Source: Candidatus Chloroploca sp. Khr17
Lineage (GTDB): Bacteria; Chloroflexota; Chloroflexia; Chloroflexales; Chloroflexaceae
Direction of reading: 5' to 3'
Length of the DNA: 64,000 nt
NCBI RefSeq assembly: GCF_004138165.1
Contig: NZ_RYFF01000011.1
Location: 1 to 64,000, forward strand
Below, in pieces: positions 1 to 64,000 of this stretch. The notes beneath the pieces were generated by a model that did no database searches, was not told the DNA's origin, and saw nothing but the letters and a program-made list of their open reading frames with translations. The number at the start of each line of letters is the position of its first letter. Position 1 is the first letter of the stretch. The translations under genes were made by a program, and so were the position numbers.

Positions 1-573
1 GGCGGTCTGGTGCAACCTCAAGGGACTTTCGTTGCCCCGCCTGCGCGAATCGGGGCGCGGCGTTTCACACAAGGTTTGACGGAGCGGTATCCTGGCGCAC
101 ACTTGGCAGGTTTGCCCACGGCGGTGAACCGCACGGGAACGCCCGTGACCGAGCAGGTGAAACCCTTTGAGAGGGGTGCCCCTACAGGGCCGGGGGCGGG
201 GCTCGGTGTACAGGCACCCCTTGCGGGTGCCCTGGCGGGATGCATACACGGAAGATGCAATCGCCCTGCCAGGCGGGCGCGACCCACAGCTAGCAAAGCT
301 GGCTTTGCGCCTCACCGAGACCACCCTGATTAGGGTGTAACGTACGTTCCAGGCCACTGAATGACAGAACAATGAGACGTGTCTGACACAATACCGTGTT
401 GGGCGCGTTTGTCATCATTTGATCATCGCACGATCTTCTCAGCCTTTCTGCAAGCCTCTAGAATCGGAAGCAGAACGACAGTGGTGCCACTATAGGCACC
501 CCTTGCATAGAGCCGATGGAGCTGGCAAGGACCTGCGGTTACTGCCAGCCACAGCGCAAGAGTTGAGGAGATC
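1..573. repeat. Gene-free region with GC-rich dispersed repeats
   Basis: I find no convincing gene here; open frames on both strands are low-complexity and match no family. The stretch at about 84-120 is the reverse complement of a similar block at 42668-42710 (shared word AAACCTGCCAGGTGTGCGCC, with variants). Positions 150-245 resemble 42786-42860, including AAACCCTTTGA and the hairpin GGCACCCGCAAGGGGTGCC in opposite orientation. A partial copy (AGGCACCCCTTGC) lies at about 494-506. A run at 338-352 (GTGTAACGTACGTT) matches the edge of the MITE-like element at 54838. GGAG at 566-569 is the ribosome binding site of the following gene. Confidence 0.6.
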
Positions 574-1365
574 ATGATTACGCAGACGATCGAGAGGTGC
601 GCTCACCCACAGACTGGTGCCATCCACCCACCCACCCCATCAAAGCAGCGTCACCCGCACAACACCCCGTCGGTGGTCGATGCAACCCTGCTGGCCGAGA
701 TGGACTTGATAACGCTGGTACGCTGCTGTGCAATCGAAAGCGAGCGTTTCTATCGGGGTCAAGCCCACAATACATGGTACAGCTACGAGCTCTTCCGGCG
801 GGCGCTAGTTGAGCGTGACGAACAAGCCTGGGCACAGCTGTATCACCACTATAGCGTCCTTGTTGAAGGGTGGATTCGACGGAGTGGAGCCTTCGTCAGC
901 AGTGGCGAGAGCAGCGAGTATTTTGTCGTCGGTGCCTTTACCAAATTCTGGCGGGCGATTGGGCCCGAGCGCTTCCCCTCATTTCCCACCCTGGCTGCCC
1001 TGCTGCAATACCTGCAACTCTGTGCAACGAGCGTCGTGATTGATAGCGTACGCGCTCAATCCTGGTCAGAGATGCTACCCGAAGAGACTCTGATCTACCA
1101 TCATGAAAGCCTGACGTCGCCTGATGAAGAGGCCGTCAATCGCGTTGACCGGCAGGAATTCTGGCGTTTCATCGACGAGCAACTGCAGAGCGACGTCGAA
1201 CGCATTGTTATCTATAGCTCGTTCGTGCTTGGTCTTACCCCACGAGCACTCTATGGGCAACACCGCGAACTCTTCAACTCGGTCAACGACGTCTACAACG
1301 TCAAGCGCAATGTGTTAGGGCGCTTGAGTCGCAACCAGCAACTACGTCAACTCATCAGCGAGTGA
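574..1365 (+). CDS. ECF-like RNA polymerase sigma factor
   Basis: A 263-residue protein with a two-part sigma-like layout. Residues about 68-160 resemble region 2 (FRRALVERDEQAWAQLYHHY, then FTKFWRAIGP). Residues about 190-255 are a helical segment in the region 4 position (VERIVIYSSFVLGLTPRALY). The first 40 residues are low-complexity and could be an extension. The ATG has GGAG five bases upstream. The next gene encodes a cysteine/histidine anti-sigma-like protein 87 bp downstream, the usual arrangement for a sigma/anti-sigma pair. Promoter specificity cannot be read from the sequence. The divergence of region 4 leaves room for a related, non-sigma regulator. Confidence 0.65.
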   Translation: MITQTIERCAHPQTGAIHPPTPSKQRHPHNTPSVVDATLLAEMDLITLVRCCAIESERFYRGQAHNTWYSYELFRRALVERDEQAWAQLYHHYSVLVEGWIRRSGAFVSSGESSEYFVVGAFTKFWRAIGPERFPSFPTLAALLQYLQLCATSVVIDSVRAQSWSEMLPEETLIYHHESLTSPDEEAVNRVDRQEFWRFIDEQLQSDVERIVIYSSFVLGLTPRALYGQHRELFNSVNDVYNVKRNVLGRLSRNQQLRQLISE

Positions 1366-1452
1366 AAATCGGTAAAATCCAGGTTCAAGTTACGTTTCAT
1401 ACCATGCGGGACAGATGGCAAGACCGGCCATGAATGCCAGGAGCGCAGAGGT

Positions 1453-1839
1453 ATGAGCATTGAGGAGTATGGGAACGAAGGCTGCATCGACTCGCCAGCA
1501 CTGAGTGGCATCGCCCTGCTTGCGGTAGCTGACGGGGAAGCAGACGAAGAGACGCTCGCCCACGTACGCACATGTCCGCACTGTAGCCAGTGGGTCACAC
1601 GCTTGCGCAGGATGCAAACCCTCTTACGCCAGCGGCTCTACCGACTCGAGTGCCCTTCAACCGAGATGCTTGTTGACTACTGTCAGGGATTACTTGACCC
1701 GGAAGAAGCAAGTGCCATCAGACAGCATCTCAAGTACTGTCCACACTGTCACGCCGAAGTCAACCTATTAGAGTCATCGCTCATGCCGAATGAACTGACT
1801 GGGCAACCATCATTTTACCGCTGGACACTACTGCCTTGA
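1453..1839 (+). CDS. Double zinc-finger anti-sigma-like protein
   Basis: A 128-residue soluble protein with two HxxxCxxC motifs: HVRTCPHC near residue 37 and HLKYCPHC near residue 94. Each is the core of a ZAS anti-sigma zinc finger. No membrane helix or sensor domain follows the second finger, so it would act in the cytoplasm rather than at the membrane. It lies just downstream of the sigma-like gene and presumably binds that protein. A hairpin terminator begins 2 bp after the stop. Two fingers in so short a protein suggest either a domain duplication or loss of a longer C-terminal region. Confidence 0.7.
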   Translation: MSIEEYGNEGCIDSPALSGIALLAVADGEADEETLAHVRTCPHCSQWVTRLRRMQTLLRQRLYRLECPSTEMLVDYCQGLLDPEEASAIRQHLKYCPHCHAEVNLLESSLMPNELTGQPSFYRWTLLP

Positions 1840-1840
1840 A

Positions 1841-1878
1841 CAACAAAAACTGCCAGCCTTGCTGGCAGTTTTTTGTTG
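1841..1878. terminator. Bidirectional terminator between anti-sigma gene and gap
   Basis: The arms CAACAAAAACTGCCAGC and GCTGGCAGTTTTTTGTTG pair around the loop CTT, with A-tract and T-tract ends. This gives an intrinsic terminator readable on both strands between the convergent genes ending at 1839 and 1895. Confidence 0.9.
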
Positions 1879-1894
1879 TACCGACAGAGCTAGT

Positions 1895-2920
1895 TTAGGC
1901 GAAGTGATCGGCAATATAGGCCGTGAGGTTGGCAATGCGCACCGAGTAGCCCCACTCGTTATCATACCAGCAGATGACCTTGAAGAAATCATCGCCCATG
2001 TTATGGGTAAGGGGCAAGTCAACGACGGTACTGAAGGTCGTACCGATAAAGTCGCTACTGACAAGCTCTTGATCGCTGACGCCAAGAATGCCTTCGAGCT
2101 CTTCGCTCTCGGCGGCCTCACGGAAGGCAGCATTGATCTCTTCAACGCTCGTCGGGCGATTAAGCATCACGGCAAAGTCAACCACCGAAACGGTAGCCGT
2201 AGGCACACGGATCGCATAGCCGTGGAACTTGCCCTTGAGCTCGGGGATGACCAGCGCAACAGCCTTGGCGGCACCGGTCGTGGTGGGCACCATATTGACA
2301 GCGGCGGCACGGGCACGGCGCAGATCCTTATGGACATTATCCTGCAGGTTCTGATCCATCGTATAGGCATGGATCGTGGTCATCAAACCACGCTGAATAC
2401 CAAACCGATCATTGAGCACCTTGGCCACCGGGGCGAGACAGTTGGTCGTACAAGAAGCATTCGAAATGATATGATGATTGTCGTGGTCGTATGAGGTTTC
2501 ATTGACGCCCAGGCAGATCGTAATATCCTCACCCTTGGCAGGCGCGGTGATAATCACCTTTTTGGCCCCTGCTGCGAGGTGGGCTTTGGCCTTTTCGGCC
2601 TCGGTAAAGCGCCCGGTCGACTCGATGACAATATCGACACCCATCTTGCCCCAAGGGAGGGCAGCGGGGTCACGCTCAGCGAGCGTTGCAATCTCATAGC
2701 GAGTATCGTCATACTCCACGATGAGCTGATCTTCGGTCACTGTCACCTCGCCATCAAACGGGCCATAGGTCGAGTCGTAACGAAGCAGATGTGCAAGGGT
2801 CTCGTTGTCGGTCAAATCATTGATCGCGACGATCTCGAACTCATCGGGATGATTTTCCAGCATTGCTTTGAAGCTCTGCCGACCGATCCGGCCGAAGCCA
2901 TTGATCGCAATACGCACCAT
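1895..2920 (-). CDS. gap: Type I glyceraldehyde-3-phosphate dehydrogenase
   Basis: A 341-residue cytoplasmic enzyme of glycolysis/gluconeogenesis that converts glyceraldehyde-3-phosphate and NAD(P)+ to 1,3-bisphosphoglycerate. The N-terminal Rossmann motif NGFGRIGR, the catalytic cysteine in SNASCTTNC (near residue 155) and the C-terminal WYDNEWGYS are all present. Length is normal for the family. AAGGAGG sits just upstream of the ATG on the minus strand, and a TATAAT box lies about 110 bp upstream (3032-3037). The gene stands alone, convergent with the sigma/anti-sigma pair. Cofactor preference was not determined. Confidence 0.97.
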
Positions 2921-3031
2921 GGAGAGAGCCTCCTTCCCATTCGCGGTTATTCAGTGCCTTTCATCCAACTGATGCCACTCTTTTTGTAGCTGTCTACTTT
3001 GACAATCAGTGAGGGATCAGGCATAGGGGCT

Positions 3032-3037
3032 ATTATA
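3032..3037 (-). promoter_or_regulatory. Probable -10 box for gap
   Basis: A perfect TATAAT on the minus strand, about 110 bases before the gap start codon. The best -35 candidate at normal spacing (TGATCT) is weak. The implied 5' leader is about 100 bases. Confidence 0.45.
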
Positions 3038-3074
3038 GCATGCTTTATGGGCTGAGATCAGGGAGTTTTGGTTT

Positions 3075-3121
3075 TTCGTATGGGAACCCTGTCCGCACGC
3101 CGGGCAGGGTTCCCATACGAA
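3075..3121. repeat. 20-bp inverted repeat (long hairpin)
   Basis: Arms at 3075-3094 and 3102-3121 pair over 20 positions with one G-U, around the loop GCACGCC. There is no T-run after either arm, so this looks more like a dispersed palindrome than a terminator. It lies between the divergent gap and CvpA-like genes. A second, shorter palindrome (GGAAACAAACAC with its complement) sits at about 3166-3194. Confidence 0.7.
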
Positions 3122-3185
3122 TGAAGTGAAGCCGCTGGTAAGCGCTTTGAGGGCCTGCGGCCCCTGGAAACAAACACGTGTGTGT

Positions 3186-3215
3186 TTGTCTCCAGAGTAA
3201 AAAATATGCTATAAT
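3186..3215 (+). promoter_or_regulatory. Probable sigma70-type promoter of the CvpA-like gene
   Basis: TTGTCT (3186-3191), an 18-base spacer and a perfect TATAAT (3210-3215), about 30 bases before the start codon. AAGGAG lies at about 3234-3239, just before the ATG at 3246. The -35 overlaps the small palindrome at 3166-3194. Confidence 0.55.
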
Positions 3216-3245
3216 TGGTAGTAATTATCGGGTAAGGAGCACCCC

Positions 3246-3869
3246 ATGGCTCTGAGCATAACGGTTCTGGTGTTACTGGCTATAACCGGGATAGTTGGTG
3301 GGTTGCAGGGAATCCGGCGAACGATGCCCACCCTGGCGGGGACATTGCTGGCCGCGATCGTCTTTGACCTATGGCATATACGGCTCGGCGAATGGTTTAG
3401 TGCAACCTTTCAAGCCACCCAGACTGAATGGCCCCTCTTTTTGCTGATTACGCTGGGGTTTCTCACCATTACGGGGGTGATTGGCTATGGAGGCAGCAGT
3501 TTGCTCCGTCCCAAGCGAACACGGGTGCAATCACTAAGTCTCTTCAGCCGTGTCTTTGGGGTCGTACTGGGCGTTGTGAATGGTGGGTTGCTGCTTGCCT
3601 ACCTGCTGCGTTATGCCGAACAGATCTGGGGTGTCAGCGCAACCCAACTGATTGCGGACTCGGCCCCGGCTGATTTTCTGGTACGCGGGTTGCCTTGGTT
3701 TGTCTTGGGCCTGGTCGCGAGCACGATCCTGTTCATTGTCGTGCAGCTTATCCGCAATGGGCTTGAGCATCAGGCTGCACGAAAGACCTCGGTCGCCGAG
3801 GCACCAAGCCTCTCGGAGGCTGATCGCCGGTTGAGTGAGAAGATCGAGCGCACGATTGGCAAGCGCTAG
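3246..3869 (+). CDS. CvpA-like polytopic membrane protein
   Basis: A 207-residue integral membrane protein with about five hydrophobic segments (near residues 4-22, 28-46, 63-82, 98-120 and 145-170) and a charged C-terminal tail. The topology and the glycine-rich helix FSRVFGVVLGVVNGGLLLAY resemble the CvpA/colicin V production family. The molecular role of that family is poorly defined in most bacteria. The start is supported by AAGGAG and the upstream promoter. It is monocistronic: the downstream gene is on the other strand, and about 140 bp of repeat sequence lies between them. It uses TAG as its stop codon. Confidence 0.55.
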   Translation: MALSITVLVLLAITGIVGGLQGIRRTMPTLAGTLLAAIVFDLWHIRLGEWFSATFQATQTEWPLFLLITLGFLTITGVIGYGGSSLLRPKRTRVQSLSLFSRVFGVVLGVVNGGLLLAYLLRYAEQIWGVSATQLIADSAPADFLVRGLPWFVLGLVASTILFIVVQLIRNGLEHQAARKTSVAEAPSLSEADRRLSEKIERTIGKR

Positions 3870-3885
3870 CGTGTGGGCAGAGGCG

Positions 3886-4002
3886 CGTTTTTTTAACGCA
3901 GAGGCGCGGGGGGTTTAACGCAGAGGCGCAGAGACGCAGAGGGGAGCAAGAAGTATTTTTACTTTATGCGCTCTGCGTCTTTGCGTCTTTGCGTTAGAAC
4001 AT
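3886..4002. repeat. Dispersed 'ACGCAGAGGCGCAGAG' repeat (family B), inverted pair
   Basis: Two tandem variants of TTTAACGCAGAGGCGC precede a reverse-complement block, CTCTGCGTCTTTGCGTC, near 3970-3990. Related copies (TTTTTTGACGCAAAGGCGCAA) lie at 6255-6362, 11497-11520, 12483-12590 and 42955-42982. It fills the gap between convergent genes. Confidence 0.75.
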
Positions 4003-4010
4003 GTTTAGAA

Positions 4011-5123
4011 TTAAAAAGAGATCGCTTTATCGCCAAGGATGGTACCAGGCCAGATGCGAATACCGCGCTCGAGGCGATTTTCGGCCCCAAACGAGCAATC
4101 GTCACCGATGATAGCCCCATCGGTGAGATAGGTTTTGGCCCCAATGGTATTATTGGCCCCCAGCACACTATTGCGAATCGTGACCCCCTCTTCGACGATG
4201 TTTTTCTCCCACAGAATCGCCCCTTCGAGCGAGACATCCATGCCCAGTTGGCAGCCAGGCCCGATGACGGTCGGGCCAATAATGCGTGCGCCGCGCCCGA
4301 TCACCGTGCCATTGCCGATGACCACCGGGCCAACCATCTGCGCGGACGGGTGAATCGTTGCGTCACCTTCGACCCAGATACGATCGGCAATCTGTTCGCC
4401 ACGAAAATCATACTTGACTTTGCCAATGAGAATATCATGGTGAACATCAATATAGGTCTGCGGTTTGCCAATATCCGTCCAGTAGGCGCGGGTTGAATAG
4501 CCATACATAGGATCGCCGATCTGCATGATGACGGGGAAGAGGCCACGCTCAAACATATAGAACTGATCGGGTGGCACATAGCGCAGCACCTCGGGATCGA
4601 TCACATACGTACCGGCATTGATCAGATTGGTGGTAATATCCTCAACCCGCGGCTTCTCGAGAAAGCGCTTGACCCGATCATCACGCTCGGTCTCAACCAG
4701 GCCAAACTGGGTCGGATCTTCCACTGGCGTCAGGGCAATCGTCACTTTGCTCTGCTTTTCTTGATGGTAGGCGAGCATCGCCCGCAGATCAAGATCGGTC
4801 ATCACATCGCCATTGAAGATAAAGGTTGGCCCATCGAGCAGATGTTCAACATTTTTCACAGCCCCTGCCGTGCCACGGGGTTCGGGCTCTTCCACAATAT
4901 GCAGTTTCATCTCAAGACGCGAGCCATCACCAAAGGCATGCCGAAAGCGTTCGGCCAGATACTGCACGGCCAGAACGACTTCAGAAATGCCCTGGTCACG
5001 CAGACGCAAGAGCATCCACTCGATAAAGGGCTGATTCACGAGAGGTATCATCGGTTTAGGCGTATTGCAGGTCAAGGGTCGCAGACGAGTGCCAAGACCA
5101 CCAACGAGGATGACGGCTTTCAT
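4011..5123 (-). CDS. Sugar-phosphate nucleotidyltransferase (GDP-mannose pyrophosphorylase-like)
   Basis: A 370-residue cytoplasmic enzyme. The N-terminal nucleotidyltransferase domain starts with AVILVGGLGTRLRPLT and has FNGDVMTD as the metal-binding loop. The C-terminal third is a left-handed beta-helix of hexapeptide repeats (VIGNGTVIGRGARIIGPTVI). The architecture matches mannose-1-phosphate guanylyltransferases that make GDP-mannose from mannose-1-phosphate and GTP. Glucose-1-phosphate enzymes share the fold, so the substrate is inferred. The same-strand gene 130 bp upstream is a GDP-sugar reductase-like epimerase, which favours the GDP-mannose reading and a role in surface glycan synthesis. 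Confidence 0.8.
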   Translation of the reverse strand: MKAVILVGGLGTRLRPLTCNTPKPMIPLVNQPFIEWMLLRLRDQGISEVVLAVQYLAERFRHAFGDGSRLEMKLHIVEEPEPRGTAGAVKNVEHLLDGPTFIFNGDVMTDLDLRAMLAYHQEKQSKVTIALTPVEDPTQFGLVETERDDRVKRFLEKPRVEDITTNLINAGTYVIDPEVLRYVPPDQFYMFERGLFPVIMQIGDPMYGYSTRAYWTDIGKPQTYIDVHHDILIGKVKYDFRGEQIADRIWVEGDATIHPSAQMVGPVVIGNGTVIGRGARIIGPTVIGPGCQLGMDVSLEGAILWEKNIVEEGVTIRNSVLGANNTIGAKTYLTDGAIIGDDCSFGAENRLERGIRIWPGTILGDKAISF

Positions 5124-5253
5124 ACGTGCTCCTTAGCGTCATTGCAGACTGATGTTGTCTGAGAGAACCGACTTACATAAAAATAGAACGAGGCGAAGAA
5201 GACATTCCTCCGACGGTTCACATTTTTGAGGCATAGCTGAGGGTACACATGCA

Positions 5254-6213
5254 TCATAATGACGCCACGACCTGAGCACGCCAGAAGTCAAGAATATCAC
5301 CGAGCGTCTGGCGCAAAGGGATCTGAGGGTGCCAACCCGTAGCCTCTTGCAAACGGGAGGCATCACCAACCACCAGAGGAATATCGATCGGGCGCATTAA
5401 CGCGGGATTTTGGCACACTTCGATGGCAAGGCCACTGGCGTCGAGCAACATATCAAGCAGGTCGTGGATCATGACGGCCTGACCTGAACCTACATTGTAA
5501 ACCGCCCCGGCTTCACCCTTTTCAGCAGCGAGTGCATACGCACGAACGACGTCACGGACATCAGTGAAATCACGGCGGGCACTGAGATTGCCTACCTGGA
5601 GCGTGGGAGGTTGAAGGCCGCGCTCAATGCGGGCGATCTGGCGCGCAAAGGCGGCAGTGACAAAACGCTCGTTCTGGCGCGGGCCAATATGCGTAAAAGG
5701 ACGCAACCTGATCGTATCGAGGCCATGGCTCAGATGATACTGATAGGCGAGCAAACCCTGGGCGGCTTTGCTGACACCATACGGATTGGTCGGGCGCAGG
5801 GGCGTCTGCTCGGTCAGAGGCAGATCGGCCTGGGTAATGAAGCCATACTCTTCATTGGTACCCACCACCAGTACACGGGGCGAAGCTTGGAGCGCGATCA
5901 GGGCCAGAAAGATATGCAACGCACCAAGCGTATTGGTTTGAAGGGTCGCCGCAGGATCGCGGAACGACTCGGGCACAAAAGGCTGCCCCGCGAGATGATA
6001 GATCACCGCTGGCTCGGCCTGTTCAACGGCGCGAAGGGTCGCCGCAGCATCAGTGAGGTCGGCATGGATCTCGTGAACCTGCCCAGCGAGAAAGGGCGGC
6101 AGGCGACCGGGCGCACGGGTGACGCCCCAGATCTGCACCTTGCCCTGGGCGAGCAAGTGTTCAGCCAGATAACTGCCAACGAAGCCATTGATGCCGGTAA
6201 TAAGCACATTCAT
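5254..6213 (-). CDS. rmd: GDP-4-keto-6-deoxymannose reductase-like NAD-dependent epimerase
   Basis: A 319-residue extended short-chain dehydrogenase. It has the NAD-binding motif TGINGFVGSYL at the N terminus, and YGVSKAA (YxxxK) holds the catalytic Tyr and Lys. NPYGVSK and DFTDVRDVVRAY are typical of the GDP-6-deoxymannose reductase/GDP-mannose dehydratase group. I place the start at the ATG at 6213 (MNVLITG). An upstream in-frame ATG at 6381 would translate a dispersed repeat. Rmd converts GDP-4-keto-6-deoxymannose to GDP-rhamnose; no matching dehydratase is visible here. It could instead be another nucleotide-sugar epimerase. Confidence 0.7.
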   Translation of the reverse strand: MNVLITGINGFVGSYLAEHLLAQGKVQIWGVTRAPGRLPPFLAGQVHEIHADLTDAAATLRAVEQAEPAVIYHLAGQPFVPESFRDPAATLQTNTLGALHIFLALIALQASPRVLVVGTNEEYGFITQADLPLTEQTPLRPTNPYGVSKAAQGLLAYQYHLSHGLDTIRLRPFTHIGPRQNERFVTAAFARQIARIERGLQPPTLQVGNLSARRDFTDVRDVVRAYALAAEKGEAGAVYNVGSGQAVMIHDLLDMLLDASGLAIEVCQNPALMRPIDIPLVVGDASRLQEATGWHPQIPLRQTLGDILDFWRAQVVASL

Positions 6214-6254
6214 GACACTACTATAGCCGATTTTTGGCAGTTGACAAGCGGAAG

Positions 6255-6362
6255 CGGCGGTTTTTTTGACGCAAAGGCGCAACGGCGCAAAGGTGTTCGA
6301 TCTTTTGCCCAGCAGGCGCAGCGGCGGGTTTTTTTGACGCAACGGCGCAAAGGAGCGAACAT
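6255..6362. repeat. Dispersed 'TTTTTGACGCAAAGGCGCAA' repeat (family B)
   Basis: Two tandem variants: TTTTTTTGACGCAAAGGCGC near 6260 and TTTTTTTGACGCAACGGCGC near 6331. The spacer between them (CCCAGCAGGCGCAGCGGCGG) is related. It separates the rmd-like gene from the UbiA gene and creates a false N-terminal extension of the former. Confidence 0.75.
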
Positions 6363-6450
6363 TTCGCTTGAACTGATGCACCGCTTACAGTCGATGCATT
6401 TCTGGAAAACCATCACGGCAACGGTAGAAGCTGAAAAGCACCAGGCGGCC

Positions 6451-7320
6451 TCAGACAAACACCATCGCGAGTAAAAAGCCGAGCAAGCCGAGCGAGCCAC
6501 TGAGATAGAGCCCGCGCATGGCCTGACGCCCGTCGGCAGGGGTTTGACTGCGCAAGAGTCTGACGACAAAAAAGATGATCAGCAGATTCGTGACAAGGAT
6601 AGTCAGCACTTGCTGGAGCAGCAGATTGCCGAGCACAACGACGAGCAAGGTCACTACCACGACAACACCGAAGAGCACTGCCGCAACGCGCAGCGCAGTG
6701 GCGCGGCCATAGATCAGGGCCAGCGAACGTGAACCGAGGTACTGATCGCCCTCGGCATCCATCGCATCACCAGCGATCTCTTCGGCGAGATCAAAGCAAA
6801 ACGTGATGCCCGCGAGCAACCAGATCGCTGGATGCCAGAACTGACCGACGCTGATCCCGCCAAGGAGAAACGTACTACCCACTGACGTACTAACCATCAG
6901 ATTGCCCCACAACCCGGTCGCCTTAAACTTGGCGTTATACGCAAAGCCAAGCAACCAGATCAAGACACTTACGCCAAACGCCACCGGGCCCAAAATCCAC
7001 GCTGCGCCAAGGCCCAGCAGAGCCGTCGCAAGGCCAAGCGCCATCACCTCAAACGGGGTGAGCAGACCGGACGGCAGCGGACGCTGGGGCGCATTGATGC
7101 AATCAACTTCGCGATCAAAGTAGTCATTGGTGATCAACGCCGAAGCTGAGAGCAAGAAGCCGCACCCAAAACCAAGACCAACAAGCGACAGAGCAGGTAG
7201 GTGCCCCAGGGCAACGACCTGCCCAATGACCACACACAACCCCGCCGCCAGCGGGAGTTCAGGGCGAAACAATTGCAGTGCGCCCTTGAATTTTTGCCCT
7301 AGTGTTACTGACTGTTGCAT
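6451..7320 (-). CDS. UbiA-family membrane prenyltransferase
   Basis: A 289-residue polytopic membrane enzyme with about eight hydrophobic segments. The first Asp-rich motif is NDYFDREVDCINAPQRPLPSG (residues about 65-85; written as NDYFDREVD plus NAPQRPLPSG). The second is DAMDAEGDQYLGSRS (about 190). These bind the Mg-prenyl-diphosphate. The NAPxRPxPSG signature occurs both in (bacterio)chlorophyll synthase BchG/ChlG and in geranylgeranylglycerol-phosphate transferases. I cannot decide between tail addition to bacteriochlorophyllide and a lipid or quinone substrate. The start ATG has AGGAGG upstream (AGGCCCTCC on the plus strand). Its neighbours do not settle the function. Confidence 0.75.
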   Translation of the reverse strand: MQQSVTLGQKFKGALQLFRPELPLAAGLCVVIGQVVALGHLPALSLVGLGFGCGFLLSASALITNDYFDREVDCINAPQRPLPSGLLTPFEVMALGLATALLGLGAAWILGPVAFGVSVLIWLLGFAYNAKFKATGLWGNLMVSTSVGSTFLLGGISVGQFWHPAIWLLAGITFCFDLAEEIAGDAMDAEGDQYLGSRSLALIYGRATALRVAAVLFGVVVVVTLLVVVLGNLLLQQVLTILVTNLLIIFFVVRLLRSQTPADGRQAMRGLYLSGSLGLLGFLLAMVFV

Positions 7321-7372
7321 AGGCCCTCCTTGACCGGTATGATACCAAATTCACACCTTCACTATATAGCGT

Positions 7373-7432
7373 CCGCAGATTACGCAGATTACGCAGATTA
7401 TAGCTTCCGCATCTGCGTAATCTGCGGACAAT
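7373..7432. repeat. Dispersed 'CCGCAGATTACGCAGATTACG' repeat (family C), palindromic
   Basis: Tandem CGCAGATTA units are followed by the complementary CTGCGTAATCTGCGGA, giving a long imperfect hairpin. Further copies lie at 8628-8692 and 9700-9780. The rest of 7321-7815 shows no gene. Confidence 0.8.
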
Positions 7433-7545
7433 CAGGATGACGTTGCAATCAGCCCTATATGTGCCGGGATGGGCGAACAGGAGCCATCTCACCCGGCGGT
7501 GTGTCACCCTGAGTACGAAATGGCCCGCGGGCCAGTGATGCCGTG

Positions 7546-7639
7546 AGCAACAGACGCCCATGGGAGCGCGGGCTGCCAGCCAGCGTGGGGTTGCGGGCTG
7601 GCAGCCCGCGCTACTATGGCGCACGGAGCGTCTGTTGCT
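7546..7639. repeat. Nested GC-rich palindrome
   Basis: Outer arms AGCAACAGACGC (7546-7557) and GCGTCTGTTGCT (7628-7639) are exact complements. Inner arms AGCGCGGGCTGCCAGCC (7565-7581) and GGCTGGCAGCCCGCGCT (7596-7612) are also exact complements. The two-tier design resembles the structure at about 19196-19259 and suggests a mobile palindromic unit. Confidence 0.75.
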
Positions 7640-7815
7640 TAGGAGCGCACGCGAAGGGTCTTTCCCGGGCACGGGGGCGCGGGGACGCGAGTTACAGAGG
7701 GTTTATGAGACCTCACAAGGAAAAACTGAGAAGTACTATCGAGGCAACAGAAGCGAGGGCGATCCACCAGGCTTCTGTAAGCTTGCCCACAAACAGGGTG
7801 GGGTTGATCAGCTAG

Positions 7816-8112
7816 AGTGGAGTTGTGCTCTGGCAAGCGGGAACGGCCTCGGCGCTGGATGCTGACTCGGTGGCGGGAGGACGTGACGTAGGCACTGCCG
7901 CTGCGTATCACCGGGTGCTTGAAGGGCAGCGTCTGACCTTTGCGTTCGACGGCGAACGCCTGAGAGACCAGGAAACGGGAAGTAGCTGGGATGTGCTTGG
8001 GCGCGCTGTTGATGGCCCCCTTGCCGGTGCCCACTTAGATCCCGTGGTTGCCGTCAACCATTTCTGGTTCTCGTGGGCAGCTTTTCGACCTGACACGAGG
8101 ATCTATCGCTAA
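7816..8112 (+). pseudogene. DUF3179 protein, 3' remnant
   Basis: The frame is open from 7816, just after an in-frame TAG. It encodes the last ~97 residues of a DUF3179-type protein: GTASALDADSVA, then LRDQETGSSWDVLGRAVDGP and the terminal FWFSWAAFRPDTRIYR. These are characteristic of the C-terminal end of that family, whose full-length members are several hundred residues. The missing N-terminal part is not visible in the upstream 300 bases, which hold repeats. I see no ribosome binding site. A truncated, probably non-functional copy is the best reading. Confidence 0.65.
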
Positions 8113-8244
8113 ATGCTTGCAAGCTGCGCTTGCAGCATTGCAGAGGTAAGGAGTTTTTTCAGGGAGGGCAAGCCCTCCCTGAGACCCTCCCTACCGCAAC
8201 GTCTCCCTGAGACCCTCCCTACCGCAACGTCTCCCTGGGAGCAT
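8113..8244. repeat. Short tandem repeats after the DUF3179 remnant
   Basis: TGCTTGCAAGCTGCGCTTGCAGCA forms a small hairpin near 8113-8137. Then CTCCCTGAGACCCTCCCTA (with ACCGCAACGT) occurs twice in tandem between about 8176 and 8234, preceded by a partial inverted copy (CAGGGAGGGCAAGCCCTCCC, 8160-8179). No gene is seen. Confidence 0.6.
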
Positions 8245-8577
8245 TTAGGCTTTTGGTGGCAATGACATTGCATAGGCCACGCCCTGCATCACCCACGACT
8301 GCAGGGCTTCGTCCGACGCGAGCCCTGCGGGGGCTACGACAACAACGCCGGTCATCGTGCGCCCGGCGAGCGAGCGGATGCGCGCATAGGGTTGCGCCAG
8401 CGCCGCGGGATAGCGCTCGGGGCCAACCCGTACCAGCAACTCGTCACCGAGGATCGCGCAGCACATGTTGCCGGCCAGCAAAAACGCCAACCCACCAAAC
8501 ATCTTGCGTTCACGCAATGCAGGCTGTTCCGCTAGCATCTCCCGCACCCGTCGCGCCAGATCGTCATCAAACGCCAT
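8245..8577 (-). CDS. TfoX N-terminal-domain protein
   Basis: A 110-residue protein starting MAFDDDLARRVREML. RKMFGGLAFLLAGNMCCAI and LLVRVGPERY match the small TfoX_N fold. The family is named after the competence regulator TfoX/Sxy, but short stand-alone members like this have no established role. AGGAG lies just upstream of the ATG (as CTCCT on the plus strand at 8585-8589). The 5' end and upstream 200 bp are duplicated at 9611-9845, marking a local rearrangement. Confidence 0.75.
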   Translation of the reverse strand: MAFDDDLARRVREMLAEQPALRERKMFGGLAFLLAGNMCCAILGDELLVRVGPERYPAALAQPYARIRSLAGRTMTGVVVVAPAGLASDEALQSWVMQGVAYAMSLPPKA

Positions 8578-8758
8578 TGTCGTGCTCCTTTGACCTGGGT
8601 GGCCCTATGTTAGGCATATGCTGAACTATCCGCAGATTTCCGCAGATTACGATTCAGATCATAATCTGCGGAAATCTGCGTCATCTGCGGATCCTCCACT
8701 AACCTTATCCACGCGCCCGATTGCATTTGGCACCTTCGTGCTCCATGATAGATCAACG
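8540..8758. repeat. Direct repeat, copy 1 (tfoX 5' end plus upstream DNA)
   Basis: This block and 9611-9845 are close copies in the same orientation. Both begin TCCCGCACCCGTCGCGCCAG and run through the tfoX start codon and GGCCCTATGTTA. Both continue through a family C repeat (CCGCAGATTACGATTCAGAT) and the tail CTCCATGATAGATCAACG. The 850-bp interval between them carries the antitoxin-like and nucleotidyltransferase genes. Confidence 0.85.
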
Positions 8759-8911
8759 CGGCAATCTGCAATCTAAAATTGAACACGATGATACGGTGGG
8801 ACCGGATGATGCGACGCCGGTCATCATTATTTCGGTCGGGCATAAAGAACTGCGTGGAGTGAGTGCGGCGTGCTACAATAGACACCGGATACCTGCCAAG
8901 GAGAATCACGG

Positions 8912-9124
8912 ATGGATCTTCGTATGACGACCAGGATGGATAAGCGCCACTTCTCGATCGTCTCATTGACTGAGGAATCGGGCGATCAAGCGTATTGGCA
9001 GCAACAGCACCCGCTCGACCGAATTGCTGCTCTGGAATTGATGCGTCAGGTGATGTATGGCTACGATATTACTACCGCCCGACTTCAAAGCGTTCTTACA
9101 ATTGCTGAACGACCATCAAGTTGA
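8912..9124 (+). CDS. Small antitoxin-like protein
   Basis: A 70-residue protein with AAGGAG 8 bases before its ATG. The segment HPLDRIAALELMRQVMYGYD, followed by TTARLQ, resembles small proteins commonly encoded directly before stand-alone nucleotidyltransferases. The gene overlaps the next one by 68 bp in a different frame, so the two are probably translated together. The likely role is antitoxin or partner of the nucleotidyltransferase. No DNA-binding motif is obvious. The second methionine (8930, MDKRHFS) is an alternative start. Confidence 0.5.
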   Translation: MDLRMTTRMDKRHFSIVSLTEESGDQAYWQQQHPLDRIAALELMRQVMYGYDITTARLQSVLTIAERPSS

Positions 9125-9506
9125 GTATCTACTGCTTGGTGGCTATGCGGTTGGGTACCATGGTTACCCGCGGGCGACGGGCGATATGGATATTTGGATC
9201 GCCATGCATCTTGATAATGCGAATCGGGTGGTGGCGGCGCTACATGCGTTCGGATTTGCGGCACCGGATGTCACCTCAACGCTCTTTTTGGAAGCCAATA
9301 AGATTATTCGGATGGGAAATCCACCACTGCGCATAGAAGTCTTAACGAGTGCGTCAGGGGTGGATTTTTCCGTGTGTTATGCGAAGCGCATTTTGGAAAT
9401 CATTGACGGTGTCGAAGTGCCAATTATTGCGCTCGACGACTTAAAACAGAATAAGCAAGCAAGCGGGCGTCTGAAAGATTTAAATGACTTGGCCAACCTC
9501 CCTTAG
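9057..9506 (+). CDS. Stand-alone nucleotidyltransferase (toxin-like)
   Basis: A 149-residue protein with the polymerase-beta-type nucleotidyltransferase signature: LLLGGYAVGYHG, then the metal-binding DMDIWI near residue 43. It lacks any extra catalytic or RNA-binding domain. The C-terminal LDDLKQNKQASGRLKDLNDL matches small MNT/AbiEii-like and DUF6036-type proteins. Such proteins typically pair with a small upstream partner and can act as toxins that modify tRNA or protein. Its ATG lies inside the upstream gene (68-bp overlap). The pair sits between duplicated flanks, consistent with mobile or recently shuffled DNA. Activity is inferred. Confidence 0.65.
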   Translation: MATILLPPDFKAFLQLLNDHQVEYLLLGGYAVGYHGYPRATGDMDIWIAMHLDNANRVVAALHAFGFAAPDVTSTLFLEANKIIRMGNPPLRIEVLTSASGVDFSVCYAKRILEIIDGVEVPIIALDDLKQNKQASGRLKDLNDLANLP

Positions 9507-9606
9507 CCTCGCGGCGGCAATGACGTTGCATATCCCGCACCCGTCGCGCCTTATTTTCTACAAACTCTTTCGCCCACTTGTCAACGTCAAAGGGGCAATG
9601 ACGTCG

Positions 9607-9648
9607 CATATCCCGCACCCGTCGCGCCAGATTGTCATCAAACGCCAT
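9607..9648 (-). pseudogene. tfoX 5' remnant
   Basis: The minus strand encodes MAFDDNLARRVRDM, nearly identical to the start of the intact TfoX-like protein at 8245-8577, and then diverges. The start codon and upstream region are preserved but the body of the gene is missing. It is a by-product of the local duplication. Confidence 0.75.
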
Positions 9649-9845
9649 CATCGTGCTCCTTTGCATTGGTTGGCCCTATGTTACGCATCTGCTGAACTGT
9701 CCGCAGATTACGATTCAGATCATAATCTGCGAAAATCTGCGTAATCTGCGGATATTTCACATCTGCGTAATCTGCGGATACTCTATTAACCTTATCCACG
9801 CGCCCGGTTGCATTTGACACCTTCGTGCTCCATGATAGATCAACG
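9611..9845. repeat. Direct repeat, copy 2 (tfoX 5' remnant plus upstream DNA)
   Basis: This is the second copy of the block at 8540-8758. It is about 16 bases longer because the internal family C repeat has an additional CATCTGCGTAATCTGCGGAT unit. Both copies end CTCCATGATAGATCAACG, after which the sequences diverge. Confidence 0.85.
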
Positions 9846-10078
9846 ATGCGAAGGCAGCATTGCCGTAGCGCTGCACCGCCGGGCAACGGTGCCGTCCCCC
9901 GTATGTAGGCCCGCTCACAGTCCTTGCCACACCTCAGGGTGTACACTGCGAGCAACCGAGCGACACGTTGCGCGACGGAACATCATAGTGGCTCCCAGGG
10001 GATGGGTACGCTGGCAGAAAAAATAAGTTTCATTGGTATGCCCCTGGAGCAAACCCAGAGTTTGAGAGGAACAAGATA

Positions 10079-11458
10079 ATGGCCGAGCAATTTGATGTGA
10101 TCATCATTGGTGCGGGACAGGCTGGTGTGCCGCTTGCGGGGGCTTTTGCCCGCGCTGGACGCCGAACGGCGCTGATCGAGGCGTCGCACGTGGGCGGTAC
10201 GTGCATCAATGAGGGTTGCACGCCGACCAAAACAATGGTTGCCAGTGCCCGCATCGCGTATCTCGCCCGTCACGCTGGGCAGTATGGGGTGCAGACTGGT
10301 GCGATCCAGGTCGATCTGAAGTCCGTGCGCCAGCGCAAGCGCGAGCTTGTCACCAGTTGGCGGACGGGTAGCGAACAGCGGTTGCACCATGATGGCGTCA
10401 CCTTGCTGATGGGGATAGCGCAGCTGAGTGGTCCCAAAACAGTTACGGTCACACTGAATGCAGGTGGGACGCGGCAATTCACCGCCGATACGATTGTGAT
10501 CAATGCCGGCGCTCGCTCATCAACCCCTGATCTGCCTGGTCTCGCCGAAGTGCCGTTTCTCGACTCGACCTCGATCATGGAGCTTGATGCGGTTCCCGAG
10601 CATCTCCTTGTACTGGGGGGCGGTTATATTGGCCTTGAATTTGGGCAGATGTTCCGTCGTTTTGGCAGCCGTGTGACGATTGTGCAGCGCGGTGCACGTC
10701 TGTTGGCGCGTGAGGATGGCGCTGTTGCCGACGCTGTTGCCGCACTGTTACGCGAAGATGGGGCCGAGGTCTTGCTCAACACGACAGCCCGTCGGGTGAG
10801 CCGCAGTAACGATGGTACAATTCACTTGACAGTGGCGAGCCCCGCTGGCGAGCAGACGATCGAGGGGTCGCACCTGCTCGTTGCGGTAGGCCGTACGCCC
10901 AACAGCGACCGATTGAATCTTGCAGCGGCAGGCATTGCCACCAATCAGCGCGGCAACATCATCGTGGACGAACGCCTGGCAACGAATGTTCCTGGCATCT
11001 ATGCAGTCGGCGACATTACTGGTGGGCCGGCTTTTACCCATATTGCCTACGACGACTTCCGCATCCTAAAGGCGAATCTGCTTGAAGGAGGGAACAAAAG
11101 CACCCGCGGACGACTGGTGCCCTACACCGTCTTTATTGATCCACAGTTAGGCCGGGTAGGTTTGGGTGAAGAAGAAGCACGGGCACAGGGGCGCACAGTG
11201 AAAATCGCCACGATGCCAATGAATTACGTCGCCCGCGCCATTGAGGTCGCCGAAACCCGTGGCCTCGTCAAGGCTGTCATCGACGCCGAGACTGATCAGA
11301 TCCTCGGCTTTACGATGCTGGGCATCGAGGGCGGCGAAATCATGAGTGCCGTGCAACTGGCAATGCAAGGGGGCTTGACCGCCAGCGCCCTGCGCGATAC
11401 CATCTTTGCCCATCCAACGCTCGCCGAGTTGCTGAATACGCTCTTTGCCCAAAGCTAA
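10079..11458 (+). CDS. FAD-dependent disulfide oxidoreductase (mercuric reductase/lipoamide dehydrogenase family)
   Basis: A 459-residue class I pyridine nucleotide-disulfide oxidoreductase. The FAD motif IIGAGQAGVPLAGAFAR is at the N terminus, and the redox-active pair is in GGTCINEGCTPTK (CxxxxC). The NAD(P)H motif is LGGGYIGLEFGQ near residue 180, and a second FAD motif is GIYAVGDITGG. The C-terminal dimerisation domain contains AHPTLAELL, the usual His-Pro of this family. There is no N-terminal HMA domain and no C-terminal Cys pair, so true mercuric reductase activity is unlikely. The substrate is unknown. It is followed after 170 bp by a peroxiredoxin-like gene, suggesting thiol redox metabolism. 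Confidence 0.85.
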   Translation: MAEQFDVIIIGAGQAGVPLAGAFARAGRRTALIEASHVGGTCINEGCTPTKTMVASARIAYLARHAGQYGVQTGAIQVDLKSVRQRKRELVTSWRTGSEQRLHHDGVTLLMGIAQLSGPKTVTVTLNAGGTRQFTADTIVINAGARSSTPDLPGLAEVPFLDSTSIMELDAVPEHLLVLGGGYIGLEFGQMFRRFGSRVTIVQRGARLLAREDGAVADAVAALLREDGAEVLLNTTARRVSRSNDGTIHLTVASPAGEQTIEGSHLLVAVGRTPNSDRLNLAAAGIATNQRGNIIVDERLATNVPGIYAVGDITGGPAFTHIAYDDFRILKANLLEGGNKSTRGRLVPYTVFIDPQLGRVGLGEEEARAQGRTVKIATMPMNYVARAIEVAETRGLVKAVIDAETDQILGFTMLGIEGGEIMSAVQLAMQGGLTASALRDTIFAHPTLAELLNTLFAQS

Positions 11459-11629
11459 AGGCTAGGCTCCGGCGCAGTACCTTGCAAAGAAGGCGTTTTT
11501 TTGACGCAACGGCGCAACGTTGCTAGCGATGATATTGGGCTTCGGCGGCTGGAGAACGAGGCCAGCTTTGCAGGCCTCGTTCCCCAAACATAACAAGAGC
11601 ACAAGTGCATAAAAGAAGGAGTCTCTGCG
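11459..11629. repeat. Short intergenic repeat and hairpin
   Basis: A family B fragment (TTTTTTTGACGCAACGGCGC) lies at about 11499-11518. A 10-bp stem, GAACGAGGCC (11553-11562) with GGCCTCGTTC (11573-11582), could terminate or attenuate transcription before the peroxiredoxin gene. GAAGGAGTC at about 11615 is that gene's ribosome binding site. Confidence 0.5.
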
Positions 11630-12283
11630 ATGAATAATCAATCCGATGCGTTGGTGAACGAGACGCTACCGTCATACGCAGCCGATCTAGCGGCGACAAT
11701 TGCGCCTGAGCGTCTGGCGCGTTCGCAGGCCGTGAGTGCAAAGCTGGTCGAGGCGCATATCGAACGCAATGCCCTTGGCGTCGGAGCAGTCGCCCCGGAT
11801 TTTCTGCTCCCAGATGCCAACGGGTCACTGGTTCAGCTCAGTACGCTGCTGGCGGAAGGCCCGGTAGTGCTCGCTTTCTACCGAGGGGCCTGGTGTCCCT
11901 ACTGCAACCTGCAACTCCGTGCCTATCAGCGGGCACTTCCGCAGATCCAGGCTCGTCACGCAACGCTGGTCGCTATCTCGCCCCAGTTGCCCGATGGCTC
12001 GCTGACCACAGTTGAACAGAATGAACTCGCTTTTCCGGTGCTCAGCGATGTTGGCAACAAGGTAGCGCAACAGTATGGGCTGGTCTTTCAACTCGATGAC
12101 GACGTGCGCGAACGCTATCTCGCGATGAAGATTGATCTTGAGCAGAGCAATGGCGATACGAGTTGGCAATTGCCTATGCCGGGAACTTTTGTCATTGGGC
12201 GCGACGGTATCATTCACCTGGCTTTTGTTCACCCTGACTATACGCAGCGCCTTGAACCAGCCGCGATCCTCGCTGCGTTATAA
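11630..12283 (+). CDS. Peroxiredoxin-like (AhpC/TSA) protein
   Basis: A 217-residue thioredoxin-fold protein. FYRGAWCPYCNLQLRAYQ near residue 85 carries a CxxC where peroxiredoxins have their peroxidatic cysteine. VAPDFLLPDANG precedes it and GTFVIGRDGIIHLAFVHPDY follows, both typical of the 'peroxiredoxin-like' AhpC/TSA group. An N-terminal ~45-residue helical extension precedes the fold. It presumably reduces peroxides or disulfides in the cytoplasm, with electrons perhaps supplied by the upstream flavoprotein (inference). AAGGAG lies just upstream of the ATG. Confidence 0.85.
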   Translation: MNNQSDALVNETLPSYAADLAATIAPERLARSQAVSAKLVEAHIERNALGVGAVAPDFLLPDANGSLVQLSTLLAEGPVVLAFYRGAWCPYCNLQLRAYQRALPQIQARHATLVAISPQLPDGSLTTVEQNELAFPVLSDVGNKVAQQYGLVFQLDDDVRERYLAMKIDLEQSNGDTSWQLPMPGTFVIGRDGIIHLAFVHPDYTQRLEPAAILAAL

Positions 12284-12675
12284 CATGGCGTTCGTTTTTT
12301 TCGTACGAAGGTGGCGGTGTCGTTGGCCAAGGTTCGGGGCACAAGCGTCGCGGCATGGGGATGGGTTGCTGGTTCAGTTCCCGCACCAAGGGGAGCCAAC
12401 GCCATCCATGTCATTCCGAACGCAGTGTTATAACATTTTAGATTGCAGCTTTTGGATTGCGGCACTGCCTTGCCAAGAAGGCGTTTTTTTGACGCAAAGG
12501 CGCAAAGGTTGGTTTGACGCAAAGGCGCGAAGGCGCAAAGGTTTTCGCGTCGGTGAGCGAACCCTTCGCGCCTTTGCGTGAGCTTCTTTGCACGCTATTG
12601 GGATGAGAGGCTGTCTGAAAAGACGAAGTAGTGTGTGACGTACGTTTCTTGATACCAACGGGGGCTTCGGCAGGC
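12284..12675. repeat. Gene-free region with family B repeats
   Basis: Positions 12483-12590 hold three family B variants: TTTTTTTGACGCAAAGGCGC, TTTGACGCAAAGGCGCGAAG, and an inverted CTTCGCGCCTTTGCGTGAGC. TGTGTGACGTACGTTTC near 12632 matches the edge of the MITE-like element at 54838. I see no gene. Confidence 0.65.
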
Positions 12676-12735
12676 TCAGCCTCCGTCCGTTCGCAACGCC
12701 CATCGTCCGCCGTTGGCTGAGCTTGTCGAAGCCAA
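12663..12735. repeat. Palindromic repeat interrupting the phosphotransferase gene (family E)
   Basis: GGCTTCGGCAGGCTCAGCC on the left and GGCTGAGCTTGTCGAAGCC on the right are complementary at 17 of 19 positions, the exceptions being G-U pairs. They enclose about 33 bp. The downstream end of the truncated phosphotransferase reading frame runs into this element, so its last ~20 codons are repeat sequence. Confidence 0.7.
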
Positions 12736-13407
12736 GCCCGAGAGCAGAAAGGCGGTCGGTGGCGGGGTCGCATGCCATTCGCGCAGGGCCTGCCCTGCCG
12801 CGTGCGCCCCGGCTTCAAGGGCAGCCCCGCCAGCAAGTTGGTGGAGGGCGACGCCGGGCAGCGCTTGCCAGCGCATGACGCCGTTTGCTTCGTCGACGCT
12901 GAGCAGACGCGGGGTGACAAAATGGCGTGGGCGCAGGTTCGCCACAGCCTCGCCCAGGGCTGCCAGCTTCGCGGTGCGGGCAGGCCTGACGACCCTGGCA
13001 AAGACGGGGCGCTCTGCTTCGATGAGACGGACGACGGCGCGCCGCTCGGGTTGATGCACAAACAGGCGTGCGCCCGGTTGTCGTCCCAGCGCGGCTAAGC
13101 CAACAAGACGGCGATCAGCCCCGTGTAGATGCAAGCTGATGCGACCCCCAGTCGTGCCTGAGTCCATTGTCACCATATTTTCCGCCTTCATACCCTGAGG
13201 CAGCGACTCGGCAGATGGGGCCAGGGCATGCCATTGACCAGGGACGATCATGCCGCTACCGGGGGCTTCATACTCCAACAAAAGATGCTCAGACGAACGC
13301 GGCCAGGCGCGCCGTAGATGCAGCGTGCGCTCGGCAAGGCCAGCATGTGCCGCAAGGTCGTATGGCACGGTCAGGGTCGCAAGGTTCGCGATAGGGTTAG
13401 CCGACAT
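12676..13407 (-). pseudogene. Phosphotransferase (APH-like), 3'-truncated
   Basis: A 243-codon frame starting MSANPIANLATLTVPYD. The start ATG overlaps the upstream gene's stop within ATGTCGGCTAA, implying translational coupling. Residues to about 222 look like the N-terminal lobe of an aminoglycoside/choline-kinase-type protein (RPARTAKLAALGEAVANL, then AGQALREWHATPP). The catalytic HGDxxxxN and DxD motifs expected later are missing. The sequence runs into a palindromic repeat after LLSGLAS. It appears to be a cut-off partner of the phosphotransferase domain encoded immediately upstream. Confidence 0.6.
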
Positions 13408-15151
13408 AGGCATCCTCTTTGATCTGGTATGGCGTCGTTTGGGCAACAAACGCACGCGCAAGGATCGCTTCAGCCGTGGCAACGATGGCATGAATGCGCA
13501 TCGGCCAGTCTGGTTCGCGATAACGAAAGGGTTCAGGTGCAAGCCGCAGCAGGCCCAGGGCTGTGTAGAGGCTGATGCGCTGGTGACTCGGCGGAGGCGC
13601 AACTTCGGCGTAGCCTTCGCAAAGAACCTCGGTAAGCATGGACGCCCGGTCGCTTGGCATGCGGCCAAGGGCGACCTGGCGCTGCAGGTGCGCCGCAAAA
13701 TTGCCGAGATCGGCAGCCGGATCGCCCCAGTGGGCATTGTCAAGGTCAAGCAGCGTCGCCGTACTTCTGGCGGGATCAATTAGGATCTGATCGGCATAAA
13801 AGTCGCCATGCAGTGACTACGGATGGCGCAGACTCTGCGGCAGTTGCGCGGCAAAGACCTGGCAGAGGCGCCCGATCTGCTGCTGAAGCTCAGGACAGAG
13901 GGCGATCAACGTGCGCGCATTCGCGTCAAGTGCCACCAAGGGCGTTGCCAGGGCTGTCTGCGGCAAGCCGGGGGCTGGCTGGCAATGCAGGGTTGCGAGC
14001 GCGGCCCCCGCAAGACGAACCGCGCGCAGATCGTCGCGTTCATCACGCACGAGCGTATCGAGTGGTTCATCGGGACGCCACGGGAAGATGAGGCCACGCA
14101 CGCGTTCGCTCGCCCCGCATGGCTGCACAATCGCAAGCGGCCCTTCGCTCTGGAAGGACTCGGCGGCCCTGTGCGCCAGATGATAATCATTGGCCGCATA
14201 GAGCTTGAGCAGCGCGTCACCCCCGGCGGCCCCAACGAGCCGCCCAACATAACGGCGCTCAGGGCGGTAGCGTAGATGCACCAGAGCGGCATGGTGGAGA
14301 TCCGTCCGCGCTGGGCAGAGCTCGCTCAACAGGCGTGCCCGTCTACGTGGCCTATTCAACCGCGTAAGCACAGGCAAAGCCTGGTCATGCGGCCAGCTAT
14401 AGAGCGCAATCTGCTCTTGGTCAAAAACAAGCCCGCCAACGCCAAGCGCCCCCGGTTGAGCGGCCAGTTGGGATGCACGGGCAAGTTTGGCCTGGCCTGA
14501 AGGGCCGACCAGAGCCACGCGTGTTCCCGGCGCAATGTTGAGGCAAAGGGTGAGCCGATTGATCAGATCGCCCGTGCGCGCTTTGCTGTGATAACTCAAC
14601 GAGAGCCGCTGGATGTGACGGTAGAGATCGGCCCGCACTTCAATCATCACGCGGTTGCCGGCCAGGGCAAGCGCAACCGTGCTGAGATAGGCCAGCAGCG
14701 CACGGCTACCCGCGACAACAAGCACCATCAATGCGGCCACCGCGATGAGCAGCGGCGGATCGAGTTGCAACGGACGCTCGGCCAGACCGCTGACCTGCGG
14801 TACAAGCACATAGTCCACCAGCAACTTGAGCGGCCAGGGTTCCAGCAAGCGCATCGCAATCTCACCAAGCAAGGCGAGACTGCCGCCTGCAATCAAGGAC
14901 GCCTGAGGGCGCAGGTAGGGCTGGAAGCGACGGACAAGCCGCACGCCATTGGCGATACGGTCTTGAAGCATCGCAACACGGGAATCGAAACCGAGGCGTC
15001 GCACCCGTTGCTGACCAGTCGCCACAAGACGCGCCCAGATCACCAGAAACTGCGCGAGTAGCGCGGCGACACGCGATTCTATATGCTGCCGCAGCGTTGA
15101 CCATCGTTCGACGACGGCCTGCACACGGGGATGCTGAGCAACATTACGCAT
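13397..15151 (-). pseudogene. ABC-exporter/phosphotransferase chimera with in-frame amber codon
   Basis: One reading frame spans three pieces. Residues 1-201 are an ABC exporter N terminus with membrane helices, ending LSYHSKARTGDLINRL. Residues about 202-220 are the start of the nucleotide-binding domain (IAPGTRVALVGPSG), stopping before the GKS/T of Walker A. From about residue 221 it is an APH-like phosphotransferase (LVFDQEQIALYSWPHD onward). A TAG at 13817-13819 falls just before SLHGDFYADQILID, the catalytic loop, and the same frame then continues to 13397 (CEGYAEVAPPPSHQRISLY). The 5' end overlaps the glycosyltransferase stop by 8 bp. This is best read as deletion-fusion plus nonsense mutation. 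Confidence 0.75.
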
Positions 15152-16262
15152 AGCTGGCCCACTCCTGCGCTACCAGTTGCCCCTGGGCAATCGCGAGAAT
15201 ACGCCCGGCGACGGAATCCCAGGTGTACTGACCGAGCACCAAGTGCCGTCCGGCTGCGCCAAGCTTGACCCGTAGCGCAGGGCTGTCGTGCAACGCGACC
15301 AGCGCATCCATCAGTGCCTCAGGATCACCCGGCGGACAGAGCAGACCGGTTTCACCATGGGTAAGGATGTCGGCCACCTGCCCAACCTCGCTTGCCACAA
15401 CGGGCAGACCGGCGGCCAGATACTCAAAGAGTTTGAGGGGCGAAAAGTAGCAGCGCTCACGCGACGGGTACGGCGCAGTCGCCACATCCATGCGCGCCAG
15501 CAAGCCCGGAATCGCCTCGGGCGAGACAGCCCCGGTGAACTCGACAACCTGGACAAGGCCGGAGGCGTTGACCTGAGCCTCCAGTTTGTCCCGTTCCGGG
15601 CCATCGCCAACAAGCAGCAGGCGCGCCGAAGGCAGGCGATGGTGCAGTTGGGCAAACGCGGCCAGCAGCACCTCCAGGCCATGCCAGGGTTTCAACGTGC
15701 CAACAAAGCCGACGGTATAGGTCGCACGCAACGCTGGATGCGGCCCCATTGGAAAGCGGTCGGGATCAACGCCGTTGGGCACCACAACAATCGACGACTC
15801 GCTGGCAAAGGTACGCAGATACGCGGCCACCTCTTGAGAAACGGCCAGCAGCGCCGTTGCCGTACGAAACAGCCGTTGGGCAACCTGCATCGCTCCGGCA
15901 CGATTGATCAGCTCGCGGTGACGGATCTGCTCGTCAATGAGGGGAGCATTGACCTCAAGCAACCCTGGCACACCCGTGCGCTGCGCATACCCCATAGCGG
16001 CATAGCTCCAGAGGCTATAGCGCTCATAGACCAGATCAAACGGCCCTGAGCGCTCCAGCGCAGCGGCCAGATCTTCGTTCGCGGCGAGCAGCGCGGCTTC
16101 ACGGATGTGCGTAGCGCCCTTTGGAGGACGGGGCAACGCGAAAATCTCAAGCTCGGTACCGGCAGCCTCGTGCGCCAGGATCTCGCTCACAATAAAGGTC
16201 TCGGAAAAACGCGGATAAACTTTCAACACATACCCAATGCGTGGCGCAGATTCAATCAGCAC
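15144..16262 (-). CDS. Family 4-type glycosyltransferase
   Basis: A 372-residue GT-B glycosyltransferase. IGYVLKVYPRFSETFIVSEI at the N terminus and VVPNGVDPDRFP mid-protein are typical of GT4. TVGFVGTLKPWHGLEVLL is followed by ESx7E-like PLKLFEYLAAGLPVVAS and GETGLLCPPGD. I choose the GTG at 16262: it overlaps the upstream stop in GTGCTGATTGA, and the protein then starts at the usual place. It probably transfers a hexose to a surface glycan or glycolipid at the cytoplasmic membrane face. It is the only apparently intact gene of this operon. Confidence 0.8.
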   Translation of the reverse strand: MLIESAPRIGYVLKVYPRFSETFIVSEILAHEAAGTELEIFALPRPPKGATHIREAALLAANEDLAAALERSGPFDLVYERYSLWSYAAMGYAQRTGVPGLLEVNAPLIDEQIRHRELINRAGAMQVAQRLFRTATALLAVSQEVAAYLRTFASESSIVVVPNGVDPDRFPMGPHPALRATYTVGFVGTLKPWHGLEVLLAAFAQLHHRLPSARLLLVGDGPERDKLEAQVNASGLVQVVEFTGAVSPEAIPGLLARMDVATAPYPSRERCYFSPLKLFEYLAAGLPVVASEVGQVADILTHGETGLLCPPGDPEALMDALVALHDSPALRVKLGAAGRHLVLGQYTWDSVAGRILAIAQGQLVAQEWASYA

Positions 16263-17625
16263 AGGGGCTCTCCTTGATATCAATCTGATGAAAAACCAGG
16301 GCTTGTACCAGTTCAGCAACGTGATCGAGCGCACCCATATCGAGTTGGAGGCGCGGTTGGAGTGCAGGATCGGGCGTACGGGCAAGCCAACTCGTAAGGG
16401 ACGCAGGCGAGACCCGGCGAGGATGCAGCATATCAACCAACCCCAGATCGCGCAGGCGTTGCGCCCGGATCAACTGCTCACGGCGGGGGACGACCCGTGG
16501 CACCAGCAACGCACGGCGAGCAAGCGTCAGGATTTCGCAGACCGTGTTATAGCCAGCCATTGCAATCACCGCATCAGCACGTCGCATCAACGGGGTCGGT
16601 TCTTCCAGAAACGTCACCAAACGCAACCAGGGGCGTTCGGCGACCATACGCTGTAACACCGCTTGCTCGCTGGCTGCCATCAACGGCCCGGTCAGGATGA
16701 CCCCAACCATGCCCTCGGGCAAAGCCGCCCTGGCGAAAGAGCGGGCCAGCGCAAAGCCATCCTGACCGCCGCCAACACAACAGAGCGCCATACGTGCATC
16801 TTCGGGCAAGTCGATCTTCGCGCATAGCGCCGCTTCCGCCTGCGGATCATCATCAAGAAAGGCGGCCCGATTGAGATAGCCGGCATAGATCAGCCTGGCT
16901 GCAACAGCAGCACTGAAGCCATATTCACGGACAGGATCAGCGATGCGTCGATCGCCATAGATCCAGACCTGGTCATAATAGGTTTCCACAGCGGCATTAT
17001 TGCCCTCAGCCGCCCATTCGCGACGAGCAACGGCAGGCTCATCAAGAATCTCACGCAAGCCAAGCACGCAACGAGCCTTCTTCCGCGCCCGTAACCAGTC
17101 GAGCGTCGGACGCAATTCGCCAAACGCCCCCAGCGGCACTTTATCGGTCAACAACAGATCGGGATCATACGAAGCGACCGCCGCTTTGATCGAACTGGCC
17201 CGCATCTCAAGCATCCGCCGCAACGAAATAGAAAGCGAACGGGGACGGTACAACCCATCCGCCTCTTTGTGCAGAGCCGGCAGCGTCAGGCAATCAATGC
17301 CCTCAGGGATCGCAAAAGCCCCCATCTCACGCGCACCACCAATCAACAAAATATTGGGGCACGGCGTCAGACGCAGCAGTGCTCGTGCAAGCAACAGATT
17401 ACGGCGCATATGGCCGAGTCCCTAGGTATCGTGCGAGTAGAGCACAATCCGGCGAGGACGCGTTGCACTGGTGAGCCAATCTGTTGGAACATAGCCCGGC
17501 TCAAGGTGCGGCTGAGGGATCAGCGGATTGCTCGCATTGAGCAGATGAGCATGCCTATCAATCACATGGGCCTCCTCACATTGGTAACCAGTGGCGAAGA
17601 ACGTGTGAACAACTGCACTGGACAT
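16252..17625 (-). pseudogene. MurG-like glycosyltransferase with in-frame amber codon
   Basis: The N-terminal motif RIVLYSHDT-stop-GLGHMRRNLLLARALL is split by TAG at 17422-17424. The expected SHDTxGLGHxRR glycosyltransferase start is otherwise intact in a single frame. The rest is a GT28-like protein (AGYNTVCEILTLARRALLVP near residue 280 of the downstream part). If translation began at the ATG at 17409 the protein (385 residues) would lack its nucleotide-loop N terminus. The upstream piece (17422-17625) also carries about 55 residues with no recognised domain, so the true start may lie within it. Either a pseudogene or a readthrough product. Confidence 0.65.
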
Positions 17626-17725
17626 GGGCTTTGATCAGGTGGTATGCCCAAACAGAGGCGCCCGAACAGCAAAAAATACATCCTCGGCGTCACGGATCAC
17701 ATGCACGCGGAGGATAGATAATAAA

Positions 17726-17770
17726 GTGGTGGCGCACCTGACCAGTTTTGCTGGTCAGGTGCGCCACCAC
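17726..17770 (-). terminator. 20-bp perfect hairpin terminator after the Cys/Met enzyme
   Basis: Arms GTGGTGGCGCACCTGACCAG (17726-17745) and its exact complement (17751-17770) flank a 5-base loop. On the minus strand the stem is followed by TTTATTAT, consistent with termination of the gene ending at 17808. Confidence 0.8.
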
Positions 17771-17807
17771 CAACGAGATGCCTGGGGGCCGTAGGCCCGC
17801 AAAGCAC

Positions 17808-19082
17808 TCAGATTAGATCAAGGGCCAGCTTCAGATCATCGATCAGATCCTCAGGGTTTTCGACGCCAATCGAGAGCCGGATCATCGCCGGGGTGATGCC
17901 CATTTCGATGCGTTCTTCAGGATCAACATCGGCGTGCGTCATCGTGGCAGGATGCTCGGCAAGCGACTCGGTGCCACCGAGGCTGACCGCCAGATGGAAG
18001 AGCTTGAGTTCATCAAGCACGCGGAAGGCTTCACGCTCGCCACCCCTAACTTCAAACGAGATCATGCCGCCAGGCCCACTGCACTGACGCTGGAACACGT
18101 CATATTGAAGATCGCCAGGCTTCAAGCAGCCCAAATAATGGACGCGCTCAACAGCGGGATGTTCACTGAGAAAAGCCGCCACATGGCGCGCCGTCTTCAT
18201 CTGCGCCGTCATCCGCAATTTCAGGGTCTCGAGACTGCGCATCAAGAGCCAGCCCGTCTGCGGCCCAGCCATCGTGCCCATAATTGTTCGCATCAACTTG
18301 ACCTGGGTCATCAACTCGTTGGAACCAAGACAGACGCCGGCAATCACATCGCTATGGCCGCCGATATACTTGGTCGCCGAATAGAGCACCAGATCGGCCC
18401 CGTGCTTGAGCGGCTGTTGCCAGAGCGGGCCGAGGAAAGTATTGTCGACCGCCGTAATCACACGCTGATCGCCCCCGAGACGCTGCGCAAAAGCCGCATA
18501 CGCGGCAATATCGACCAGCGCATTGGTCGGGTTCGCGGGCGTCTCGATCAGGATCATCTTGAGGCGGTCGGCCAAGCCAAGCTGACGCAACCGCATCTCG
18601 GCCTCCTCGGGCGGTGCACCAGCGGCAAAGCCTACGACCCGAATCTCAAACTGCGGCAACACATGCTTGAGCAGAAAATCGGTGCCCCCATAGACCGGCT
18701 CACTATGCAGAAGCACATCGCCCGGGCGCAGAAAAGAGAGCAACGTCGTACTGATGGCCGCCATGCCACTGGCAAACGTCGCCGCATCCTCAGCATCATC
18801 CCAAAGCGTCAGGCGATCTTCAAGAATCTCAAGATCAGGATTATTCAAGCGACTATAGATTAGGCCCATCTCTTCATCGGGCCGCTGACGACGCAACCCA
18901 TACGCCAATTCAAAAAACGATTTGCCCTCCTCAGCCGTCTTGAACACAAAGGTCGACGTCTGAAAAATTGGACACTTCACGGCACCCTGCGAAAGCGATG
19001 GCTTGTAGCCATAACTCATCATCAGACTCTCGGGGTGCAACGGACGCCCCTCAAGATACCCCTCCGGCTTACGTTCAGCCAT
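17808..19082 (-). CDS. Cystathionine gamma-synthase/methionine gamma-lyase family PLP enzyme
   Basis: A 424-residue Cys/Met-metabolism PLP enzyme (fold type I). YSRLNNPDLEILEDRL and FASGMAAIST are the conserved N-terminal motifs. ETPANPTN and DNTFLGP follow, and the PLP lysine is in SATKYIGGHSD near residue 228. The C-terminal SLGGTESLAEHPATMTH is also typical. The reaction (gamma-synthase, gamma-lyase or O-acetylhomoserine sulfhydrylase) cannot be assigned from sequence alone. It has its own terminator and a ribosome binding site (GGAGG) before the ATG. Neighbours give no pathway clue. Confidence 0.88.
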   Translation of the reverse strand: MAERKPEGYLEGRPLHPESLMMSYGYKPSLSQGAVKCPIFQTSTFVFKTAEEGKSFFELAYGLRRQRPDEEMGLIYSRLNNPDLEILEDRLTLWDDAEDAATFASGMAAISTTLLSFLRPGDVLLHSEPVYGGTDFLLKHVLPQFEIRVVGFAAGAPPEEAEMRLRQLGLADRLKMILIETPANPTNALVDIAAYAAFAQRLGGDQRVITAVDNTFLGPLWQQPLKHGADLVLYSATKYIGGHSDVIAGVCLGSNELMTQVKLMRTIMGTMAGPQTGWLLMRSLETLKLRMTAQMKTARHVAAFLSEHPAVERVHYLGCLKPGDLQYDVFQRQCSGPGGMISFEVRGGEREAFRVLDELKLFHLAVSLGGTESLAEHPATMTHADVDPEERIEMGITPAMIRLSIGVENPEDLIDDLKLALDLI

Positions 19083-19195
19083 TCTGCGGCCTCCTTGCAG
19101 CTAAAACAGAGCCTCAACGCTCTGCTGTCGATCTCATGGTACGCTTCACCCACAAGCGGCTCTAGTTGTAAAAACACAACCTCTGGTTACCCTAT

Positions 19196-19259
19196 GCCCA
19201 GATACACAAACGAGCGCGGGGCAAGCCTGTGGCTTGCCGCCCGCGCTCACGTCTGGGCA
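19196..19259. repeat. Nested palindrome downstream of the GlsB-like gene
   Basis: Outer arms TGCCCAGA and TCTGGGCA enclose GAGCGCGGGGCAAGCC, which pairs with GGCTTGCCGCCCGCGCTC apart from a two-base bulge. The two-tier design is the same as at 7546-7639. It may double as terminator for the gene ending at 19276. Confidence 0.6.
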
Positions 19260-19275
19260 AGCAATGCGTTGCCAC

Positions 19276-19503
19276 CTACCGGCGACGCAAAACAAGTCGT
19301 GCGATCCAGATGACCAGCATGGCACCAAGCACCGAAACAATCAGACTCGTGAGGTTAAACCCCGAAGTCAGATCGATCCCAAGCAACAGGCTACTCAACG
19401 TACCCCCAACAGCTGCGCCGGCAATCCCCAACAAGAAATCCACATACCAGGGATAGCTCGACTTCATCACAAGCCCTGCCACACTGCCAACAATGATGCC
19501 CAT
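19276..19503 (-). CDS. GlsB/YeaQ/YmgE-family small membrane protein
   Basis: A 75-residue protein with three hydrophobic segments (IIVGSVAGLVM, FLLGIAGAAVGGTLSSLLLG and SLIVSVLGAMLVIWIARLVL) and a basic tail RLVLRRR. This matches the 'transglycosylase-associated' GlsB/YeaQ family. Members are often stress-induced, but their molecular function is unknown. AAGGAGC precedes the start on the minus strand. It stands alone between the PLP enzyme and the DUF445 gene, all on the same strand. Confidence 0.8.
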   Translation of the reverse strand: MGIIVGSVAGLVMKSSYPWYVDFLLGIAGAAVGGTLSSLLLGIDLTSGFNLTSLIVSVLGAMLVIWIARLVLRRR

Positions 19504-19591
19504 GACAATCCATGCTCCTTGTGTCGCTACGTCCGATACCCAGCAAAGCTTGCGAAGATTCGAACGCTTTTCAGTATAACCGAATCTGTCC

Positions 19592-20830
19592 CTATAACAA
19601 CCAGAGCGATACCGTATAAATAAGCAGACCGACTAACCCCCCCACAATCGTCCCGTTAATGCGAATAAATTGAAGATCGCGTCCGAATTGAAGCTCGATT
19701 TTCCGCGTCACTTCATCGGTTCCCCAGGCATTGACCGTCTGGGTGACAAATTCGCCAGCCGTACGCCCGTAACGCTTAATAATATAGCGCGACAAATCTT
19801 CAGTCCATCCATCAATGCGAGCGCTCCATTCCGGATCATTTTCCAGGAGATCACCGAGGTTTGCGAGGCCACGCGCAATCGACTCACGGAGCGGCGAGCC
19901 AGCCATTGTGCTCTGGGTCAACAGACTCGTCTTCAGATCTTGCCAGAGCTTGCCGGCCACCTCGCGAAACATCGGATGTTGCAGCAACTCTTGCTTCAAC
20001 GCCTCGCCCTGTGCGCGTACCTCGGTATCATACTGGAGATTCACGATCCACCGGTCGAGCGTCTGGGTAAACTGCTCATAGAGCGGATGGTCAGGATCTT
20101 CGCTCAGTTCGGCCAGGGTACGACGGGCCCCATCGAGCAGACGCTCATAGATCTTCTGGTCAACAATGCGCGGCATCCAGGCTGGCAATTCGCCGGCAAT
20201 GCGCTTGCGAATTGCCTCCTGATTCGCTTCGACCCACTGGGTCAAGACCCGGGCAAGCTGCAGCAAGACATCGCGCTGGCGCTGTTCGACCACAACCACC
20301 CCAAGCAGTTGTGCAATCAGTGGCGTTACCGGAACCCCGGCAACCCGATCACTGAGGGTACGTTGGATCGCGGCACCGACTTCGTCATCATTCGCCACCC
20401 GCAGCAAGCCGGTCAGACTCTCGGCGGCCAGATCAGCAAGCTGGTTACTCCGCTCGGGCTGACGCAACCAGCGCGCCAGACGACTGGCAACATTCTGTCG
20501 CCGCAACCGCAAAGCGATTTTGTCAGGATCAAGAAAGTTGCGCTCGATAAACCGACCGAAACTCTCGGCAATGCGATCTTTGCGCCGAGGGACGATAGCG
20601 GTATGCGGAATGGGAATGCCAAGCGGGTGCCGAAAAAGGGCGGTCACCGCAAACCAGTCAGCAATCGCCCCAATCATCGCCGCTTCAGCAAAAGCGCGCA
20701 CAAAACCAATCCACGGGGCCATCTCGCGGTAAAACGACGTGATGACGAAAAGGATGCTCATGGCAATGAGCAAGCCGGTGGCAATACGTTGCATCTTGCG
20801 CAGCGCAACTGCGCGTTGAGCTTCATCCAT
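19592..20830 (-). CDS. DUF445 membrane-anchored protein
   Basis: A 412-residue protein. An N-terminal hydrophobic helix (ATGLLIAMSILFVITSF) is followed by GFVRAFAEAAMIGAIADWFAVTALFRHPLGIPIPHTAI, the DUF445 hallmark region (best seen as GAIADWFAVTALFRHPLG). A long helical soluble region follows, and the C-terminal membrane segment ends in INGTIVGGLVGLLIYTVS. Both ends are probably in the membrane with a helical body between. Function is unknown in the family. Length is normal. Confidence 0.85.
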   Translation of the reverse strand: MDEAQRAVALRKMQRIATGLLIAMSILFVITSFYREMAPWIGFVRAFAEAAMIGAIADWFAVTALFRHPLGIPIPHTAIVPRRKDRIAESFGRFIERNFLDPDKIALRLRRQNVASRLARWLRQPERSNQLADLAAESLTGLLRVANDDEVGAAIQRTLSDRVAGVPVTPLIAQLLGVVVVEQRQRDVLLQLARVLTQWVEANQEAIRKRIAGELPAWMPRIVDQKIYERLLDGARRTLAELSEDPDHPLYEQFTQTLDRWIVNLQYDTEVRAQGEALKQELLQHPMFREVAGKLWQDLKTSLLTQSTMAGSPLRESIARGLANLGDLLENDPEWSARIDGWTEDLSRYIIKRYGRTAGEFVTQTVNAWGTDEVTRKIELQFGRDLQFIRINGTIVGGLVGLLIYTVSLWLL

Positions 20831-21176
20831 AGCTCTGTCTATTTCTCACTCAAACCAGGGTTGGTCTCATTCAACAAGATTCATCTTCCTCTGTGATTGT
20901 ACAGCACCTTGAGGATTCGCTGTAGCATGATCCCAAGCATGCACCCCGTCAGACCGGGCGAACGCGCCCATGCGTCCAGACCGTCGGCGTAATGGTCTTC
21001 CAGAAATTAAGCCGCTGAAGCCCACCTTCGAGGGCTTCAGCGGCGGAATCAGGCCACGCAGGTGGCCTTCGCTGCCCAAGCGCCGAGCCGTTTACGGTGA
21101 CGGAAGAAACTGTCATCACCCGAGGCAACAGCCCTTGTGAACAAAAAGAAACTTCGCCTTATGGTATATTAACGCC
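20831..21176. other. Gene-free region upstream of the rhamnosidase
   Basis: AGCCGCTGAAGCCCACCTTC with GAGGGCTTCAGCGGC (about 21010-21045) forms a hairpin. It is followed by CAGGCCACGCAGGTGGCCTTCG, related to GAGGCCGCGCAGGCGGCCTTC at 50126-50146. No gene is seen. TATATT at 21165-21170 lies only 7 bases before the next ATG. Confidence 0.55.
21165..21170 (+). promoter_or_regulatory. Possible -10 box giving a leaderless transcript
   Basis: TATATT ends seven bases before the ATG at 21177, and no Shine-Dalgarno sequence is present. If used, transcription would begin at or next to the start codon. No convincing -35 at normal spacing. Confidence 0.3.
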
Positions 21177-24056
21177 ATGCACTATCAGGTTATCCGGTTG
21201 ACCTTCTTGCAGCTTCTGTTAGGCGGGCTCGCTCTGGCGCTCATCCTCGCACCCCGGGCGATCCTGGCGCAGGATGGGCGATCCCATCCCTTTGTGGTCT
21301 ACCTACCCCACGTTACTCAGGCTGATGCTTTTACCCAGACACCAAAACTCTGGTCACATACTGATCCTCCGGCACGACACGAGGTGACATTGTTGCGCTG
21401 TACGTTGCATCTCTCAACTCCGTTGAACGAGGCCGAGCTTCAGGTGTTTGCTGATACGCGCTATCAAGCCTGGGTGAATGGAGTGGTCGCAGGCCGCGGG
21501 CCAGCTCGGTTTTCCCGTGTGCGCCGTGAGTATGATCGCTTGCTCCTGGCTAAGTTGGCAGCAGGCCCACTCGTGCTGGCCGTACAGGCCCAGTGGGCAC
21601 CCAATCTGCGTCGCTCTGAGTCGGTCGATCCGCATGTCCAGATGCGGCTGGTAGCACCTGGTTTTACGCAGGTACTCACGCCTGAAGAGTGCCGTGCCTG
21701 GCGAAGCACGGCCTGGAACCCTCATCCAGCCCATGTTCACGCCTGGGGCATCCTTGGGCCTTCCGAACAACTCGATCTCCGGTTGTTGCCTGTAGCCTGG
21801 CAAGCACCAGCTTTTGATGATCGGGCCTGGTCACCGGCAGTTCTCCGTCCCGGCCCTAACGCAACAACAGTGTACCAGCCGCGCTCGATCCCGCAACTTG
21901 TTGATGTTCCTATAACCGCCCGTGTTCACACCGCCGGGTATCTGGCCCCCGGTTTGCGCATTGGGGCCTTGCCTCCCCAGAACGATGGGTCGGCCCAGTA
22001 TCGGTTTACCCTCACCCAGACAACGCCGATCACGCTGATGATGCTCGCTAACCCTGGCTATACCCAGCCGCCATCGTCGGTCAACCTGAATGCCGTGCCC
22101 CTTGTCTGGTCACCTGTGCCCAATGCTCCCCCGGATCTGCGTCAGACTCAGACTCAACTCGATCCAGGGCAACATCTGCTGCAAGTGAACGGACTCAACC
22201 CCGGCGATGAGCCCTGGGCTTTTGCCATCAGTCAGGCCGCAACCCAACTGACGCCGCCACCGAGCCAAACAAACCACCCCGGACGACGCCTCTTGCTCGC
22301 CGATCTCGTTCCCGCTGAAGGGGTCGTTGAGATACGCCCAGGATCACAACTCGACCTTTTCTTTCAACAGGGGCCAGCCTATGTGGTGCTTGATCTCGGG
22401 CGGACGATCCACGGGCGTCTCGTGGCCGAGGTGGAAGGACCAGCAGGAACCGTCGTTGATCTCGGGTGGGACGAGCGCCTCTGGAACGATGTTCGCCCGT
22501 TGCCGCATCCCGGTTCGCTCCATCCGGAATGGAATCAGGTCGATACCTGGGTGCTGGCCGAAGACACCCATACGTTAACCACGCTTGATACACGCGCAGG
22601 ACGCTATGTGCTAATTGCGGTCTGGGGCGAAGAACCAGTCACGTTGCGGAATGTTCAGGTCTACGAAGAACGCTACCCGGTCACGTTGCAGGGAAGTTTT
22701 ACCAGTTCCAATGCGCGTCTCGATCAGATCTGGATGCTTGGGCCAACGACGCTCTATCCTTCAATGCAGGATGCCTATGCCGACCCCTGGCGCGAACGCG
22801 GCCAGTGGTGGGGTGATGCCCATATTGCCGACCGCGTCAATCAGGTCACCTTTGGCGAAACAGCCCTGTTGCGGCGCGGTCTCCAACAGATCGCAGATTC
22901 TGTTACCGACGGTCCGCCAACGGCGTTTGCCCCCAACGGCACCGAATTTCTGCTCGACTATGGGATGCTCTGGATCCAGAGTGCCTACGAGTATGGAACA
23001 CTCACCGGCGATTGGGCTTTTGTTGCGTCCCTCTATCCCAGGATGGTGACGTTTATGCACTTCCTGGCGGCCAATGAAGATCCTCAAACAAACCTGCTCG
23101 ATCTCAGTCGGATCGATAGTCCGATCCGGATTGCCTATTTTGATTCGATCAGTTACTGGGATCGCATGGGCCAAAGCACTGCGATCAATGCCTTCTATTA
23201 TCGGGCCTTGCACAATATGGCCGCCATCAACCAGGCCCTGGGCCGCGACGACGAAGCTGAACGCTGGCAAGCACGTGCCCTTGCCTTGCGTACCCGCGTC
23301 AATCAGTTGCTCTATCGGCCTGCCGAAGGACGGTATATGGCCGGCTTGCTGAACGGCACCCTTACCCCGGCCACCCCCCAGGCCCAGTCGGCAGCACTCA
23401 CCTTTGGGTTGCCGCCCGACGGCACCACTGATCGCGTGGCCGATGCGATGCTCGAAATGCTGGGTACGCCCGACCAACCCCGTGTGCAAGTGCTCGGCCT
23501 CTACTATGTCCTTGAGGGTCTCGGGCAGGCCGGACGGATTGATGATGGCTTGGATGTCATCGAACGCTTCTTTGGCTTTATGCTCGACCGCGGGGCCACA
23601 ACCTGGTGGGAAAACCTGGGGGCCGACCAGACCTACAAGGCCAGTCTCTCGCATGCCTGGGGAGGCTCGCCAACCTGGTTTCTCTCAACCTACGCCCTCG
23701 GTGCGCAACGGCTCGACCAGGGGCGCTGGCGGGTCGATCTCCACCACTCGCGCCTCAGCGAAATGCACGGCACCATTCCCCTCGCCGAGGGCCTCCTCAG
23801 CGTCCACCGGGTCGTCAATCCTTGCCAGGAAATGACCGTAACGCTGACCGCTCCCGTTGGCACTACCGGCGTCGTCCGCTTGCCTGACGCCGCTCACATC
23901 GTGAGCCTCGCCCTTGATGATCAGGTCATCTGGGTGCGCGACGCAGCAGCAACAAGTACCAGCGTGACCCTTGTGGACACAGCGCTGGAAGTCGCGCTTG
24001 ACGGGGGAAGCTATCAGTTGCACACCCATCGGCACTGTGATCGTGCCATACCATAG
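21177..24056 (+). CDS. Secreted GH78-like alpha-L-rhamnosidase
   Basis: A 959-residue exported glycoside hydrolase. The N terminus is a Sec signal peptide (LLLGGLALALILAPRAILAQ). Beta-rich accessory domains occupy about residues 40-500. An (alpha/alpha)6-barrel catalytic domain follows at about 510-860. DPWRERGQWWGD near residue 540 is the family's acid-containing motif, and TTWWENLG near residue 808 supplies the second glutamate region. Family 78 removes terminal alpha-L-rhamnose from glycans. It leads an operon with two clan-A glycosidase genes (12- and 11-bp gaps), suggesting stepwise breakdown or remodelling of a rhamnose-containing polysaccharide outside the cell. Confidence 0.8.
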   Translation: MHYQVIRLTFLQLLLGGLALALILAPRAILAQDGRSHPFVVYLPHVTQADAFTQTPKLWSHTDPPARHEVTLLRCTLHLSTPLNEAELQVFADTRYQAWVNGVVAGRGPARFSRVRREYDRLLLAKLAAGPLVLAVQAQWAPNLRRSESVDPHVQMRLVAPGFTQVLTPEECRAWRSTAWNPHPAHVHAWGILGPSEQLDLRLLPVAWQAPAFDDRAWSPAVLRPGPNATTVYQPRSIPQLVDVPITARVHTAGYLAPGLRIGALPPQNDGSAQYRFTLTQTTPITLMMLANPGYTQPPSSVNLNAVPLVWSPVPNAPPDLRQTQTQLDPGQHLLQVNGLNPGDEPWAFAISQAATQLTPPPSQTNHPGRRLLLADLVPAEGVVEIRPGSQLDLFFQQGPAYVVLDLGRTIHGRLVAEVEGPAGTVVDLGWDERLWNDVRPLPHPGSLHPEWNQVDTWVLAEDTHTLTTLDTRAGRYVLIAVWGEEPVTLRNVQVYEERYPVTLQGSFTSSNARLDQIWMLGPTTLYPSMQDAYADPWRERGQWWGDAHIADRVNQVTFGETALLRRGLQQIADSVTDGPPTAFAPNGTEFLLDYGMLWIQSAYEYGTLTGDWAFVASLYPRMVTFMHFLAANEDPQTNLLDLSRIDSPIRIAYFDSISYWDRMGQSTAINAFYYRALHNMAAINQALGRDDEAERWQARALALRTRVNQLLYRPAEGRYMAGLLNGTLTPATPQAQSAALTFGLPPDGTTDRVADAMLEMLGTPDQPRVQVLGLYYVLEGLGQAGRIDDGLDVIERFFGFMLDRGATTWWENLGADQTYKASLSHAWGGSPTWFLSTYALGAQRLDQGRWRVDLHHSRLSEMHGTIPLAEGLLSVHRVVNPCQEMTVTLTAPVGTTGVVRLPDAAHIVSLALDDQVIWVRDAAATSTSVTLVDTALEVALDGGSYQLHTHRHCDRAIP

Positions 24057-24068
24057 GAGAACATAGCT

Positions 24069-25490
24069 ATGCAATGGTCTCAGCGTCTGATCATCCTTAT
24101 AATCATGGCCCTCCTGGTCACTGCCTGTGCCTCCCAGCCTGCCGCAGAACCAGATGAACCCGTCAGGACTCCTCCTGTCTTCGGCGTCGAAACAAGCCGC
24201 AATGTGCTCGGCAGATCAGAGGTCGTCCAGACCAGAGCCGCTGAACTGGGCGTCGCCTGGTTGCGCCTCAATAGCGTCAGGTGGGACGAAGTCCAACCTA
24301 CGCCCGACAGCGACTATGATTGGAGTGTCCTGAGTGGTTTTGAAGCCGATCTGCAGCAGGCCCGCGAACTTGGCATGGAACCGACGGTGATTATTCGTGG
24401 GTCACCTCACTGGGCCACGGTGGTACCCTCGAATTGCGCTGCCGTCAAAGAAGAGAGTTTCCCCGCTTTTGCCGCCTTTATCGAGGCCCTCGTGACGCGC
24501 TATCGCGACGAGGTACAGTACTGGGAATTTGGCAATGAACCAGATGCCGATCCGCGTCTTGTGGCGATTGACCAGGTCTACGGCTGCTGGGGCGATATTG
24601 ACGACCCCTACTATGGAGGCGAGCACTACGGTCGTATGTTGCAAGCCGTTGCCCCGGCGGTACGGCGAGCCAACCCGAACGCCCAGATTGTCATCGGCGG
24701 CCTGATGCTCGACCGGCCCGAGACGACCGACCCGACCAAAGGCAAACCCGAGCGCTTCTTTGAAGGCATTCTGCGCTCGGGTGCCGCCGACTCATTTGAT
24801 ATTGTTGCCTTCCACAGTTATCCCTTCTTTGCCCGCCCGGGCTACGACCACGATCTGGGCCTTTTTGATCCCGAGATTATTGTGTTCGATGATCGTTGGG
24901 GTTCACTGGGCGGGTTTTCAGTCGGCAAAGTGAAGTTCTTGCGCGAGGTCATGGATCGATACAGCGTCGAGAAACCGCTCTGGCTCAATGAGGCCGGGCT
25001 TGTCTGCCATTCGCGTGATGACCAGTGCGATCCTGAGTTGCCAGAACACTTTCAAGCGCAAGCCGATCATATTGTACGCTTGGTGGCCCGCGCTGCCGCA
25101 CATGACGTACGCATGGTAACATGGTACACCCTCAATGGCCCTGGCTGGCGTGGGGCCGGTCTGCTTGACCGTAGCCAGGAACCACGCCCGGCCTTTGTTG
25201 CCTATCGTCATATGATTGCCACGCTGCAAGGCTATCGCCGCATCGAGCCGGTTGATTATGGTCAGCCTGACACGATCGAAGGCTATCGTTTTCTCAAAGA
25301 CGCGACCGTCGTCGATCTGCTCTGGTCACGGTCAACGATGAACCAGACGGTCACCCTGCCCGCCGATCAGGTGGTCAGTGTCACCACGCTAGACGGAACG
25401 GAACTGTCGCCATCGCTCGTTGCCACAAGCGATGGCTTGATTGAGCTCCCGATCGGATTTGATCCGATCTATCTCGAACGGCTCCCCTGA
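24069..25490 (+). CDS. Lipoprotein clan-A glycoside hydrolase (GH39/GH5-like)
   Basis: A 473-residue TIM-barrel glycosidase. The N terminus is a lipoprotein signal with lipobox VTAC (Cys near residue 19), so the enzyme should be anchored to the outer face of the membrane. FGVETSRN starts the barrel. The acid/base Glu is in WEFGNEPD (near residue 155) and the nucleophile Glu is probably in WLNEAGL (near residue 308). A short beta domain ends the protein. The substrate is unknown. The next gene encodes a close paralogue throughout the barrel; the upstream gene is a rhamnosidase. Confidence 0.75.
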   Translation: MQWSQRLIILIIMALLVTACASQPAAEPDEPVRTPPVFGVETSRNVLGRSEVVQTRAAELGVAWLRLNSVRWDEVQPTPDSDYDWSVLSGFEADLQQARELGMEPTVIIRGSPHWATVVPSNCAAVKEESFPAFAAFIEALVTRYRDEVQYWEFGNEPDADPRLVAIDQVYGCWGDIDDPYYGGEHYGRMLQAVAPAVRRANPNAQIVIGGLMLDRPETTDPTKGKPERFFEGILRSGAADSFDIVAFHSYPFFARPGYDHDLGLFDPEIIVFDDRWGSLGGFSVGKVKFLREVMDRYSVEKPLWLNEAGLVCHSRDDQCDPELPEHFQAQADHIVRLVARAAAHDVRMVTWYTLNGPGWRGAGLLDRSQEPRPAFVAYRHMIATLQGYRRIEPVDYGQPDTIEGYRFLKDATVVDLLWSRSTMNQTVTLPADQVVSVTTLDGTELSPSLVATSDGLIELPIGFDPIYLERLP

Positions 25491-25501
25491 AAGGATTGAG
25501 T

Positions 25502-26935
25502 ATGGCCTGGTATCAGCGCCTTCTTCTCGTTAGCCTGGTTTTGTTAATCGTCGTTGGTGGGGCCGCAGCAACCTTGGCCCAACCGCCTACTCCGGCCCAA
25601 GCGCCTTATACGCTCTATTTCCCGGTGATGGGGCGCAGCGGGGCAACCCCGATCTTTGGGATTGAAACCTGGGCCAATGCGCTTGGCAGTTCAAGCGAGT
25701 TGCGCACCCAGGCTGCCAATCTCGGGGCGACCTGGATACGCCTCAACAGCGTCCGGTGGGATCTCGTTCAACCCGAAGAGAACGGACCCTACAACTGGGC
25801 AGCGTTGCAAAGCTTTGAACGCGATCTCGCGGCGGCCCGTCAGGCCGGGTTGACTCCAACCGTTATCATCCGTGGTTCACCACGCTGGGCTACCATCGTT
25901 CCTTCCAACTGCGCAGCCATTAAAGATGAGTATTTCCCGGCCTACGCGGCCTTTGTCGAAGCCCTCGTCACTCGTTACCGCGATCAGGTGCAATACTGGG
26001 AATTCGGCAACGAGCCAGATATTGACCCCATCTTGCTCGCACCCGACCAGATTTTTGGCTGCTGGGGCGATATTCGCGATCCCTATTATGGCGGTGATCG
26101 CTATGGACGGATGCTCAAGGCCGTCGCACCGGCCGTACGTCGGGCCAATCCACAGGCCCAAATTATCCTCGGCGGCCTCTTGCTTGATCGCCCCGATACA
26201 ACCGACCCCACCCGTGGCAAGCCTGAACGCTTCTTTGAAGGGGTGCTGCGGGCCGGTGCCGCCGATGCGTTTGACATCGTGGCCTTTCATGGCTATCCAT
26301 CCTTCACAGGCCGTTATCCCCTCGACCACGACATACAGGCTAATTCGGTCTGGACACCGCTGGGCGGGGTTACCTTGGGCAAAGCGCGCTTTCTACGCGA
26401 GGTGATGAGTCGCTATGGCGTGGATAAGCCGCTCTGGCTCAACGAAACGAGTCTGCTCTGTACCAACTGCTCCGATTTCTTGTTCCCAACCTTCTCGATT
26501 GCCCAGGCCGACCACGTCGTGCGTGTGATGGCACGTGCTGCGGGCAATCAGATCGATATGGTCGCCTGGTATACCCTCAATGGCCCCGGTTGGCGCAATT
26601 CCGGCTTGCTTGATGCGCAAAATCAGCCCCGGCCCGTCTTTATTGCGATGCAACATATGATCCAGTTGACCCGCGGCTATCAACAGGTAGCGATCATTGA
26701 TTACGGCCAACCCGAGGTGCTCGAAGGCTATCGCTTCACCAATGGCCCCCGCGAGATTGATGTGCTCTGGTCACGCTCGGACGAAACCCAGACTATTCGC
26801 ATCCCTGCCGACCAGTTCGTCAAGGCAACATCACTCGATGGGGTGGAATTAGACGAGTCACTTATGCAACGGGTGGGTGACGAGTTTCAAGTTACCGTCG
26901 GCTTTACCCCTATCTTTATCGAGCGTCGGAAGTAG
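25502..26935 (+). CDS. Secreted clan-A glycoside hydrolase, paralogue of the preceding gene
   Basis: A 477-residue enzyme strongly similar along its whole length to the protein at 24069-25490 (shared WIRLNSVRWD/WLRLNSVRWD, RYRDQVQYWEFGNEPD, TLNGPGWR). It carries a cleavable signal peptide ending near ATLAQ instead of a lipobox, so it is released rather than anchored. Acid/base Glu in GNEPDIDP and nucleophile Glu in WLNETSL are kept. AGGA six bases before the ATG at 25502 makes this the likely start. The pair arose by tandem duplication followed by a change in localisation. Confidence 0.75.
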   Translation: MAWYQRLLLVSLVLLIVVGGAAATLAQPPTPAQAPYTLYFPVMGRSGATPIFGIETWANALGSSSELRTQAANLGATWIRLNSVRWDLVQPEENGPYNWAALQSFERDLAAARQAGLTPTVIIRGSPRWATIVPSNCAAIKDEYFPAYAAFVEALVTRYRDQVQYWEFGNEPDIDPILLAPDQIFGCWGDIRDPYYGGDRYGRMLKAVAPAVRRANPQAQIILGGLLLDRPDTTDPTRGKPERFFEGVLRAGAADAFDIVAFHGYPSFTGRYPLDHDIQANSVWTPLGGVTLGKARFLREVMSRYGVDKPLWLNETSLLCTNCSDFLFPTFSIAQADHVVRVMARAAGNQIDMVAWYTLNGPGWRNSGLLDAQNQPRPVFIAMQHMIQLTRGYQQVAIIDYGQPEVLEGYRFTNGPREIDVLWSRSDETQTIRIPADQFVKATSLDGVELDESLMQRVGDEFQVTVGFTPIFIERRK

Positions 26936-28148
26936 CAAACGGAGGCCCGTCATCTTTACGATTACGCATCGTGACCCAACGTCGCAGGCGCGTTGTGGCA
27001 TGCTCACCACCGCGCATGGGCAGGTGGCAACGCCTGTCTTTATGCCGGTCGGTACCCGTGGCACCGTCAAGGCGTTGACCCCCCACGAGTTGCACGACCA
27101 CGGGGCCAGCATTATCCTGGGCAATACCTACCATCTCTATCTCCAGCCAGGTCACGAGTTGCTGGCCCGTCGCGGGGGCTTGCACCGTTTTATGGGCTGG
27201 GATGGCCCGATTCTTACTGATAGCGGGGGCTTTCAGGTCTTCTCGCTCATCTATGGCGGCATCGCCGATGAAGTCAAGGGCCGCCGCCCTCAACACACCC
27301 AACGCCTACCCGAGATGGTCAAGGTGACCGAAGATGCGGTCATCTTCAAGAGCTATCTCGATGGCTCGCGCCATGTCTTTACACCCGAACGATCGATTCA
27401 GGTGCAACACGGCATTGGCGGCGATATCATCCTCGCCTTTGATGAACTGCCGCCCTTCCGCGCTGGCTATGACTATACCCGCGAGAGCCTGGCCCGCACC
27501 CATCGTTGGGCCGAGCGCTGCCTCACGACGCATCGCGAGCGCGATCCGGCAGCCTTGCCCAACCCCGACCAGCGTCTCTTTGGCATTGTCCACGGGGGCG
27601 TCTTCCCCGATCTTCGCCAGGCTAGCGCCGAGTATATTGGCGCGATGGGCTTCGATGGCCTCTGCATCGGCGGTTCCCTCGGGGCCGATAAAAGCCAGAT
27701 CTACGAAGTCGTCGCGATGACCGTGCCCCACATGCCCGACGGTCTTGCCCGCCATTTGCTCGGTATTGGCGATGTCGACGACCTCTTTGAAGGGGTCGCC
27801 CGTGGCATTGATATGTTCGACTGCGTGAGCCCTACCCGCCTCGGGCGCCACGGCACCGCGCTGATCCGCGATCCCAGCCGCCGCTGGAAACTCAATGTGC
27901 TCAATGCGCCCCTCCGTGAAGACGATGCGCCCCTGCAAGAGGGATGCCGTTGTTACGCCTGCCAACACTTCTCACGCGCCTATATTCATTACCTCTACCG
28001 TGCCAAAGAGATCCTCGGCCTCCGCCTGGTCAGCCTGCACAACGTCGCCTTCTTGCTCGACCTCATGGCCGAGGTACGCGCCGCCATTGCCGCCGGAAGC
28101 TTCGCTGACCTCTATGCTGCCTGGATGGGCAAGGCGCTTACATTGTGA
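26877..28148 (+). CDS. tgt: tRNA-guanine transglycosylase
   Basis: Exchanges guanine-34 for a queuine precursor in tRNAs with GUN anticodons. Motifs present: TPVFMPVGTRGTVKAL, TDSGGFQVFS with the catalytic Asp region, MFDCVSPTRLGRHGTAL with the nucleophile Asp, and the zinc ligands CRCYACQ plus a downstream His. The start is unclear. The only in-frame ATG, at 26877, lies inside the upstream gene and adds about 25 residues unlike the family. Homology begins at IFTITHRDP, where the codon is ATC (26952), six bases after a GGAGG at 26941-26945. An ATC start is therefore possible. The rest is full length. Confidence 0.93.
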   Translation: MTSFKLPSALPLSLSSVGSSKRRPVIFTITHRDPTSQARCGMLTTAHGQVATPVFMPVGTRGTVKALTPHELHDHGASIILGNTYHLYLQPGHELLARRGGLHRFMGWDGPILTDSGGFQVFSLIYGGIADEVKGRRPQHTQRLPEMVKVTEDAVIFKSYLDGSRHVFTPERSIQVQHGIGGDIILAFDELPPFRAGYDYTRESLARTHRWAERCLTTHRERDPAALPNPDQRLFGIVHGGVFPDLRQASAEYIGAMGFDGLCIGGSLGADKSQIYEVVAMTVPHMPDGLARHLLGIGDVDDLFEGVARGIDMFDCVSPTRLGRHGTALIRDPSRRWKLNVLNAPLREDDAPLQEGCRCYACQHFSRAYIHYLYRAKEILGLRLVSLHNVAFLLDLMAEVRAAIAAGSFADLYAAWMGKALTL

Positions 28149-28178
28149 AGTCGGGCAGGCTCTAAAAGCGGTGCTTAC

Positions 28179-28300
28179 TAGTCTGTGAACGGAGTTTCCC
28201 GGTAGCGTCGCCGACCACGAATACCGCTCCGCAACGCCCATATTCGTTTATTCGTGATTAGTATTCGTGGTCGGCGGTGCTGGCGGAAAACTTTATCGGG
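28179..28300. mobile_element. MITE-like inverted-repeat element, copy 1
   Basis: About 120 bp with long terminal inverted repeats. The left end runs TAGTCTGTGAACGGAGTTTC then CCGGTAGCG and CGCCGACCACGAATA. The right end runs TATTCGTGGTCGGCGGTGCT then GAAAACTTT. A second copy lies at 54838-54965. No coding capacity; the repeats and dispersed copies suggest a non-autonomous element. Confidence 0.65.
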
Positions 28301-28428
28301 TGAGCCTTCGCCCCCCGAATCGCGCATAGGCGACCGCCCTCAAGGTATGGTATCCTAAGCACAGACAGCACAGCAACAGCCAGCGTGGCCTGTTGCAATC
28401 TGTACCCCACCAGCGCAATGGAACAACT

Positions 28429-29043
28429 ATGGAAATTGAAGCAAAATATCGTGTAGAGACCACTGATCTTGGCATCGTCGCCACGTTGCAAAGCCTAGGT
28501 GTTTATCGTCTCGACCCGGCCCCCGCCCCCGAACAACAAGAGAATGTATACTATGATACCGTTGATGCCCGCCTCACCACAGCCCGCTATGGCCTGCGTG
28601 TGCGACGGATTGGCTCGCGTTCGCTGATTACGCTCAAAGGCCCCGCCGAAGTAGCCGCCGATGGCGTGCATCGTCGCTCTGAATTCGAGTTCCCTGGCAC
28701 CAATCCCCAACCCTCAACCTGGCCCGCCGGGGTGGCGCGTGAATTGGCCCTCGCCTTGACCGGGGGAGCCACGCTGGTGCCAACGGTGACCATTACGACC
28801 CAACGCCAGGTGCTCTATGCCCAGCGCGAGGGTGTGCCAGTTGCCGAAATTTGCCTCGATCACGGGATGCTCGGTGTTGGCGCGTATGAGCAACCCTTTA
28901 GCGAGCTTGAAATTGAATTGCTCAGCGAAGGTGTCCACGAAGACCTCGTCGCCCTTGCGTCAGCCCTCAGTTTGCATATTACGCTTATACCTGAACCACG
29001 CACCAAGCTTCAGCGTGCGCTCGAGTTGCGAGCCCACGCGTAA
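28429..29043 (+). CDS. CYTH-domain protein (triphosphate-tunnel fold)
   Basis: A 204-residue protein beginning MEIEAKYRV, the ExExK signature of CYTH/triphosphate tunnel metalloenzymes. Further charged strands follow (GLRVRRIG, LITLKGP, RRSEFEF, SELEIELL). Substrates in this superfamily include inorganic triphosphate, thiamine triphosphate and ATP (adenylate cyclase), and I cannot choose among them. The gene 9 bp downstream encodes an HD-CHAD protein, a classic partner, pointing to (poly)phosphate metabolism. I start at 28429 because the ExExK motif is normally at the very N terminus. Confidence 0.85.
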   Translation: MEIEAKYRVETTDLGIVATLQSLGVYRLDPAPAPEQQENVYYDTVDARLTTARYGLRVRRIGSRSLITLKGPAEVAADGVHRRSEFEFPGTNPQPSTWPAGVARELALALTGGATLVPTVTITTQRQVLYAQREGVPVAEICLDHGMLGVGAYEQPFSELEIELLSEGVHEDLVALASALSLHITLIPEPRTKLQRALELRAHA

Positions 29044-29052
29044 GGGAAAGCG

Positions 29053-30633
29053 ATGATGAACATTGATGCACTGTTGACAACCTATTACGTTGATCAAGCT
29101 CACGCTCGTCGGGTTGCCGATCTGGCCCTCGCGCTTTTTGATGCCACCGCCGAACCGTATTCGCTCAATGCTGATGGACGGTATCTGCTCGAAGTTGGCG
29201 CACTGCTCCATAATGTTGGCTTGACCACCAATCCTGCCGAGCATCACCTCGTGGGTCGCGATCTTGTCCTTGGTCAATTGACCGACGGCTTTGCCCCACG
29301 CGAACGGGCGATCGTGGCCGCACAAGTCGCCTTTCATCGCAAGAAGGTGCGCCCCCAGGTCGAACCAGCCTATCTTGCCCTAGGCAACAAAGCCCGCATC
29401 GAGACGCTGCACTACGCAGCCATCTTACGTGTCGCCGATGGCCTGGATCATAGCCAGTCACAAACCACCGTGCTGCACACCGTAAGCCGCACTACCAGTG
29501 GCTTTTGTCTGCATCTCACCGGCCCCTATGCCCAAGAGGATGGCGAACGGGCCATGGTGAAAGCAGATCTCTGGGCCAGGGTCTTTGGTGAGTCGCTCGC
29601 TATGGTGGTTGAAAATGCTGGGGAAGAAGCACCGCACGGGTTTCAATGGGGCAAAGAAGCAGCCCAACCCGAGCAAGCCCAGGCTCTGGATGCGCCGATC
29701 ACGCAACCCGACGATCCCGAGGCAAGCGAAACTGGCATGCTCCAACCATGGTATGCGCAGGCGACAACGCCGCTGGCCGAACTGGGCCGCGTCTTGCTGC
29801 GGCGTCAACTTCGCCGGATGTTGCTCGCTGAACGCGATGTCCGCGCCGATACCGACATCGAGGCCGTCCATGCCCTCCGTGTGGCAACGCGACGCCTGCG
29901 TGCGATTCTGCGCCTGCTTGCCCCGGTCTATAGTGGCAGCGACCTGCGCAAGTACAACAAAGGCATCGGGCGCATTGCCCGCGAAGCAAGCGCTGTCCGC
30001 GACCGCGATGTCTTGCTCGACGATCTCACCCGACAGGCCGCGTCACTCCCTCTCGAGTTGCAACCCGGCCTTGCTACGCTGATCGAACGTCTCGGTAGCG
30101 AACGCAAGGCAGCCTATGCCGCCCTGATCAAGCACCTTAACCGTGACGATCACGCGGCGTTTGTCCAACGTTGCGCCCGTATGATGAATGATCATACCCA
30201 GTGGGACGACCAACCCCGCGTGTGCGACCTGGGTGGGAGTACGATCTGGCGGCACTACGAAGCCCTCCGCGCCTACGACCGGGGTGGCTTGCCAGCCGAC
30301 ATTGCCCAACTTCACATGATGCGCATCGAGGGCAAACGCATGCGTTATGTGCTCGAGCTCTTCAGTGATACGCTCGGTGAACACGCTGAAACAGCGGTGA
30401 ACGCGCTCGTCGGTTTCCAGGATCATCTCGGTGAACTCAACGACCTCGATGTCGCCCGCGCCCTGCTCGCACCGCATCGCCGCGATGCCACCACCGGGGC
30501 CGCCGTCGCCGCCTATATGACCCTACGCGAAGAGCACGGCCACCAACTCATCGCCGAACTCCCCGAGCGCTGGACGCAACTCAACAGCCCCGCGTATCGT
30601 CAGATCCTGATCGATTTGCTGCTCAACCTGTAA
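29053..30633 (+). CDS. HD-like domain fused to CHAD domain
   Basis: A 526-residue cytoplasmic protein. Residues 1-190 resemble the C-terminal HD domain of exopolyphosphatase Ppx (EVGALLHNVGLTTNPAEHH, then LRVADGLDHSQ). The usual HD pair is HN here, so hydrolytic activity is doubtful. After a low-complexity linker (about 205-235), residues 240-526 are a CHAD domain of long helices rich in conserved His and Arg (EAVHALRVATRRLRAILRLL, MRIEGKRMRYVLELF). CHAD domains bind polyphosphate, often at granules. It forms an operon with the CYTH gene; a bidirectional terminator follows. Confidence 0.85.
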   Translation: MMNIDALLTTYYVDQAHARRVADLALALFDATAEPYSLNADGRYLLEVGALLHNVGLTTNPAEHHLVGRDLVLGQLTDGFAPRERAIVAAQVAFHRKKVRPQVEPAYLALGNKARIETLHYAAILRVADGLDHSQSQTTVLHTVSRTTSGFCLHLTGPYAQEDGERAMVKADLWARVFGESLAMVVENAGEEAPHGFQWGKEAAQPEQAQALDAPITQPDDPEASETGMLQPWYAQATTPLAELGRVLLRRQLRRMLLAERDVRADTDIEAVHALRVATRRLRAILRLLAPVYSGSDLRKYNKGIGRIAREASAVRDRDVLLDDLTRQAASLPLELQPGLATLIERLGSERKAAYAALIKHLNRDDHAAFVQRCARMMNDHTQWDDQPRVCDLGGSTIWRHYEALRAYDRGGLPADIAQLHMMRIEGKRMRYVLELFSDTLGEHAETAVNALVGFQDHLGELNDLDVARALLAPHRRDATTGAAVAAYMTLREEHGHQLIAELPERWTQLNSPAYRQILIDLLLNL

Positions 30634-30658
30634 ACCAGCGACGCTGGCGTACAAAACT

Positions 30659-30707
30659 CTCGCCCATGCAAAAAAGCCAGCGACGCTGGCTTTTTTGCAT
30701 GGGCGAG
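30659..30707. terminator. 24-bp palindromic bidirectional terminator
   Basis: Arms at 30659-30682 and 30684-30707 are exact complements around a single central base. They contain AAAAAAGCCAGCG and its complement, so T-runs lie within each arm. It separates the convergent CHAD gene and acetyl-CoA synthetase gene. A smaller CCAGCGACGCTGG copy of the core sits at 30636-30648. Confidence 0.85.
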
Positions 30708-30715
30708 AAAGAACT

Positions 30716-32650
30716 CTATTCCTCTAACGTACTCACATCACCCTCAGGCAGGCCCTGGGCACGTGCCTTGAGCACACGCCGCATAATCTTGCCCGAGCGT
30801 GTCTTGGGCAGCACAGTGACGAACGTAATTTGATCGGGGCGCGCAATCGGCCCGAGCTCGTGACCAACGTGGCTCCGCAGTTCATCTTCGAGCTTGGGAC
30901 TACCCTCAAAGGCCGCCCGCAGAATGACAAAGGCATGGATCGCATTGCCCTTGACCTCGTGCGGCAAACCAATCGCCGCGGCCTCGGCCACCGCCGGGTG
31001 GCTGACCAGCGCACTCTCGACTTCTGCCGTGCCAAGCCGATACCCCGAGACCTTGATCACATCATCGAGACGGCCAATGACCCAGATATAGCCATCGGTG
31101 TCTTTGCGGGCGCTATCGCCAGCAGCATACATGCCGGGAACCTTCGTCCAGTAGGTATCAACATAGCGCTGCGGATCATTCAGGATCGTCCGCATCATAC
31201 CAGGCCAGGGGCGCTTGATCACCAGCAACCCATCCTCATCTGGCCCACACGAAGAGCCGTCCTCGTGGATAACATCAACCTCGACCCCCAGGAACGGCCG
31301 CGTTGCACTCCCCGGCTTGAGCGGCACCGCAGGTGTTGGCGTAATCATAAAGTGGCCCGTCTCGGTCTGCCACCACGTATCCATAATCGGACAGCGGCCC
31401 CCACCGATCACATTATAGAACCACTTCCACGCCTCGGGGTTGATCGGCTCACCGACCGAGCCAAGCAGACGCAGGCTGCTCAAGTCGTGGCGGGAAGGCC
31501 AGGCCTCCCCAAAGCGCATCAGGCCACGGATGGCCGTTGGCGCCGTGTAGAGAATGCTGATCGAGTGACGATTGACGAGCGACCACCAGCGGTCGGGGAA
31601 GGGATAGTTGGGGGCACCTTCGTACATAAACGACGTTGCGCCATTCAACAACGGGCTATAGACAATATAGCTATGGCCGGTGATCCAGCCCGGATCAGCA
31701 GCACACCAGTAGCGATCCTCTTCTTTCAGGTCAAAGACCATCTTGAGCGTCGCATAGGTACCGACCATATAGCCGCCGTGGGTATGCACCACACCCTTGG
31801 GCTTGCCGGTTGTCCCCGAGGTATACAGAATAAAGAGCGGGGTCTCGGCATCAAGCACTTCGGTCGGGCACTCGGCCCCGGCAATCGGCAGGCTCATCAA
31901 CTCGTGCAGCCACAGATCACGGCCAAGTTCCATATTGACCTCGTGGCCGGTGCGCTTCACGACCAGACACGTCTGCACGGTGGGCGTACGCGCCATCGCC
32001 TCATCGGCAATCTGCTTGAGTTCGATCACCTTGGCGCGCATAAAGCCGCCATCGGCAGTCACCAGTACCTTGCTATGCGCATCAGCCAGGCGGTCGGCCA
32101 GGGCCGCTTCCGAGAAACCGCCATACACCACGCTGTGGGCGGCCCCGATCTTCGCACAGGCAAGCATAAACATCGGCAACTCAGGAATACGTGGCAGATA
32201 GATGGTGACAATATCACCCTTCTTCACACCCACGCTCTTGAGCACATTCGCCATTTTGTTGACTTCGCGGTTCAGCGCATGGTACGAAAAGGTGCGCTGG
32301 GTACCATCTTCACCTTCCCACACGATCGCCAACTTGTTCTTGCGCCACGAACGGGCATGGCGATCAAGTGCATTATGCACAATATTCGTCTTGGCACCGG
32401 TGAACCATTTGAAGAAGGGCTTGTCACTATCATCAAGCACCTTCTCCCACGGCTCAAACCACTCCAACTCACTGGCCATATCGGCCCAGAACTGCTCATT
32501 GTTATCGAGTGTCCACTGATACAGTTCATCGTAGCTCGAAAGACCCTTGGAACGGGCGTAGGCCATCACATTGGACTGTTCGACGATTGACGAGTCCGGC
32601 GTAAAAACCTCATCGTGATGGTACGTTGCCACATCGCGGGGCTCGGTCAT
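30716..32650 (-). CDS. acs: Acetyl-CoA synthetase (AMP-forming)
   Basis: A 644-residue adenylate-forming ligase that makes acetyl-CoA from acetate, ATP and CoA. The phosphate loop YTSGTTGKPKGV, the A5-type motif DTWWQTETGH and the C-terminal PKTRSGKIMRR are present. The last contains the catalytic lysine that is acetylated in regulated family members. I use the ATG at 32650 (MTEPRDVATY), which has GGAGG just upstream, rather than an ATG 10 codons earlier. It is the second gene after a propionyl-CoA synthetase-like gene, 30 bp apart, suggesting joint assimilation of short-chain acids. Confidence 0.95.
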   Translation of the reverse strand: MTEPRDVATYHHDEVFTPDSSIVEQSNVMAYARSKGLSSYDELYQWTLDNNEQFWADMASELEWFEPWEKVLDDSDKPFFKWFTGAKTNIVHNALDRHARSWRKNKLAIVWEGEDGTQRTFSYHALNREVNKMANVLKSVGVKKGDIVTIYLPRIPELPMFMLACAKIGAAHSVVYGGFSEAALADRLADAHSKVLVTADGGFMRAKVIELKQIADEAMARTPTVQTCLVVKRTGHEVNMELGRDLWLHELMSLPIAGAECPTEVLDAETPLFILYTSGTTGKPKGVVHTHGGYMVGTYATLKMVFDLKEEDRYWCAADPGWITGHSYIVYSPLLNGATSFMYEGAPNYPFPDRWWSLVNRHSISILYTAPTAIRGLMRFGEAWPSRHDLSSLRLLGSVGEPINPEAWKWFYNVIGGGRCPIMDTWWQTETGHFMITPTPAVPLKPGSATRPFLGVEVDVIHEDGSSCGPDEDGLLVIKRPWPGMMRTILNDPQRYVDTYWTKVPGMYAAGDSARKDTDGYIWVIGRLDDVIKVSGYRLGTAEVESALVSHPAVAEAAAIGLPHEVKGNAIHAFVILRAAFEGSPKLEDELRSHVGHELGPIARPDQITFVTVLPKTRSGKIMRRVLKARAQGLPEGDVSTLEE

Positions 32651-32680
32651 GGGGTAACCTCCTTGTTCCACAACACACAA

Positions 32681-34579
32681 CTACAGATCGCCCTTGAGCA
32701 GATCAACCGCCTCGCGCACCATATCAACGGTGGCATCGTCTTCGATCGTGCTCAGATCACCAATATTATCGCCCTGATAGACGGCTCGCATCACACGGCG
32801 CATGATCTTGCCCGAGCGTGTCTTGGGCAACATACTGACAAAGTGAATGGCATCAGGTGTGGCGATCGGCCCGATATTCTCACGCACCAGTTGGGTTAGA
32901 CCGCGCGAAATGCTGTCACGGTCAGCAGCCGCAATGTGCTGCTTGAGTACCGCGAGCACCAAGACACCCTCGCCTTTGAGTTCATGACGGACGCCAATCA
33001 CCGCTGCCTCGGCAACGGCGGGATGGCTCGAAATAACCTCTTCGATCTCACGCGTGCCCAGGCGGTGCCCCGACACATTCAAGACCTCATCGGCGCGACC
33101 GAGCATCCAGTAGTAACCATCTGCATCCTGGATCGCATAGTCGCCCGACATATAGACCGTCTTGCCCTTGAAATGCTCCCAGTAGCTCTTCAGGTACCGA
33201 TCATCATCATTCCAGAGCGTCATCAACATGCCGGGAGGCAACGGGCCATGCTCGATCAAAAAGCCTTTTTCCCCACGCGGGATCGAGTTGCCATCGGTGT
33301 CAACAATCTCCAGGTTATGCCCAAAGGCCGCCACCGAGGGCGAACCAGGCTTGACGGGCATCTGCTCAACCCCAACCGGGTTGGTGAGCATGCTCCAGCC
33401 GCTCTCAGTCTGCCAATAGTGGTCAATCACCGGCACACCAAGGGTATCTTTGGCCCACTCGTAGGTCGGCGCATCAAGCGGCTCACCAGCGGCATAGAGA
33501 ATCCGCATCGAACTGATGTCGGCATTCTTCATCCACTGATCGGGGAACTTGCGCAACGCCCGCAACGCCGTCGGGGCCGTAAAGACGTGAGTCACGCCAT
33601 ACTTCTCGATCACCCGCCACCAGACGCCTGGATCGGGATGGTCAGGCCGACCCTCATAGACCACCGTCGGCACACCCTTGAGCAGCGGTGCATAGACAAT
33701 ATAGCTATGCCCAACAACCCAGCCAATGTCCGAGGTTGACCAGTAGACATCGCCATCACCACAATCATAGATGTGGCTCATCGAGGCGTGCAAGGCCACC
33801 ATATACCCACCGGTATCACGCACGACACCCTTGGGCTTGCCGGTTGTGCCCGAGGTATAGAGAATATAGAGTGGATCAGTCGACTGCACGGGGGTTGGCT
33901 CGATGTAGCGCATGCCACGCTTCTCGAGTTGCTCGGCCCAGTCAAGATCGCGGCCCTTCTTCATCTCGATTGGCACAAGCCCACGATCGAGAACAAGCAC
34001 ATCACGCACACTATCCGAATCCGCCGCCTCGATCGAGCGATCAACAATCTCTTTGAGCGGAACAGGCATACCTTTGCGCATCCCGGCATCGGCGGTAACA
34101 ATCAAAACCGGCTCCGCATCATCAATGCGCGACGCCAGCGACGTGATCGAAAAACCACCAAACACAACCGAATGGATCGCGCCAAGACGCGCACAGGCCA
34201 GCATCGAAAAAATCGCCTCGGGCACCATCGGCATATAGATGATCACCCGATCACCCTTACGCACGCCCAGGCTATGGAACACACCGGCGAGCCGGTTCAC
34301 TTCGCGGTAGAGTTCAAAGTAGGTAAGCGTACGCGACTGCCCAACCTCTGGACTCTCCCAGATCAAAGCCGCCTGACCGCGACGCGGCCCGAGTGCGTGC
34401 CGATCAACGGCGTTGTAGCACATGTTGGTCTCACCACCAACAAACCAGCGATAAAAAGGGGCCTTGCTATCATCAAGCACCTTATCCCACGGCTTGTACC
34501 AATGAAGCTCAGCAGCAAGCTCCCCCCAAAAGCCCTCCGGGTCTTCGATCGAGCGGCGGTGAAGTTCCGCGTAGCCCAT
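32681..34579 (-). CDS. prpE: Propionyl-CoA synthetase-like acyl-CoA ligase
   Basis: A 632-residue AMP-forming ligase paralogous to the downstream acs. It has YTSGTTGKPKGVVRDTGGY, HYWQTESGW and PKTRSGKIMRR. RDTGGYMVAL and the overall length favour propionate-CoA ligase over acetate. The substrate is inferred from family resemblance. Propionyl-CoA is an intermediate of both propionate assimilation and the 3-hydroxypropionate bicycle of some Chloroflexales. The ATG at 34579 has GAGGAGG upstream; longer upstream frames have no support. A nested palindrome about 50-120 bp upstream may be its operator. Confidence 0.82.
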   Translation of the reverse strand: MGYAELHRRSIEDPEGFWGELAAELHWYKPWDKVLDDSKAPFYRWFVGGETNMCYNAVDRHALGPRRGQAALIWESPEVGQSRTLTYFELYREVNRLAGVFHSLGVRKGDRVIIYMPMVPEAIFSMLACARLGAIHSVVFGGFSITSLASRIDDAEPVLIVTADAGMRKGMPVPLKEIVDRSIEAADSDSVRDVLVLDRGLVPIEMKKGRDLDWAEQLEKRGMRYIEPTPVQSTDPLYILYTSGTTGKPKGVVRDTGGYMVALHASMSHIYDCGDGDVYWSTSDIGWVVGHSYIVYAPLLKGVPTVVYEGRPDHPDPGVWWRVIEKYGVTHVFTAPTALRALRKFPDQWMKNADISSMRILYAAGEPLDAPTYEWAKDTLGVPVIDHYWQTESGWSMLTNPVGVEQMPVKPGSPSVAAFGHNLEIVDTDGNSIPRGEKGFLIEHGPLPPGMLMTLWNDDDRYLKSYWEHFKGKTVYMSGDYAIQDADGYYWMLGRADEVLNVSGHRLGTREIEEVISSHPAVAEAAVIGVRHELKGEGVLVLAVLKQHIAAADRDSISRGLTQLVRENIGPIATPDAIHFVSMLPKTRSGKIMRRVMRAVYQGDNIGDLSTIEDDATVDMVREAVDLLKGDL

Positions 34580-34628
34580 ACAAACGCCTCCTCTCTGAGG
34601 AATTCGGTTCCTGGACAAGGAAATTGTA

Positions 34629-34697
34629 CACAGTGTTGCAGAACAATACCACGCAATGCGTGGTATTGCAAGAGTTGCGCTTTCGCAAAACACTGTG
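34629..34697 (-). promoter_or_regulatory. Nested palindrome upstream of prpE (candidate operator)
   Basis: The inner palindrome CAATACCACGCA-A-TGCGTGGTATTG (34644-34668) lies between outer arms CACAGTGTT (34629-34637) and AACACTGTG (34689-34697). A smaller TTGCG-CTTT-CGCAA lies at 34675-34688. It lies in the 5' region of the prpE-acs operon and lacks a terminator T-run, so a regulator-binding site is plausible. Confidence 0.45.
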
Positions 34698-34960
34698 AAG
34701 ATTCGATACCAAGTCTGCGTGACTGTTTTTCTATTGTAATCCCTGAAAACGCGATCGCAGGGAGAATACATCTACCTTTCTGGTGAAGAAAATTTCACCA
34801 TTCGCACCGTGGTTCAACGCCTTCAGCAGGTGATGGTTCTTGTTTTTGCCCTGACAGGCCTCTATCTCTTCTCGCTGCCCTGGTGGGTTAAGTGGCAGCG
34901 GAATAAACAGAAACAGCGTAATCAGGCCGCCAGAGTGTCCGCCCCAGCTAAAATGCCTCG

Positions 34961-35005
34961 GCCCACGACAAAACTGCCAGCAGTGCTGGCAGTTTTGTCG
35001 TGGGC
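34961..35005 (-). terminator. 21-bp perfect hairpin terminator of the recombinase gene
   Basis: The arms at 34961-34981 and 34985-35005 are exact complements (core CTGCCAGC-AGT-GCTGGCAG, with an AAAA/TTTT tract inside the stem). It lies 22 bases beyond the stop of the recombinase gene on the minus strand. It shares its core with the terminators at 1841 and 39841. Confidence 0.75.
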
Positions 35006-35027
35006 TGAACTAAGGTACAAACAGACG

Positions 35028-35984
35028 CTAGGAAGCCTGTTGTTCGCGCTGAACTTCCTCTTGCGTTGCGCCACCAAGCTGGTTTGCGTGGACGATTTCG
35101 GCGTACCGACGTGTGCTGCGCGGATCACGGTGGCCAAGGATCCGCCGTACGACCTGCTCGGGATAGAAGGCGATCAGTTCAGCGGCAGCCGTGTGACGCA
35201 AGTGATGCAATGTGTACCGCGGTACTTCGCGTCCATCCTCAATGTCAACGAGGTGAGCCTGCTTGCAGACCTGTACCCAGCGGCGATGCAATGTGTCATA
35301 CGATGCACGGTTGCCCCGCGATGAACGAAAGAGCGGTGTCTCCGGGGGAAGCGTCTCGGCCATTTCACGCATCCAACTCCGCAACCCACGGAGGCTGCGC
35401 GGCATCACATCAGGCGTCAACACCACCATTCGTTTGGTGCCACTCTTGCTATCCTGAACCAGCAGCACTTCGCGTCCGGGCTCAAGAATGACATCGCCAA
35501 CATTGAGGTTGAGCACCTCGTCGGTACGTATGCCAATTTCGCGCAAAAGAATAAAGATCAAACGGTACGGCTGCGATGAACTGGCAATCGCACTGTCTAA
35601 CGCCCGCCGCTCGGCTTCACTGGCAATAGGCTGTGGACGATGTTCGGTATGATAACGTGCATTCACCTGCTCAACCGGGTTGTGCAAGGTTAAACCTTGC
35701 TTGACCGCCCAACGAAAAAACCGCCCCAGACTCGCAATCCGCCGGTTGGTTGTCCCCGGCTGTTCGTTGCGGCTGGCTAAAAACTGCGTGATGTCGTCAG
35801 CCGTAATCGTCTCGAGTGGAGCCTCGATCATTGCTGCGGCCGTGCGGAGATCGCACCGGTATGATGTGATCGTGTTTGTGCTCAGACCATGCTCGTCTAC
35901 AACATCGCTGAGAAATGTCTCCATTTCAGTTGCGATCGTACGCGGACAATGGAGTGAGAGATTAGCGTTCGTGGACATGTCCAC
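35028..35984 (-). CDS. Tyrosine recombinase (XerC/D-like integrase)
   Basis: A 318-residue site-specific recombinase. The N-terminal SAM-like core-binding domain occupies residues about 15-105 (TEMETFLSDVVDEHGLSTNT). The catalytic domain has Arg in EIGIRTDEVL, Lys in SKSGTKR, HHLRHT (HxxR), LGHRD, and the nucleophile Tyr in STRRYAEI. All catalytic residues are present. It could be the chromosome-dimer resolvase or a resident integrase. No attachment-site duplication or phage genes are nearby, and it lies alone with its own terminator. The start may be the second Met (MSTNAN). Confidence 0.85.
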   Translation of the reverse strand: MDMSTNANLSLHCPRTIATEMETFLSDVVDEHGLSTNTITSYRCDLRTAAAMIEAPLETITADDITQFLASRNEQPGTTNRRIASLGRFFRWAVKQGLTLHNPVEQVNARYHTEHRPQPIASEAERRALDSAIASSSQPYRLIFILLREIGIRTDEVLNLNVGDVILEPGREVLLVQDSKSGTKRMVVLTPDVMPRSLRGLRSWMREMAETLPPETPLFRSSRGNRASYDTLHRRWVQVCKQAHLVDIEDGREVPRYTLHHLRHTAAAELIAFYPEQVVRRILGHRDPRSTRRYAEIVHANQLGGATQEEVQREQQAS

Positions 35985-36421
35985 CCTCCTGTGTGACGCT
36001 CCGGGCCCGCGTCTTGCTGCTGCGCACCCTATTTCTTCCTGGCGTCACCTAGCCATCTGCTGCTATGAGCATCAGTTGGCTATCACCTAAGAGCCATGGG
36101 GCTCTGTCGTTCACGCGCATTATAGCAAAAAGTTAGTGATAATTCTAGTTCACGTCTCTGAATATTTGAAGCCTCATATATAAAGAGGTTGTCATATTTT
36201 CTATCCCCCCACCCACGGCGTTTCTTGCTCTCCTCAAGCATCTTTTTAGCTCATTGCAATCAATTCTACGCCTTGTCACCCGTGCTGGCACAAGGCCTAC
36301 GCGACAAGCCGTTCCCAACGAGGTTGACGCTGAAGATGTCCTGTGGTACGGTAAATATATCGTAACCATATTACTCATATTCCTGAAACTGTATAATTAC
36401 TGCTTTGCTGGAGGTTTTTGT
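35985..36421. other. Gene-free region upstream of the ferredoxin
   Basis: No gene and no repeat shared with other parts of the window is seen. The stretch is AT-richer around 36110-36240 than its surroundings. It ends in a TATAAT box (36392-36397) and GGAGG (36410-36414) serving the ferredoxin gene. Confidence 0.5.
36392..36397 (+). promoter_or_regulatory. Probable -10 box for the ferredoxin gene
   Basis: A perfect TATAAT, 25 bases before the ATG at 36422, with GGAGG between them. The region 15-18 bases upstream (TATTAC/TTACTC) is a poor -35. Confidence 0.5.
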
Positions 36422-36790
36422 ATGCCGATGTTGAAGGTTGGCGAGGCAACCGTCGAGGTTGCCCAAGGCACACGTCTCGCGGTGGCAATTGAACAGGCCG
36501 GGGTCGAAATTGGGCATCGTTGTGGCGGGCACGCGCGTTGTACCACCTGTCGTGTGACCTTTGCCGATGGTGAGCCGACAACGATGACCCACGCTGAATA
36601 CGCCAAACTGAGCGAACGAGACCTCCTGGGCCAGTATCGCCTCGCCTGCCAGATTACCTGTGACCACGATATGATCATCGCCGAGGTTCCGATGACGAAA
36701 GCGAGCCAGAACTGGACCGATACTGGCCCCGCCCTCGAAGCTGAAGTGACCCCCGAAGCCGTCTTCTTCCCGCTTGATCAACTCACCTGA
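36422..36790 (+). CDS. [2Fe-2S] ferredoxin
   Basis: A 122-residue plant/adrenodoxin-type ferredoxin. The cluster ligands are in HRCGGHARCTTCRV (CxxxxxCxxC, near residues 37-45) and YRLACQ (near residue 80). The spacing is that of 2Fe-2S beta-grasp proteins. It would carry electrons in the cytoplasm; the partner is not identifiable here. GGAGG at 36410 with 7-base spacing supports the ATG at 36422. A TATAAT lies just upstream. Its 3' end overlaps that of the convergent nucleoside hydrolase gene by 8 bp. Confidence 0.9.
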   Translation: MPMLKVGEATVEVAQGTRLAVAIEQAGVEIGHRCGGHARCTTCRVTFADGEPTTMTHAEYAKLSERDLLGQYRLACQITCDHDMIIAEVPMTKASQNWTDTGPALEAEVTPEAVFFPLDQLT

Positions 36791-37748
36791 TCAACTGGCT
36801 CAAGGCCGCCATACGAGCCAGAAACCGTTCAACGAAGGCCGCGCTGTCAAACCGGGCCACATAGCGAACATTCGCAGGTTGCCCGGTTACCCCCCGAAAA
36901 TCACCGACGGTCTTGCCCATGGTCAGCTCACTCACTGTCTCTACCGTGACATAGAGTTCGGCCAGTTCGGCGAGTTCGGGCCACCAGACCAGGGCAAGGG
37001 CCGCGGGGTCGTTGATGGCACAGCCCGCCCACCCAAAATGTTCGCGGTGAAAGTCCATATAAAACCGGGTTGCGTCAGCAATAAACTGGGGCACAGGCCC
37101 ACCATGCACACGCAGGGCTTGCACCTGCTCCTCTGTGACCCGCACCTGCTTGGTGATGTCCCACGGCATGATGGTGACCGGCATTCCGCTACTAAAGACA
37201 ATCTGCGCTGCGTGGGGGTCGGCATAGATATTGAACTCGGCAAGCGGGGTCGTATTGCCTTGATCGTGCAAAGCCCCACCCATGATGATGCATTCGTGTA
37301 CTGCTTTGGCGATCTGCGGCGCTTTGCGCAGCGCCAAGGCGACATTCGTGAGCGGACCGACCGCCACCAGCGTTACCTCGCCTGGGGCAGCCAGGATCTC
37401 GCGGATGATCATATCCACGCCATGCTCGGCCACGGGCACCGCCGGGCTAGCTGGCAAACTGGCATAACCAAGGCCGCGCCCGCCATGCGTCTTCCGTGCC
37501 GTCACCGGCTCACGTAGCAGCGGACGCTCGCACCCAGCCGCCACCGGAAGATGTAGGTGCCCGGCAAGCTGCAAGACGGCCAGCGCATTTGCCACCGCAT
37601 CTGACAACGGGCAATTCCCATGCACGACACTTAACCCGGCAAGCTCTATTTCTGGCGAAGCAAGCGCCAGCAAAATCGCCAGCGCATCATCAATCCCGGG
37701 ATCAGTATCAAGAACCACCCGGCGCGGACGTGAAGAGACCATATCCAT
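36783..37748 (-). CDS. Inosine-uridine-preferring-type nucleoside hydrolase
   Basis: A 321-residue enzyme. The N-terminal DTDPGIDDALAI is the calcium-binding aspartate cluster of nucleoside hydrolases, and VAVGPLTNVALAL and IIMGGAL follow. FNIYADPHAAQIV is the conserved mid motif and NDPAAL supplies the last Ca ligand. It splits ribonucleosides to base and ribose for purine/pyrimidine salvage; the base preference is unknown. A TATAAT lies about 40 bp upstream on the minus strand. The gene overlaps the ferredoxin stop codon by 8 bp in convergent orientation. Confidence 0.92.
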   Translation of the reverse strand: MDMVSSRPRRVVLDTDPGIDDALAILLALASPEIELAGLSVVHGNCPLSDAVANALAVLQLAGHLHLPVAAGCERPLLREPVTARKTHGGRGLGYASLPASPAVPVAEHGVDMIIREILAAPGEVTLVAVGPLTNVALALRKAPQIAKAVHECIIMGGALHDQGNTTPLAEFNIYADPHAAQIVFSSGMPVTIMPWDITKQVRVTEEQVQALRVHGGPVPQFIADATRFYMDFHREHFGWAGCAINDPAALALVWWPELAELAELYVTVETVSELTMGKTVGDFRGVTGQPANVRYVARFDSAAFVERFLARMAALSQLIR

Positions 37749-37783
37749 AGCGCTTCCTCTCTATCTTCGCCACTCTGCCGCCC

Positions 37784-37789
37784 ATTATA
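37784..37789 (-). promoter_or_regulatory. Probable -10 box for the nucleoside hydrolase gene
   Basis: A perfect TATAAT on the minus strand, about 36 bases upstream of the start codon. The -35 region is weak. Confidence 0.4.
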
Positions 37790-37938
37790 GAGCATAGCGC
37801 CTTCAGCGATCTGCATTGACGCCTCTGGCGCAAAGTGTCATAATGACCCTGCACATGGCAATACTTTCGCGTCCCGCATCAGTAGTTTGTGAAGTAAGTT
37901 TCCTGGGGTTGTATCACCCTGAGTACTACATGGCCTTC

Positions 37939-37971
37939 AGACCTCACAGGTCTTGAAGACCTGTGAGGTCT
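37939..37971. repeat. 16-bp perfect inverted repeat upstream of the kinase gene
   Basis: AGACCTCACAGGTCTT and its exact complement flank one base. The structure is typical of dispersed intergenic palindromes; the word AGACCTCACA also occurs at about 7708. It lies 55 bases upstream of the protein kinase start. Just before it, TAGTTTGTGAAGTAAGTTTC (37889-37908) resembles the MITE-like element's end. Confidence 0.65.
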
Positions 37972-38026
37972 CAGGCCGATTTTGTTGCTTCGACATGGAT
38001 TCAGGGTGTTGTAATAACGACTATAT

Positions 38027-39838
38027 ATGCATACACAAGTCCTTGATGGACGCTACGAGCTTGAGCAGAAGATCGGTGAAGGAGGAATGGCCCGCATCTA
38101 TCTGGGCCTTGATCGGCGTCTCAATCGGCGCGTAGCGATCAAGATCCCGCATCGCCATTTTCTCAGTGAAAAAGATTTTCTTGAACGCTTTCGCCACGAG
38201 GCGCAAGCAGCAGCGATGCTCGCCCACCCCAATATTGTGGACATCTATGATGTCGGCCAGGATGGCGATGTTCACTATATTGTGATGGAATATGTGGATG
38301 GCACGGATCTCAAGACGCTTATTCTGCGCGAAGGGCCGTTGCCAGTCGCCAGAGCCATTGATCTCGCAACCCAGATTGCCCGTGGTCTCCAGGCCGCGCA
38401 TCGTGCCGGCATGATCCATCGCGATATCAAACCCCAGAATGTGATCGTCACCCACGATGGTCAGGCCCACGTCACTGATTTTGGCGTCGCCAAAAGCCAT
38501 CTCTCGACCGCCCTCACCGAGACCGGAATCTCGTTTGGAACCGTCGATTACCTTTCACCTGAACAGGCCCAGGGGCGTCCTGCCACCGCCCAATCTGATA
38601 TCTATGCCCTTGGCATTGTGCTCTACGAGATGGTGACCGCACGTCTGCCTTTTACCGGCGATAACGCGGTGGCCGTCGCGATGAAGCATGTCTCTGAGGC
38701 ACCGGTTCCGCCACGTCGTTTGAATCCGGCGATCCCGCCTGGGCTTGAGGCCCTCATTTTGCGTGCGCTGGCGAAGGATCCCGCCCAACGCCCCCGCGAT
38801 GCCCAGGAATTCATCAATCTGCTGAGCAACTACAGCCAGTTGGCCCAACAAGCGACGACGATGAATCCGTCGCTGGCGCAAACCACGATCGCCACCCCGC
38901 CAGTGCGTCCATCCTCAGGCACCAGTAGTTCTGGGCGTTTCCCGGTACCACCAGCACCGCGCTCGACACCAGCACGTGCCCCACGGCAGGAAGGCCCGGG
39001 CTGTGGAGTCTTTCTCGTTGGTATGCTCGTGCTTGGGGTGCTCGTCGGAATGATCTATCTTTTCAACAGTGGGATGTTTAATGGTTTCATCGGTAGCCTT
39101 TGGGGCGCAGGAGGCAATCGCCCAACGCCGACGGTACCATCAGCCGTCACGCCAACGAGCGCGCCGGATGCGCCAACGCCAACGGTATCACTCGACGTGG
39201 GCATTCCGAATCTGATCGGGCTCAGTGTCGAAGCTGCCGAAACATCGCTGCGTCAATTGCAACTTGAACCCGTTCGCCGTGAGGCCTTTGATGCCACCGT
39301 CGCTGCCGGGCAGGTTATGAGCCAGGAAATCGCCCCAGGCACCCTGGTCTTGCCAGGCGAGCGGGTGACGTTTACCGTCAGTCTTGGCCCGCAACTCGTT
39401 GAAGTGCCTGATCTTATCCGTACGCCCGCTGCCATTGCTCGTTCACGCCTGACCGGGGTCGGCCTCGGCGTCGAAGTCGTTGAAACACCAAGCACCACGA
39501 TTGACGCAGGTTTTGTGATTGGACAGACCCCGGGGCCGGGCCTCCGTATACCACAAGGCCAGGTGGTCGTGCTCACCGTGAGTCAGGGCGATGTCGTGCG
39601 TTTCCCCAATGTGATCGGGTTGCAACGCGACCAGGCCGAGCAGATCCTCGCTGATACACCGGGCATCACGCTGATCTACGTCGATGAACAAGGGCGTGAT
39701 CGGCTCATTGATTATGATCGCTTCCGCGACAACGAAGTCGTGAGTGCCCAGATTGCCGATGGGCCACCGGTGCGCAATGGCGACATGGTTCCTCGCGGCA
39801 GCCAGGTGATCCTTGGGGTCAAAGCTCCCGGTGGCTAA
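38027..39838 (+). CDS. PASTA-domain Ser/Thr protein kinase (PknB-type)
   Basis: A 603-residue membrane kinase. The kinase domain (about residues 9-270) has IGEGGMARIYLG, the ATP lysine in AIKIPH, HRDIKPQN and DFGVAKS. A Pro/Ser/Thr-rich linker precedes a single membrane helix (VFLVGMLVLGVLVGMIYLF, about 327-346). Three extracellular PASTA repeats follow (starting near VGIPNLIGLS, VEVPDLIRTP and VRFPNVIGLQ). PASTA domains of this family sense peptidoglycan fragments and regulate growth and division. It is monocistronic with a terminator right after its stop. No Shine-Dalgarno is visible. Confidence 0.93.
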   Translation: MHTQVLDGRYELEQKIGEGGMARIYLGLDRRLNRRVAIKIPHRHFLSEKDFLERFRHEAQAAAMLAHPNIVDIYDVGQDGDVHYIVMEYVDGTDLKTLILREGPLPVARAIDLATQIARGLQAAHRAGMIHRDIKPQNVIVTHDGQAHVTDFGVAKSHLSTALTETGISFGTVDYLSPEQAQGRPATAQSDIYALGIVLYEMVTARLPFTGDNAVAVAMKHVSEAPVPPRRLNPAIPPGLEALILRALAKDPAQRPRDAQEFINLLSNYSQLAQQATTMNPSLAQTTIATPPVRPSSGTSSSGRFPVPPAPRSTPARAPRQEGPGCGVFLVGMLVLGVLVGMIYLFNSGMFNGFIGSLWGAGGNRPTPTVPSAVTPTSAPDAPTPTVSLDVGIPNLIGLSVEAAETSLRQLQLEPVRREAFDATVAAGQVMSQEIAPGTLVLPGERVTFTVSLGPQLVEVPDLIRTPAAIARSRLTGVGLGVEVVETPSTTIDAGFVIGQTPGPGLRIPQGQVVVLTVSQGDVVRFPNVIGLQRDQAEQILADTPGITLIYVDEQGRDRLIDYDRFRDNEVVSAQIADGPPVRNGDMVPRGSQVILGVKAPGG

Positions 39839-39840
39839 AA

Positions 39841-39867
39841 GAAACCGCCAGCAAAGCTGGCGGTTTC
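39841..39867. terminator. Terminator of the kinase gene
   Basis: GAAACCGCCAGC-AAA-GCTGGCGGTTTC is a perfect 12-bp stem with a 3-base loop starting two bases after the kinase stop. It is followed by TTCG. It lies between convergent genes and can act in both directions. Confidence 0.85.
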
Positions 39868-39892
39868 TTCGTCGTATCAATGAGAGATAGGT

Positions 39893-40087
39893 TTAATCTT
39901 GCTGCGCCTCAGCAGCCACCTTCTGCAGTTTTTCAGCCTCTTCGAGCAAAAGGCGGCGCTCAGAAACAGCAAATGTGCCATCAGCCTGCTTGCGCCATTC
40001 TGCGTTAACTTCATACGCCCACTGACCAGCCGGTGTGCTGATCCAGCGAGGAGCCTTATAACGTCGTAGTTCCAGGGATGATGACAT
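39893..40087 (-). CDS. Small conserved-looking hypothetical protein
   Basis: A 64-residue protein with no recognised family. It is soluble and charged, with an aromatic first half (RRYKAPRWISTPAGQWAYEV) and a helical Glu/Ala-rich second half (RRLLLEEAEKLQKVAAEAQQ) that could form a coiled coil. AAGGAG lies 8 bases before its ATG, and it is separated from the kinase by a terminator. It is convincing as a gene because of the ribosome binding site and codon use like that of its neighbours; its function is unknown. Confidence 0.65.
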   Translation of the reverse strand: MSSSLELRRYKAPRWISTPAGQWAYEVNAEWRKQADGTFAVSERRLLLEEAEKLQKVAAEAQQD

Positions 40088-40227
40088 GAACGGATCTCCT
40101 TAACAATGTCTTGTTGCTCATTCTACCCGATTGTAGCTGAAACAGTTACAGTAGTGTAGAATCAAGTATACCATTGCTTGATAACAAGGTGTTTGCAGGA
40201 ATGTGCTCGCGAGGTAACAAAAGTCTT

Positions 40228-41469
40228 ATGTACCCTTTTGATCCCCACCACGTACGCCCTTTGTTTCCTGCCCTGTCCGAGCTCGTTGCCGGTCGCCAGG
40301 CCGTCTTCTTTGATGCTCCCGGTGGTACCCAGGTGCCCCAGATGGTGATTGAGGCCATCAGTGACTATTTGACCCGGCGCAATGCCAATACCCACGGGGC
40401 GTTTCTGACCAGCCAGCGTACCGATGAGACCCTTGCCGCAGCCCACGCAGCCATGGCCGATCTGCTCGGCTGTGCCCCCCACGAGACGGTCTTTGGGGCC
40501 AATATGACGAGTCTGACGTTTGCCCTGAGTCGCGCCCTCGGGCGTACTTGGGGGCCAGGTGATGAGATCATTGTGACCCGCCTCGACCATGATGCCAATG
40601 TGGCACCCTGGCGTGCCCTCGAAGAGCGCGGCGTGACGATCCGTGAAGTCGATGTTGATGTCGAAGATTGCACCCTCGATATGGCAAGCTTCGCGGCCTT
40701 GCTCTCACCACGTACCAGGTTGGTCGCTGTGGGCTATGCCTCGAATGCCGTTGGAACAATCAATGATGTCGCCACGATCATACGCCAGGCGCGCCAGGTC
40801 GGGGCACTCTCGTTTGTTGATGCCGTGCATTATGCCCCCCACGGCCCCATTGATGTGCAGGCGCTTGACTGCGATTTCCTCGCCTGTAGTGTCTATAAAT
40901 TCTTTGGCCCCCACGTCGGTGTCCTCTATGGCAAAGCCGAACACCTCGAACGCCTGCAGCCCTACAAAGTCCGCCCCGCCGCAAATACCTCGCCCGAACG
41001 CTGGATGACCGGTACCCAGAACCACGAGGGGCTGGCCGGCACCGTGGCAGCCGTTGCTTACCTCGCTAGTCTCGCCCAACCAGGTGCCCCCAATCGCCGC
41101 GCTGCCTTGCAAGCGGCGATGCAGACCATCCAGGCCTACGAACGCACCCTGAGCGAGCGCCTGGTCAGCGGGTTGCTCCAGATTCCCGGGCTCACCTTCT
41201 ATGGCCTGCGCGAACCCGAGCGCTTTGCCACACGCACACCCACTGTCTCTTTCCGGCTAGAAGGCTATACCCCGCGGGCCATCACCGAGGCACTAGCCGC
41301 CCGCGGCATTTTTGCCTGGGACGGCAACTACTATGCGCTGAGCCTCAGTGAGCGCCTCGGCGTCGAAGCCCACGGGGGCATGGTGCGCATCGGTCTGGCC
41401 CACTATCACACGATCGAAGAAGTCGAGTACCTGCTTGCCGAGCTCAAACAGTTAGCGACAACCCACTGA
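40228..41469 (+). CDS. Class V aminotransferase (cysteine desulfurase-like)
   Basis: A 413-residue PLP enzyme. It has FFDAPGGTQVP near the N terminus, NANTHGAF, FGANMTSLTFALSRALG, and LDHDANVAPW. The PLP-binding lysine is in CSVYKFFGPHVG. This set matches the 'cysteine desulfurase-like' SufS-related subfamily (TIGR01976-type). The actual substrate is not established in that subgroup. I use the ATG at 40228 (MYPFDPHHVRP), as an earlier in-frame start adds unrelated residues. The MFS gene follows after one base and is surely co-transcribed. Confidence 0.82.
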   Translation: MYPFDPHHVRPLFPALSELVAGRQAVFFDAPGGTQVPQMVIEAISDYLTRRNANTHGAFLTSQRTDETLAAAHAAMADLLGCAPHETVFGANMTSLTFALSRALGRTWGPGDEIIVTRLDHDANVAPWRALEERGVTIREVDVDVEDCTLDMASFAALLSPRTRLVAVGYASNAVGTINDVATIIRQARQVGALSFVDAVHYAPHGPIDVQALDCDFLACSVYKFFGPHVGVLYGKAEHLERLQPYKVRPAANTSPERWMTGTQNHEGLAGTVAAVAYLASLAQPGAPNRRAALQAAMQTIQAYERTLSERLVSGLLQIPGLTFYGLREPERFATRTPTVSFRLEGYTPRAITEALAARGIFAWDGNYYALSLSERLGVEAHGGMVRIGLAHYHTIEEVEYLLAELKQLATTH

Positions 41470-41470
41470 T

Positions 41471-42649
41471 ATGCAAAAATCACCCCTGCTGGCGATCTTT
41501 CTGGTCGTCTTTATTGACCTGCTCGGCTTTGGCATTATTCTGCCCCTTCTGCCATTTTATGCCGAACACCTCGGGGCAAGTGAGGTGCAGGTTGGTTTGC
41601 TGCTGGTCACCTATGCCGCCGCGCAGTTTGTTGGCGCACCGATCATCGGGAGCCTGTCGGATCGGTTTGGACGCCGCCGCATTCTTGTCCTGAGCCAGGT
41701 TGGTACCGTTCTGGGCTTTGCGCTGCTTGGCCTGGCAACCTCGCTGCCGATGCTCTTTCTGGCCCGTTTTGTCGGCGGCATCATGGCCAGCAATATCACG
41801 GTCGCCCAAGCCTACATCAGCGACGTCACCGACGAGAGCAATCGCGCCCGTGGCCTGGCGCTGATCGGGGCGGCGTTTGGCCTGGGCTTCATCCTCGGGC
41901 CAGTCTTTGGTGGGCTACTTGCCACGTTCAATTTTGCTCTGCCCGCTTTTGCTGCTGCGGCCGTTGCGTTCCTATCTCTGCTCGTCACCATTACGGTCTT
42001 GCCGGAACCACCCCAGCGCCGACGCAGTGGCCAGGGCGGCCCCATCGCAACCTTCAAGGCAATCTTCAGGCTCAGCCAACGCCCTTTGTTAAAGCCCCTC
42101 TACCTGACTGGTTTCCTGAGTGCGCTGGCCCTCATCTGTTTCCAGAGCTGTTTCGCCCTCTACGGTGAACGTCGCTACAGCTTTGGCCCACGTGAAACCG
42201 GCCTGTTGCTCGCCTATGTCGGCGTGGTTACCGTCATTTTGCAAGCAGGCTTTACCGGGCGCCTTGTCAAACACTTTGGCGAAGAACGCCTCATCATCAC
42301 CGGAACAATCCTGCTCTATGCATCGTTGATGATCACAGCGATCGCCTGGATCTGGCCCATTCTGCTTCTCTCATTGATGCTGGTGGCCCTCGGCTCGGGC
42401 TTGATTGGGCCAAGCCTGCAGAGCCTCTTGATCCGCACCAGCGAAGCCGACGAACGCGGCCAGGTACTGGGGGTCTACACGTCACTCGATAGCCTGGCCC
42501 GCATGGTTGCGCCTATTCCCGCGACGTGGATGCTCGGCGCCGTTGCTCCGGGGGCCCCGCTGTTGCTCGGCGGCGTGCTCGCCGCGCTCGCGGGGGTCGC
42601 GGCCTACGGCGTCTACCGTCGGCGTCCCGTCCTCTCCCAGGCCATCTGA
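41471..42649 (+). CDS. MFS efflux transporter (TetA/Bcr-like)
   Basis: A 392-residue inner-membrane transporter with about 12 hydrophobic helices. The loop 2-3 signature SLSDRFGRRRIL (GxxxDRxGRR) and the helix-5 GAAFGLGFILGPVFGG antiporter-type motif C mark it as a drug:H+ antiporter-like MFS member. The first helix sequence FLVVFIDLLGFGIILPLLPFY is typical of TetA-like proteins. The substrate is unknown. It starts one base after the aminotransferase stop, implying translational coupling. A repeat-filled gap follows. Confidence 0.88.
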   Translation: MQKSPLLAIFLVVFIDLLGFGIILPLLPFYAEHLGASEVQVGLLLVTYAAAQFVGAPIIGSLSDRFGRRRILVLSQVGTVLGFALLGLATSLPMLFLARFVGGIMASNITVAQAYISDVTDESNRARGLALIGAAFGLGFILGPVFGGLLATFNFALPAFAAAAVAFLSLLVTITVLPEPPQRRRSGQGGPIATFKAIFRLSQRPLLKPLYLTGFLSALALICFQSCFALYGERRYSFGPRETGLLLAYVGVVTVILQAGFTGRLVKHFGEERLIITGTILLYASLMITAIAWIWPILLLSLMLVALGSGLIGPSLQSLLIRTSEADERGQVLGVYTSLDSLARMVAPIPATWMLGAVAPGAPLLLGGVLAALAGVAAYGVYRRRPVLSQAI

Positions 42650-42988
42650 GCCGCTGGCTCTAACCCCATCAAACCTGCCAGGTGTGCGCCGGGACACCGC
42701 TCCGTGCCCCCACAGAGCGCGCCGGCGCACACCTGGCAGGTTTCCTATGGCGCGACGAAGCCGCCCGCCATCCAGACGCCCTCTGGTCAAACCCTTTGAC
42801 GGGGGCCCCGTCTATCAGGGCACCCGCAAGGGGTGCCCGAGCCGGGGGCCAGGGGCCGGGGGCTGGGTAGGGCACCCGCGAGGGGTGCCCCGTCTATCAG
42901 GGCACCCGCAAGGGGTGCCCCGTCTATCAGGGCACCCGCAAGGGGTGCCCCTACTTCGCGCCTCTGCGCCTTTGCGTCACCGGTCTTC
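42650..42988. repeat. GC-rich repeat cluster with 30-bp tandem hairpin units (family A)
   Basis: AAACCTGCCAGGTGTGCGCC at about 42669-42688 is repeated in inverted form (GGCGCACACCTGGCAGGTTT, 42723-42742). The hairpin AGGGCACCCGCAAGGGGTGC(CCC) then occurs four times, at about 42817, 42869, 42899 and 42929. The last three are exactly 30 bp apart, with CGTCTATC as linker. A family B fragment (CTCTGCGCCTTTGCGTCA) ends the cluster near 42963-42980. Confidence 0.85.
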
Positions 42989-43927
42989 CTACCAACTCAC
43001 CACGCAATTGCGCCCCTGCGCCTTGGCCGCGTACAACGCCTGATCGACACGATCAATCAGGCGTTCAATCGACTCGTCACTCGGCAGATGCTCAGCAACC
43101 CCGATGCTCACCGTCACCGTGATCACGCCACGCTCGGTCACCACCTCAAGTTGGCTGATCTGCTCACGTAACCGCTCGGCCGTCGTCATTGCTGCGTCAA
43201 GCCCCGTATTGGGCAACAGCACAATGAACTCTTCACCGCCATAACGCCCAATCACATCAGCCGACCGCATTTGTTCAATCGTCACCCGCGCCACCTCTTG
43301 CAAGACCAGATCACCCGCAGGATGCCCAAAACGGTCGTTCACCTGTTTGAAGTGATCAATATCAAACATCATCAACGCGAGCGGACGATGATAACGGACT
43401 GCGTTGTTAAAATTGTGTACCCCCAGCGCAAAAAAATGACTCCGGTTGAGCACCCCCGTCAGCCAGTCCGTGCGCGCAAGATACTCCTGCCGTACCAGGG
43501 CCTCTTTCAATTCGCGATTGGCAACTTCAAGGGCTGAGCGCGCCTGTTCCAGCGCCAGGTGGGTGCGTACCCGTGCCAGCACCTCTTCGGGGTGAAACGG
43601 CTTGGTAATATAGTCAACCCCACCCACCTGAAACGCTTTGAGCTTATCATCCGTATCGCCAAGGGCACTCAGGAAAATAATCGGAATGCTGCGCGTCGCC
43701 TCGTCGGCTTTCAGTTGCTCACACACGCTGTAACCATCAAGATCAGGCATGCGAATGTCAAGCAAAATAAGATCAGGTGCTGCTGCCCGCACTGCCGCCA
43801 GAGCGGCGGTTCCCTTGGTCACAGGGCGAACTTCATACTGATGGTCAGCAAGCAGTTGTGCAAGCAAGCGCAAATTCGCAGGGGTATCATCAACGATCAA
43901 AATCGTTGGTAACTTTGGTGTTGTCAT
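42989..43927 (-). CDS. REC-GGDEF response regulator (diguanylate cyclase)
   Basis: A 312-residue PleD-like protein. The receiver domain (residues 8-125) has the acidic pair VDDTP, the phospho-acceptor Asp in LLDIRMPD and the Lys in TKPFHPEE. After a helical linker the cyclase domain has TDWLTGVLNR, FDIDHFKQVND and the active-site RYGGEEF. RSAD exactly five residues before GGEEF is an RxxD inhibitory site for c-di-GMP. It should make c-di-GMP when phosphorylated, probably by the upstream hybrid kinase, whose stop codon overlaps its start (ATGA). Confidence 0.93.
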   Translation of the reverse strand: MTTPKLPTILIVDDTPANLRLLAQLLADHQYEVRPVTKGTAALAAVRAAAPDLILLDIRMPDLDGYSVCEQLKADEATRSIPIIFLSALGDTDDKLKAFQVGGVDYITKPFHPEEVLARVRTHLALEQARSALEVANRELKEALVRQEYLARTDWLTGVLNRSHFFALGVHNFNNAVRYHRPLALMMFDIDHFKQVNDRFGHPAGDLVLQEVARVTIEQMRSADVIGRYGGEEFIVLLPNTGLDAAMTTAERLREQISQLEVVTERGVITVTVSIGVAEHLPSDESIERLIDRVDQALYAAKAQGRNCVVSW

Positions 43928-46900
43928 AGTGATTCTGACCCTGGTATCTCCAGCCAGGCAAGCAAGGTTTCATACGCAAAGTCATCTATCCAGGTTGCCA
44001 TCTGAGTAGCTAAATCAGGATAGCTTACCTTTATCTGATCGATCAGCGCATACATCTGGGTAACATTGGCTTCAACGGCTGCCTGACGTAATTGATCACG
44101 CCAGATCGGATCAAGGCTATACATTGCGCGATCGCCCGCAGACGGATGCGTGCCGTTCGCTGGCTGGGCTTCATAACAAAAGTGGGCACCCAGATACTGT
44201 TCGAGCTTCAACACAATTTCGTGCTCACGAAATGGTTTGGCAATGAAAGCATCGCAACCAGAAGCTAAAATATGTGCCTGAGCCTCGCCAAAGACACTCG
44301 CCGAGAGGGCAATAATCACCGGACGCAACAGCGCCGGATCATCATCACACGCCCGGAGGATATGGTGAGTGGCATCAATGCCATCCATCACCGGCATCCG
44401 TAGATCCATCCAGACAACGTGAGGCTGCCAGGTGCGCCACCGCTCGACGGCTTCAGCGCCATTTGGCACACCCTCCGCTTCAAAGCCAAGCTGCTGCAGC
44501 AGTGTCACCAGCAAGCGTGCATTTTCAGGGCGATCATCGGCGACCAGCATGCGGTAGTTGGGTTGGCCTGGCTCAAGCCCAATTGCCCGCGCATAGCTCG
44601 GCAGAGGTGCCAGTTGCCCGGTTGCCGAGCTTTCCACCTGCAACGGCAGTGTCAGGGTAAAGACCGAGCCTTCACCCGGAATGCCCCTACTCGCCGCAAC
44701 CAGACTCCCGTCAAGCAACTGCGCAAACTCATAACTAATCGTCAAGCCAAGGCCGGTACCTTCACGCATTCTATCAGGCATCGATGATTGAATGAACGGG
44801 TTGAAGATCGACTCTAGATCATCAGGCTCAATGCCAGTCCCTGTATCCTGCACCTCGAAGATCAGTTGCGGGACAGGTAAGATCTCGGCGCGTACCCGCA
44901 GGGCCACCTGACCAACGGTGGTAAATTTGATCGCATTGCCCAACAGGTTGATCAAGATTTGCCGCAGTTTGGCCTCGTCGGTGGTCACCCACGGTGGGAC
45001 AGTCGGTGCCGCCTCGATGTTCAGGGCCAGCCCTTTGCTCTCAGCACGCAGCCGAAAGAGGATGCGCAGGTCGTCAAGCAGCCGCTGCAGGTCAACCGGG
45101 CCAGCCAGGAACGTGTGCCGGCCCGCCTCGATCTTCGCCATATCGAGCACGTCGTTGATAATGTGCAGTAGGTGCTCGCCACTCCGGTTAATCGTATCAA
45201 GATTCTCGTGTTGCGCCGGGGTCAGGTTGGGATCACGTGCCATTAATTGCGAAAAACCGAGAATCGCATTGAGTGGCGTGCGCAATTCGTGACTCATATT
45301 AGCAAGAAAGACGCTCTTGGCATGATTGGCCGCTTCGGCCTGCTGCTTGGCAACCAGCAACGCCTCTTCAACGCGCTTGCGCCCGGTAATATCCTGGCCC
45401 TGGGCAATCGTCGCCAGCGGCGTTACCCCGTCGGCCTCAAACAGCGTCGCCGAGTTCCAGAGCACCGTCCGCACCGAACCATCACGATGCTGGATCTTGA
45501 TCTCTACGGTTTCCCACCGTTCACCCGTCAGCGTTTTGTGAATGAGCGTCATTGATTGCTCGGCAAGTTCCGGTGGAAAGAGCAGCTTCAAGAGTTGATC
45601 TTTAACCTCGGCCTCACGCCAACCAGTCAGGTGTTCAAACGCACGATTAAAGCGCGTAATGCGAAACTGCGGATCCCAGACGATGATCGGCGCATTGGCA
45701 TAGTTGATCAGGTTCTCGAGGTAGGCGTTGGTCTCACGTAACGTCATTTCAGTCTGTTTACGCTCGGTGACATCCCGCGTCACGCCCAGAATTTCGACCT
45801 CACGCTGTTCGTTCCATACATAGGTTGTAATTACTTCCGTATGGATGATATGGCCGTCTTTGTGCGGTTGATCAATCTCGTTGATGCGCGCGATCGTTCC
45901 TTCAGTCAAAGCAAGAAATGCGCTCAGATGCTGGCGCAGTTCCTCCTCCACCACACGCCGCGACTCCTCGGTCAGGGCTGCCGTCACCGGTTCAGCCATG
46001 ATCTCTTCGGGGGTGTAGCCACGTAGCTTCTGCACCGACGGACTCACATAGGTAAAACGGCCACTCAATGGATCCATCAGCCAGATCACATCTTGGGTAT
46101 TTTCTGAGATCAGCCGATAACGTGCCTCACTCTGTCGTAGCGCTTGCTCGATCCGCTTACGCTCGGTGATATCATGCATCACCGTGATCATGTGGGGCAC
46201 CCCTTGCAACGAAATAACTTTGACCGAAACCATCGCCGTGAGTTCCGTGCCATCTTTACGCAAAAAATCCACCTCAATGTCCTGACAAAAACCTTGCGTC
46301 CGCATCAGATCGAGCATCGGGTAGCGATCTTCCGGGTTTTTCCAGATCTTGATCACAGCCGCGTTCTTCCCAATAACATCCTCGGGGGTAAACCCAGTCA
46401 GCAGCGTAAAACCTTCATTGAGCTTGACAACATGCCCCCCCTCTAGCTGGGTAATGATCACGGCATCAAAGCGTGCATTAAAAATGGCTTCTAGGTTTTC
46501 GCGTGCTTCACGGCTTTCACTATGCAACTGCTGGTTGACCAGTAGAATAAAGCCGAAGGTCCAGAGGGTGGTCGTGCCAAGCGAGAGCAAATAGGTCACG
46601 GTTTCCATCGGCGAAAGCTGAAGCATCGCCGCATCCAGGCTATACACCAGCGGCTCGAAGCCACGCAAGCTAAAGAAGACGCCATTGATCAGAAAGACCA
46701 GCGCCAGAAAAGAGGATGCGCTCGGTACCAAAGACCCTTTGTTGCGCCACAACGTCCACGCGATCAAACCCGAGAAGAGCGCTACGCTGAACGAGAAGAG
46801 CATGCGACGGGCAGCCAGGCTGTCAAGACCATAGCTCAGGGCGACAAGGGCCAGCAGAAAGCTCGCCCAAAAAGCGATCAGAAAACCACGCTGCTCGCGC

Positions 46901-47169
46901 CCACCAAAAAACCGCACGATACCAACATAGATCGCCGTCATACCTGCCAGAAAAAAGATGTTGTTGGCAAAAATGACCACCGTGCCAAGAATGCGCTGCT
47001 GAAGCAAGGCGTAGGTCACAAAACCCAGGGTGATCGCCCCCATACCCGGTGCCCACCAACCCACGCCAGGGCGGCTCTGGTTGACCCAGGCAAGGCCAGT
47101 AAGCGCCACCACTTGCAGCAGGTTGGCAATGATCAAGGTGATCGAGAGGGTGAGTGCATCAATATTCAT
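43924..47169 (-). CDS. Hybrid sensor histidine kinase with membrane sensor and three PAS domains
   Basis: A 1081-residue membrane protein. Roughly seven N-terminal hydrophobic helices form the sensor region (residues about 5-210). Three PAS/PAC modules follow (about 225-350, 355-480, 485-615). The HisKA phospho-histidine is in SHELRTPLNAILGFS. The ATPase domain has NLLGNAIKFTT, DTGTGIE and GTGLGLTI. A C-terminal receiver has its Asp in VWMDLRMPVMDG and Lys in IAKPFREHE; a ~75-residue helical tail may be a degenerate phosphotransfer domain. It overlaps the diguanylate cyclase gene by 4 bp, forming a two-component c-di-GMP pathway. Confidence 0.92.
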   Translation of the reverse strand: MNIDALTLSITLIIANLLQVVALTGLAWVNQSRPGVGWWAPGMGAITLGFVTYALLQQRILGTVVIFANNIFFLAGMTAIYVGIVRFFGGREQRGFLIAFWASFLLALVALSYGLDSLAARRMLFSFSVALFSGLIAWTLWRNKGSLVPSASSFLALVFLINGVFFSLRGFEPLVYSLDAAMLQLSPMETVTYLLSLGTTTLWTFGFILLVNQQLHSESREARENLEAIFNARFDAVIITQLEGGHVVKLNEGFTLLTGFTPEDVIGKNAAVIKIWKNPEDRYPMLDLMRTQGFCQDIEVDFLRKDGTELTAMVSVKVISLQGVPHMITVMHDITERKRIEQALRQSEARYRLISENTQDVIWLMDPLSGRFTYVSPSVQKLRGYTPEEIMAEPVTAALTEESRRVVEEELRQHLSAFLALTEGTIARINEIDQPHKDGHIIHTEVITTYVWNEQREVEILGVTRDVTERKQTEMTLRETNAYLENLINYANAPIIVWDPQFRITRFNRAFEHLTGWREAEVKDQLLKLLFPPELAEQSMTLIHKTLTGERWETVEIKIQHRDGSVRTVLWNSATLFEADGVTPLATIAQGQDITGRKRVEEALLVAKQQAEAANHAKSVFLANMSHELRTPLNAILGFSQLMARDPNLTPAQHENLDTINRSGEHLLHIINDVLDMAKIEAGRHTFLAGPVDLQRLLDDLRILFRLRAESKGLALNIEAAPTVPPWVTTDEAKLRQILINLLGNAIKFTTVGQVALRVRAEILPVPQLIFEVQDTGTGIEPDDLESIFNPFIQSSMPDRMREGTGLGLTISYEFAQLLDGSLVAASRGIPGEGSVFTLTLPLQVESSATGQLAPLPSYARAIGLEPGQPNYRMLVADDRPENARLLVTLLQQLGFEAEGVPNGAEAVERWRTWQPHVVWMDLRMPVMDGIDATHHILRACDDDPALLRPVIIALSASVFGEAQAHILASGCDAFIAKPFREHEIVLKLEQYLGAHFCYEAQPANGTHPSAGDRAMYSLDPIWRDQLRQAAVEANVTQMYALIDQIKVSYPDLATQMATWIDDFAYETLLAWLEIPGSESL

Positions 47170-47181
47170 AAACGTATACAA

Positions 47182-47349
47182 ACTACTTGTTACTCTCTGA
47201 ACAAAGTTTTCCGGGTGTGGTCACTCTGAGCGATGAGTCACCCTGAGCATGAATCAGAAAATGCACGTTACACACCACTTATATGCCATGATGAAGTCAT
47301 ATAATTAAGATTAAGTATAAATATATGTACGCACGTTGTCCATCAGTAC
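47182..47349. other. Intergenic region upstream of the hybrid kinase
   Basis: CTCTGAACAAAGTTTTCCGG near 47195 resembles the end of the MITE-like element (CAACAAAGTTTTC on its complement). AT-rich sequence follows at 47281-47330. No gene is seen. Confidence 0.4.
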
Positions 47350-49932
47350 TCATACGGATGCATCTGTATGATTCGCGCCGCGTACGGTCAGTGTCCATCC
47401 TGTCTGTTCACGTACACGCGTGACGGCCTCGGTCAAGGCAGCCCTGCTGCACGCGCCCTGTACCCGCACAACCACCTCGCGGGTGGCGTTCTGCAAAGCC
47501 GGCGAACTCTGCGCCGTCAAGCCAGGTGGCAAGGCTTCCCGCGCCGCTCGCATCAGCGCCTCCTGGTGCGGCTGCGGCCAGAGGCGTACAGTCCAGCCAA
47601 TGAACGCCGCCAACTCAGCCAGTTGTGCTGCATAGGATGAACGAGCAATCAGGGGAAAATGGAAACGTAGGGTTACAACCCGCGTTTGCTGATCCGCACT
47701 CGCTTTGTAGCATCCGCTCTCGGGTCCAAACCAGGAACGTGCGGTGCTCAGGGCAAAGTTGAGTTCGCTTGGCATGGCCCCTTCAGGCGGCGCAAAACTC
47801 GCTTCATCCACCGCCACCGCCGCCTCCTGCGGCACCCCAGGCACTCTGAGCGTCAGACGTAGCCCCGTCCGCTGCTGAAAGGTCGCGTCAACCGCGGCAA
47901 TGGTTGCCGGATCGACACGACCCTGGCAACGCACTTCAACCCGTCCTTCATCATGGTAGATCGCCGGACTCCGCTCGGCTTGCAGACCCTCGGGGAGCAG
48001 TTCGAGCGCCAACGCAGTCAGTTGCGCCTGATGCGGATGCGGCCAGACCGTCACGGGTACGTCTGCTTGGGCAGCGATGCGCTTGAGCGCCTCGGCATCA
48101 CGTTCCGCAGCGACCACCGGAAAGAAGTAGCGGAGCGTGACCGCCCCGGTCTCGGCATCAATGCTGCGCTGGTAGAGATCGGGGACCGCTCCAAGGTGCT
48201 GATCAATGATCGCCTGGATGCCTGCACTATTGATCCGTGGCCCGGTGCGACGACCACCGCCCGCTGCCAATACCCGTCGCACCTCGGCAGGCGCAGGCAA
48301 ACGCCACAGCCCGGGCGCAAGGGGCAACGGCACAAAATAGGCGCTGCCAGCTTCCAGGATCGCCCCGGCCTGCACTTCCTGCTCACTGGTAACCTCCGGG
48401 CCATACCAGACCCGCGCAAGCTCACGTATACTCATCGTCTGCATGCCCGAACCATCGCGCAGCGTCGTCCAGAGCCGTTCGAGTCCGGCGGTCTCAAGCA
48501 CCTCACCGTTGCCCAGGGCATGGGCAGGCTCGGCAGGTTCGGGCGAAGGGGGAAGCACCACACGCCGTCCCCCACGCGCCGCCGGCACAATGGTCAACGT
48601 CTGACCATTCTGAGGGGCGACCAACTCGGCCAGGCCAGCGAGACGGGCCGCCAGCGCCGCACGCGCCTCGGGATCGCCATGCACCAGTGCAACCGTACGC
48701 GGCTTGAGCGTGCGCACCAGCGCAGCCAGTTCGTCGCCATCGGCATGCGCACTGAGCCCATAACGCCCGATCTGGCAGGCCACCTGCACCGTACGCGCTC
48801 CAAACGTCATCTGGCGACGCTCAGGCTGCGCATCAGCCAGATCAAGCAAACGGCGACCTGGGGCCTCCTCGTCGAGGTAGCCGCTAAAGAAGATCGCCGC
48901 CTGCGGCTGCTCGGCAAGGCGCTCGGCATACCAGACCGACGGGCCACCGGTGAGCATCCCCGACGAGGCAATGATCGCAGTGGGCGGCCCGGTCAGCACA
49001 CGTTCACGCTGGATCTGGTTCTCGACGGGCTGAATACGGCTGCTAAAAAAGGGCCGCCCACCGCCCAACACATAACGACGCAGCGCGGGGCCAAGCGCAT
49101 CAGGAAACGCGGCGTAGGCCGCACAGACGGAACGAACCAGTCCATCAACAGCAATGGGAAACGGCGGAATCACGCCATCGCGTTGAGCGGCGCGCAGAAT
49201 CAGAATCACCTCTTGCGCCCGCCCGAGCGCAAAGGCCGGAATCAAGCAGTGACCACCGCGTTCGATCACCTCGGCCACCGCCTCGGCCAGACGCCGCTCT
49301 TCGATCGCCCGATTAGGATGCAACCGCGCCCCATAGGTACTCTCGAGCACCAGCAAATCCGGGCGTAGCGGCGCAGGCGTCGCCGCCCCCAGGATCGTCC
49401 GTTGCGGCGTGATGCTGACATCACCGCTGATCACCAAACGCCCATCCTGCGCCTCAAAGCCGAGGCTCACCGCCCCAGCGATATGGCCGGCACGCTGCGC
49501 ATAGACCAGCACATCGGGCAACTCGGGCAAGCGCTGCTCGCCAACCGCAAGCGGGCGAAGGCGGCGCAGCGTCGCGGCGACCAGCGCATCATCATACAGA
49601 GGCAACTCAAGTTCGTCGGCGGCACGGCGGGCCATCACCCGCACGGCATCACCAAGCATCACCTCCATCAAGCGCAGGGTCGCCCCCGTCGCATAGATCG
49701 GCACGCCCGGAAAGCGATCAGCCACCAGGGGCAAAGCGCCAATATGGTCAGCATGGGCGTGTGTCACCAAAATAGCATCAAGGTGAATCCCATCGAGGGC
49801 AGCCAGATCAGGCAAACGATCGCCGCCATCCATGCGCACCCCGGCATCAACCAGCACATGCCGCCCGCCAAGCACAACCACTTGGCAGGTCGCACCCACG
49901 CCACTCGCACCACCAAGAAACTGGATCTGCAT
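47350..49932 (-). CDS. Beta-CASP metallo-beta-lactamase nuclease with tandem C-terminal domains
   Basis: An 860-residue protein. Residues 1-430 are an MBL/beta-CASP RNase-type core: THAHADHIGALP metal site, GHIAGAVSLG, SGDVS, LESTYG, the beta-CASP motif SSGMLTGGPS, and SAHADGDEL near residue 400. A second half (about 490-860) contains two similar ~100-residue units. Unit 1 runs from RYFFPVVA through VWPHPHQ to RVDPATIAAVD; unit 2 runs from RFHFPLIA through LWPQPHQ to ACSRAALTEAV. Each ends in a beta-alpha segment (QRTGLRLTL, EQTGWTLTV) reminiscent of KH domains. RNA processing is the likely role. GTG at 49941 is an alternative start. Confidence 0.8.
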   Translation of the reverse strand: MQIQFLGGASGVGATCQVVVLGGRHVLVDAGVRMDGGDRLPDLAALDGIHLDAILVTHAHADHIGALPLVADRFPGVPIYATGATLRLMEVMLGDAVRVMARRAADELELPLYDDALVAATLRRLRPLAVGEQRLPELPDVLVYAQRAGHIAGAVSLGFEAQDGRLVISGDVSITPQRTILGAATPAPLRPDLLVLESTYGARLHPNRAIEERRLAEAVAEVIERGGHCLIPAFALGRAQEVILILRAAQRDGVIPPFPIAVDGLVRSVCAAYAAFPDALGPALRRYVLGGGRPFFSSRIQPVENQIQRERVLTGPPTAIIASSGMLTGGPSVWYAERLAEQPQAAIFFSGYLDEEAPGRRLLDLADAQPERRQMTFGARTVQVACQIGRYGLSAHADGDELAALVRTLKPRTVALVHGDPEARAALAARLAGLAELVAPQNGQTLTIVPAARGGRRVVLPPSPEPAEPAHALGNGEVLETAGLERLWTTLRDGSGMQTMSIRELARVWYGPEVTSEQEVQAGAILEAGSAYFVPLPLAPGLWRLPAPAEVRRVLAAGGGRRTGPRINSAGIQAIIDQHLGAVPDLYQRSIDAETGAVTLRYFFPVVAAERDAEALKRIAAQADVPVTVWPHPHQAQLTALALELLPEGLQAERSPAIYHDEGRVEVRCQGRVDPATIAAVDATFQQRTGLRLTLRVPGVPQEAAVAVDEASFAPPEGAMPSELNFALSTARSWFGPESGCYKASADQQTRVVTLRFHFPLIARSSYAAQLAELAAFIGWTVRLWPQPHQEALMRAAREALPPGLTAQSSPALQNATREVVVRVQGACSRAALTEAVTRVREQTGWTLTVRGANHTDASV

Positions 49933-50306
49933 ATCATTCACCTGCTGTCAGCTACGCTGGCAGCGTGTGCCAGCAAAAGAGTCGTTCCTTCGCGGAAGCA
50001 ACCAGGAGGGAGTGCCGACTTCAGTCGGCTTCCGGCTCAGCCGACTGAAGTCGGCACTCCGGTACGCCCGATGGAATGGGTAAAACCCAGAACGCCTCGG
50101 CGACGGTCTGCAAAGCCGACCTTCGCCGGCTAGATGAGGCCGCGCAGGCGGCCTTCACAACCCGTAGCCGAGGGCTTCAACCCGACGGTGCTCCGGTCAG
50201 GTGGACGTTGCATGAGTCCTAAGAGCGACGCCGCTCTAGCAGAAAAGCCCGCTGCAAGCATGTTACAATACCATAAGAAGATATTCACGCCTAGGCTGAG
50301 GAAGCT
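49933..50306. repeat. Gene-free region with strong palindromes
   Basis: Arms at 50009-50030 and 50039-50060 (core AGTGCCGACTTCAGTCGGCT) form a perfect 22-bp stem around an 8-base loop. Next come AAGCCGACCTTCGCCGGCT and GAGGCCGCGCAGGCGGCCTTC (50115-50146), related to 21048-21070. CTGTCAGC-TAC-GCTGGCAG near 49946-49964 is another hairpin with the common terminator core. No gene is seen. TACAAT at 50264-50269 may be the -10 box of the Nudix gene. Confidence 0.65.
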
Positions 50307-50990
50307 GTGAGCCCAGAATTACCCCAGGGTGTTGCCCCTGCAACACCTCTGCTGACGATGCAACGTGAGGCGGTACGCCAGGCCATGAACCGGTCGTTTG
50401 CGTTGACCGTGGACGAACTGCTGATTCTCCGCGACCTCGATGGGCAACCAATGCGCCCAATGCAACCACCGCCCGGTGTCACGCCCCGCGACTCAGCGGC
50501 CCTGCTCCTGCTCTATCCGAGCGAGGGTGAACTCTGGCTGCCCCTGACCGTACGCTCGGCCCGCCTCACCACCCATCGCGGCGAGGTCTCGCTGCCAGGA
50601 GGACGCACCGACCCGCAGGACGATGGACCTATCGGCACCGCCCTCCGCGAAGCCTGGGAGGAATTGGGCATCAAGACAAGTTATGTCGAGCCACTTGGTA
50701 CACTGACGCCTTTTTATATCCCACCAAGCAATAGCCGTCTCACCCCGGTGGTCGGCCTCAGCCTCGTTGAACCTGACCTCAACCCTAACCCCGACGAGGT
50801 TGAGGCGGCCTTCAGTGTGCCGCTGAGGTGCCTCTTTGACCCGGCGATTATCCAGGAGGAGATCTGGGAGCGTGGGGCAGTACGCATGCGAGTGCCCTTT
50901 TTTGCCCTCGAAGGCTATAAAGTCTGGGGGGCCACCGCACTCTTGTTAAGCGAATTATTAGCCCGCATGCGGCGCGTCGGTTTCAGTTGA
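50307..50990 (+). CDS. Nudix hydrolase (CoA pyrophosphatase-like)
   Basis: A 227-residue enzyme. The Nudix box runs from GGRTDPQDDGPIGTALREA to WEELGI and is complete, with REAWEELGI holding the catalytic glutamates. RGEVSLPGGRTD just before it and FYIPPSNSRLTPVVG after it resemble CoA-pyrophosphatase (YeaB/CoAse) members, which cut nucleotide diphosphate linkages in CoA derivatives. The start is GTG at 50307 with AGGAAG upstream. It is monocistronic as far as can be seen. Substrate choice is inferred. Confidence 0.85.
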   Translation: MSPELPQGVAPATPLLTMQREAVRQAMNRSFALTVDELLILRDLDGQPMRPMQPPPGVTPRDSAALLLLYPSEGELWLPLTVRSARLTTHRGEVSLPGGRTDPQDDGPIGTALREAWEELGIKTSYVEPLGTLTPFYIPPSNSRLTPVVGLSLVEPDLNPNPDEVEAAFSVPLRCLFDPAIIQEEIWERGAVRMRVPFFALEGYKVWGATALLLSELLARMRRVGFS

Positions 50991-51107
50991 CACGCCCCCT
51001 GGCTAGGGTATAATGAACCTACATCAAGGATCTCTACAAGGTACCTTGCTATGCCGTGCGCACTCATCAGAGGGTTGTTCAGGCAAAGATAGCAAAAGGA
51101 GTGAATC

Positions 51108-51329
51108 ATGTTAGGACTCGGATGGGGCGAATTAATTGTTATTCTGGTGATTGTGATTGCCATATTTGGTGCCGGACGCCTTGCTGGCCTCGGGAGCGCC
51201 CTTGGGGGCAGCATCCGTGAGTTCAAGAACGCCGTGAAAGACGATGATGGAGCAACAATGACAACGAGTGAGCCCAAAGCAGCAATCACAGCTCCTGCGA
51301 CCAAAACCGAGGGCGAAACAAAGGTGTAA
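51108..51329 (+). CDS. tatA: Twin-arginine translocase subunit TatA/TatE
   Basis: A 73-residue protein. One N-terminal membrane helix ([21 protein letters not shown]) with a Glu at its start is followed by the amphipathic helix [20 protein letters not shown] and a short charged, disordered tail. This is the standard TatA layout: it forms the pore or patch through which folded twin-arginine substrates cross the inner membrane. AAAAGGAG precedes the ATG. No tatC is in the window. A hairpin with T-run follows the gene. Confidence 0.93.
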
Positions 51330-51377
51330 TGCCCTACCTACGGGCTGCTAGCTTGAAAGATGCGTTGCACAGCCTAG

Positions 51378-51421
51378 GGCGTCAGAGAGGTGTGATCTGA
51401 TCACTTCTCTGTCGCCTTTTT
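51378..51421 (+). terminator. Terminator after tatA
   Basis: GGCGTCAGAGAGGTGTGATC pairs imperfectly with TGATCACTTCTCTGTCGCC and is followed by TTTTT. This is the cleanest intrinsic terminator form in the window. It separates tatA from obg. Confidence 0.8.
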
Positions 51422-51481
51422 GCTGTAACACTAAGTTACACACCAGAACTAAGACAGCTTTCCGCTTTGTGGAAGAAAAAT

Positions 51482-52792
51482 ATGGCAGTTGATTATTTTG
51501 ACCAGGCGACCATCCAGGTACAGGCCGGCACAGGCGGATCTGGCGCAGCAACCTTTCGCCGTGAAAAATTCGTCCCCCGCGGTGGGCCCAATGGCGGCGA
51601 TGGTGGCCGTGGCGGGCACATCTATCTGCTCGCCGACCCCAATCTCAATACGTTGCTCAGTTTTCGTTACGAGCGCTCTTTTCGCGCCGAGTCGGGTGGC
51701 AATGGGCAGAAGAATAAGATGTATGGGCGTCAAGGCAATGATCTGGTGGTCAATGTCCCGCCAGGAACTGTTGTCCGTGCCGTAATCGATGGCCAAACCT
51801 ACGAGGTTGACCTCGCACGCCCTGGGCAGCGCTTGCTTGTTGCACGTGGTGGGCGCGGGGGCCTTGGCAATGTTCACTTTACCTCATCGGTGCGGCAGGC
51901 ACCGCGCATCGCTGAACTCGGTGAGCCAGGCCAGGCGTTTATGGTTGAACTTGAATTGAAGCTCATTGCCGATGTTGGTCTGGTTGGCTTTCCCAATGCC
52001 GGCAAGTCAACGCTGCTCTCGGTCATCAGTGCCGCCCGCCCCAAGATTGCGAATTACCCTTTTACCACGCTCCAACCCAACCTCGGCATGGTTGATGTGG
52101 GTGAATATGATCGTTTTGTGGTGGCCGATATCCCCGGTTTGATCGAGGGAGCCCACGCGGGTGTCGGCCTGGGACACGCTTTTTTGCGCCACGTCGAGCG
52201 TACCCGCGTGCTCATTCATATTATTGATGCCGCCGGGGTCGATGGGCGCGATCCAGTCACCGATTTCCATCAGATCAACGAAGAACTGCGCCTCTATGAG
52301 CCTGAACTGGCCCAACGTCCCCAGGTCGTTGCCTTCAATAAAATTGATCTGCCCGAAGCCCGCGCAAACCTCGCCCGTCTGCAGCACGAGCTTGGCCTTG
52401 ACCCCGAAGATTGTTTTGCGATCTCGGCGGCAACACAGCAGGGCGTTGAGCACCTCTTACGCCGCGTGGCGACCCACCTGCGGGCCATGCCTGTCTCCCA
52501 TCTCGCACCGGTTGAACCCGATGAGCCACCCCTCACTTGGCCGGTACCTGAGGTCGAAGAGAATGCCTTCTCGGTTGAACCTGAAGGCACTGGCTGGCGC
52601 GTGCGCGGCATCAAGATCGAACGGCTACTCAAGATGACTAATTTTGACCAGATCGAGGCCGTTGACCGCGTCCAACGCGTCTTTGAGGCAACCGGGATCA
52701 GTCAAGCCCTCCTTGAGGCTGGCCTCCACGAGGGCGATATGGTCTATATTGGCGATATCGAACTCGAATGGGATAGCCAACGCTTTGAGTGA
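51482..52792 (+). CDS. obg: GTPase Obg/CgtA
   Basis: A 436-residue ribosome-assembly and stress-response GTPase. The glycine-rich Obg fold is at residues 1-157 ([24 protein letters not shown]). The G domain has GFPNAGKST (P-loop), the YPFTT switch, DIPGLIEGA and [10 protein letters not shown]-terminal OCT domain (about 355-430, [14 protein letters not shown]) is present. I start at the ATG at 51482 (MAVDYFDQ). Its last four bases overlap the start of the following phosphatase gene (GTGA), so the two are coupled. Confidence 0.96.
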
Positions 52793-54834
52793 GCTCACAC
52801 ACGATGACACAGGCAGACTCACCCAACCGCCTGTCCAGGATAATCGTTCGTCTCTGGCCACAGGCCGGCAACCTGCCAGTCCGCGATTTCACCATCTTGC
52901 AACGCGAGGTGGTTGGCACCCTCTATGGGATGGTGCTCTTCGCGTGTATGCTTGGCTGGCTCACCGTCGCCACTGATCGCGCTGACTTGCAGGCCAACTG
53001 GCTGCTCATGCTCAGCGGGATCATCTTTATCGTCATTATCAATCAGTTGAGTTTCTTCTGGATTCTCCGCCAGCCTGATGGCGAGACCGAGATGATCAGT
53101 GGCAATCTGAGTGTCTTGATCGGCCTGGCAACGCTGCTGATTGTCGGTCCCGGCCTGATCTGGATGCTGTTGCTCGCGCATCTCTTCGAGCTCGCCCACC
53201 GCCTCTGGCAGTATCGTCTCTTTGTCCAGCGCTGGAATGTGATCCGCAATTCGCTCGTCTCGCAAAGTACCCTCGGGCTGAGTTACCTGAGTTGCTACTA
53301 TGCGTTCATGATGCTCGGCGGTAGCCTGCCCCCGAACGATCTTGGGCTGATAACGCTTGGCGCGATGCTCGGGGCCTTGCTTGTCTTTAGCGCGGTGTTG
53401 CTCGGTTGTTTTGCGCTGCTCTTTCTCCTGCAGATCGTGCTCAAGCAGACCGCCGGACGGCGCATGGGTATGCAGTACCTCACCCGTTTTATTGGCTTGA
53501 CGATCATGCCCCCATTGCCCTTTGCGCTGCTCGGGGCGGTTGTCTACAGCGCCTATGCCCTGACCGGCTATCTCTTCTGGTGTACAAGTGTCGTGATGAT
53601 CAACCTGATCGCCCACTGGCTCAGCAAATCGGTCGCCGCAAGTGATCAGCGTCGCGAAGAACTGGCGCGCCTCGAAGCGCTCGGTCGCAGCATTTTGACC
53701 AGCCCGCCCGAGCTTGCCGCTCTCCCCACGTTACTTGTGCAGCACGTGTCCGGTATGTTCCGCGAACGGCGGATCTGCATTGGGCTCTTTGATGGTCAGA
53801 TTTTGCTGCGACGGCCTGCCGATGAGCCAGTTGATACGCACCTACTCGCCTGGCTCGCGGCGCATCCAGGCGAGCGGATCTGGCAACCGCATGAAAACCC
53901 ACCCTGGCCCGGGGCCGAAGGACGCTTTGTGCGCATCACCGTGCCGATCCGTGCCGTCGAGAACGAACCAGCCATCGGTATGATCTTTCTTGAACTGGGC
54001 ACCCTCGAAGGCGATCCCGAAAGTATGTTGCCCGCCCTACAAACCCTGGGCGCAACAATTGTCTCGGCGATTCATCGAGTCGACGAACACCGCCGCACGC
54101 TACGGCTCCATCGCTTTGATCAAGAACTGGCGATGGCCGGGCAGATCCAGGCCAGTTTTTTGCCCACAAGCATCCCCGCCATCCCCGGCTGGCAACTCAC
54201 CGCAACCCTCCGCCCTGCCCGCGAGACCTCCGGCGACTTCTACGATCTCCTGCTGCTTCCCGGCGGCGGCCTCGGGCTCATTATCGCTGATGTCGCCGAT
54301 AAAGGCACCGGGGCCGCCCTCTTTATGGCGCTCTCACGGACGCTGCTGCGTACGTATGCGTTTGAGTATCGCGATGATCCCGCGTCGGTCTTGCGTGCCG
54401 CCAACGAACGCATCCTGATGGATACTGACAGCACCATGTTTGTGACGGTCTTTTACGGCATCCTCGACCCGGCAACCGGAACCTTGCGCTACGCGAATGC
54501 CGGCCACAATCCGCCCTTTTTGCTGCGTCACGATGGCTCACTTGCCACCCTGACCAATACCGGCGTACCCCTCGGCATTGATCACGAACGCACCTGGGCA
54601 ACCCGCGACATCACCCTTGCGCAGAGTGATGTGCTCGTCATTTATACCGATGGCATCACCGAAGCCCAGAATGAGCACGAAGAGATGTTTGAAACGAGGC
54701 GGTTGCTCACCGTTGCCCGCACCACCACCGACGCCCATCAACTGCAAGAGCACATTCTGGATGCAGTGACGACCTTCGCTGGCAACGCCGCACAATCCGA
54801 TGATATTGCGCTGTTGATCCTCGCCCGCCACTGA
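52789..54834 (+). CDS. RsbU-like membrane PP2C phosphatase with GAF domain
   Basis: A 681-residue protein. About seven to eight hydrophobic helices fill residues 45-290. A GAF-like domain follows (about 300-430, [15 protein letters not shown]). The SpoIIE/PP2C_SIG phosphatase domain is at about 445-681, with metal-binding [41 protein letters not shown] and SDDIALL. Such enzymes dephosphorylate anti-anti-sigma factors in partner-switching pathways. No partner genes are nearby. The GTG start overlaps the obg stop by 4 bp. A second in-frame start, ATG at 52804, is possible. Confidence 0.88.
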
Positions 54835-54837
54835 GTG

Positions 54838-54965
54838 GTGTGTAACGTACGTTTCCCGGTAGCGCCGCCGACCACGAATAGGGGCTGCTCCATGCGCTAT
54901 TCGTTCATTCGTGGCCCCAATTCGTGGTCGGCGGTGCTACCAGAAAACTTTGTTGACAGACTACT
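54838..54965. mobile_element. MITE-like inverted-repeat element, copy 2
   Basis: The left end GTGTGTAACGTACGTTTCCC is followed by GGTAGCGCCGCCGACCACGA. The right end is ATTCGTGGTCGGCGGTGCTA then CCAGAAAACTTTGTTGACAG and ACTA. The ends are long imperfect complements, matching copy 1 at 28179-28300. It fills the entire gap between the stop codons of two convergent genes. Confidence 0.65.
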
Positions 54966-56188
54966 TATGAGCCGCCCGGCCAAAGAGCTACCAGTTCTTG
55001 CCAGAGATAGACAAAAAAATCGGGTAGGCGGGCGAAGAAGCCGGGATCAAAAACAGAGATCAGCGTCAACCCTACGACAAGGGCCAGAAGGATGGCCAGA
55101 ATGACAACGAAGCGACGCGAGATCATCCGCGGCATCGCGATCCCACCAAGGGCTGGCGGCGGTTCACTGATTTCAACATAGTGCAAGCGCCGAAACTCGT
55201 CCATGATCTCTGGCGTCTCAAGCCCCAGGTAGCTCAGATACGAACGGAACATCTGCAATGCTGCCGGGCCACGCGGCAAGAGCGTGAACTTCTCGTCTTC
55301 CATCGCCTGCAGATAGGACATCCGGATTTTGAGTTCGTTCTCGATCTGCACCAGGGTCAAATGCCGACGCTGACGCTCGTGTCGGATCCGTGCTCCGATG
55401 CCCGCATGCTCATCAAGATCAGGGGCAAGGGTCGTTTTGGATCCACCCGAAGCAGCAGGCGGCATGCGGAGCATCGCCATCTCTTCGGCTTCCGTCATAA
55501 AGACTCGATCTTCATCAGGAGGGTTGCGTTGGGGGCCGGGGGTCACCGGCGGTGCGTCAAGCGAGGCTGGGCGAACCGAGGCAGGCGCACCCGAGGCAGG
55601 CGCACCCACAGGTTGAGTAGGCGTTGTCGCGACCAAAGCCGCTGAGGGTATCGGCGACGGCTCGCGCATTGACGGAGCAACAGACGCCGGCTCAACGACA
55701 GGAGGCGGGGTTGTCGCAACAGGACGAGCATCCGCACTTGCGCCACTGCTCATCTTGCCAGTCGCGCCTGGCGCTGGAGCCTGGGCAGGCGCAACCGTAC
55801 CAGGGGTAGCCATACCAACTGAGCGGGTCTTCGTCGCTACGGCGGCCACACGCGCACGCAACCGTGCCACCAGTTCGGCGGAACGGTAGGGTTTGCTCAC
55901 ATAATCAACCGCACCCAACGCAAAGGCACGAACCACATCCTCTTCACGCGAAGCAGCACTGAGCACAATCACTTGGGTGCGGCCAGCCAGCCGTTCAAGT
56001 ACCGCCCAGCCAGCCTCGTTCCCCGAACGAACCTCGATCATCACCAGATCGGGCTTGTGTTTATGAAAGAGTTGCTCGCCATAAACTAGATCACTGCTGT
56101 TGATAACTTCAAAATCAGCAAGTTCAAGCTGGATGCTCAGGCGCGTCAACAAAGTCACATCATCGTCTATAATCAGAATAGAAGGCAA
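54965..56188 (-). CDS. Receiver domain fused to RodZ-type HTH and membrane anchor
   Basis: About 407 residues in four parts. A receiver domain comes first (ILIIDDDVTLL; the acceptor position is in VMIEVRSGNEAG, where Glu replaces the usual Asp; Lys in VSKPYRSAE). A ~110-residue Pro/Ala-rich linker follows. The RodZ-like helix-turn-helix is GARIRHERQRRHLTLVQIEN followed by KIRMSYLQAMEDEKF. Last is a C-terminal membrane helix (FVVILAILLALVVGLTLISVF). The REC-RodZ order is unusual. I favour the TTG at 56188, which has GAGGAG seven bases upstream; an alternative GTG lies at 56227. It is divergent from mnmG. Confidence 0.7.
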   Translation of the reverse strand: MPSILIIDDDVTLLTRLSIQLELADFEVINSSDLVYGEQLFHKHKPDLVMIEVRSGNEAGWAVLERLAGRTQVIVLSAASREEDVVRAFALGAVDYVSKPYRSAELVARLRARVAAVATKTRSVGMATPGTVAPAQAPAPGATGKMSSGASADARPVATTPPPVVEPASVAPSMREPSPIPSAALVATTPTQPVGAPASGAPASVRPASLDAPPVTPGPQRNPPDEDRVFMTEAEEMAMLRMPPAASGGSKTTLAPDLDEHAGIGARIRHERQRRHLTLVQIENELKIRMSYLQAMEDEKFTLLPRGPAALQMFRSYLSYLGLETPEIMDEFRRLHYVEISEPPPALGGIAMPRMISRRFVVILAILLALVVGLTLISVFDPGFFARLPDFFVYLWQELVALWPGGS

Positions 56189-56260
56189 GCCATCGCTCCT
56201 CACCGGTTTCAGCAGACGGTGATACACTCATCCGGTCGTGGCGATTATACCATAGTAACT

Positions 56261-58225
56261 ATGCAACATTTATATGATGTCATTGTCATCGGGGCCGGTC
56301 ACGCCGGGTGTGAAGCGGCCAATGCAGCGGCACGCCTCGGCTGCCGCACCCTGCTCCTCACGATTGATCTCGATAAACTAGCCCATATGTCGTGCAATCC
56401 AAGCATCGGTGGGCCAGCCAAGGGCCATCTCGTGCGTGAGCTTGATGCGATGGGCGGGCTGATTGCCCGTGTGACCGACCAGACGGCCATCCAGATCCGC
56501 CTGCTCAACGAGAGCAAAGGGCCAGCCGTGCAGTCACTCCGTGCGCAGTGCGACAAGCGGCTCTATGCCCAGGTGATGAAAGAGACGCTTGAACGCATGC
56601 CGGGGCTTGATCTGCGCCAGGCTATGGTCGAGCAGATTATCCCCCTGCTGCCCACTGACCCGACCGATCCGAGGGCAGCACGCTTTACCGTTGTCACCCA
56701 CACTGGCTGGCAGTACCAGGCACGGGCGCTCGTGCTGACCACCGGCACCTTTCTGCGTGGCCGTGCGGTCACAGGCCAGGCGGCATGGGGGGCCGGGCGG
56801 GCAGGCGAAGCACCGGCCATGGCGCTCGGCAATGATCTCGCCTCACTCGGCTTTCCGCTGGTACGCCTCAAAACCGGCACACCTCCACGGATCGATGCCC
56901 GCACCATTGATTTTAGCCAGACCGAGATCCAGCATGGAAGCCGCGTACCCTCCTATTTTGGGTACTATTATGCCGATCTGGAAGCCCCTCCCGCCCCAGC
57001 GTACCACGGCGAGCCAGCCGCCATCTATCCTGCGGCCCTGCGTGAAGGCTGGCGCCCCCAACTCCCATGTTATCAGGTCTATACCGGGGCAGACTTTCAT
57101 CGCCTGATCCGCGCGAATCTCGACCGTGCGCCTCTCTTCAGCGGAGTGATCGAAGGCGTTGGCCCACGCTATTGCCCAAGCATCGAAGACAAGATCGTCC
57201 GCTTTGCCGACAAAGAACGTCACGGCTTCTTTCTTGAGCCTGAAGGCTGGAAGACCCACGAAGTCTATGTGCAGGGGTGCAATACCTCGTTACCCGAAGA
57301 TGTGCAGTGGGCGATGTTGCGCACCATTCCAGCCCTGCGCAAGGTGGAGTTGATGCGCATTGGCTATGCAATTGAGTATGATGCCGTGCGCACCGGCGAG
57401 GTCGGGGCCGATCTGCAAACGCGTCGCCTTGCCGGGCTCTTTCTGGCGGGGCAGATCAATGGTACCACGGGCTACGAAGAGGCGGCTGCGCAGGGGATGA
57501 TGGCAGGTATCAATGCGGCTCGTTTTGTCCAGCAGACCCCGGCGATCATCTTGCGCCGCGACCAGGCATATATCGGGGTGCTCATTGATGACCTCGTCAC
57601 CAAAGAGATCCACGAACCCTATCGCATGTTCACAAGTCGTGCCGAACATCGTCTGTTGTTGCGCCACGATAACGCCGATCTCCGGCTGAGCCCGCTGGCC
57701 CACGAACTGGGGCTGATCGACGCTGCCCGCGCCGCCGCCGTTGAACGTCGCCACGCCGCTGCCGAAGCCCTCTACACAACGCTCAGCGAGCGCCGGATCT
57801 TCCCCTCAGCCGATACCAATGCCCGACTCACCGCAGCAGGCATTGGCAGTCTGAACAATCCAGCCAGCGCCGCCGATGTGCTTGCCCGGCCACATATCAG
57901 GTATCCACAACTGCGCGCCGCGCTGGATCTGCCTGAAGCCTCGCCAGAGATCGAAGATCTGGTCGAAGTCACATGCAAATATGGGGGCTACATCGAACGG
58001 CAGCAGCGCGAAGTCGAACGTATGCGTAAAATGGAAAACCGGCGCATCCCTGACACCTTTGATTACCGCGGGATCAATGGGCTCCGCAACGAAGCACGCC
58101 AGGTCTTGCTGCGGTTCCGTCCGGCAACGCTTGGGCAGGCGAGCCGTCTCGCAGGCATCAACCCTTCTGATGTCGCTATTTTGCTCTTTGCCCTAGAACG
58201 CCGCAACCCTGAAAGCAGGCTGTAA
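56261..58225 (+). CDS. mnmG: tRNA uridine 5-carboxymethylaminomethyl modification enzyme MnmG
   Basis: A 654-residue FAD enzyme that, with MnmE, makes cmnm5U34 in tRNA. It has the FAD motif IVIGAGHAGCEAANAAARLG, CNPSIGGPAKGHLV, LTTGTFLRGRA and GQINGTTGYEEAAAQG. The C-terminal helical domain has IEDLVEVTCKYGGYIERQ (shown as YGGYIERQ with the preceding acidic helix). Full length. I use the ATG at 56261; upstream in-frame codons (from 56219) lie in the promoter region, and no Shine-Dalgarno is visible, so the mRNA may be nearly leaderless. It is divergent from the REC-RodZ gene with a short shared promoter region. Confidence 0.96.
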   Translation: MQHLYDVIVIGAGHAGCEAANAAARLGCRTLLLTIDLDKLAHMSCNPSIGGPAKGHLVRELDAMGGLIARVTDQTAIQIRLLNESKGPAVQSLRAQCDKRLYAQVMKETLERMPGLDLRQAMVEQIIPLLPTDPTDPRAARFTVVTHTGWQYQARALVLTTGTFLRGRAVTGQAAWGAGRAGEAPAMALGNDLASLGFPLVRLKTGTPPRIDARTIDFSQTEIQHGSRVPSYFGYYYADLEAPPAPAYHGEPAAIYPAALREGWRPQLPCYQVYTGADFHRLIRANLDRAPLFSGVIEGVGPRYCPSIEDKIVRFADKERHGFFLEPEGWKTHEVYVQGCNTSLPEDVQWAMLRTIPALRKVELMRIGYAIEYDAVRTGEVGADLQTRRLAGLFLAGQINGTTGYEEAAAQGMMAGINAARFVQQTPAIILRRDQAYIGVLIDDLVTKEIHEPYRMFTSRAEHRLLLRHDNADLRLSPLAHELGLIDAARAAAVERRHAAAEALYTTLSERRIFPSADTNARLTAAGIGSLNNPASAADVLARPHIRYPQLRAALDLPEASPEIEDLVEVTCKYGGYIERQQREVERMRKMENRRIPDTFDYRGINGLRNEARQVLLRFRPATLGQASRLAGINPSDVAILLFALERRNPESRL

Positions 58226-58311
58226 CCCGTCGATCTATACTAAAGGGGAAGGGCAACATCAAACCCCTCTGTATGGTCGCATCTTCCAGATCCAAGCCAA
58301 GGAGCGCTCGT

Positions 58312-58848
58312 ATGCAGAGCCCGAACAGTGTCGCCGGGCAATTTCGCACCCTCGAGATGACGGTGCTTATGACGCCGGATACGGCAAACTTCTCAGGCAA
58401 CGTTCACGGTGGGCATCTGCTCAAACTACTCGATCAAGTTGCTTTTGCCTGTGCCTCGCGCTATGCAGGATCGTATGTTGTCACGGTGTCAGTTGACCAG
58501 GTGGTGTTTCACGAACGAGTTCATGTTGGGGAACTGGTCACCTTCATTGCTTCCGTCAATTATACCGGCAAAACGTCGATGGAGATCGGGATTCGGGTTG
58601 TTTCAGAAAATATTACCGAGCGTTCCATTCGCCACGTTCTGACCTGCTATTTCAACATGGTGTCCGTTGATGAAGAGGGCAATCCAAACCCAATTCCATC
58701 GGTGCCCATTGAAAATGCCGAGCAGCGTCGCCGCTGGGCTGCGGCCAAGCTCCGTCGCGATCTCCGCAAAGAGATCGAAGCACGCAGCCTGGAGATTCGC
58801 CAGCACCCCGAAGATATGCTCAGTGAACTGAGCCCCGAGTCAGCTTGA
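58312..58848 (+). CDS. Hotdog-fold acyl-CoA thioesterase (YciA-like)
   Basis: A 178-residue enzyme. NFSGNVHGGHLLKLLDQVAF is the hotdog active-site helix with the conserved Asp. VSVDQVVFHERVHVGELVTF and NYTGKTSMEIGIRV follow, as in YciA/acyl-CoA hydrolase proteins that release CoA from short to long acyl-CoAs. A ~35-residue charged helical tail ends the protein. AAGGAG eight bases before the ATG at 58312 supports this start. A terminator follows. Confidence 0.88.
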   Translation: MQSPNSVAGQFRTLEMTVLMTPDTANFSGNVHGGHLLKLLDQVAFACASRYAGSYVVTVSVDQVVFHERVHVGELVTFIASVNYTGKTSMEIGIRVVSENITERSIRHVLTCYFNMVSVDEEGNPNPIPSVPIENAEQRRRWAAAKLRRDLRKEIEARSLEIRQHPEDMLSELSPESA

Positions 58849-58878
58849 GTCGTGCTTGCCTGACCGCACCGCAACGAA

Positions 58879-58910
58879 AAAAGACGGCAACCAGTTGGTT
58901 GCCGTCTTTT
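58879..58910 (+). terminator. Terminator of the thioesterase gene
   Basis: AAAAGACGGCAACCA-GT-TGGTTGCCGTCTTTT is a perfect 15-bp stem ending in a T-run, 30 bases past the stop codon. Confidence 0.88.
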
Positions 58911-58940
58911 CTGTCCCGAAGCAGTGTCGAAGACATGCAA

Positions 58941-58977
58941 AAGACCTGTCATCCAAACCCACCGTGATGACAGGTCT
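58941..58977 (-). terminator. Terminator of the gp19-like gene
   Basis: AGACCTGTCAT and ATGACAGGTCT pair around about 14 bases. On the minus strand the stem is followed by TTTTGC. It lies 25 bases beyond the stop of the gene ending at 59003 and back-to-back with the thioesterase terminator. Confidence 0.7.
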
Positions 58978-59002
58978 CTTCACAGGTCAGGGGCATCTCG
59001 TC

Positions 59003-59434
59003 CTAGTTCATCAGAATATCATCGCAAATCAACTCGACACTCTCAATTTGGCGACGCCGATCACCCATAGCCTCTCCACTCTCGAGATGCTCGGGCCACG
59101 CCCCGTGGAAGCGCCAGCGTGCGCAGGGGCGACCAAACTCGTCAATCGCAACAATCGAACCGTCGTGGCGCTCGATATGACCTTCAGCATTCGCATGTTC
59201 CCATTTCGGCAACATATCATCGAGCGCGATTCCCTCAGCCAGCACTACCCGCTCCTCGTGATTGGGAGAGTAGACATCGAAGAGATCAATGGCATCCGGG
59301 CCAAAGTAGAACTCGACATGGCGATGCTCAACTTCAAGACCACTGCAATAGCCAAAGACACCCCGCGGAACACCATCAACCTCGACAAGGTAGCGAACAT
59401 TGGCAAAGGGATTGGGCAATTTTCTGTACGCCAT
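59003..59434 (-). CDS. Orphan phage tail-tube (T4 gp19)-like protein
   Basis: A 143-residue protein, close to the usual length for the family. ANVRYLVEVDGVPRGVFGYC and SGLEVEHRHVEF match the first beta-hairpin region of gp19-type tube proteins. IERHDGSIVAIDEFGRPCAR and WRFHGAWPEHLESGE, then IESVELICDDI, match the second half (RRDGSIVLLD..GxExARWxFxxAWP..E pattern). The ATG at 59434 has GGAG upstream; a longer frame from 59551 adds unrelated residues. In phage and contractile injection systems this protein stacks into the inner tube. No sheath, baseplate or other phage gene is in the window, so its role here is unknown. Confidence 0.7.
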   Translation of the reverse strand: MAYRKLPNPFANVRYLVEVDGVPRGVFGYCSGLEVEHRHVEFYFGPDAIDLFDVYSPNHEERVVLAEGIALDDMLPKWEHANAEGHIERHDGSIVAIDEFGRPCARWRFHGAWPEHLESGEAMGDRRRQIESVELICDDILMN

Positions 59435-59649
59435 GGTGAACTCCCTCGTAAATGTAGTCCTGTCAACAGATCCTGCAAGATCCTGTCTAACGAACCTCTT
59501 CCCGCTGTGAACAAAACGATACATGCCCTGTTCCATGCAGTATAACCCCACAGGAGCGGCTGTAGGGTGGTAAGATGCATCCTAAGAGTTAAGAGAGCAT
59601 TACAGGGAGGCAAGGGGCGTGGATGGGGACAGGAAACCAGAGCCAAACA

Positions 59650-59682
59650 GCCCCCACGACCAGCACAACTGGTCGTGGGGGC
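59650..59682 (-). terminator. Terminator of bchE
   Basis: GCCCCCACGACCAG and CTGGTCGTGGGGGC form a perfect 14-bp stem around CACAA, 10 bases past the bchE stop on the minus strand. It is followed there by TGTTTGG. It also insulates the gp19-like gene, so that gene is not simply the tail of the bch operon. Confidence 0.75.
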
Positions 59683-59692
59683 CAACAAGAGC

Positions 59693-61327
59693 TTAACATC
59701 CAACCTGCTTATTCTCGTCACGCAGAGGGGTATTGAGGGTATTCTCAGACTGGTGACGGATTTCTTCGGGGTCAAAGCCACGAGGAATAGCCCCACCGAA
59801 GGTGATATCGGCCACCAATTCGGGGTGATCTTCCTTCAACGTACTCAACTGCTCCATCGTAAAGACACGCGACTCATCAAAGGCCAGGTCGACTTCCATC
59901 TGTGTACCATTCATATGGACACGTCCGAGGTCATAGAAGCGCTTGGTGACGGTCGTCTTCATAAAGGCACGGAGACAACCGAGCATATATTTACGCTTGA
60001 CGGGGTCTTTGATGAAGGGGTATTCAAAGAAGGCCTTGCGCATATAGAACCGGGCATAGTTGCGTAACACACCCTTGAGCACATCTTCGCGATCCATTGC
60101 CTCGGGCTTCATGATCGGGGTGACAAAGTTGTACTTGCTATAGTCACGCACCTCGACCTTATCGCCCAGTTCCTCGAAGAGTTCGGCAAACGGCCACGGC
60201 GTATACATATTCCAGTTGGCCATGTCCGGCTTCCAGTCCTGCGAGAGGCGGTAGGTCTCTTCGATGGTTTCGGGCGTTTCGTTCTCCATGCCCATGATGA
60301 ACTGCGCTTCGGCAACCATCCCATGGGACTGGATCATCTTAATCGCCCGCTTGTTCTGCTCGATCGTCGTCTGCTTGCGGAAGCGGTCAAGGTTCATCTG
60401 GGCGGCTGCCTCGGTGCCAAGCGAGATATGCATCAACCCCGCCTTGCGCCAGAGGGGCAACAGGGCTTCGTCACGCATAATGTCGGTCACGCGAGTATTG
60501 ATCCCCCAGAGCACGGGCAACTTGCGACGCGCCAGTTCTTCACAGAGCGCCGTAAATTTCTTGCGGTTGAGGGTCGGCTCTTCATCGGCAAGAATAAAGA
60601 AGCCCACGTTGTAATCGCGTACCAGCGTCTCGACTTCATCGACAAACTTGAGCGGGCTGCGCGAACGATATTTGCGCCAGAACTTCCACTGCGAGCAGAA
60701 ACGACAGGTAAAGGGACACCCACGGGCAAAGTTGGGCACGGCGACCCGCACATTCATCGGAACATAAATGTACTTGTCCCACTCGAGCAAGCTCCAGTCA
60801 GGCGTCAGAGTATCAAGATCGGCAATCGGATCACGTGCAGGCGTCGCCACAACCTTCTCATTCTCGAGATAAGCAATGCCCTGGATCGTCGCCCGATCTT
60901 TGAGATCACTCCCGGCCTCAATGCTCTTGAGCAACTCAACAATGATCTCTTCACCCTCACCACGCACGATGTAGTCAACCCACGGTGCCTCAGACAAAAC
61001 CTGGGCATACATAAAGGTTGGATGGACGCCACCGAGGATCAACTTGGTGTTGGGCAACAACTCACGCGCCATCTTCAGGGTTGCCTGGGCCTTGATGATC
61101 ATTGGGGTGATCGCTGTTGCCAGAATCACGTCAGGCCGGTTGCGCTCGATGATGACCCGCAATTGATCATCGGGGATGTCGAGCGTCATGGCGTCAATGA
61201 AACGAACATTGTCGAATCCGGCCGTCTTAAGCGCGCCTCCGATATAGGCGACCCAACTCGGCGGCCAACTGCCCGCGATTTCAGCTCCGCCCGCGTGGTA
61301 ATTGGGCTGGATCATCATGATCCGCAT
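59693..61327 (-). CDS. bchE: Mg-protoporphyrin IX monomethyl ester anaerobic cyclase
   Basis: A 544-residue radical-SAM/B12 protein that forms the isocyclic ring of bacteriochlorophyll without oxygen, using water-derived oxygen and cobalamin. An N-terminal B12-binding-type domain (LPNTKLILGGVHPTFM, YIVRGEGEEIIVELL) is followed by the radical-SAM cysteines in CPFTCRFC (CxxxCxxC, near residue 203), followed by SQWKFWRKYRSRSPLKFVDE. The start at 61327 (MRIMMIQPN) has GGAG upstream. It is preceded by bchJ on the same strand, 109 bp away. Related B12-radical-SAM enzymes exist, but this motif context and the V4R neighbour favour BchE. Confidence 0.88.
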   Translation of the reverse strand: MRIMMIQPNYHAGGAEIAGSWPPSWVAYIGGALKTAGFDNVRFIDAMTLDIPDDQLRVIIERNRPDVILATAITPMIIKAQATLKMARELLPNTKLILGGVHPTFMYAQVLSEAPWVDYIVRGEGEEIIVELLKSIEAGSDLKDRATIQGIAYLENEKVVATPARDPIADLDTLTPDWSLLEWDKYIYVPMNVRVAVPNFARGCPFTCRFCSQWKFWRKYRSRSPLKFVDEVETLVRDYNVGFFILADEEPTLNRKKFTALCEELARRKLPVLWGINTRVTDIMRDEALLPLWRKAGLMHISLGTEAAAQMNLDRFRKQTTIEQNKRAIKMIQSHGMVAEAQFIMGMENETPETIEETYRLSQDWKPDMANWNMYTPWPFAELFEELGDKVEVRDYSKYNFVTPIMKPEAMDREDVLKGVLRNYARFYMRKAFFEYPFIKDPVKRKYMLGCLRAFMKTTVTKRFYDLGRVHMNGTQMEVDLAFDESRVFTMEQLSTLKEDHPELVADITFGGAIPRGFDPEEIRHQSENTLNTPLRDENKQVGC

Positions 61328-61436
61328 AGCGGTCTCCCTTGTTGATGGGGCCATAATGGCCCTGCGACTGACAACAGACTCTGTACTACAAAAACCTACG
61401 AGAACGGAGGCCAGCGCCTCCGGCGAACGCCCCTAT

Positions 61437-62048
61437 TCAGGGGATGGTCACCTCGAACGTACACGCATCAGCACCCATCGCGCCACATGCTGTTTCGCGA
61501 ACGATGAGCCGCGGATTGATCAAGGGACGCAAGAGAGCTTGAAAACAGTGGGTGTAGTAGTGACACAATGGTGCATCAGTTGCCATCCCACGACACTCGG
61601 GGCTGTCGGCCAGACAAATGGTGGCCCCTCGCCGCCCCACATCATAGCTGAAACGGCCGCTGCCAGCAAAGGTCCAGGCATGACCAGCGATCGCCTTCAA
61701 AAAGATGCGCAAACCGAGTGAAGAGGGCAACCATGGTAAAAGGATCCGGATCGGCGCAGGAATACGGTTGGCGAGCAAATAGTCGGCAGTGCGTTCGCCT
61801 GAACGGGCCAGCACCTTGCCGGTCGCCTCAAAACCGAGATCAGTGCGCAAGGCGTTGATCAGCGCCATAAACACTTGCTCATCAACCATGTCGGTCGGCA
61901 ATTGCTCGTTCAACGCGCTGTGCCCAATCCGCTCCAGGATCGCCCGGGCGTCCTCGGCACCATATACCTCGTTGAGCGCCCCCACCGTCTGGATAATTGA
62001 GTTCGGGCCAATGCGCACAACACCTGCTGTCGCGTGTGTTGTATGCAT
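61437..62048 (-). CDS. bchJ: BchJ-type V4R (4-vinyl reductase) domain protein
   Basis: A 203-residue protein. A ~90-residue N-terminal helical region (IIQTVGALNEVYGAEDARAI) precedes a V4R domain (WTFAGSGRFSYDVG) with cysteines in CLADSPEC, CHYYTHC and RETACGAMGADACTFEV. BchJ was first linked to 8-vinyl reduction but now appears to assist chlorophyll-precursor handling. Adjacent bchE supports a role in bacteriochlorophyll synthesis. I use the ATG at 62048, with AAAGG upstream; ATGs at 62066 and 62090 are possible. It is divergent from hoxE. Confidence 0.85.
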   Translation of the reverse strand: MHTTHATAGVVRIGPNSIIQTVGALNEVYGAEDARAILERIGHSALNEQLPTDMVDEQVFMALINALRTDLGFEATGKVLARSGERTADYLLANRIPAPIRILLPWLPSSLGLRIFLKAIAGHAWTFAGSGRFSYDVGRRGATICLADSPECRGMATDAPLCHYYTHCFQALLRPLINPRLIVRETACGAMGADACTFEVTIP

Positions 62049-62244
62049 AACAGAACCTTTCACCATGAAAACAATCCCATGACATTTCATATCATGATAG
62101 CCCGCGAGAAGTCTACCACGCAGGCTCGTGTCAAAGGGTAATGATCGCTCAACACTACGTAAGGTTTTCTTCTCTGATCAGGATGCGCCAGGATGCTACC
62201 ATGAGATAATGTGAGCGTCATAGTTGACGAGATAGGGACTGCGT

Positions 62245-62754
62245 ATGGCTACTGCCTCTCCCCGCGAGGTACCCACCGACCAGGCGAATGACAAACGCCT
62301 CAAGATCCTTGAGGCGACGATGAAACGCCACCAGTACCGCGCTGATGCGCTGATCGAGGTCTTGCATAAAGCGCAAGAATTGTATGGGCATCTGACCGAA
62401 GATCGGTTACTGGCGATTGCCCATAGCCTGCACCTTCCTCCGAGTCGCGTCTATGGGGTGGCGACGTTTTATCATTTCTTTAGCCTGACCCCTCAAGGCG
62501 AGCACAGTTGTACCGTCTGCCTTGGAACGGCATGTTATGTCAAAGGGGCGATGGAACTGCTCGCGGCCCTCGAAGCCGAGAGTGGCCTGCGGGCGGGGTC
62601 AACTTCTGCCGATCGCAAGCTTTCGCTATTGACCGCTCGCTGCCTCGGGGCGTGCGGCATTGCGCCTGCGGTAATCGTGGATGGCAATGTGACCGGCCAT
62701 GCCGATCCCGAAGTGATGCGGGCACGAGTGCGTGCGTTGCTTGATGAGGAGTGA
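62245..62754 (+). CDS. hoxE: HoxE/NuoE-like [2Fe-2S] diaphorase subunit
   Basis: A 169-residue thioredoxin-fold iron-sulfur protein. The four cysteine ligands are in CTVCLGTACYVKGA (two, five residues apart) and RCLGACGIAPAV (two, four residues apart). It matches NuoE and its HoxE counterpart in NAD-linked bidirectional hydrogenases. The N-terminal ATMKRHQYRADALIEVLHKAQ helix is typical. With the next gene it forms the electron-input module; whether the complex is a hydrogenase, a formate dehydrogenase or complex I depends on genes beyond the window. The next start is 9 bp downstream. Confidence 0.85.
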   Translation: MATASPREVPTDQANDKRLKILEATMKRHQYRADALIEVLHKAQELYGHLTEDRLLAIAHSLHLPPSRVYGVATFYHFFSLTPQGEHSCTVCLGTACYVKGAMELLAALEAESGLRAGSTSADRKLSLLTARCLGACGIAPAVIVDGNVTGHADPEVMRARVRALLDEE

Positions 62755-62763
62755 GGGGGTGTG

Positions 62764-64000
62764 ATGGAATTTCAAGATCTTCAGATCATGGCCGAGCAGG
62801 AACGAACCCGCCGGAAGGCGATTCGGATCCACTGCTGTACCTCCTCGGGATGCCAGGCTTCGGGTGCGCTTGAGCTCTTTCATCAGTTGCAAGCGGCGGT
62901 TGAGGCGGCAGGACAGAACGAGCGGGTTGACATTATTGGCGTCGGGTGTATGGGCTTTTGCGGCCAGGGGCCGATGGTGAGTGTCGAAGCTGACGGGGTG
63001 CTCTTTGAACATGTGCGCCCTGAACAGGCCCCCGAAATTATTGCTTCACTTGATGGCGGCCCGTGCAACGTCAAACAGGGCGACCACGCCCATCCGTTTT
63101 TTGCCCGTCAAATGCATATTGTGCGGCGCAATGGCGGCGTGATCGATCCCGAACGGATCGAGGAGTATATTGCGGTCGGTGGCTATCAGGCACTCTATCA
63201 TGTGCTCCACGAGATGAGTCCGGCTGAGGTGATTGATGCGATCACCCGCAGTGGTCTGCGCGGACGAGGCGGGGCCGGCTATCCGACAGGCCTGAAATGG
63301 GCGACGGTCGCCAAGAGTCCCGGTGAACGCAAATTTGTCATCTGCAATGGCGATGAGGGCGATCCCGGGGCTTTTATGGATCGCAGTATTCTCGAAAGCG
63401 ATCCGCATCTCATCCTTGAAGGGATGAGCATTGCAGCCTATGCGGTCGGGGCCGATCAGGGCTACCTCTATGTGCGCGGTGAGTATCCGCTCGCGATTGC
63501 GCGCCTGCAGAAGGCTATTGCCCAGGCCAGAAAACATGATCTGCTCGGGAGCCAAATCTTTGATACGAGTTTCAACTTCCGGGTTGATATTCGGGTCGGG
63601 GCCGGTGCGTTTGTCTGTGGCGAAGAGACGGCCCTGATCGCGAGTATCGAAGGCCGCCGCGGCCAACCCCGGCCCCGGCCTCCGTATCCCGCTGAACACG
63701 GCCTCTGGGGCTATCCCACGCTGATCAATAATGTCGAGACCTTTGGCAATATTGCCCCGATTATCACCAATGGCGCCGACTGGTACGCCGGCATTGGCAC
63801 CGAACGCAGCAAGGGCACCAAGGTCTTTGCGCTGACCGGCAAGGTACGCAATACCGGCTTGATCGAGGTACCTATGGGCATGACCATCCGCGAGATTGTC
63901 GAAGAACTCGGCGGCGGTACCCCCGATGGAACCCCAGTCAAAGGGGTGCAGACCGGCGGCCCCTCTGGGGGCTGCATTCCCGAGGCTCTCTTTGATACGC
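62764..64000 (+). CDS. hoxF: HoxF/NuoF-like NADH-binding subunit (partial, runs off window)
   Basis: The first 412 residues are visible and the frame is still open at 64000. An N-terminal 2Fe-2S thioredoxin-like segment ([17 protein letters not shown], then [11 protein letters not shown]) is fused to the NuoF core, as in HoxF rather than stand-alone NuoF. The core has [16 protein letters not shown] (NADH/FMN loop), [14 protein letters not shown] and [19 protein letters not shown], then TLINNVET. It should pass electrons between NAD(P)H, FMN and iron-sulfur clusters. A GTG three bases upstream is an alternative start. Confidence 0.88.

Follow-up and report, generated by a model that had tools for sequence, protein, structure and literature searches.

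We find that a small gene beside bchE in Chloroploca encodes a homologue of the T4 gp19/contractile injection system (CIS) inner tube, and we lean towards the view that its product, hereafter the orphan, is a tube protein domesticated for a role of its own that has probably lost the ability to stack. A fuller version, in which a phage-tail tube ring has been exapted in a phototrophic Chloroflexaceae clade as a cellular module (a stacking-free barrel with its own promoter and a non-injection task), is one that we put forward tentatively. Tail tubes are already known to be reused as injection tubes; if our reading is true, the subunit itself would have been reused here, as a conserved tube protein maintained in the absence of sheath and baseplate, and the lineage would provide a natural test of the β2-β3 hairpin, its barrel having been preserved by selection as the stacking surface changed.

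A gp19/CIS inner-tube homologue next to bchE

The window analysed here is a stretch of 64,000 bases, bases 1-64000 of the 142-kb contig C8 in a Chloroploca genome (G000) of 6.38 Mb and 171 contigs. Its relevant features are the following.

58879-58910: inverted repeat with perfect 15-nt arms between the thioesterase gene and the orphan, terminator-like by eye
58939-58980: inverted repeat of 15 nt, 93%, downstream of the orphan
59003-59434, minus strand: orphan gp19/CIS-tube-fold protein gene, from the reading frame, PF06841, AF2 and Foldseek
59441-59447, minus strand: ribosome binding site GAGGGAG, read by eye
59535-59546, minus strand: promoter-like box GTTATACTGCAT with the kept core GTTATACT, from an upstream alignment
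59650-59682: inverted repeat with perfect 14-nt arms in the bchE-orphan gap, immediately following bchE
59693-61354, minus strand: bchE, anaerobic Mg-protoporphyrin monomethyl ester cyclase (TIGR02026, 851 bits, over the cut-off), a neighbour only
61437-62090, minus strand: bchJ (TIGR02019, 225 bits), a neighbour
62245-62754, plus strand: hoxE of the bidirectional hydrogenase (NF005747, 249 bits, cut-off 224), a divergent neighbour

The orphan frame runs on the minus strand from an ATG at 59434 to a stop ending at 59003 and encodes 143 residues; the plus-strand translation of 59003-59434 was rejected, as it matched no Pfam family. A profile search with PF06841 matches the product with an E value of 7.4e-13 and 48.9 bits, over the cut-off of 28.2, and the alignment is nearly full length (residues 12-135 against profile positions 2-128 of 134), which bears out the family named in an initial annotation of this DNA, T4 gp19/CIS inner tube, and very nearly its description of the match as running end to end. 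In a phmmer search of PDB sequences the orphan matches the AlgoCIS and Anabaena tubes at ~2e-6. The AF2 monomer, computed from an alignment of the 14 orthologues described below, has a pLDDT of 76.6 and shows the tube β-barrel and helix; CIS tubes are the best Foldseek matches to this model (probability 1.00, TM ~0.5), in the order AlgoCIS (5.1e-5), then PVC, Anabaena, Streptomyces and AFP. VIA returns Hcp and CIS tubes, with a best Z of 10.9 (6bdc) at an rmsd of 5.9 over 106 aligned residues. From these profile and fold results, including the monomer prediction that the initial annotation had proposed as a check, the assignment to the gp19/CIS tube family stands, and neither kind of search gave an unrelated family. 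The 14 orthologues have 25 invariant columns in common, so that the orphan is not a chance reading frame.

The immediate surroundings agree in part with what had been read from the DNA. GAGGGAG precedes the start codon, as expected of a gene said to have its own ribosome binding site, and a GGGAGG- or GAGGAGG-like site lies before the start in the other 13 orthologues too. Terminators had been placed on both sides of the gene; inverted repeats do flank it, but a consensus terminator scan lists none of the three (58879-58910, 58939-58980 and 59650-59682) and reports one other site, 59639-59654, with 0.9 expected, so that these terminators are a by-eye call. The gene had likewise been placed between bchE and a thioesterase, and here bchE is secure, being over its cut-off, whereas the other neighbour matches thioesterase models at scores that are all under the cut-offs. 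The gene at 62245-62754 looks like nuoE, yet it is over the HoxE cut-off.

The box upstream of the orphan is a candidate promoter. Its core GTTATACT is invariant in 8/8 aligned upstream regions from three genera, among them Viridilinea, where the gene lies elsewhere, and Chloroploca G000 and Viridilinea G040 have TGTGGGGTTATACTGCAT in common despite their different gene locations. The alignment (A3) covers 8 of the 14 regions and leaves out five genomes of genus g11 as well as G031, in all six of which no box is seen in the 130 nt upstream inspected. We take the TATACT in GTTATACTGCAT to resemble a sigma-70 -10 element; a sigma-70 scan of 58800-59760 does not list the box and finds one site, inside the gene. 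In the 11 genomes with the order bchJ-bchE-orphan, the gap between bchE and the orphan exceeds 200 bp, and from the conserved box and this spacing we infer that the orphan has its own promoter. A regulon for the box was considered and rejected, as none is seen: the GTTATACTGCAT 12-mer occurs twice in the genome and a control 12-mer once.

Distribution, history and selection

An orthologue at 6e-31 or better is present in 14 of the 41 family-level genomes, with the frame open in 14/14, and has been retained across five genera. When a profile of the 14 orphans was searched against 158 genomes of the class, with no more than 25 candidates scored per genome, those 14 reach at least 210 bits and the next match 108.6. 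A scan of genome_contigs (84,980 species) by sequence pattern yields 20 loci, of which 12 have at least 39% identity and all belong to Chloroploca, Viridilinea, Oscillochloris or other Chloroflexi/Chloroflexales; the remaining 8 are at or below 34%. The closest named relatives of this protein are in Candidatus Chloroploca mongolica (97%) and C. asiatica (94%). A recent phage origin was rejected, since a tblastn search of 50,697 phage records gives no hit at E 0.01; the 11 matches in viral contigs have identities of 35% or less.

A tree built from 74 gp19 rows places the 14 orphans in one clade (100/100) with a stem of 1.44. Of the 60 rows used for comparison, 38 come from the 60 non-orphan matches in the family, 12 from elsewhere in the class, 8 from genome_contigs and 2 from viral contigs; they are gp19 relatives, not each an established CIS tube, and several are long-branched. 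Nearest to the clade is a tube on contig C724 of G001 (88/90), which also carries a sheath fragment; this placement is tentative because of the long stem. The orphan label needs two changes in a bchE tree of 13 carriers and 10 of the 27 non-carriers, in which the 13 bchE-holding carriers, from four genera, group with two orphan-less rows of genus g16 (91/91, not starred), and two changes in a bchJ tree, with which one is also compatible. We infer a single gain, and one gain followed by loss in genus g16 would be the simplest account of this history.

The orphan is under purifying selection. Its dN/dS lies between 0.05 and 0.18 in 12/12 pairs, which are non-independent, compared with 0.01-0.12 for bchE (12 pairs), 0.07-0.35 for bchJ (11 pairs), 0.03-0.13 for hoxE (3 pairs) and 0.02-0.05 for the thioesterase (3 pairs); some dS values in this comparison are high, with pS up to 0.61. 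The orphan evolves faster than bchE.

A rewritten ring-stacking segment

In pyocin and T4 the stretch corresponding to residues 34-67 forms a hairpin extending to the underlying disk, and in the unassembled diffocin protein CD1364 it is described as a flexible helix (PMC6088184). Deletion of the stacking loop results in no tube formation in T5, no growth in SPP1 and mostly hexameric rings in YSD1, as described in PMC8718954, and Hcp1 loop mutants are reported to be unable to stack (PMC4650826).

We find 14 positions that are diagnostic for the 14 orphans relative to the 60 other gp19 rows, 9 of which fall within residues 46-67. Position 53 is K/R in 52/60 other rows and D/E in 14/14 orphans, while P55 (54/60 others), G56 (51/60) and R67 (47/60) occur in 0/14 orphans; outside this stretch, at position 116, K/R is found in 53/60 other rows and lost in 13/14 orphans. 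The net charge of residues 34-67 has a median of -8 (-9 to -6) in the orphans and +1 (-3 to +4) in the other rows, with p 4.9e-9 uncorrected for kinship. In sequence, then, residues 34-67 have been rewritten in the orphans. Also outside residues 34-67, the conserved Cys30 and His90 were considered as a cofactor site and rejected, as Cys30 is also Cys in 33/60 other rows; His90 is His in 14/14 orphans and K/R in 52/60 others, from which alone nothing firm follows.

The predicted structures differ in the same place. In the orphan model residues 36-44 and 48-57 have pLDDT <50 and no strand is found between 32 and 60, whereas a C102 tube, from the CIS locus of the same genome and modelled on a 14-row alignment, has hairpin strands at 34-43 and 50-60 with block means of 73-84. 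The control alignment is more diverse than that of the orphan (23-40% identity) and tubes of the C102 type are present in the PDB from which AF2 learned, so that this contrast is support, not proof. The AF2 result alone proves little, because the loop is dynamic in free tube subunits (PMC8718954) or, as in CD1364, differently folded. Nor does an acidic loop alone exclude stacking, since the charge of the loop varies among working tubes: PMC8718954 describes it as mostly negative for PVC and lambda, but as positive for pyocin R2. In AlgoCIS and the Anabaena CIS the tube lumen is negative (PMC8894135, PMC8894136). The inter-ring hairpin of the orphan has altered residues, an altered charge and a different predicted structure, which together suggest a loss of stacking; the orphan is probably unable to stack.

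Relation to contractile injection systems

The initial annotation saw no sheath or baseplate gene in the 64 kb, and we find that the matches of G000 to PF04984, PF17482 and PF04965 are on contig C102 only. The wider genome search that it called for turns up a CIS locus on this contig, apart from the orphan contig C8, with genes for a sheath, a sheath C-domain protein, two gp19 tubes, CIS_tube (PF19266), a hub, a spike OB protein, gp25, Baseplate_J and Tail_P2_I. The proposal of a remote CIS served by a dispersed tube gene thus gains its remote locus, but that locus has two tubes of its own, with each of which the orphan shares ~21% identity. Both pass TIGR02241 (103.6 and 95.8 bits, cut-off 62.4) and the orphan, at 47.5 bits, does not. 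The orphan is also under the cut-offs of CIS5 (NF053770; 31.8 bits, cut-off 260) and CIS1 (15.1 bits, cut-off 220), a weak test because the ordinary C102 tubes of this genome miss both as well. A 476-aa protein encoded on the same contig (L005:25-1939) matches the sheath C-domain model by a narrow margin (27.2 bits, cut-off 26.9), does not match Phage_sheath_1 and adjoins the second, long-branched tube.

Among the carriers, G003 (a 97% complete draft of 850 contigs) and G027 (a 99% complete draft of 90 contigs) have no match to PF04984, PF17482 or PF04965 and the orphan as their sole PF06841 match; as both are drafts, a CIS may have been missed. A sheath is matched in each of the remaining 12 carriers, one of which (G025, 84% complete) lacks gp25. 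Sheath genes are thus found in 12/14 carriers and 12/27 non-carriers (Fisher p 0.018, uncorrected for kinship), an enrichment that favours a CIS-linked function. No orphan shares a contig with a sheath match (0/14), several of these contigs being short. The tubes of the carriers fall into separate clades, those of G024 and G026 with the Chloroflexus-like G007, that of G000 with G029 and G025, and those of G039 and G040 with G033, so that the orphan stays while the CIS types differ. The orphan fails the tests of place, strict co-occurrence and TIGR02241 cut-off for a structural part of a CIS.

CIS turnover occurs within the genus: in G015 the sheath family PF04984 and gp25 are each matched four times, on contigs C69, C86, C111 and C122, and in G000 and G014 once each. 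In G027 (L047:6713-9682) the orphan is followed on the same strand by genes for a proline-rich LysM protein and an RPE65-family protein, and each of these two clusters is found in 4/14 orphan loci, all in genus g11. The LysM protein was considered as a CIS7-like partner and rejected, as it shows no similarity to the C102 CIS_tube (16 bits).

Comparison with known systems

The orphan resembles the CIS inner tubes (AlgoCIS, PVC, AFP and Anabaena; PF06841) in fold, length (~140 aa) and profile match, and has the core positions E18, G21, F27, G32, L33, G68, W78, W113 and P114 in common with them. Unlike these tubes, it lies outside any CIS locus found, occurs in two draft genomes without CIS genes, and has the acidic, rewritten segment 34-67, without K/R53, P55, G56 and R67. 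The CIS5-type tube adaptor is the better of its two NCBIfam CIS matches, yet far under the cut-off given above. Hcp of type VI secretion has the same fold (6bdc, the best VIA match); unlike Hcp, the orphan matches gp19/CIS models in sequence, and at 143 residues it is too short to include a fused effector domain. Some hcp genes are likewise orphans, located outside type VI secretion clusters.

CIS particles have been shown in Roseiflexus, of the same phylum (PMC12998442); the words "orphan", "Chloroploca", "Viridilinea" and "Oscillochloris" are absent from the main text of that paper. The main text of the Chloroploca/Viridilinea genome paper (PMC6180586) does not contain the terms "tail", "contractile" or "bchE". 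Judged by title or abstract opening, none of the open-licence papers listed on orphan, domesticated or co-opted tube proteins, on eCIS with Chloroflexi or a tail tube, or on Chloroploca or contractile injection reports a protein like this one. No open-licence paper was found that combines a phage tail protein, bchE and Chloroflexus.

Origin, possible roles and the bchE neighbourhood

The co-option that the initial annotation offered as its second reading is the better supported one, given two of 14 carriers without CIS genes, a separate, diverged clade and the lost hairpin residues. The source would have been a tube gene, probably of a Chloroflexaceae CIS, that arrived near hoxE and bchJ-bchE in the ancestor of Chloroploca, Viridilinea and Oscillochloris-like genera; there it would have turned into its own transcription unit, diverged strongly and then come under purifying selection. 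Pairing of the barrel core into one ring may still occur, or the protein may remain a monomer, and with the hairpin that joins successive rings changed, the orphan would not build an injection tube. Most likely it would serve as an independent ring or adaptor module with no part in injection.

The main rival to this domesticated, stand-alone protein is a CIS accessory that acts in trans; it would join the tubes of any CIS present, whether as their last ring, as an adaptor or to limit their length, or, in an alternative form, would block the tubes of other CISs or phages. We regard this rival as somewhat unlikely. The sheath gene in 12/14 carriers speaks for it, and a terminator or poison would presumably require just such a subunit, one able to pair but not to stack; CIS5, the adaptor model, fits the orphan better than CIS1 does, but it also fits both C102 tubes better. 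Set against this are the intact orphan, with low dN/dS to its neighbours, in the two carriers without detected CIS genes, the separate clades of the carriers' tubes, which leave no constant partner system, and the absence of sheath matches from all orphan contigs, several of which are short.

A function tied to the neighbours, in anaerobic bacteriochlorophyll synthesis (bchJ-bchE) or with the Hox hydrogenase, appears improbable. The order bchJ-bchE-orphan does recur in 11/14 carriers, with hoxE beside it in 10 of these 11 (the G025 contig ends first); hoxE is within ~3.4 kb of the orphan in 11/14, directly adjoining it in G031 (OHK40), and BchL is over the cut-off in 13/14 carriers with a contig-edge match in the other. 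However, bchE and the orphan are separated by >200 bp and, in the window, also by a hairpin, G031 keeps the orphan without a bchE match, and in both Viridilinea genomes hoxE, bchJ and bchE lie together with the orphan on another contig, where it adjoins an ABC-transporter permease gene in the one genome with neighbours scanned. Moreover, bchE is matched in 40/41 family genomes and HoxE in 40/41 (34 over the cut-off), mostly without the orphan, and a link to the hydrogenase as such was rejected because HoxE is then not discriminating. Among 12 further bchE loci, 10, from non-carriers, are bchJ-bchE without hoxE in the stretch fetched. The gene order is explicable by shared descent; the place beside bchJ-bchE is likely inherited and lends a role in pigment synthesis little support. 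That the orphan is a functionless remnant of a tube gene is highly improbable; its faster evolution than that of bchE would fit, but its low dN/dS in all 12 pairs, its open frame in every carrier and its presence in five genera argue otherwise. A link to gas vesicles was also rejected (11/14 carriers and 15/27 others, p 0.19).

In G031 (locus L040), listed as 100% complete, BchL is over the cut-off but bchE is not matched at E 1e-60 or better; this phototroph may have lost the anaerobic cyclase. Two bchE matches in other genomes, G016:C153:2329-3918 and G030:C31:4578-6071, contain one in-frame TGA each, and G030 has a second bchE match with no stop.
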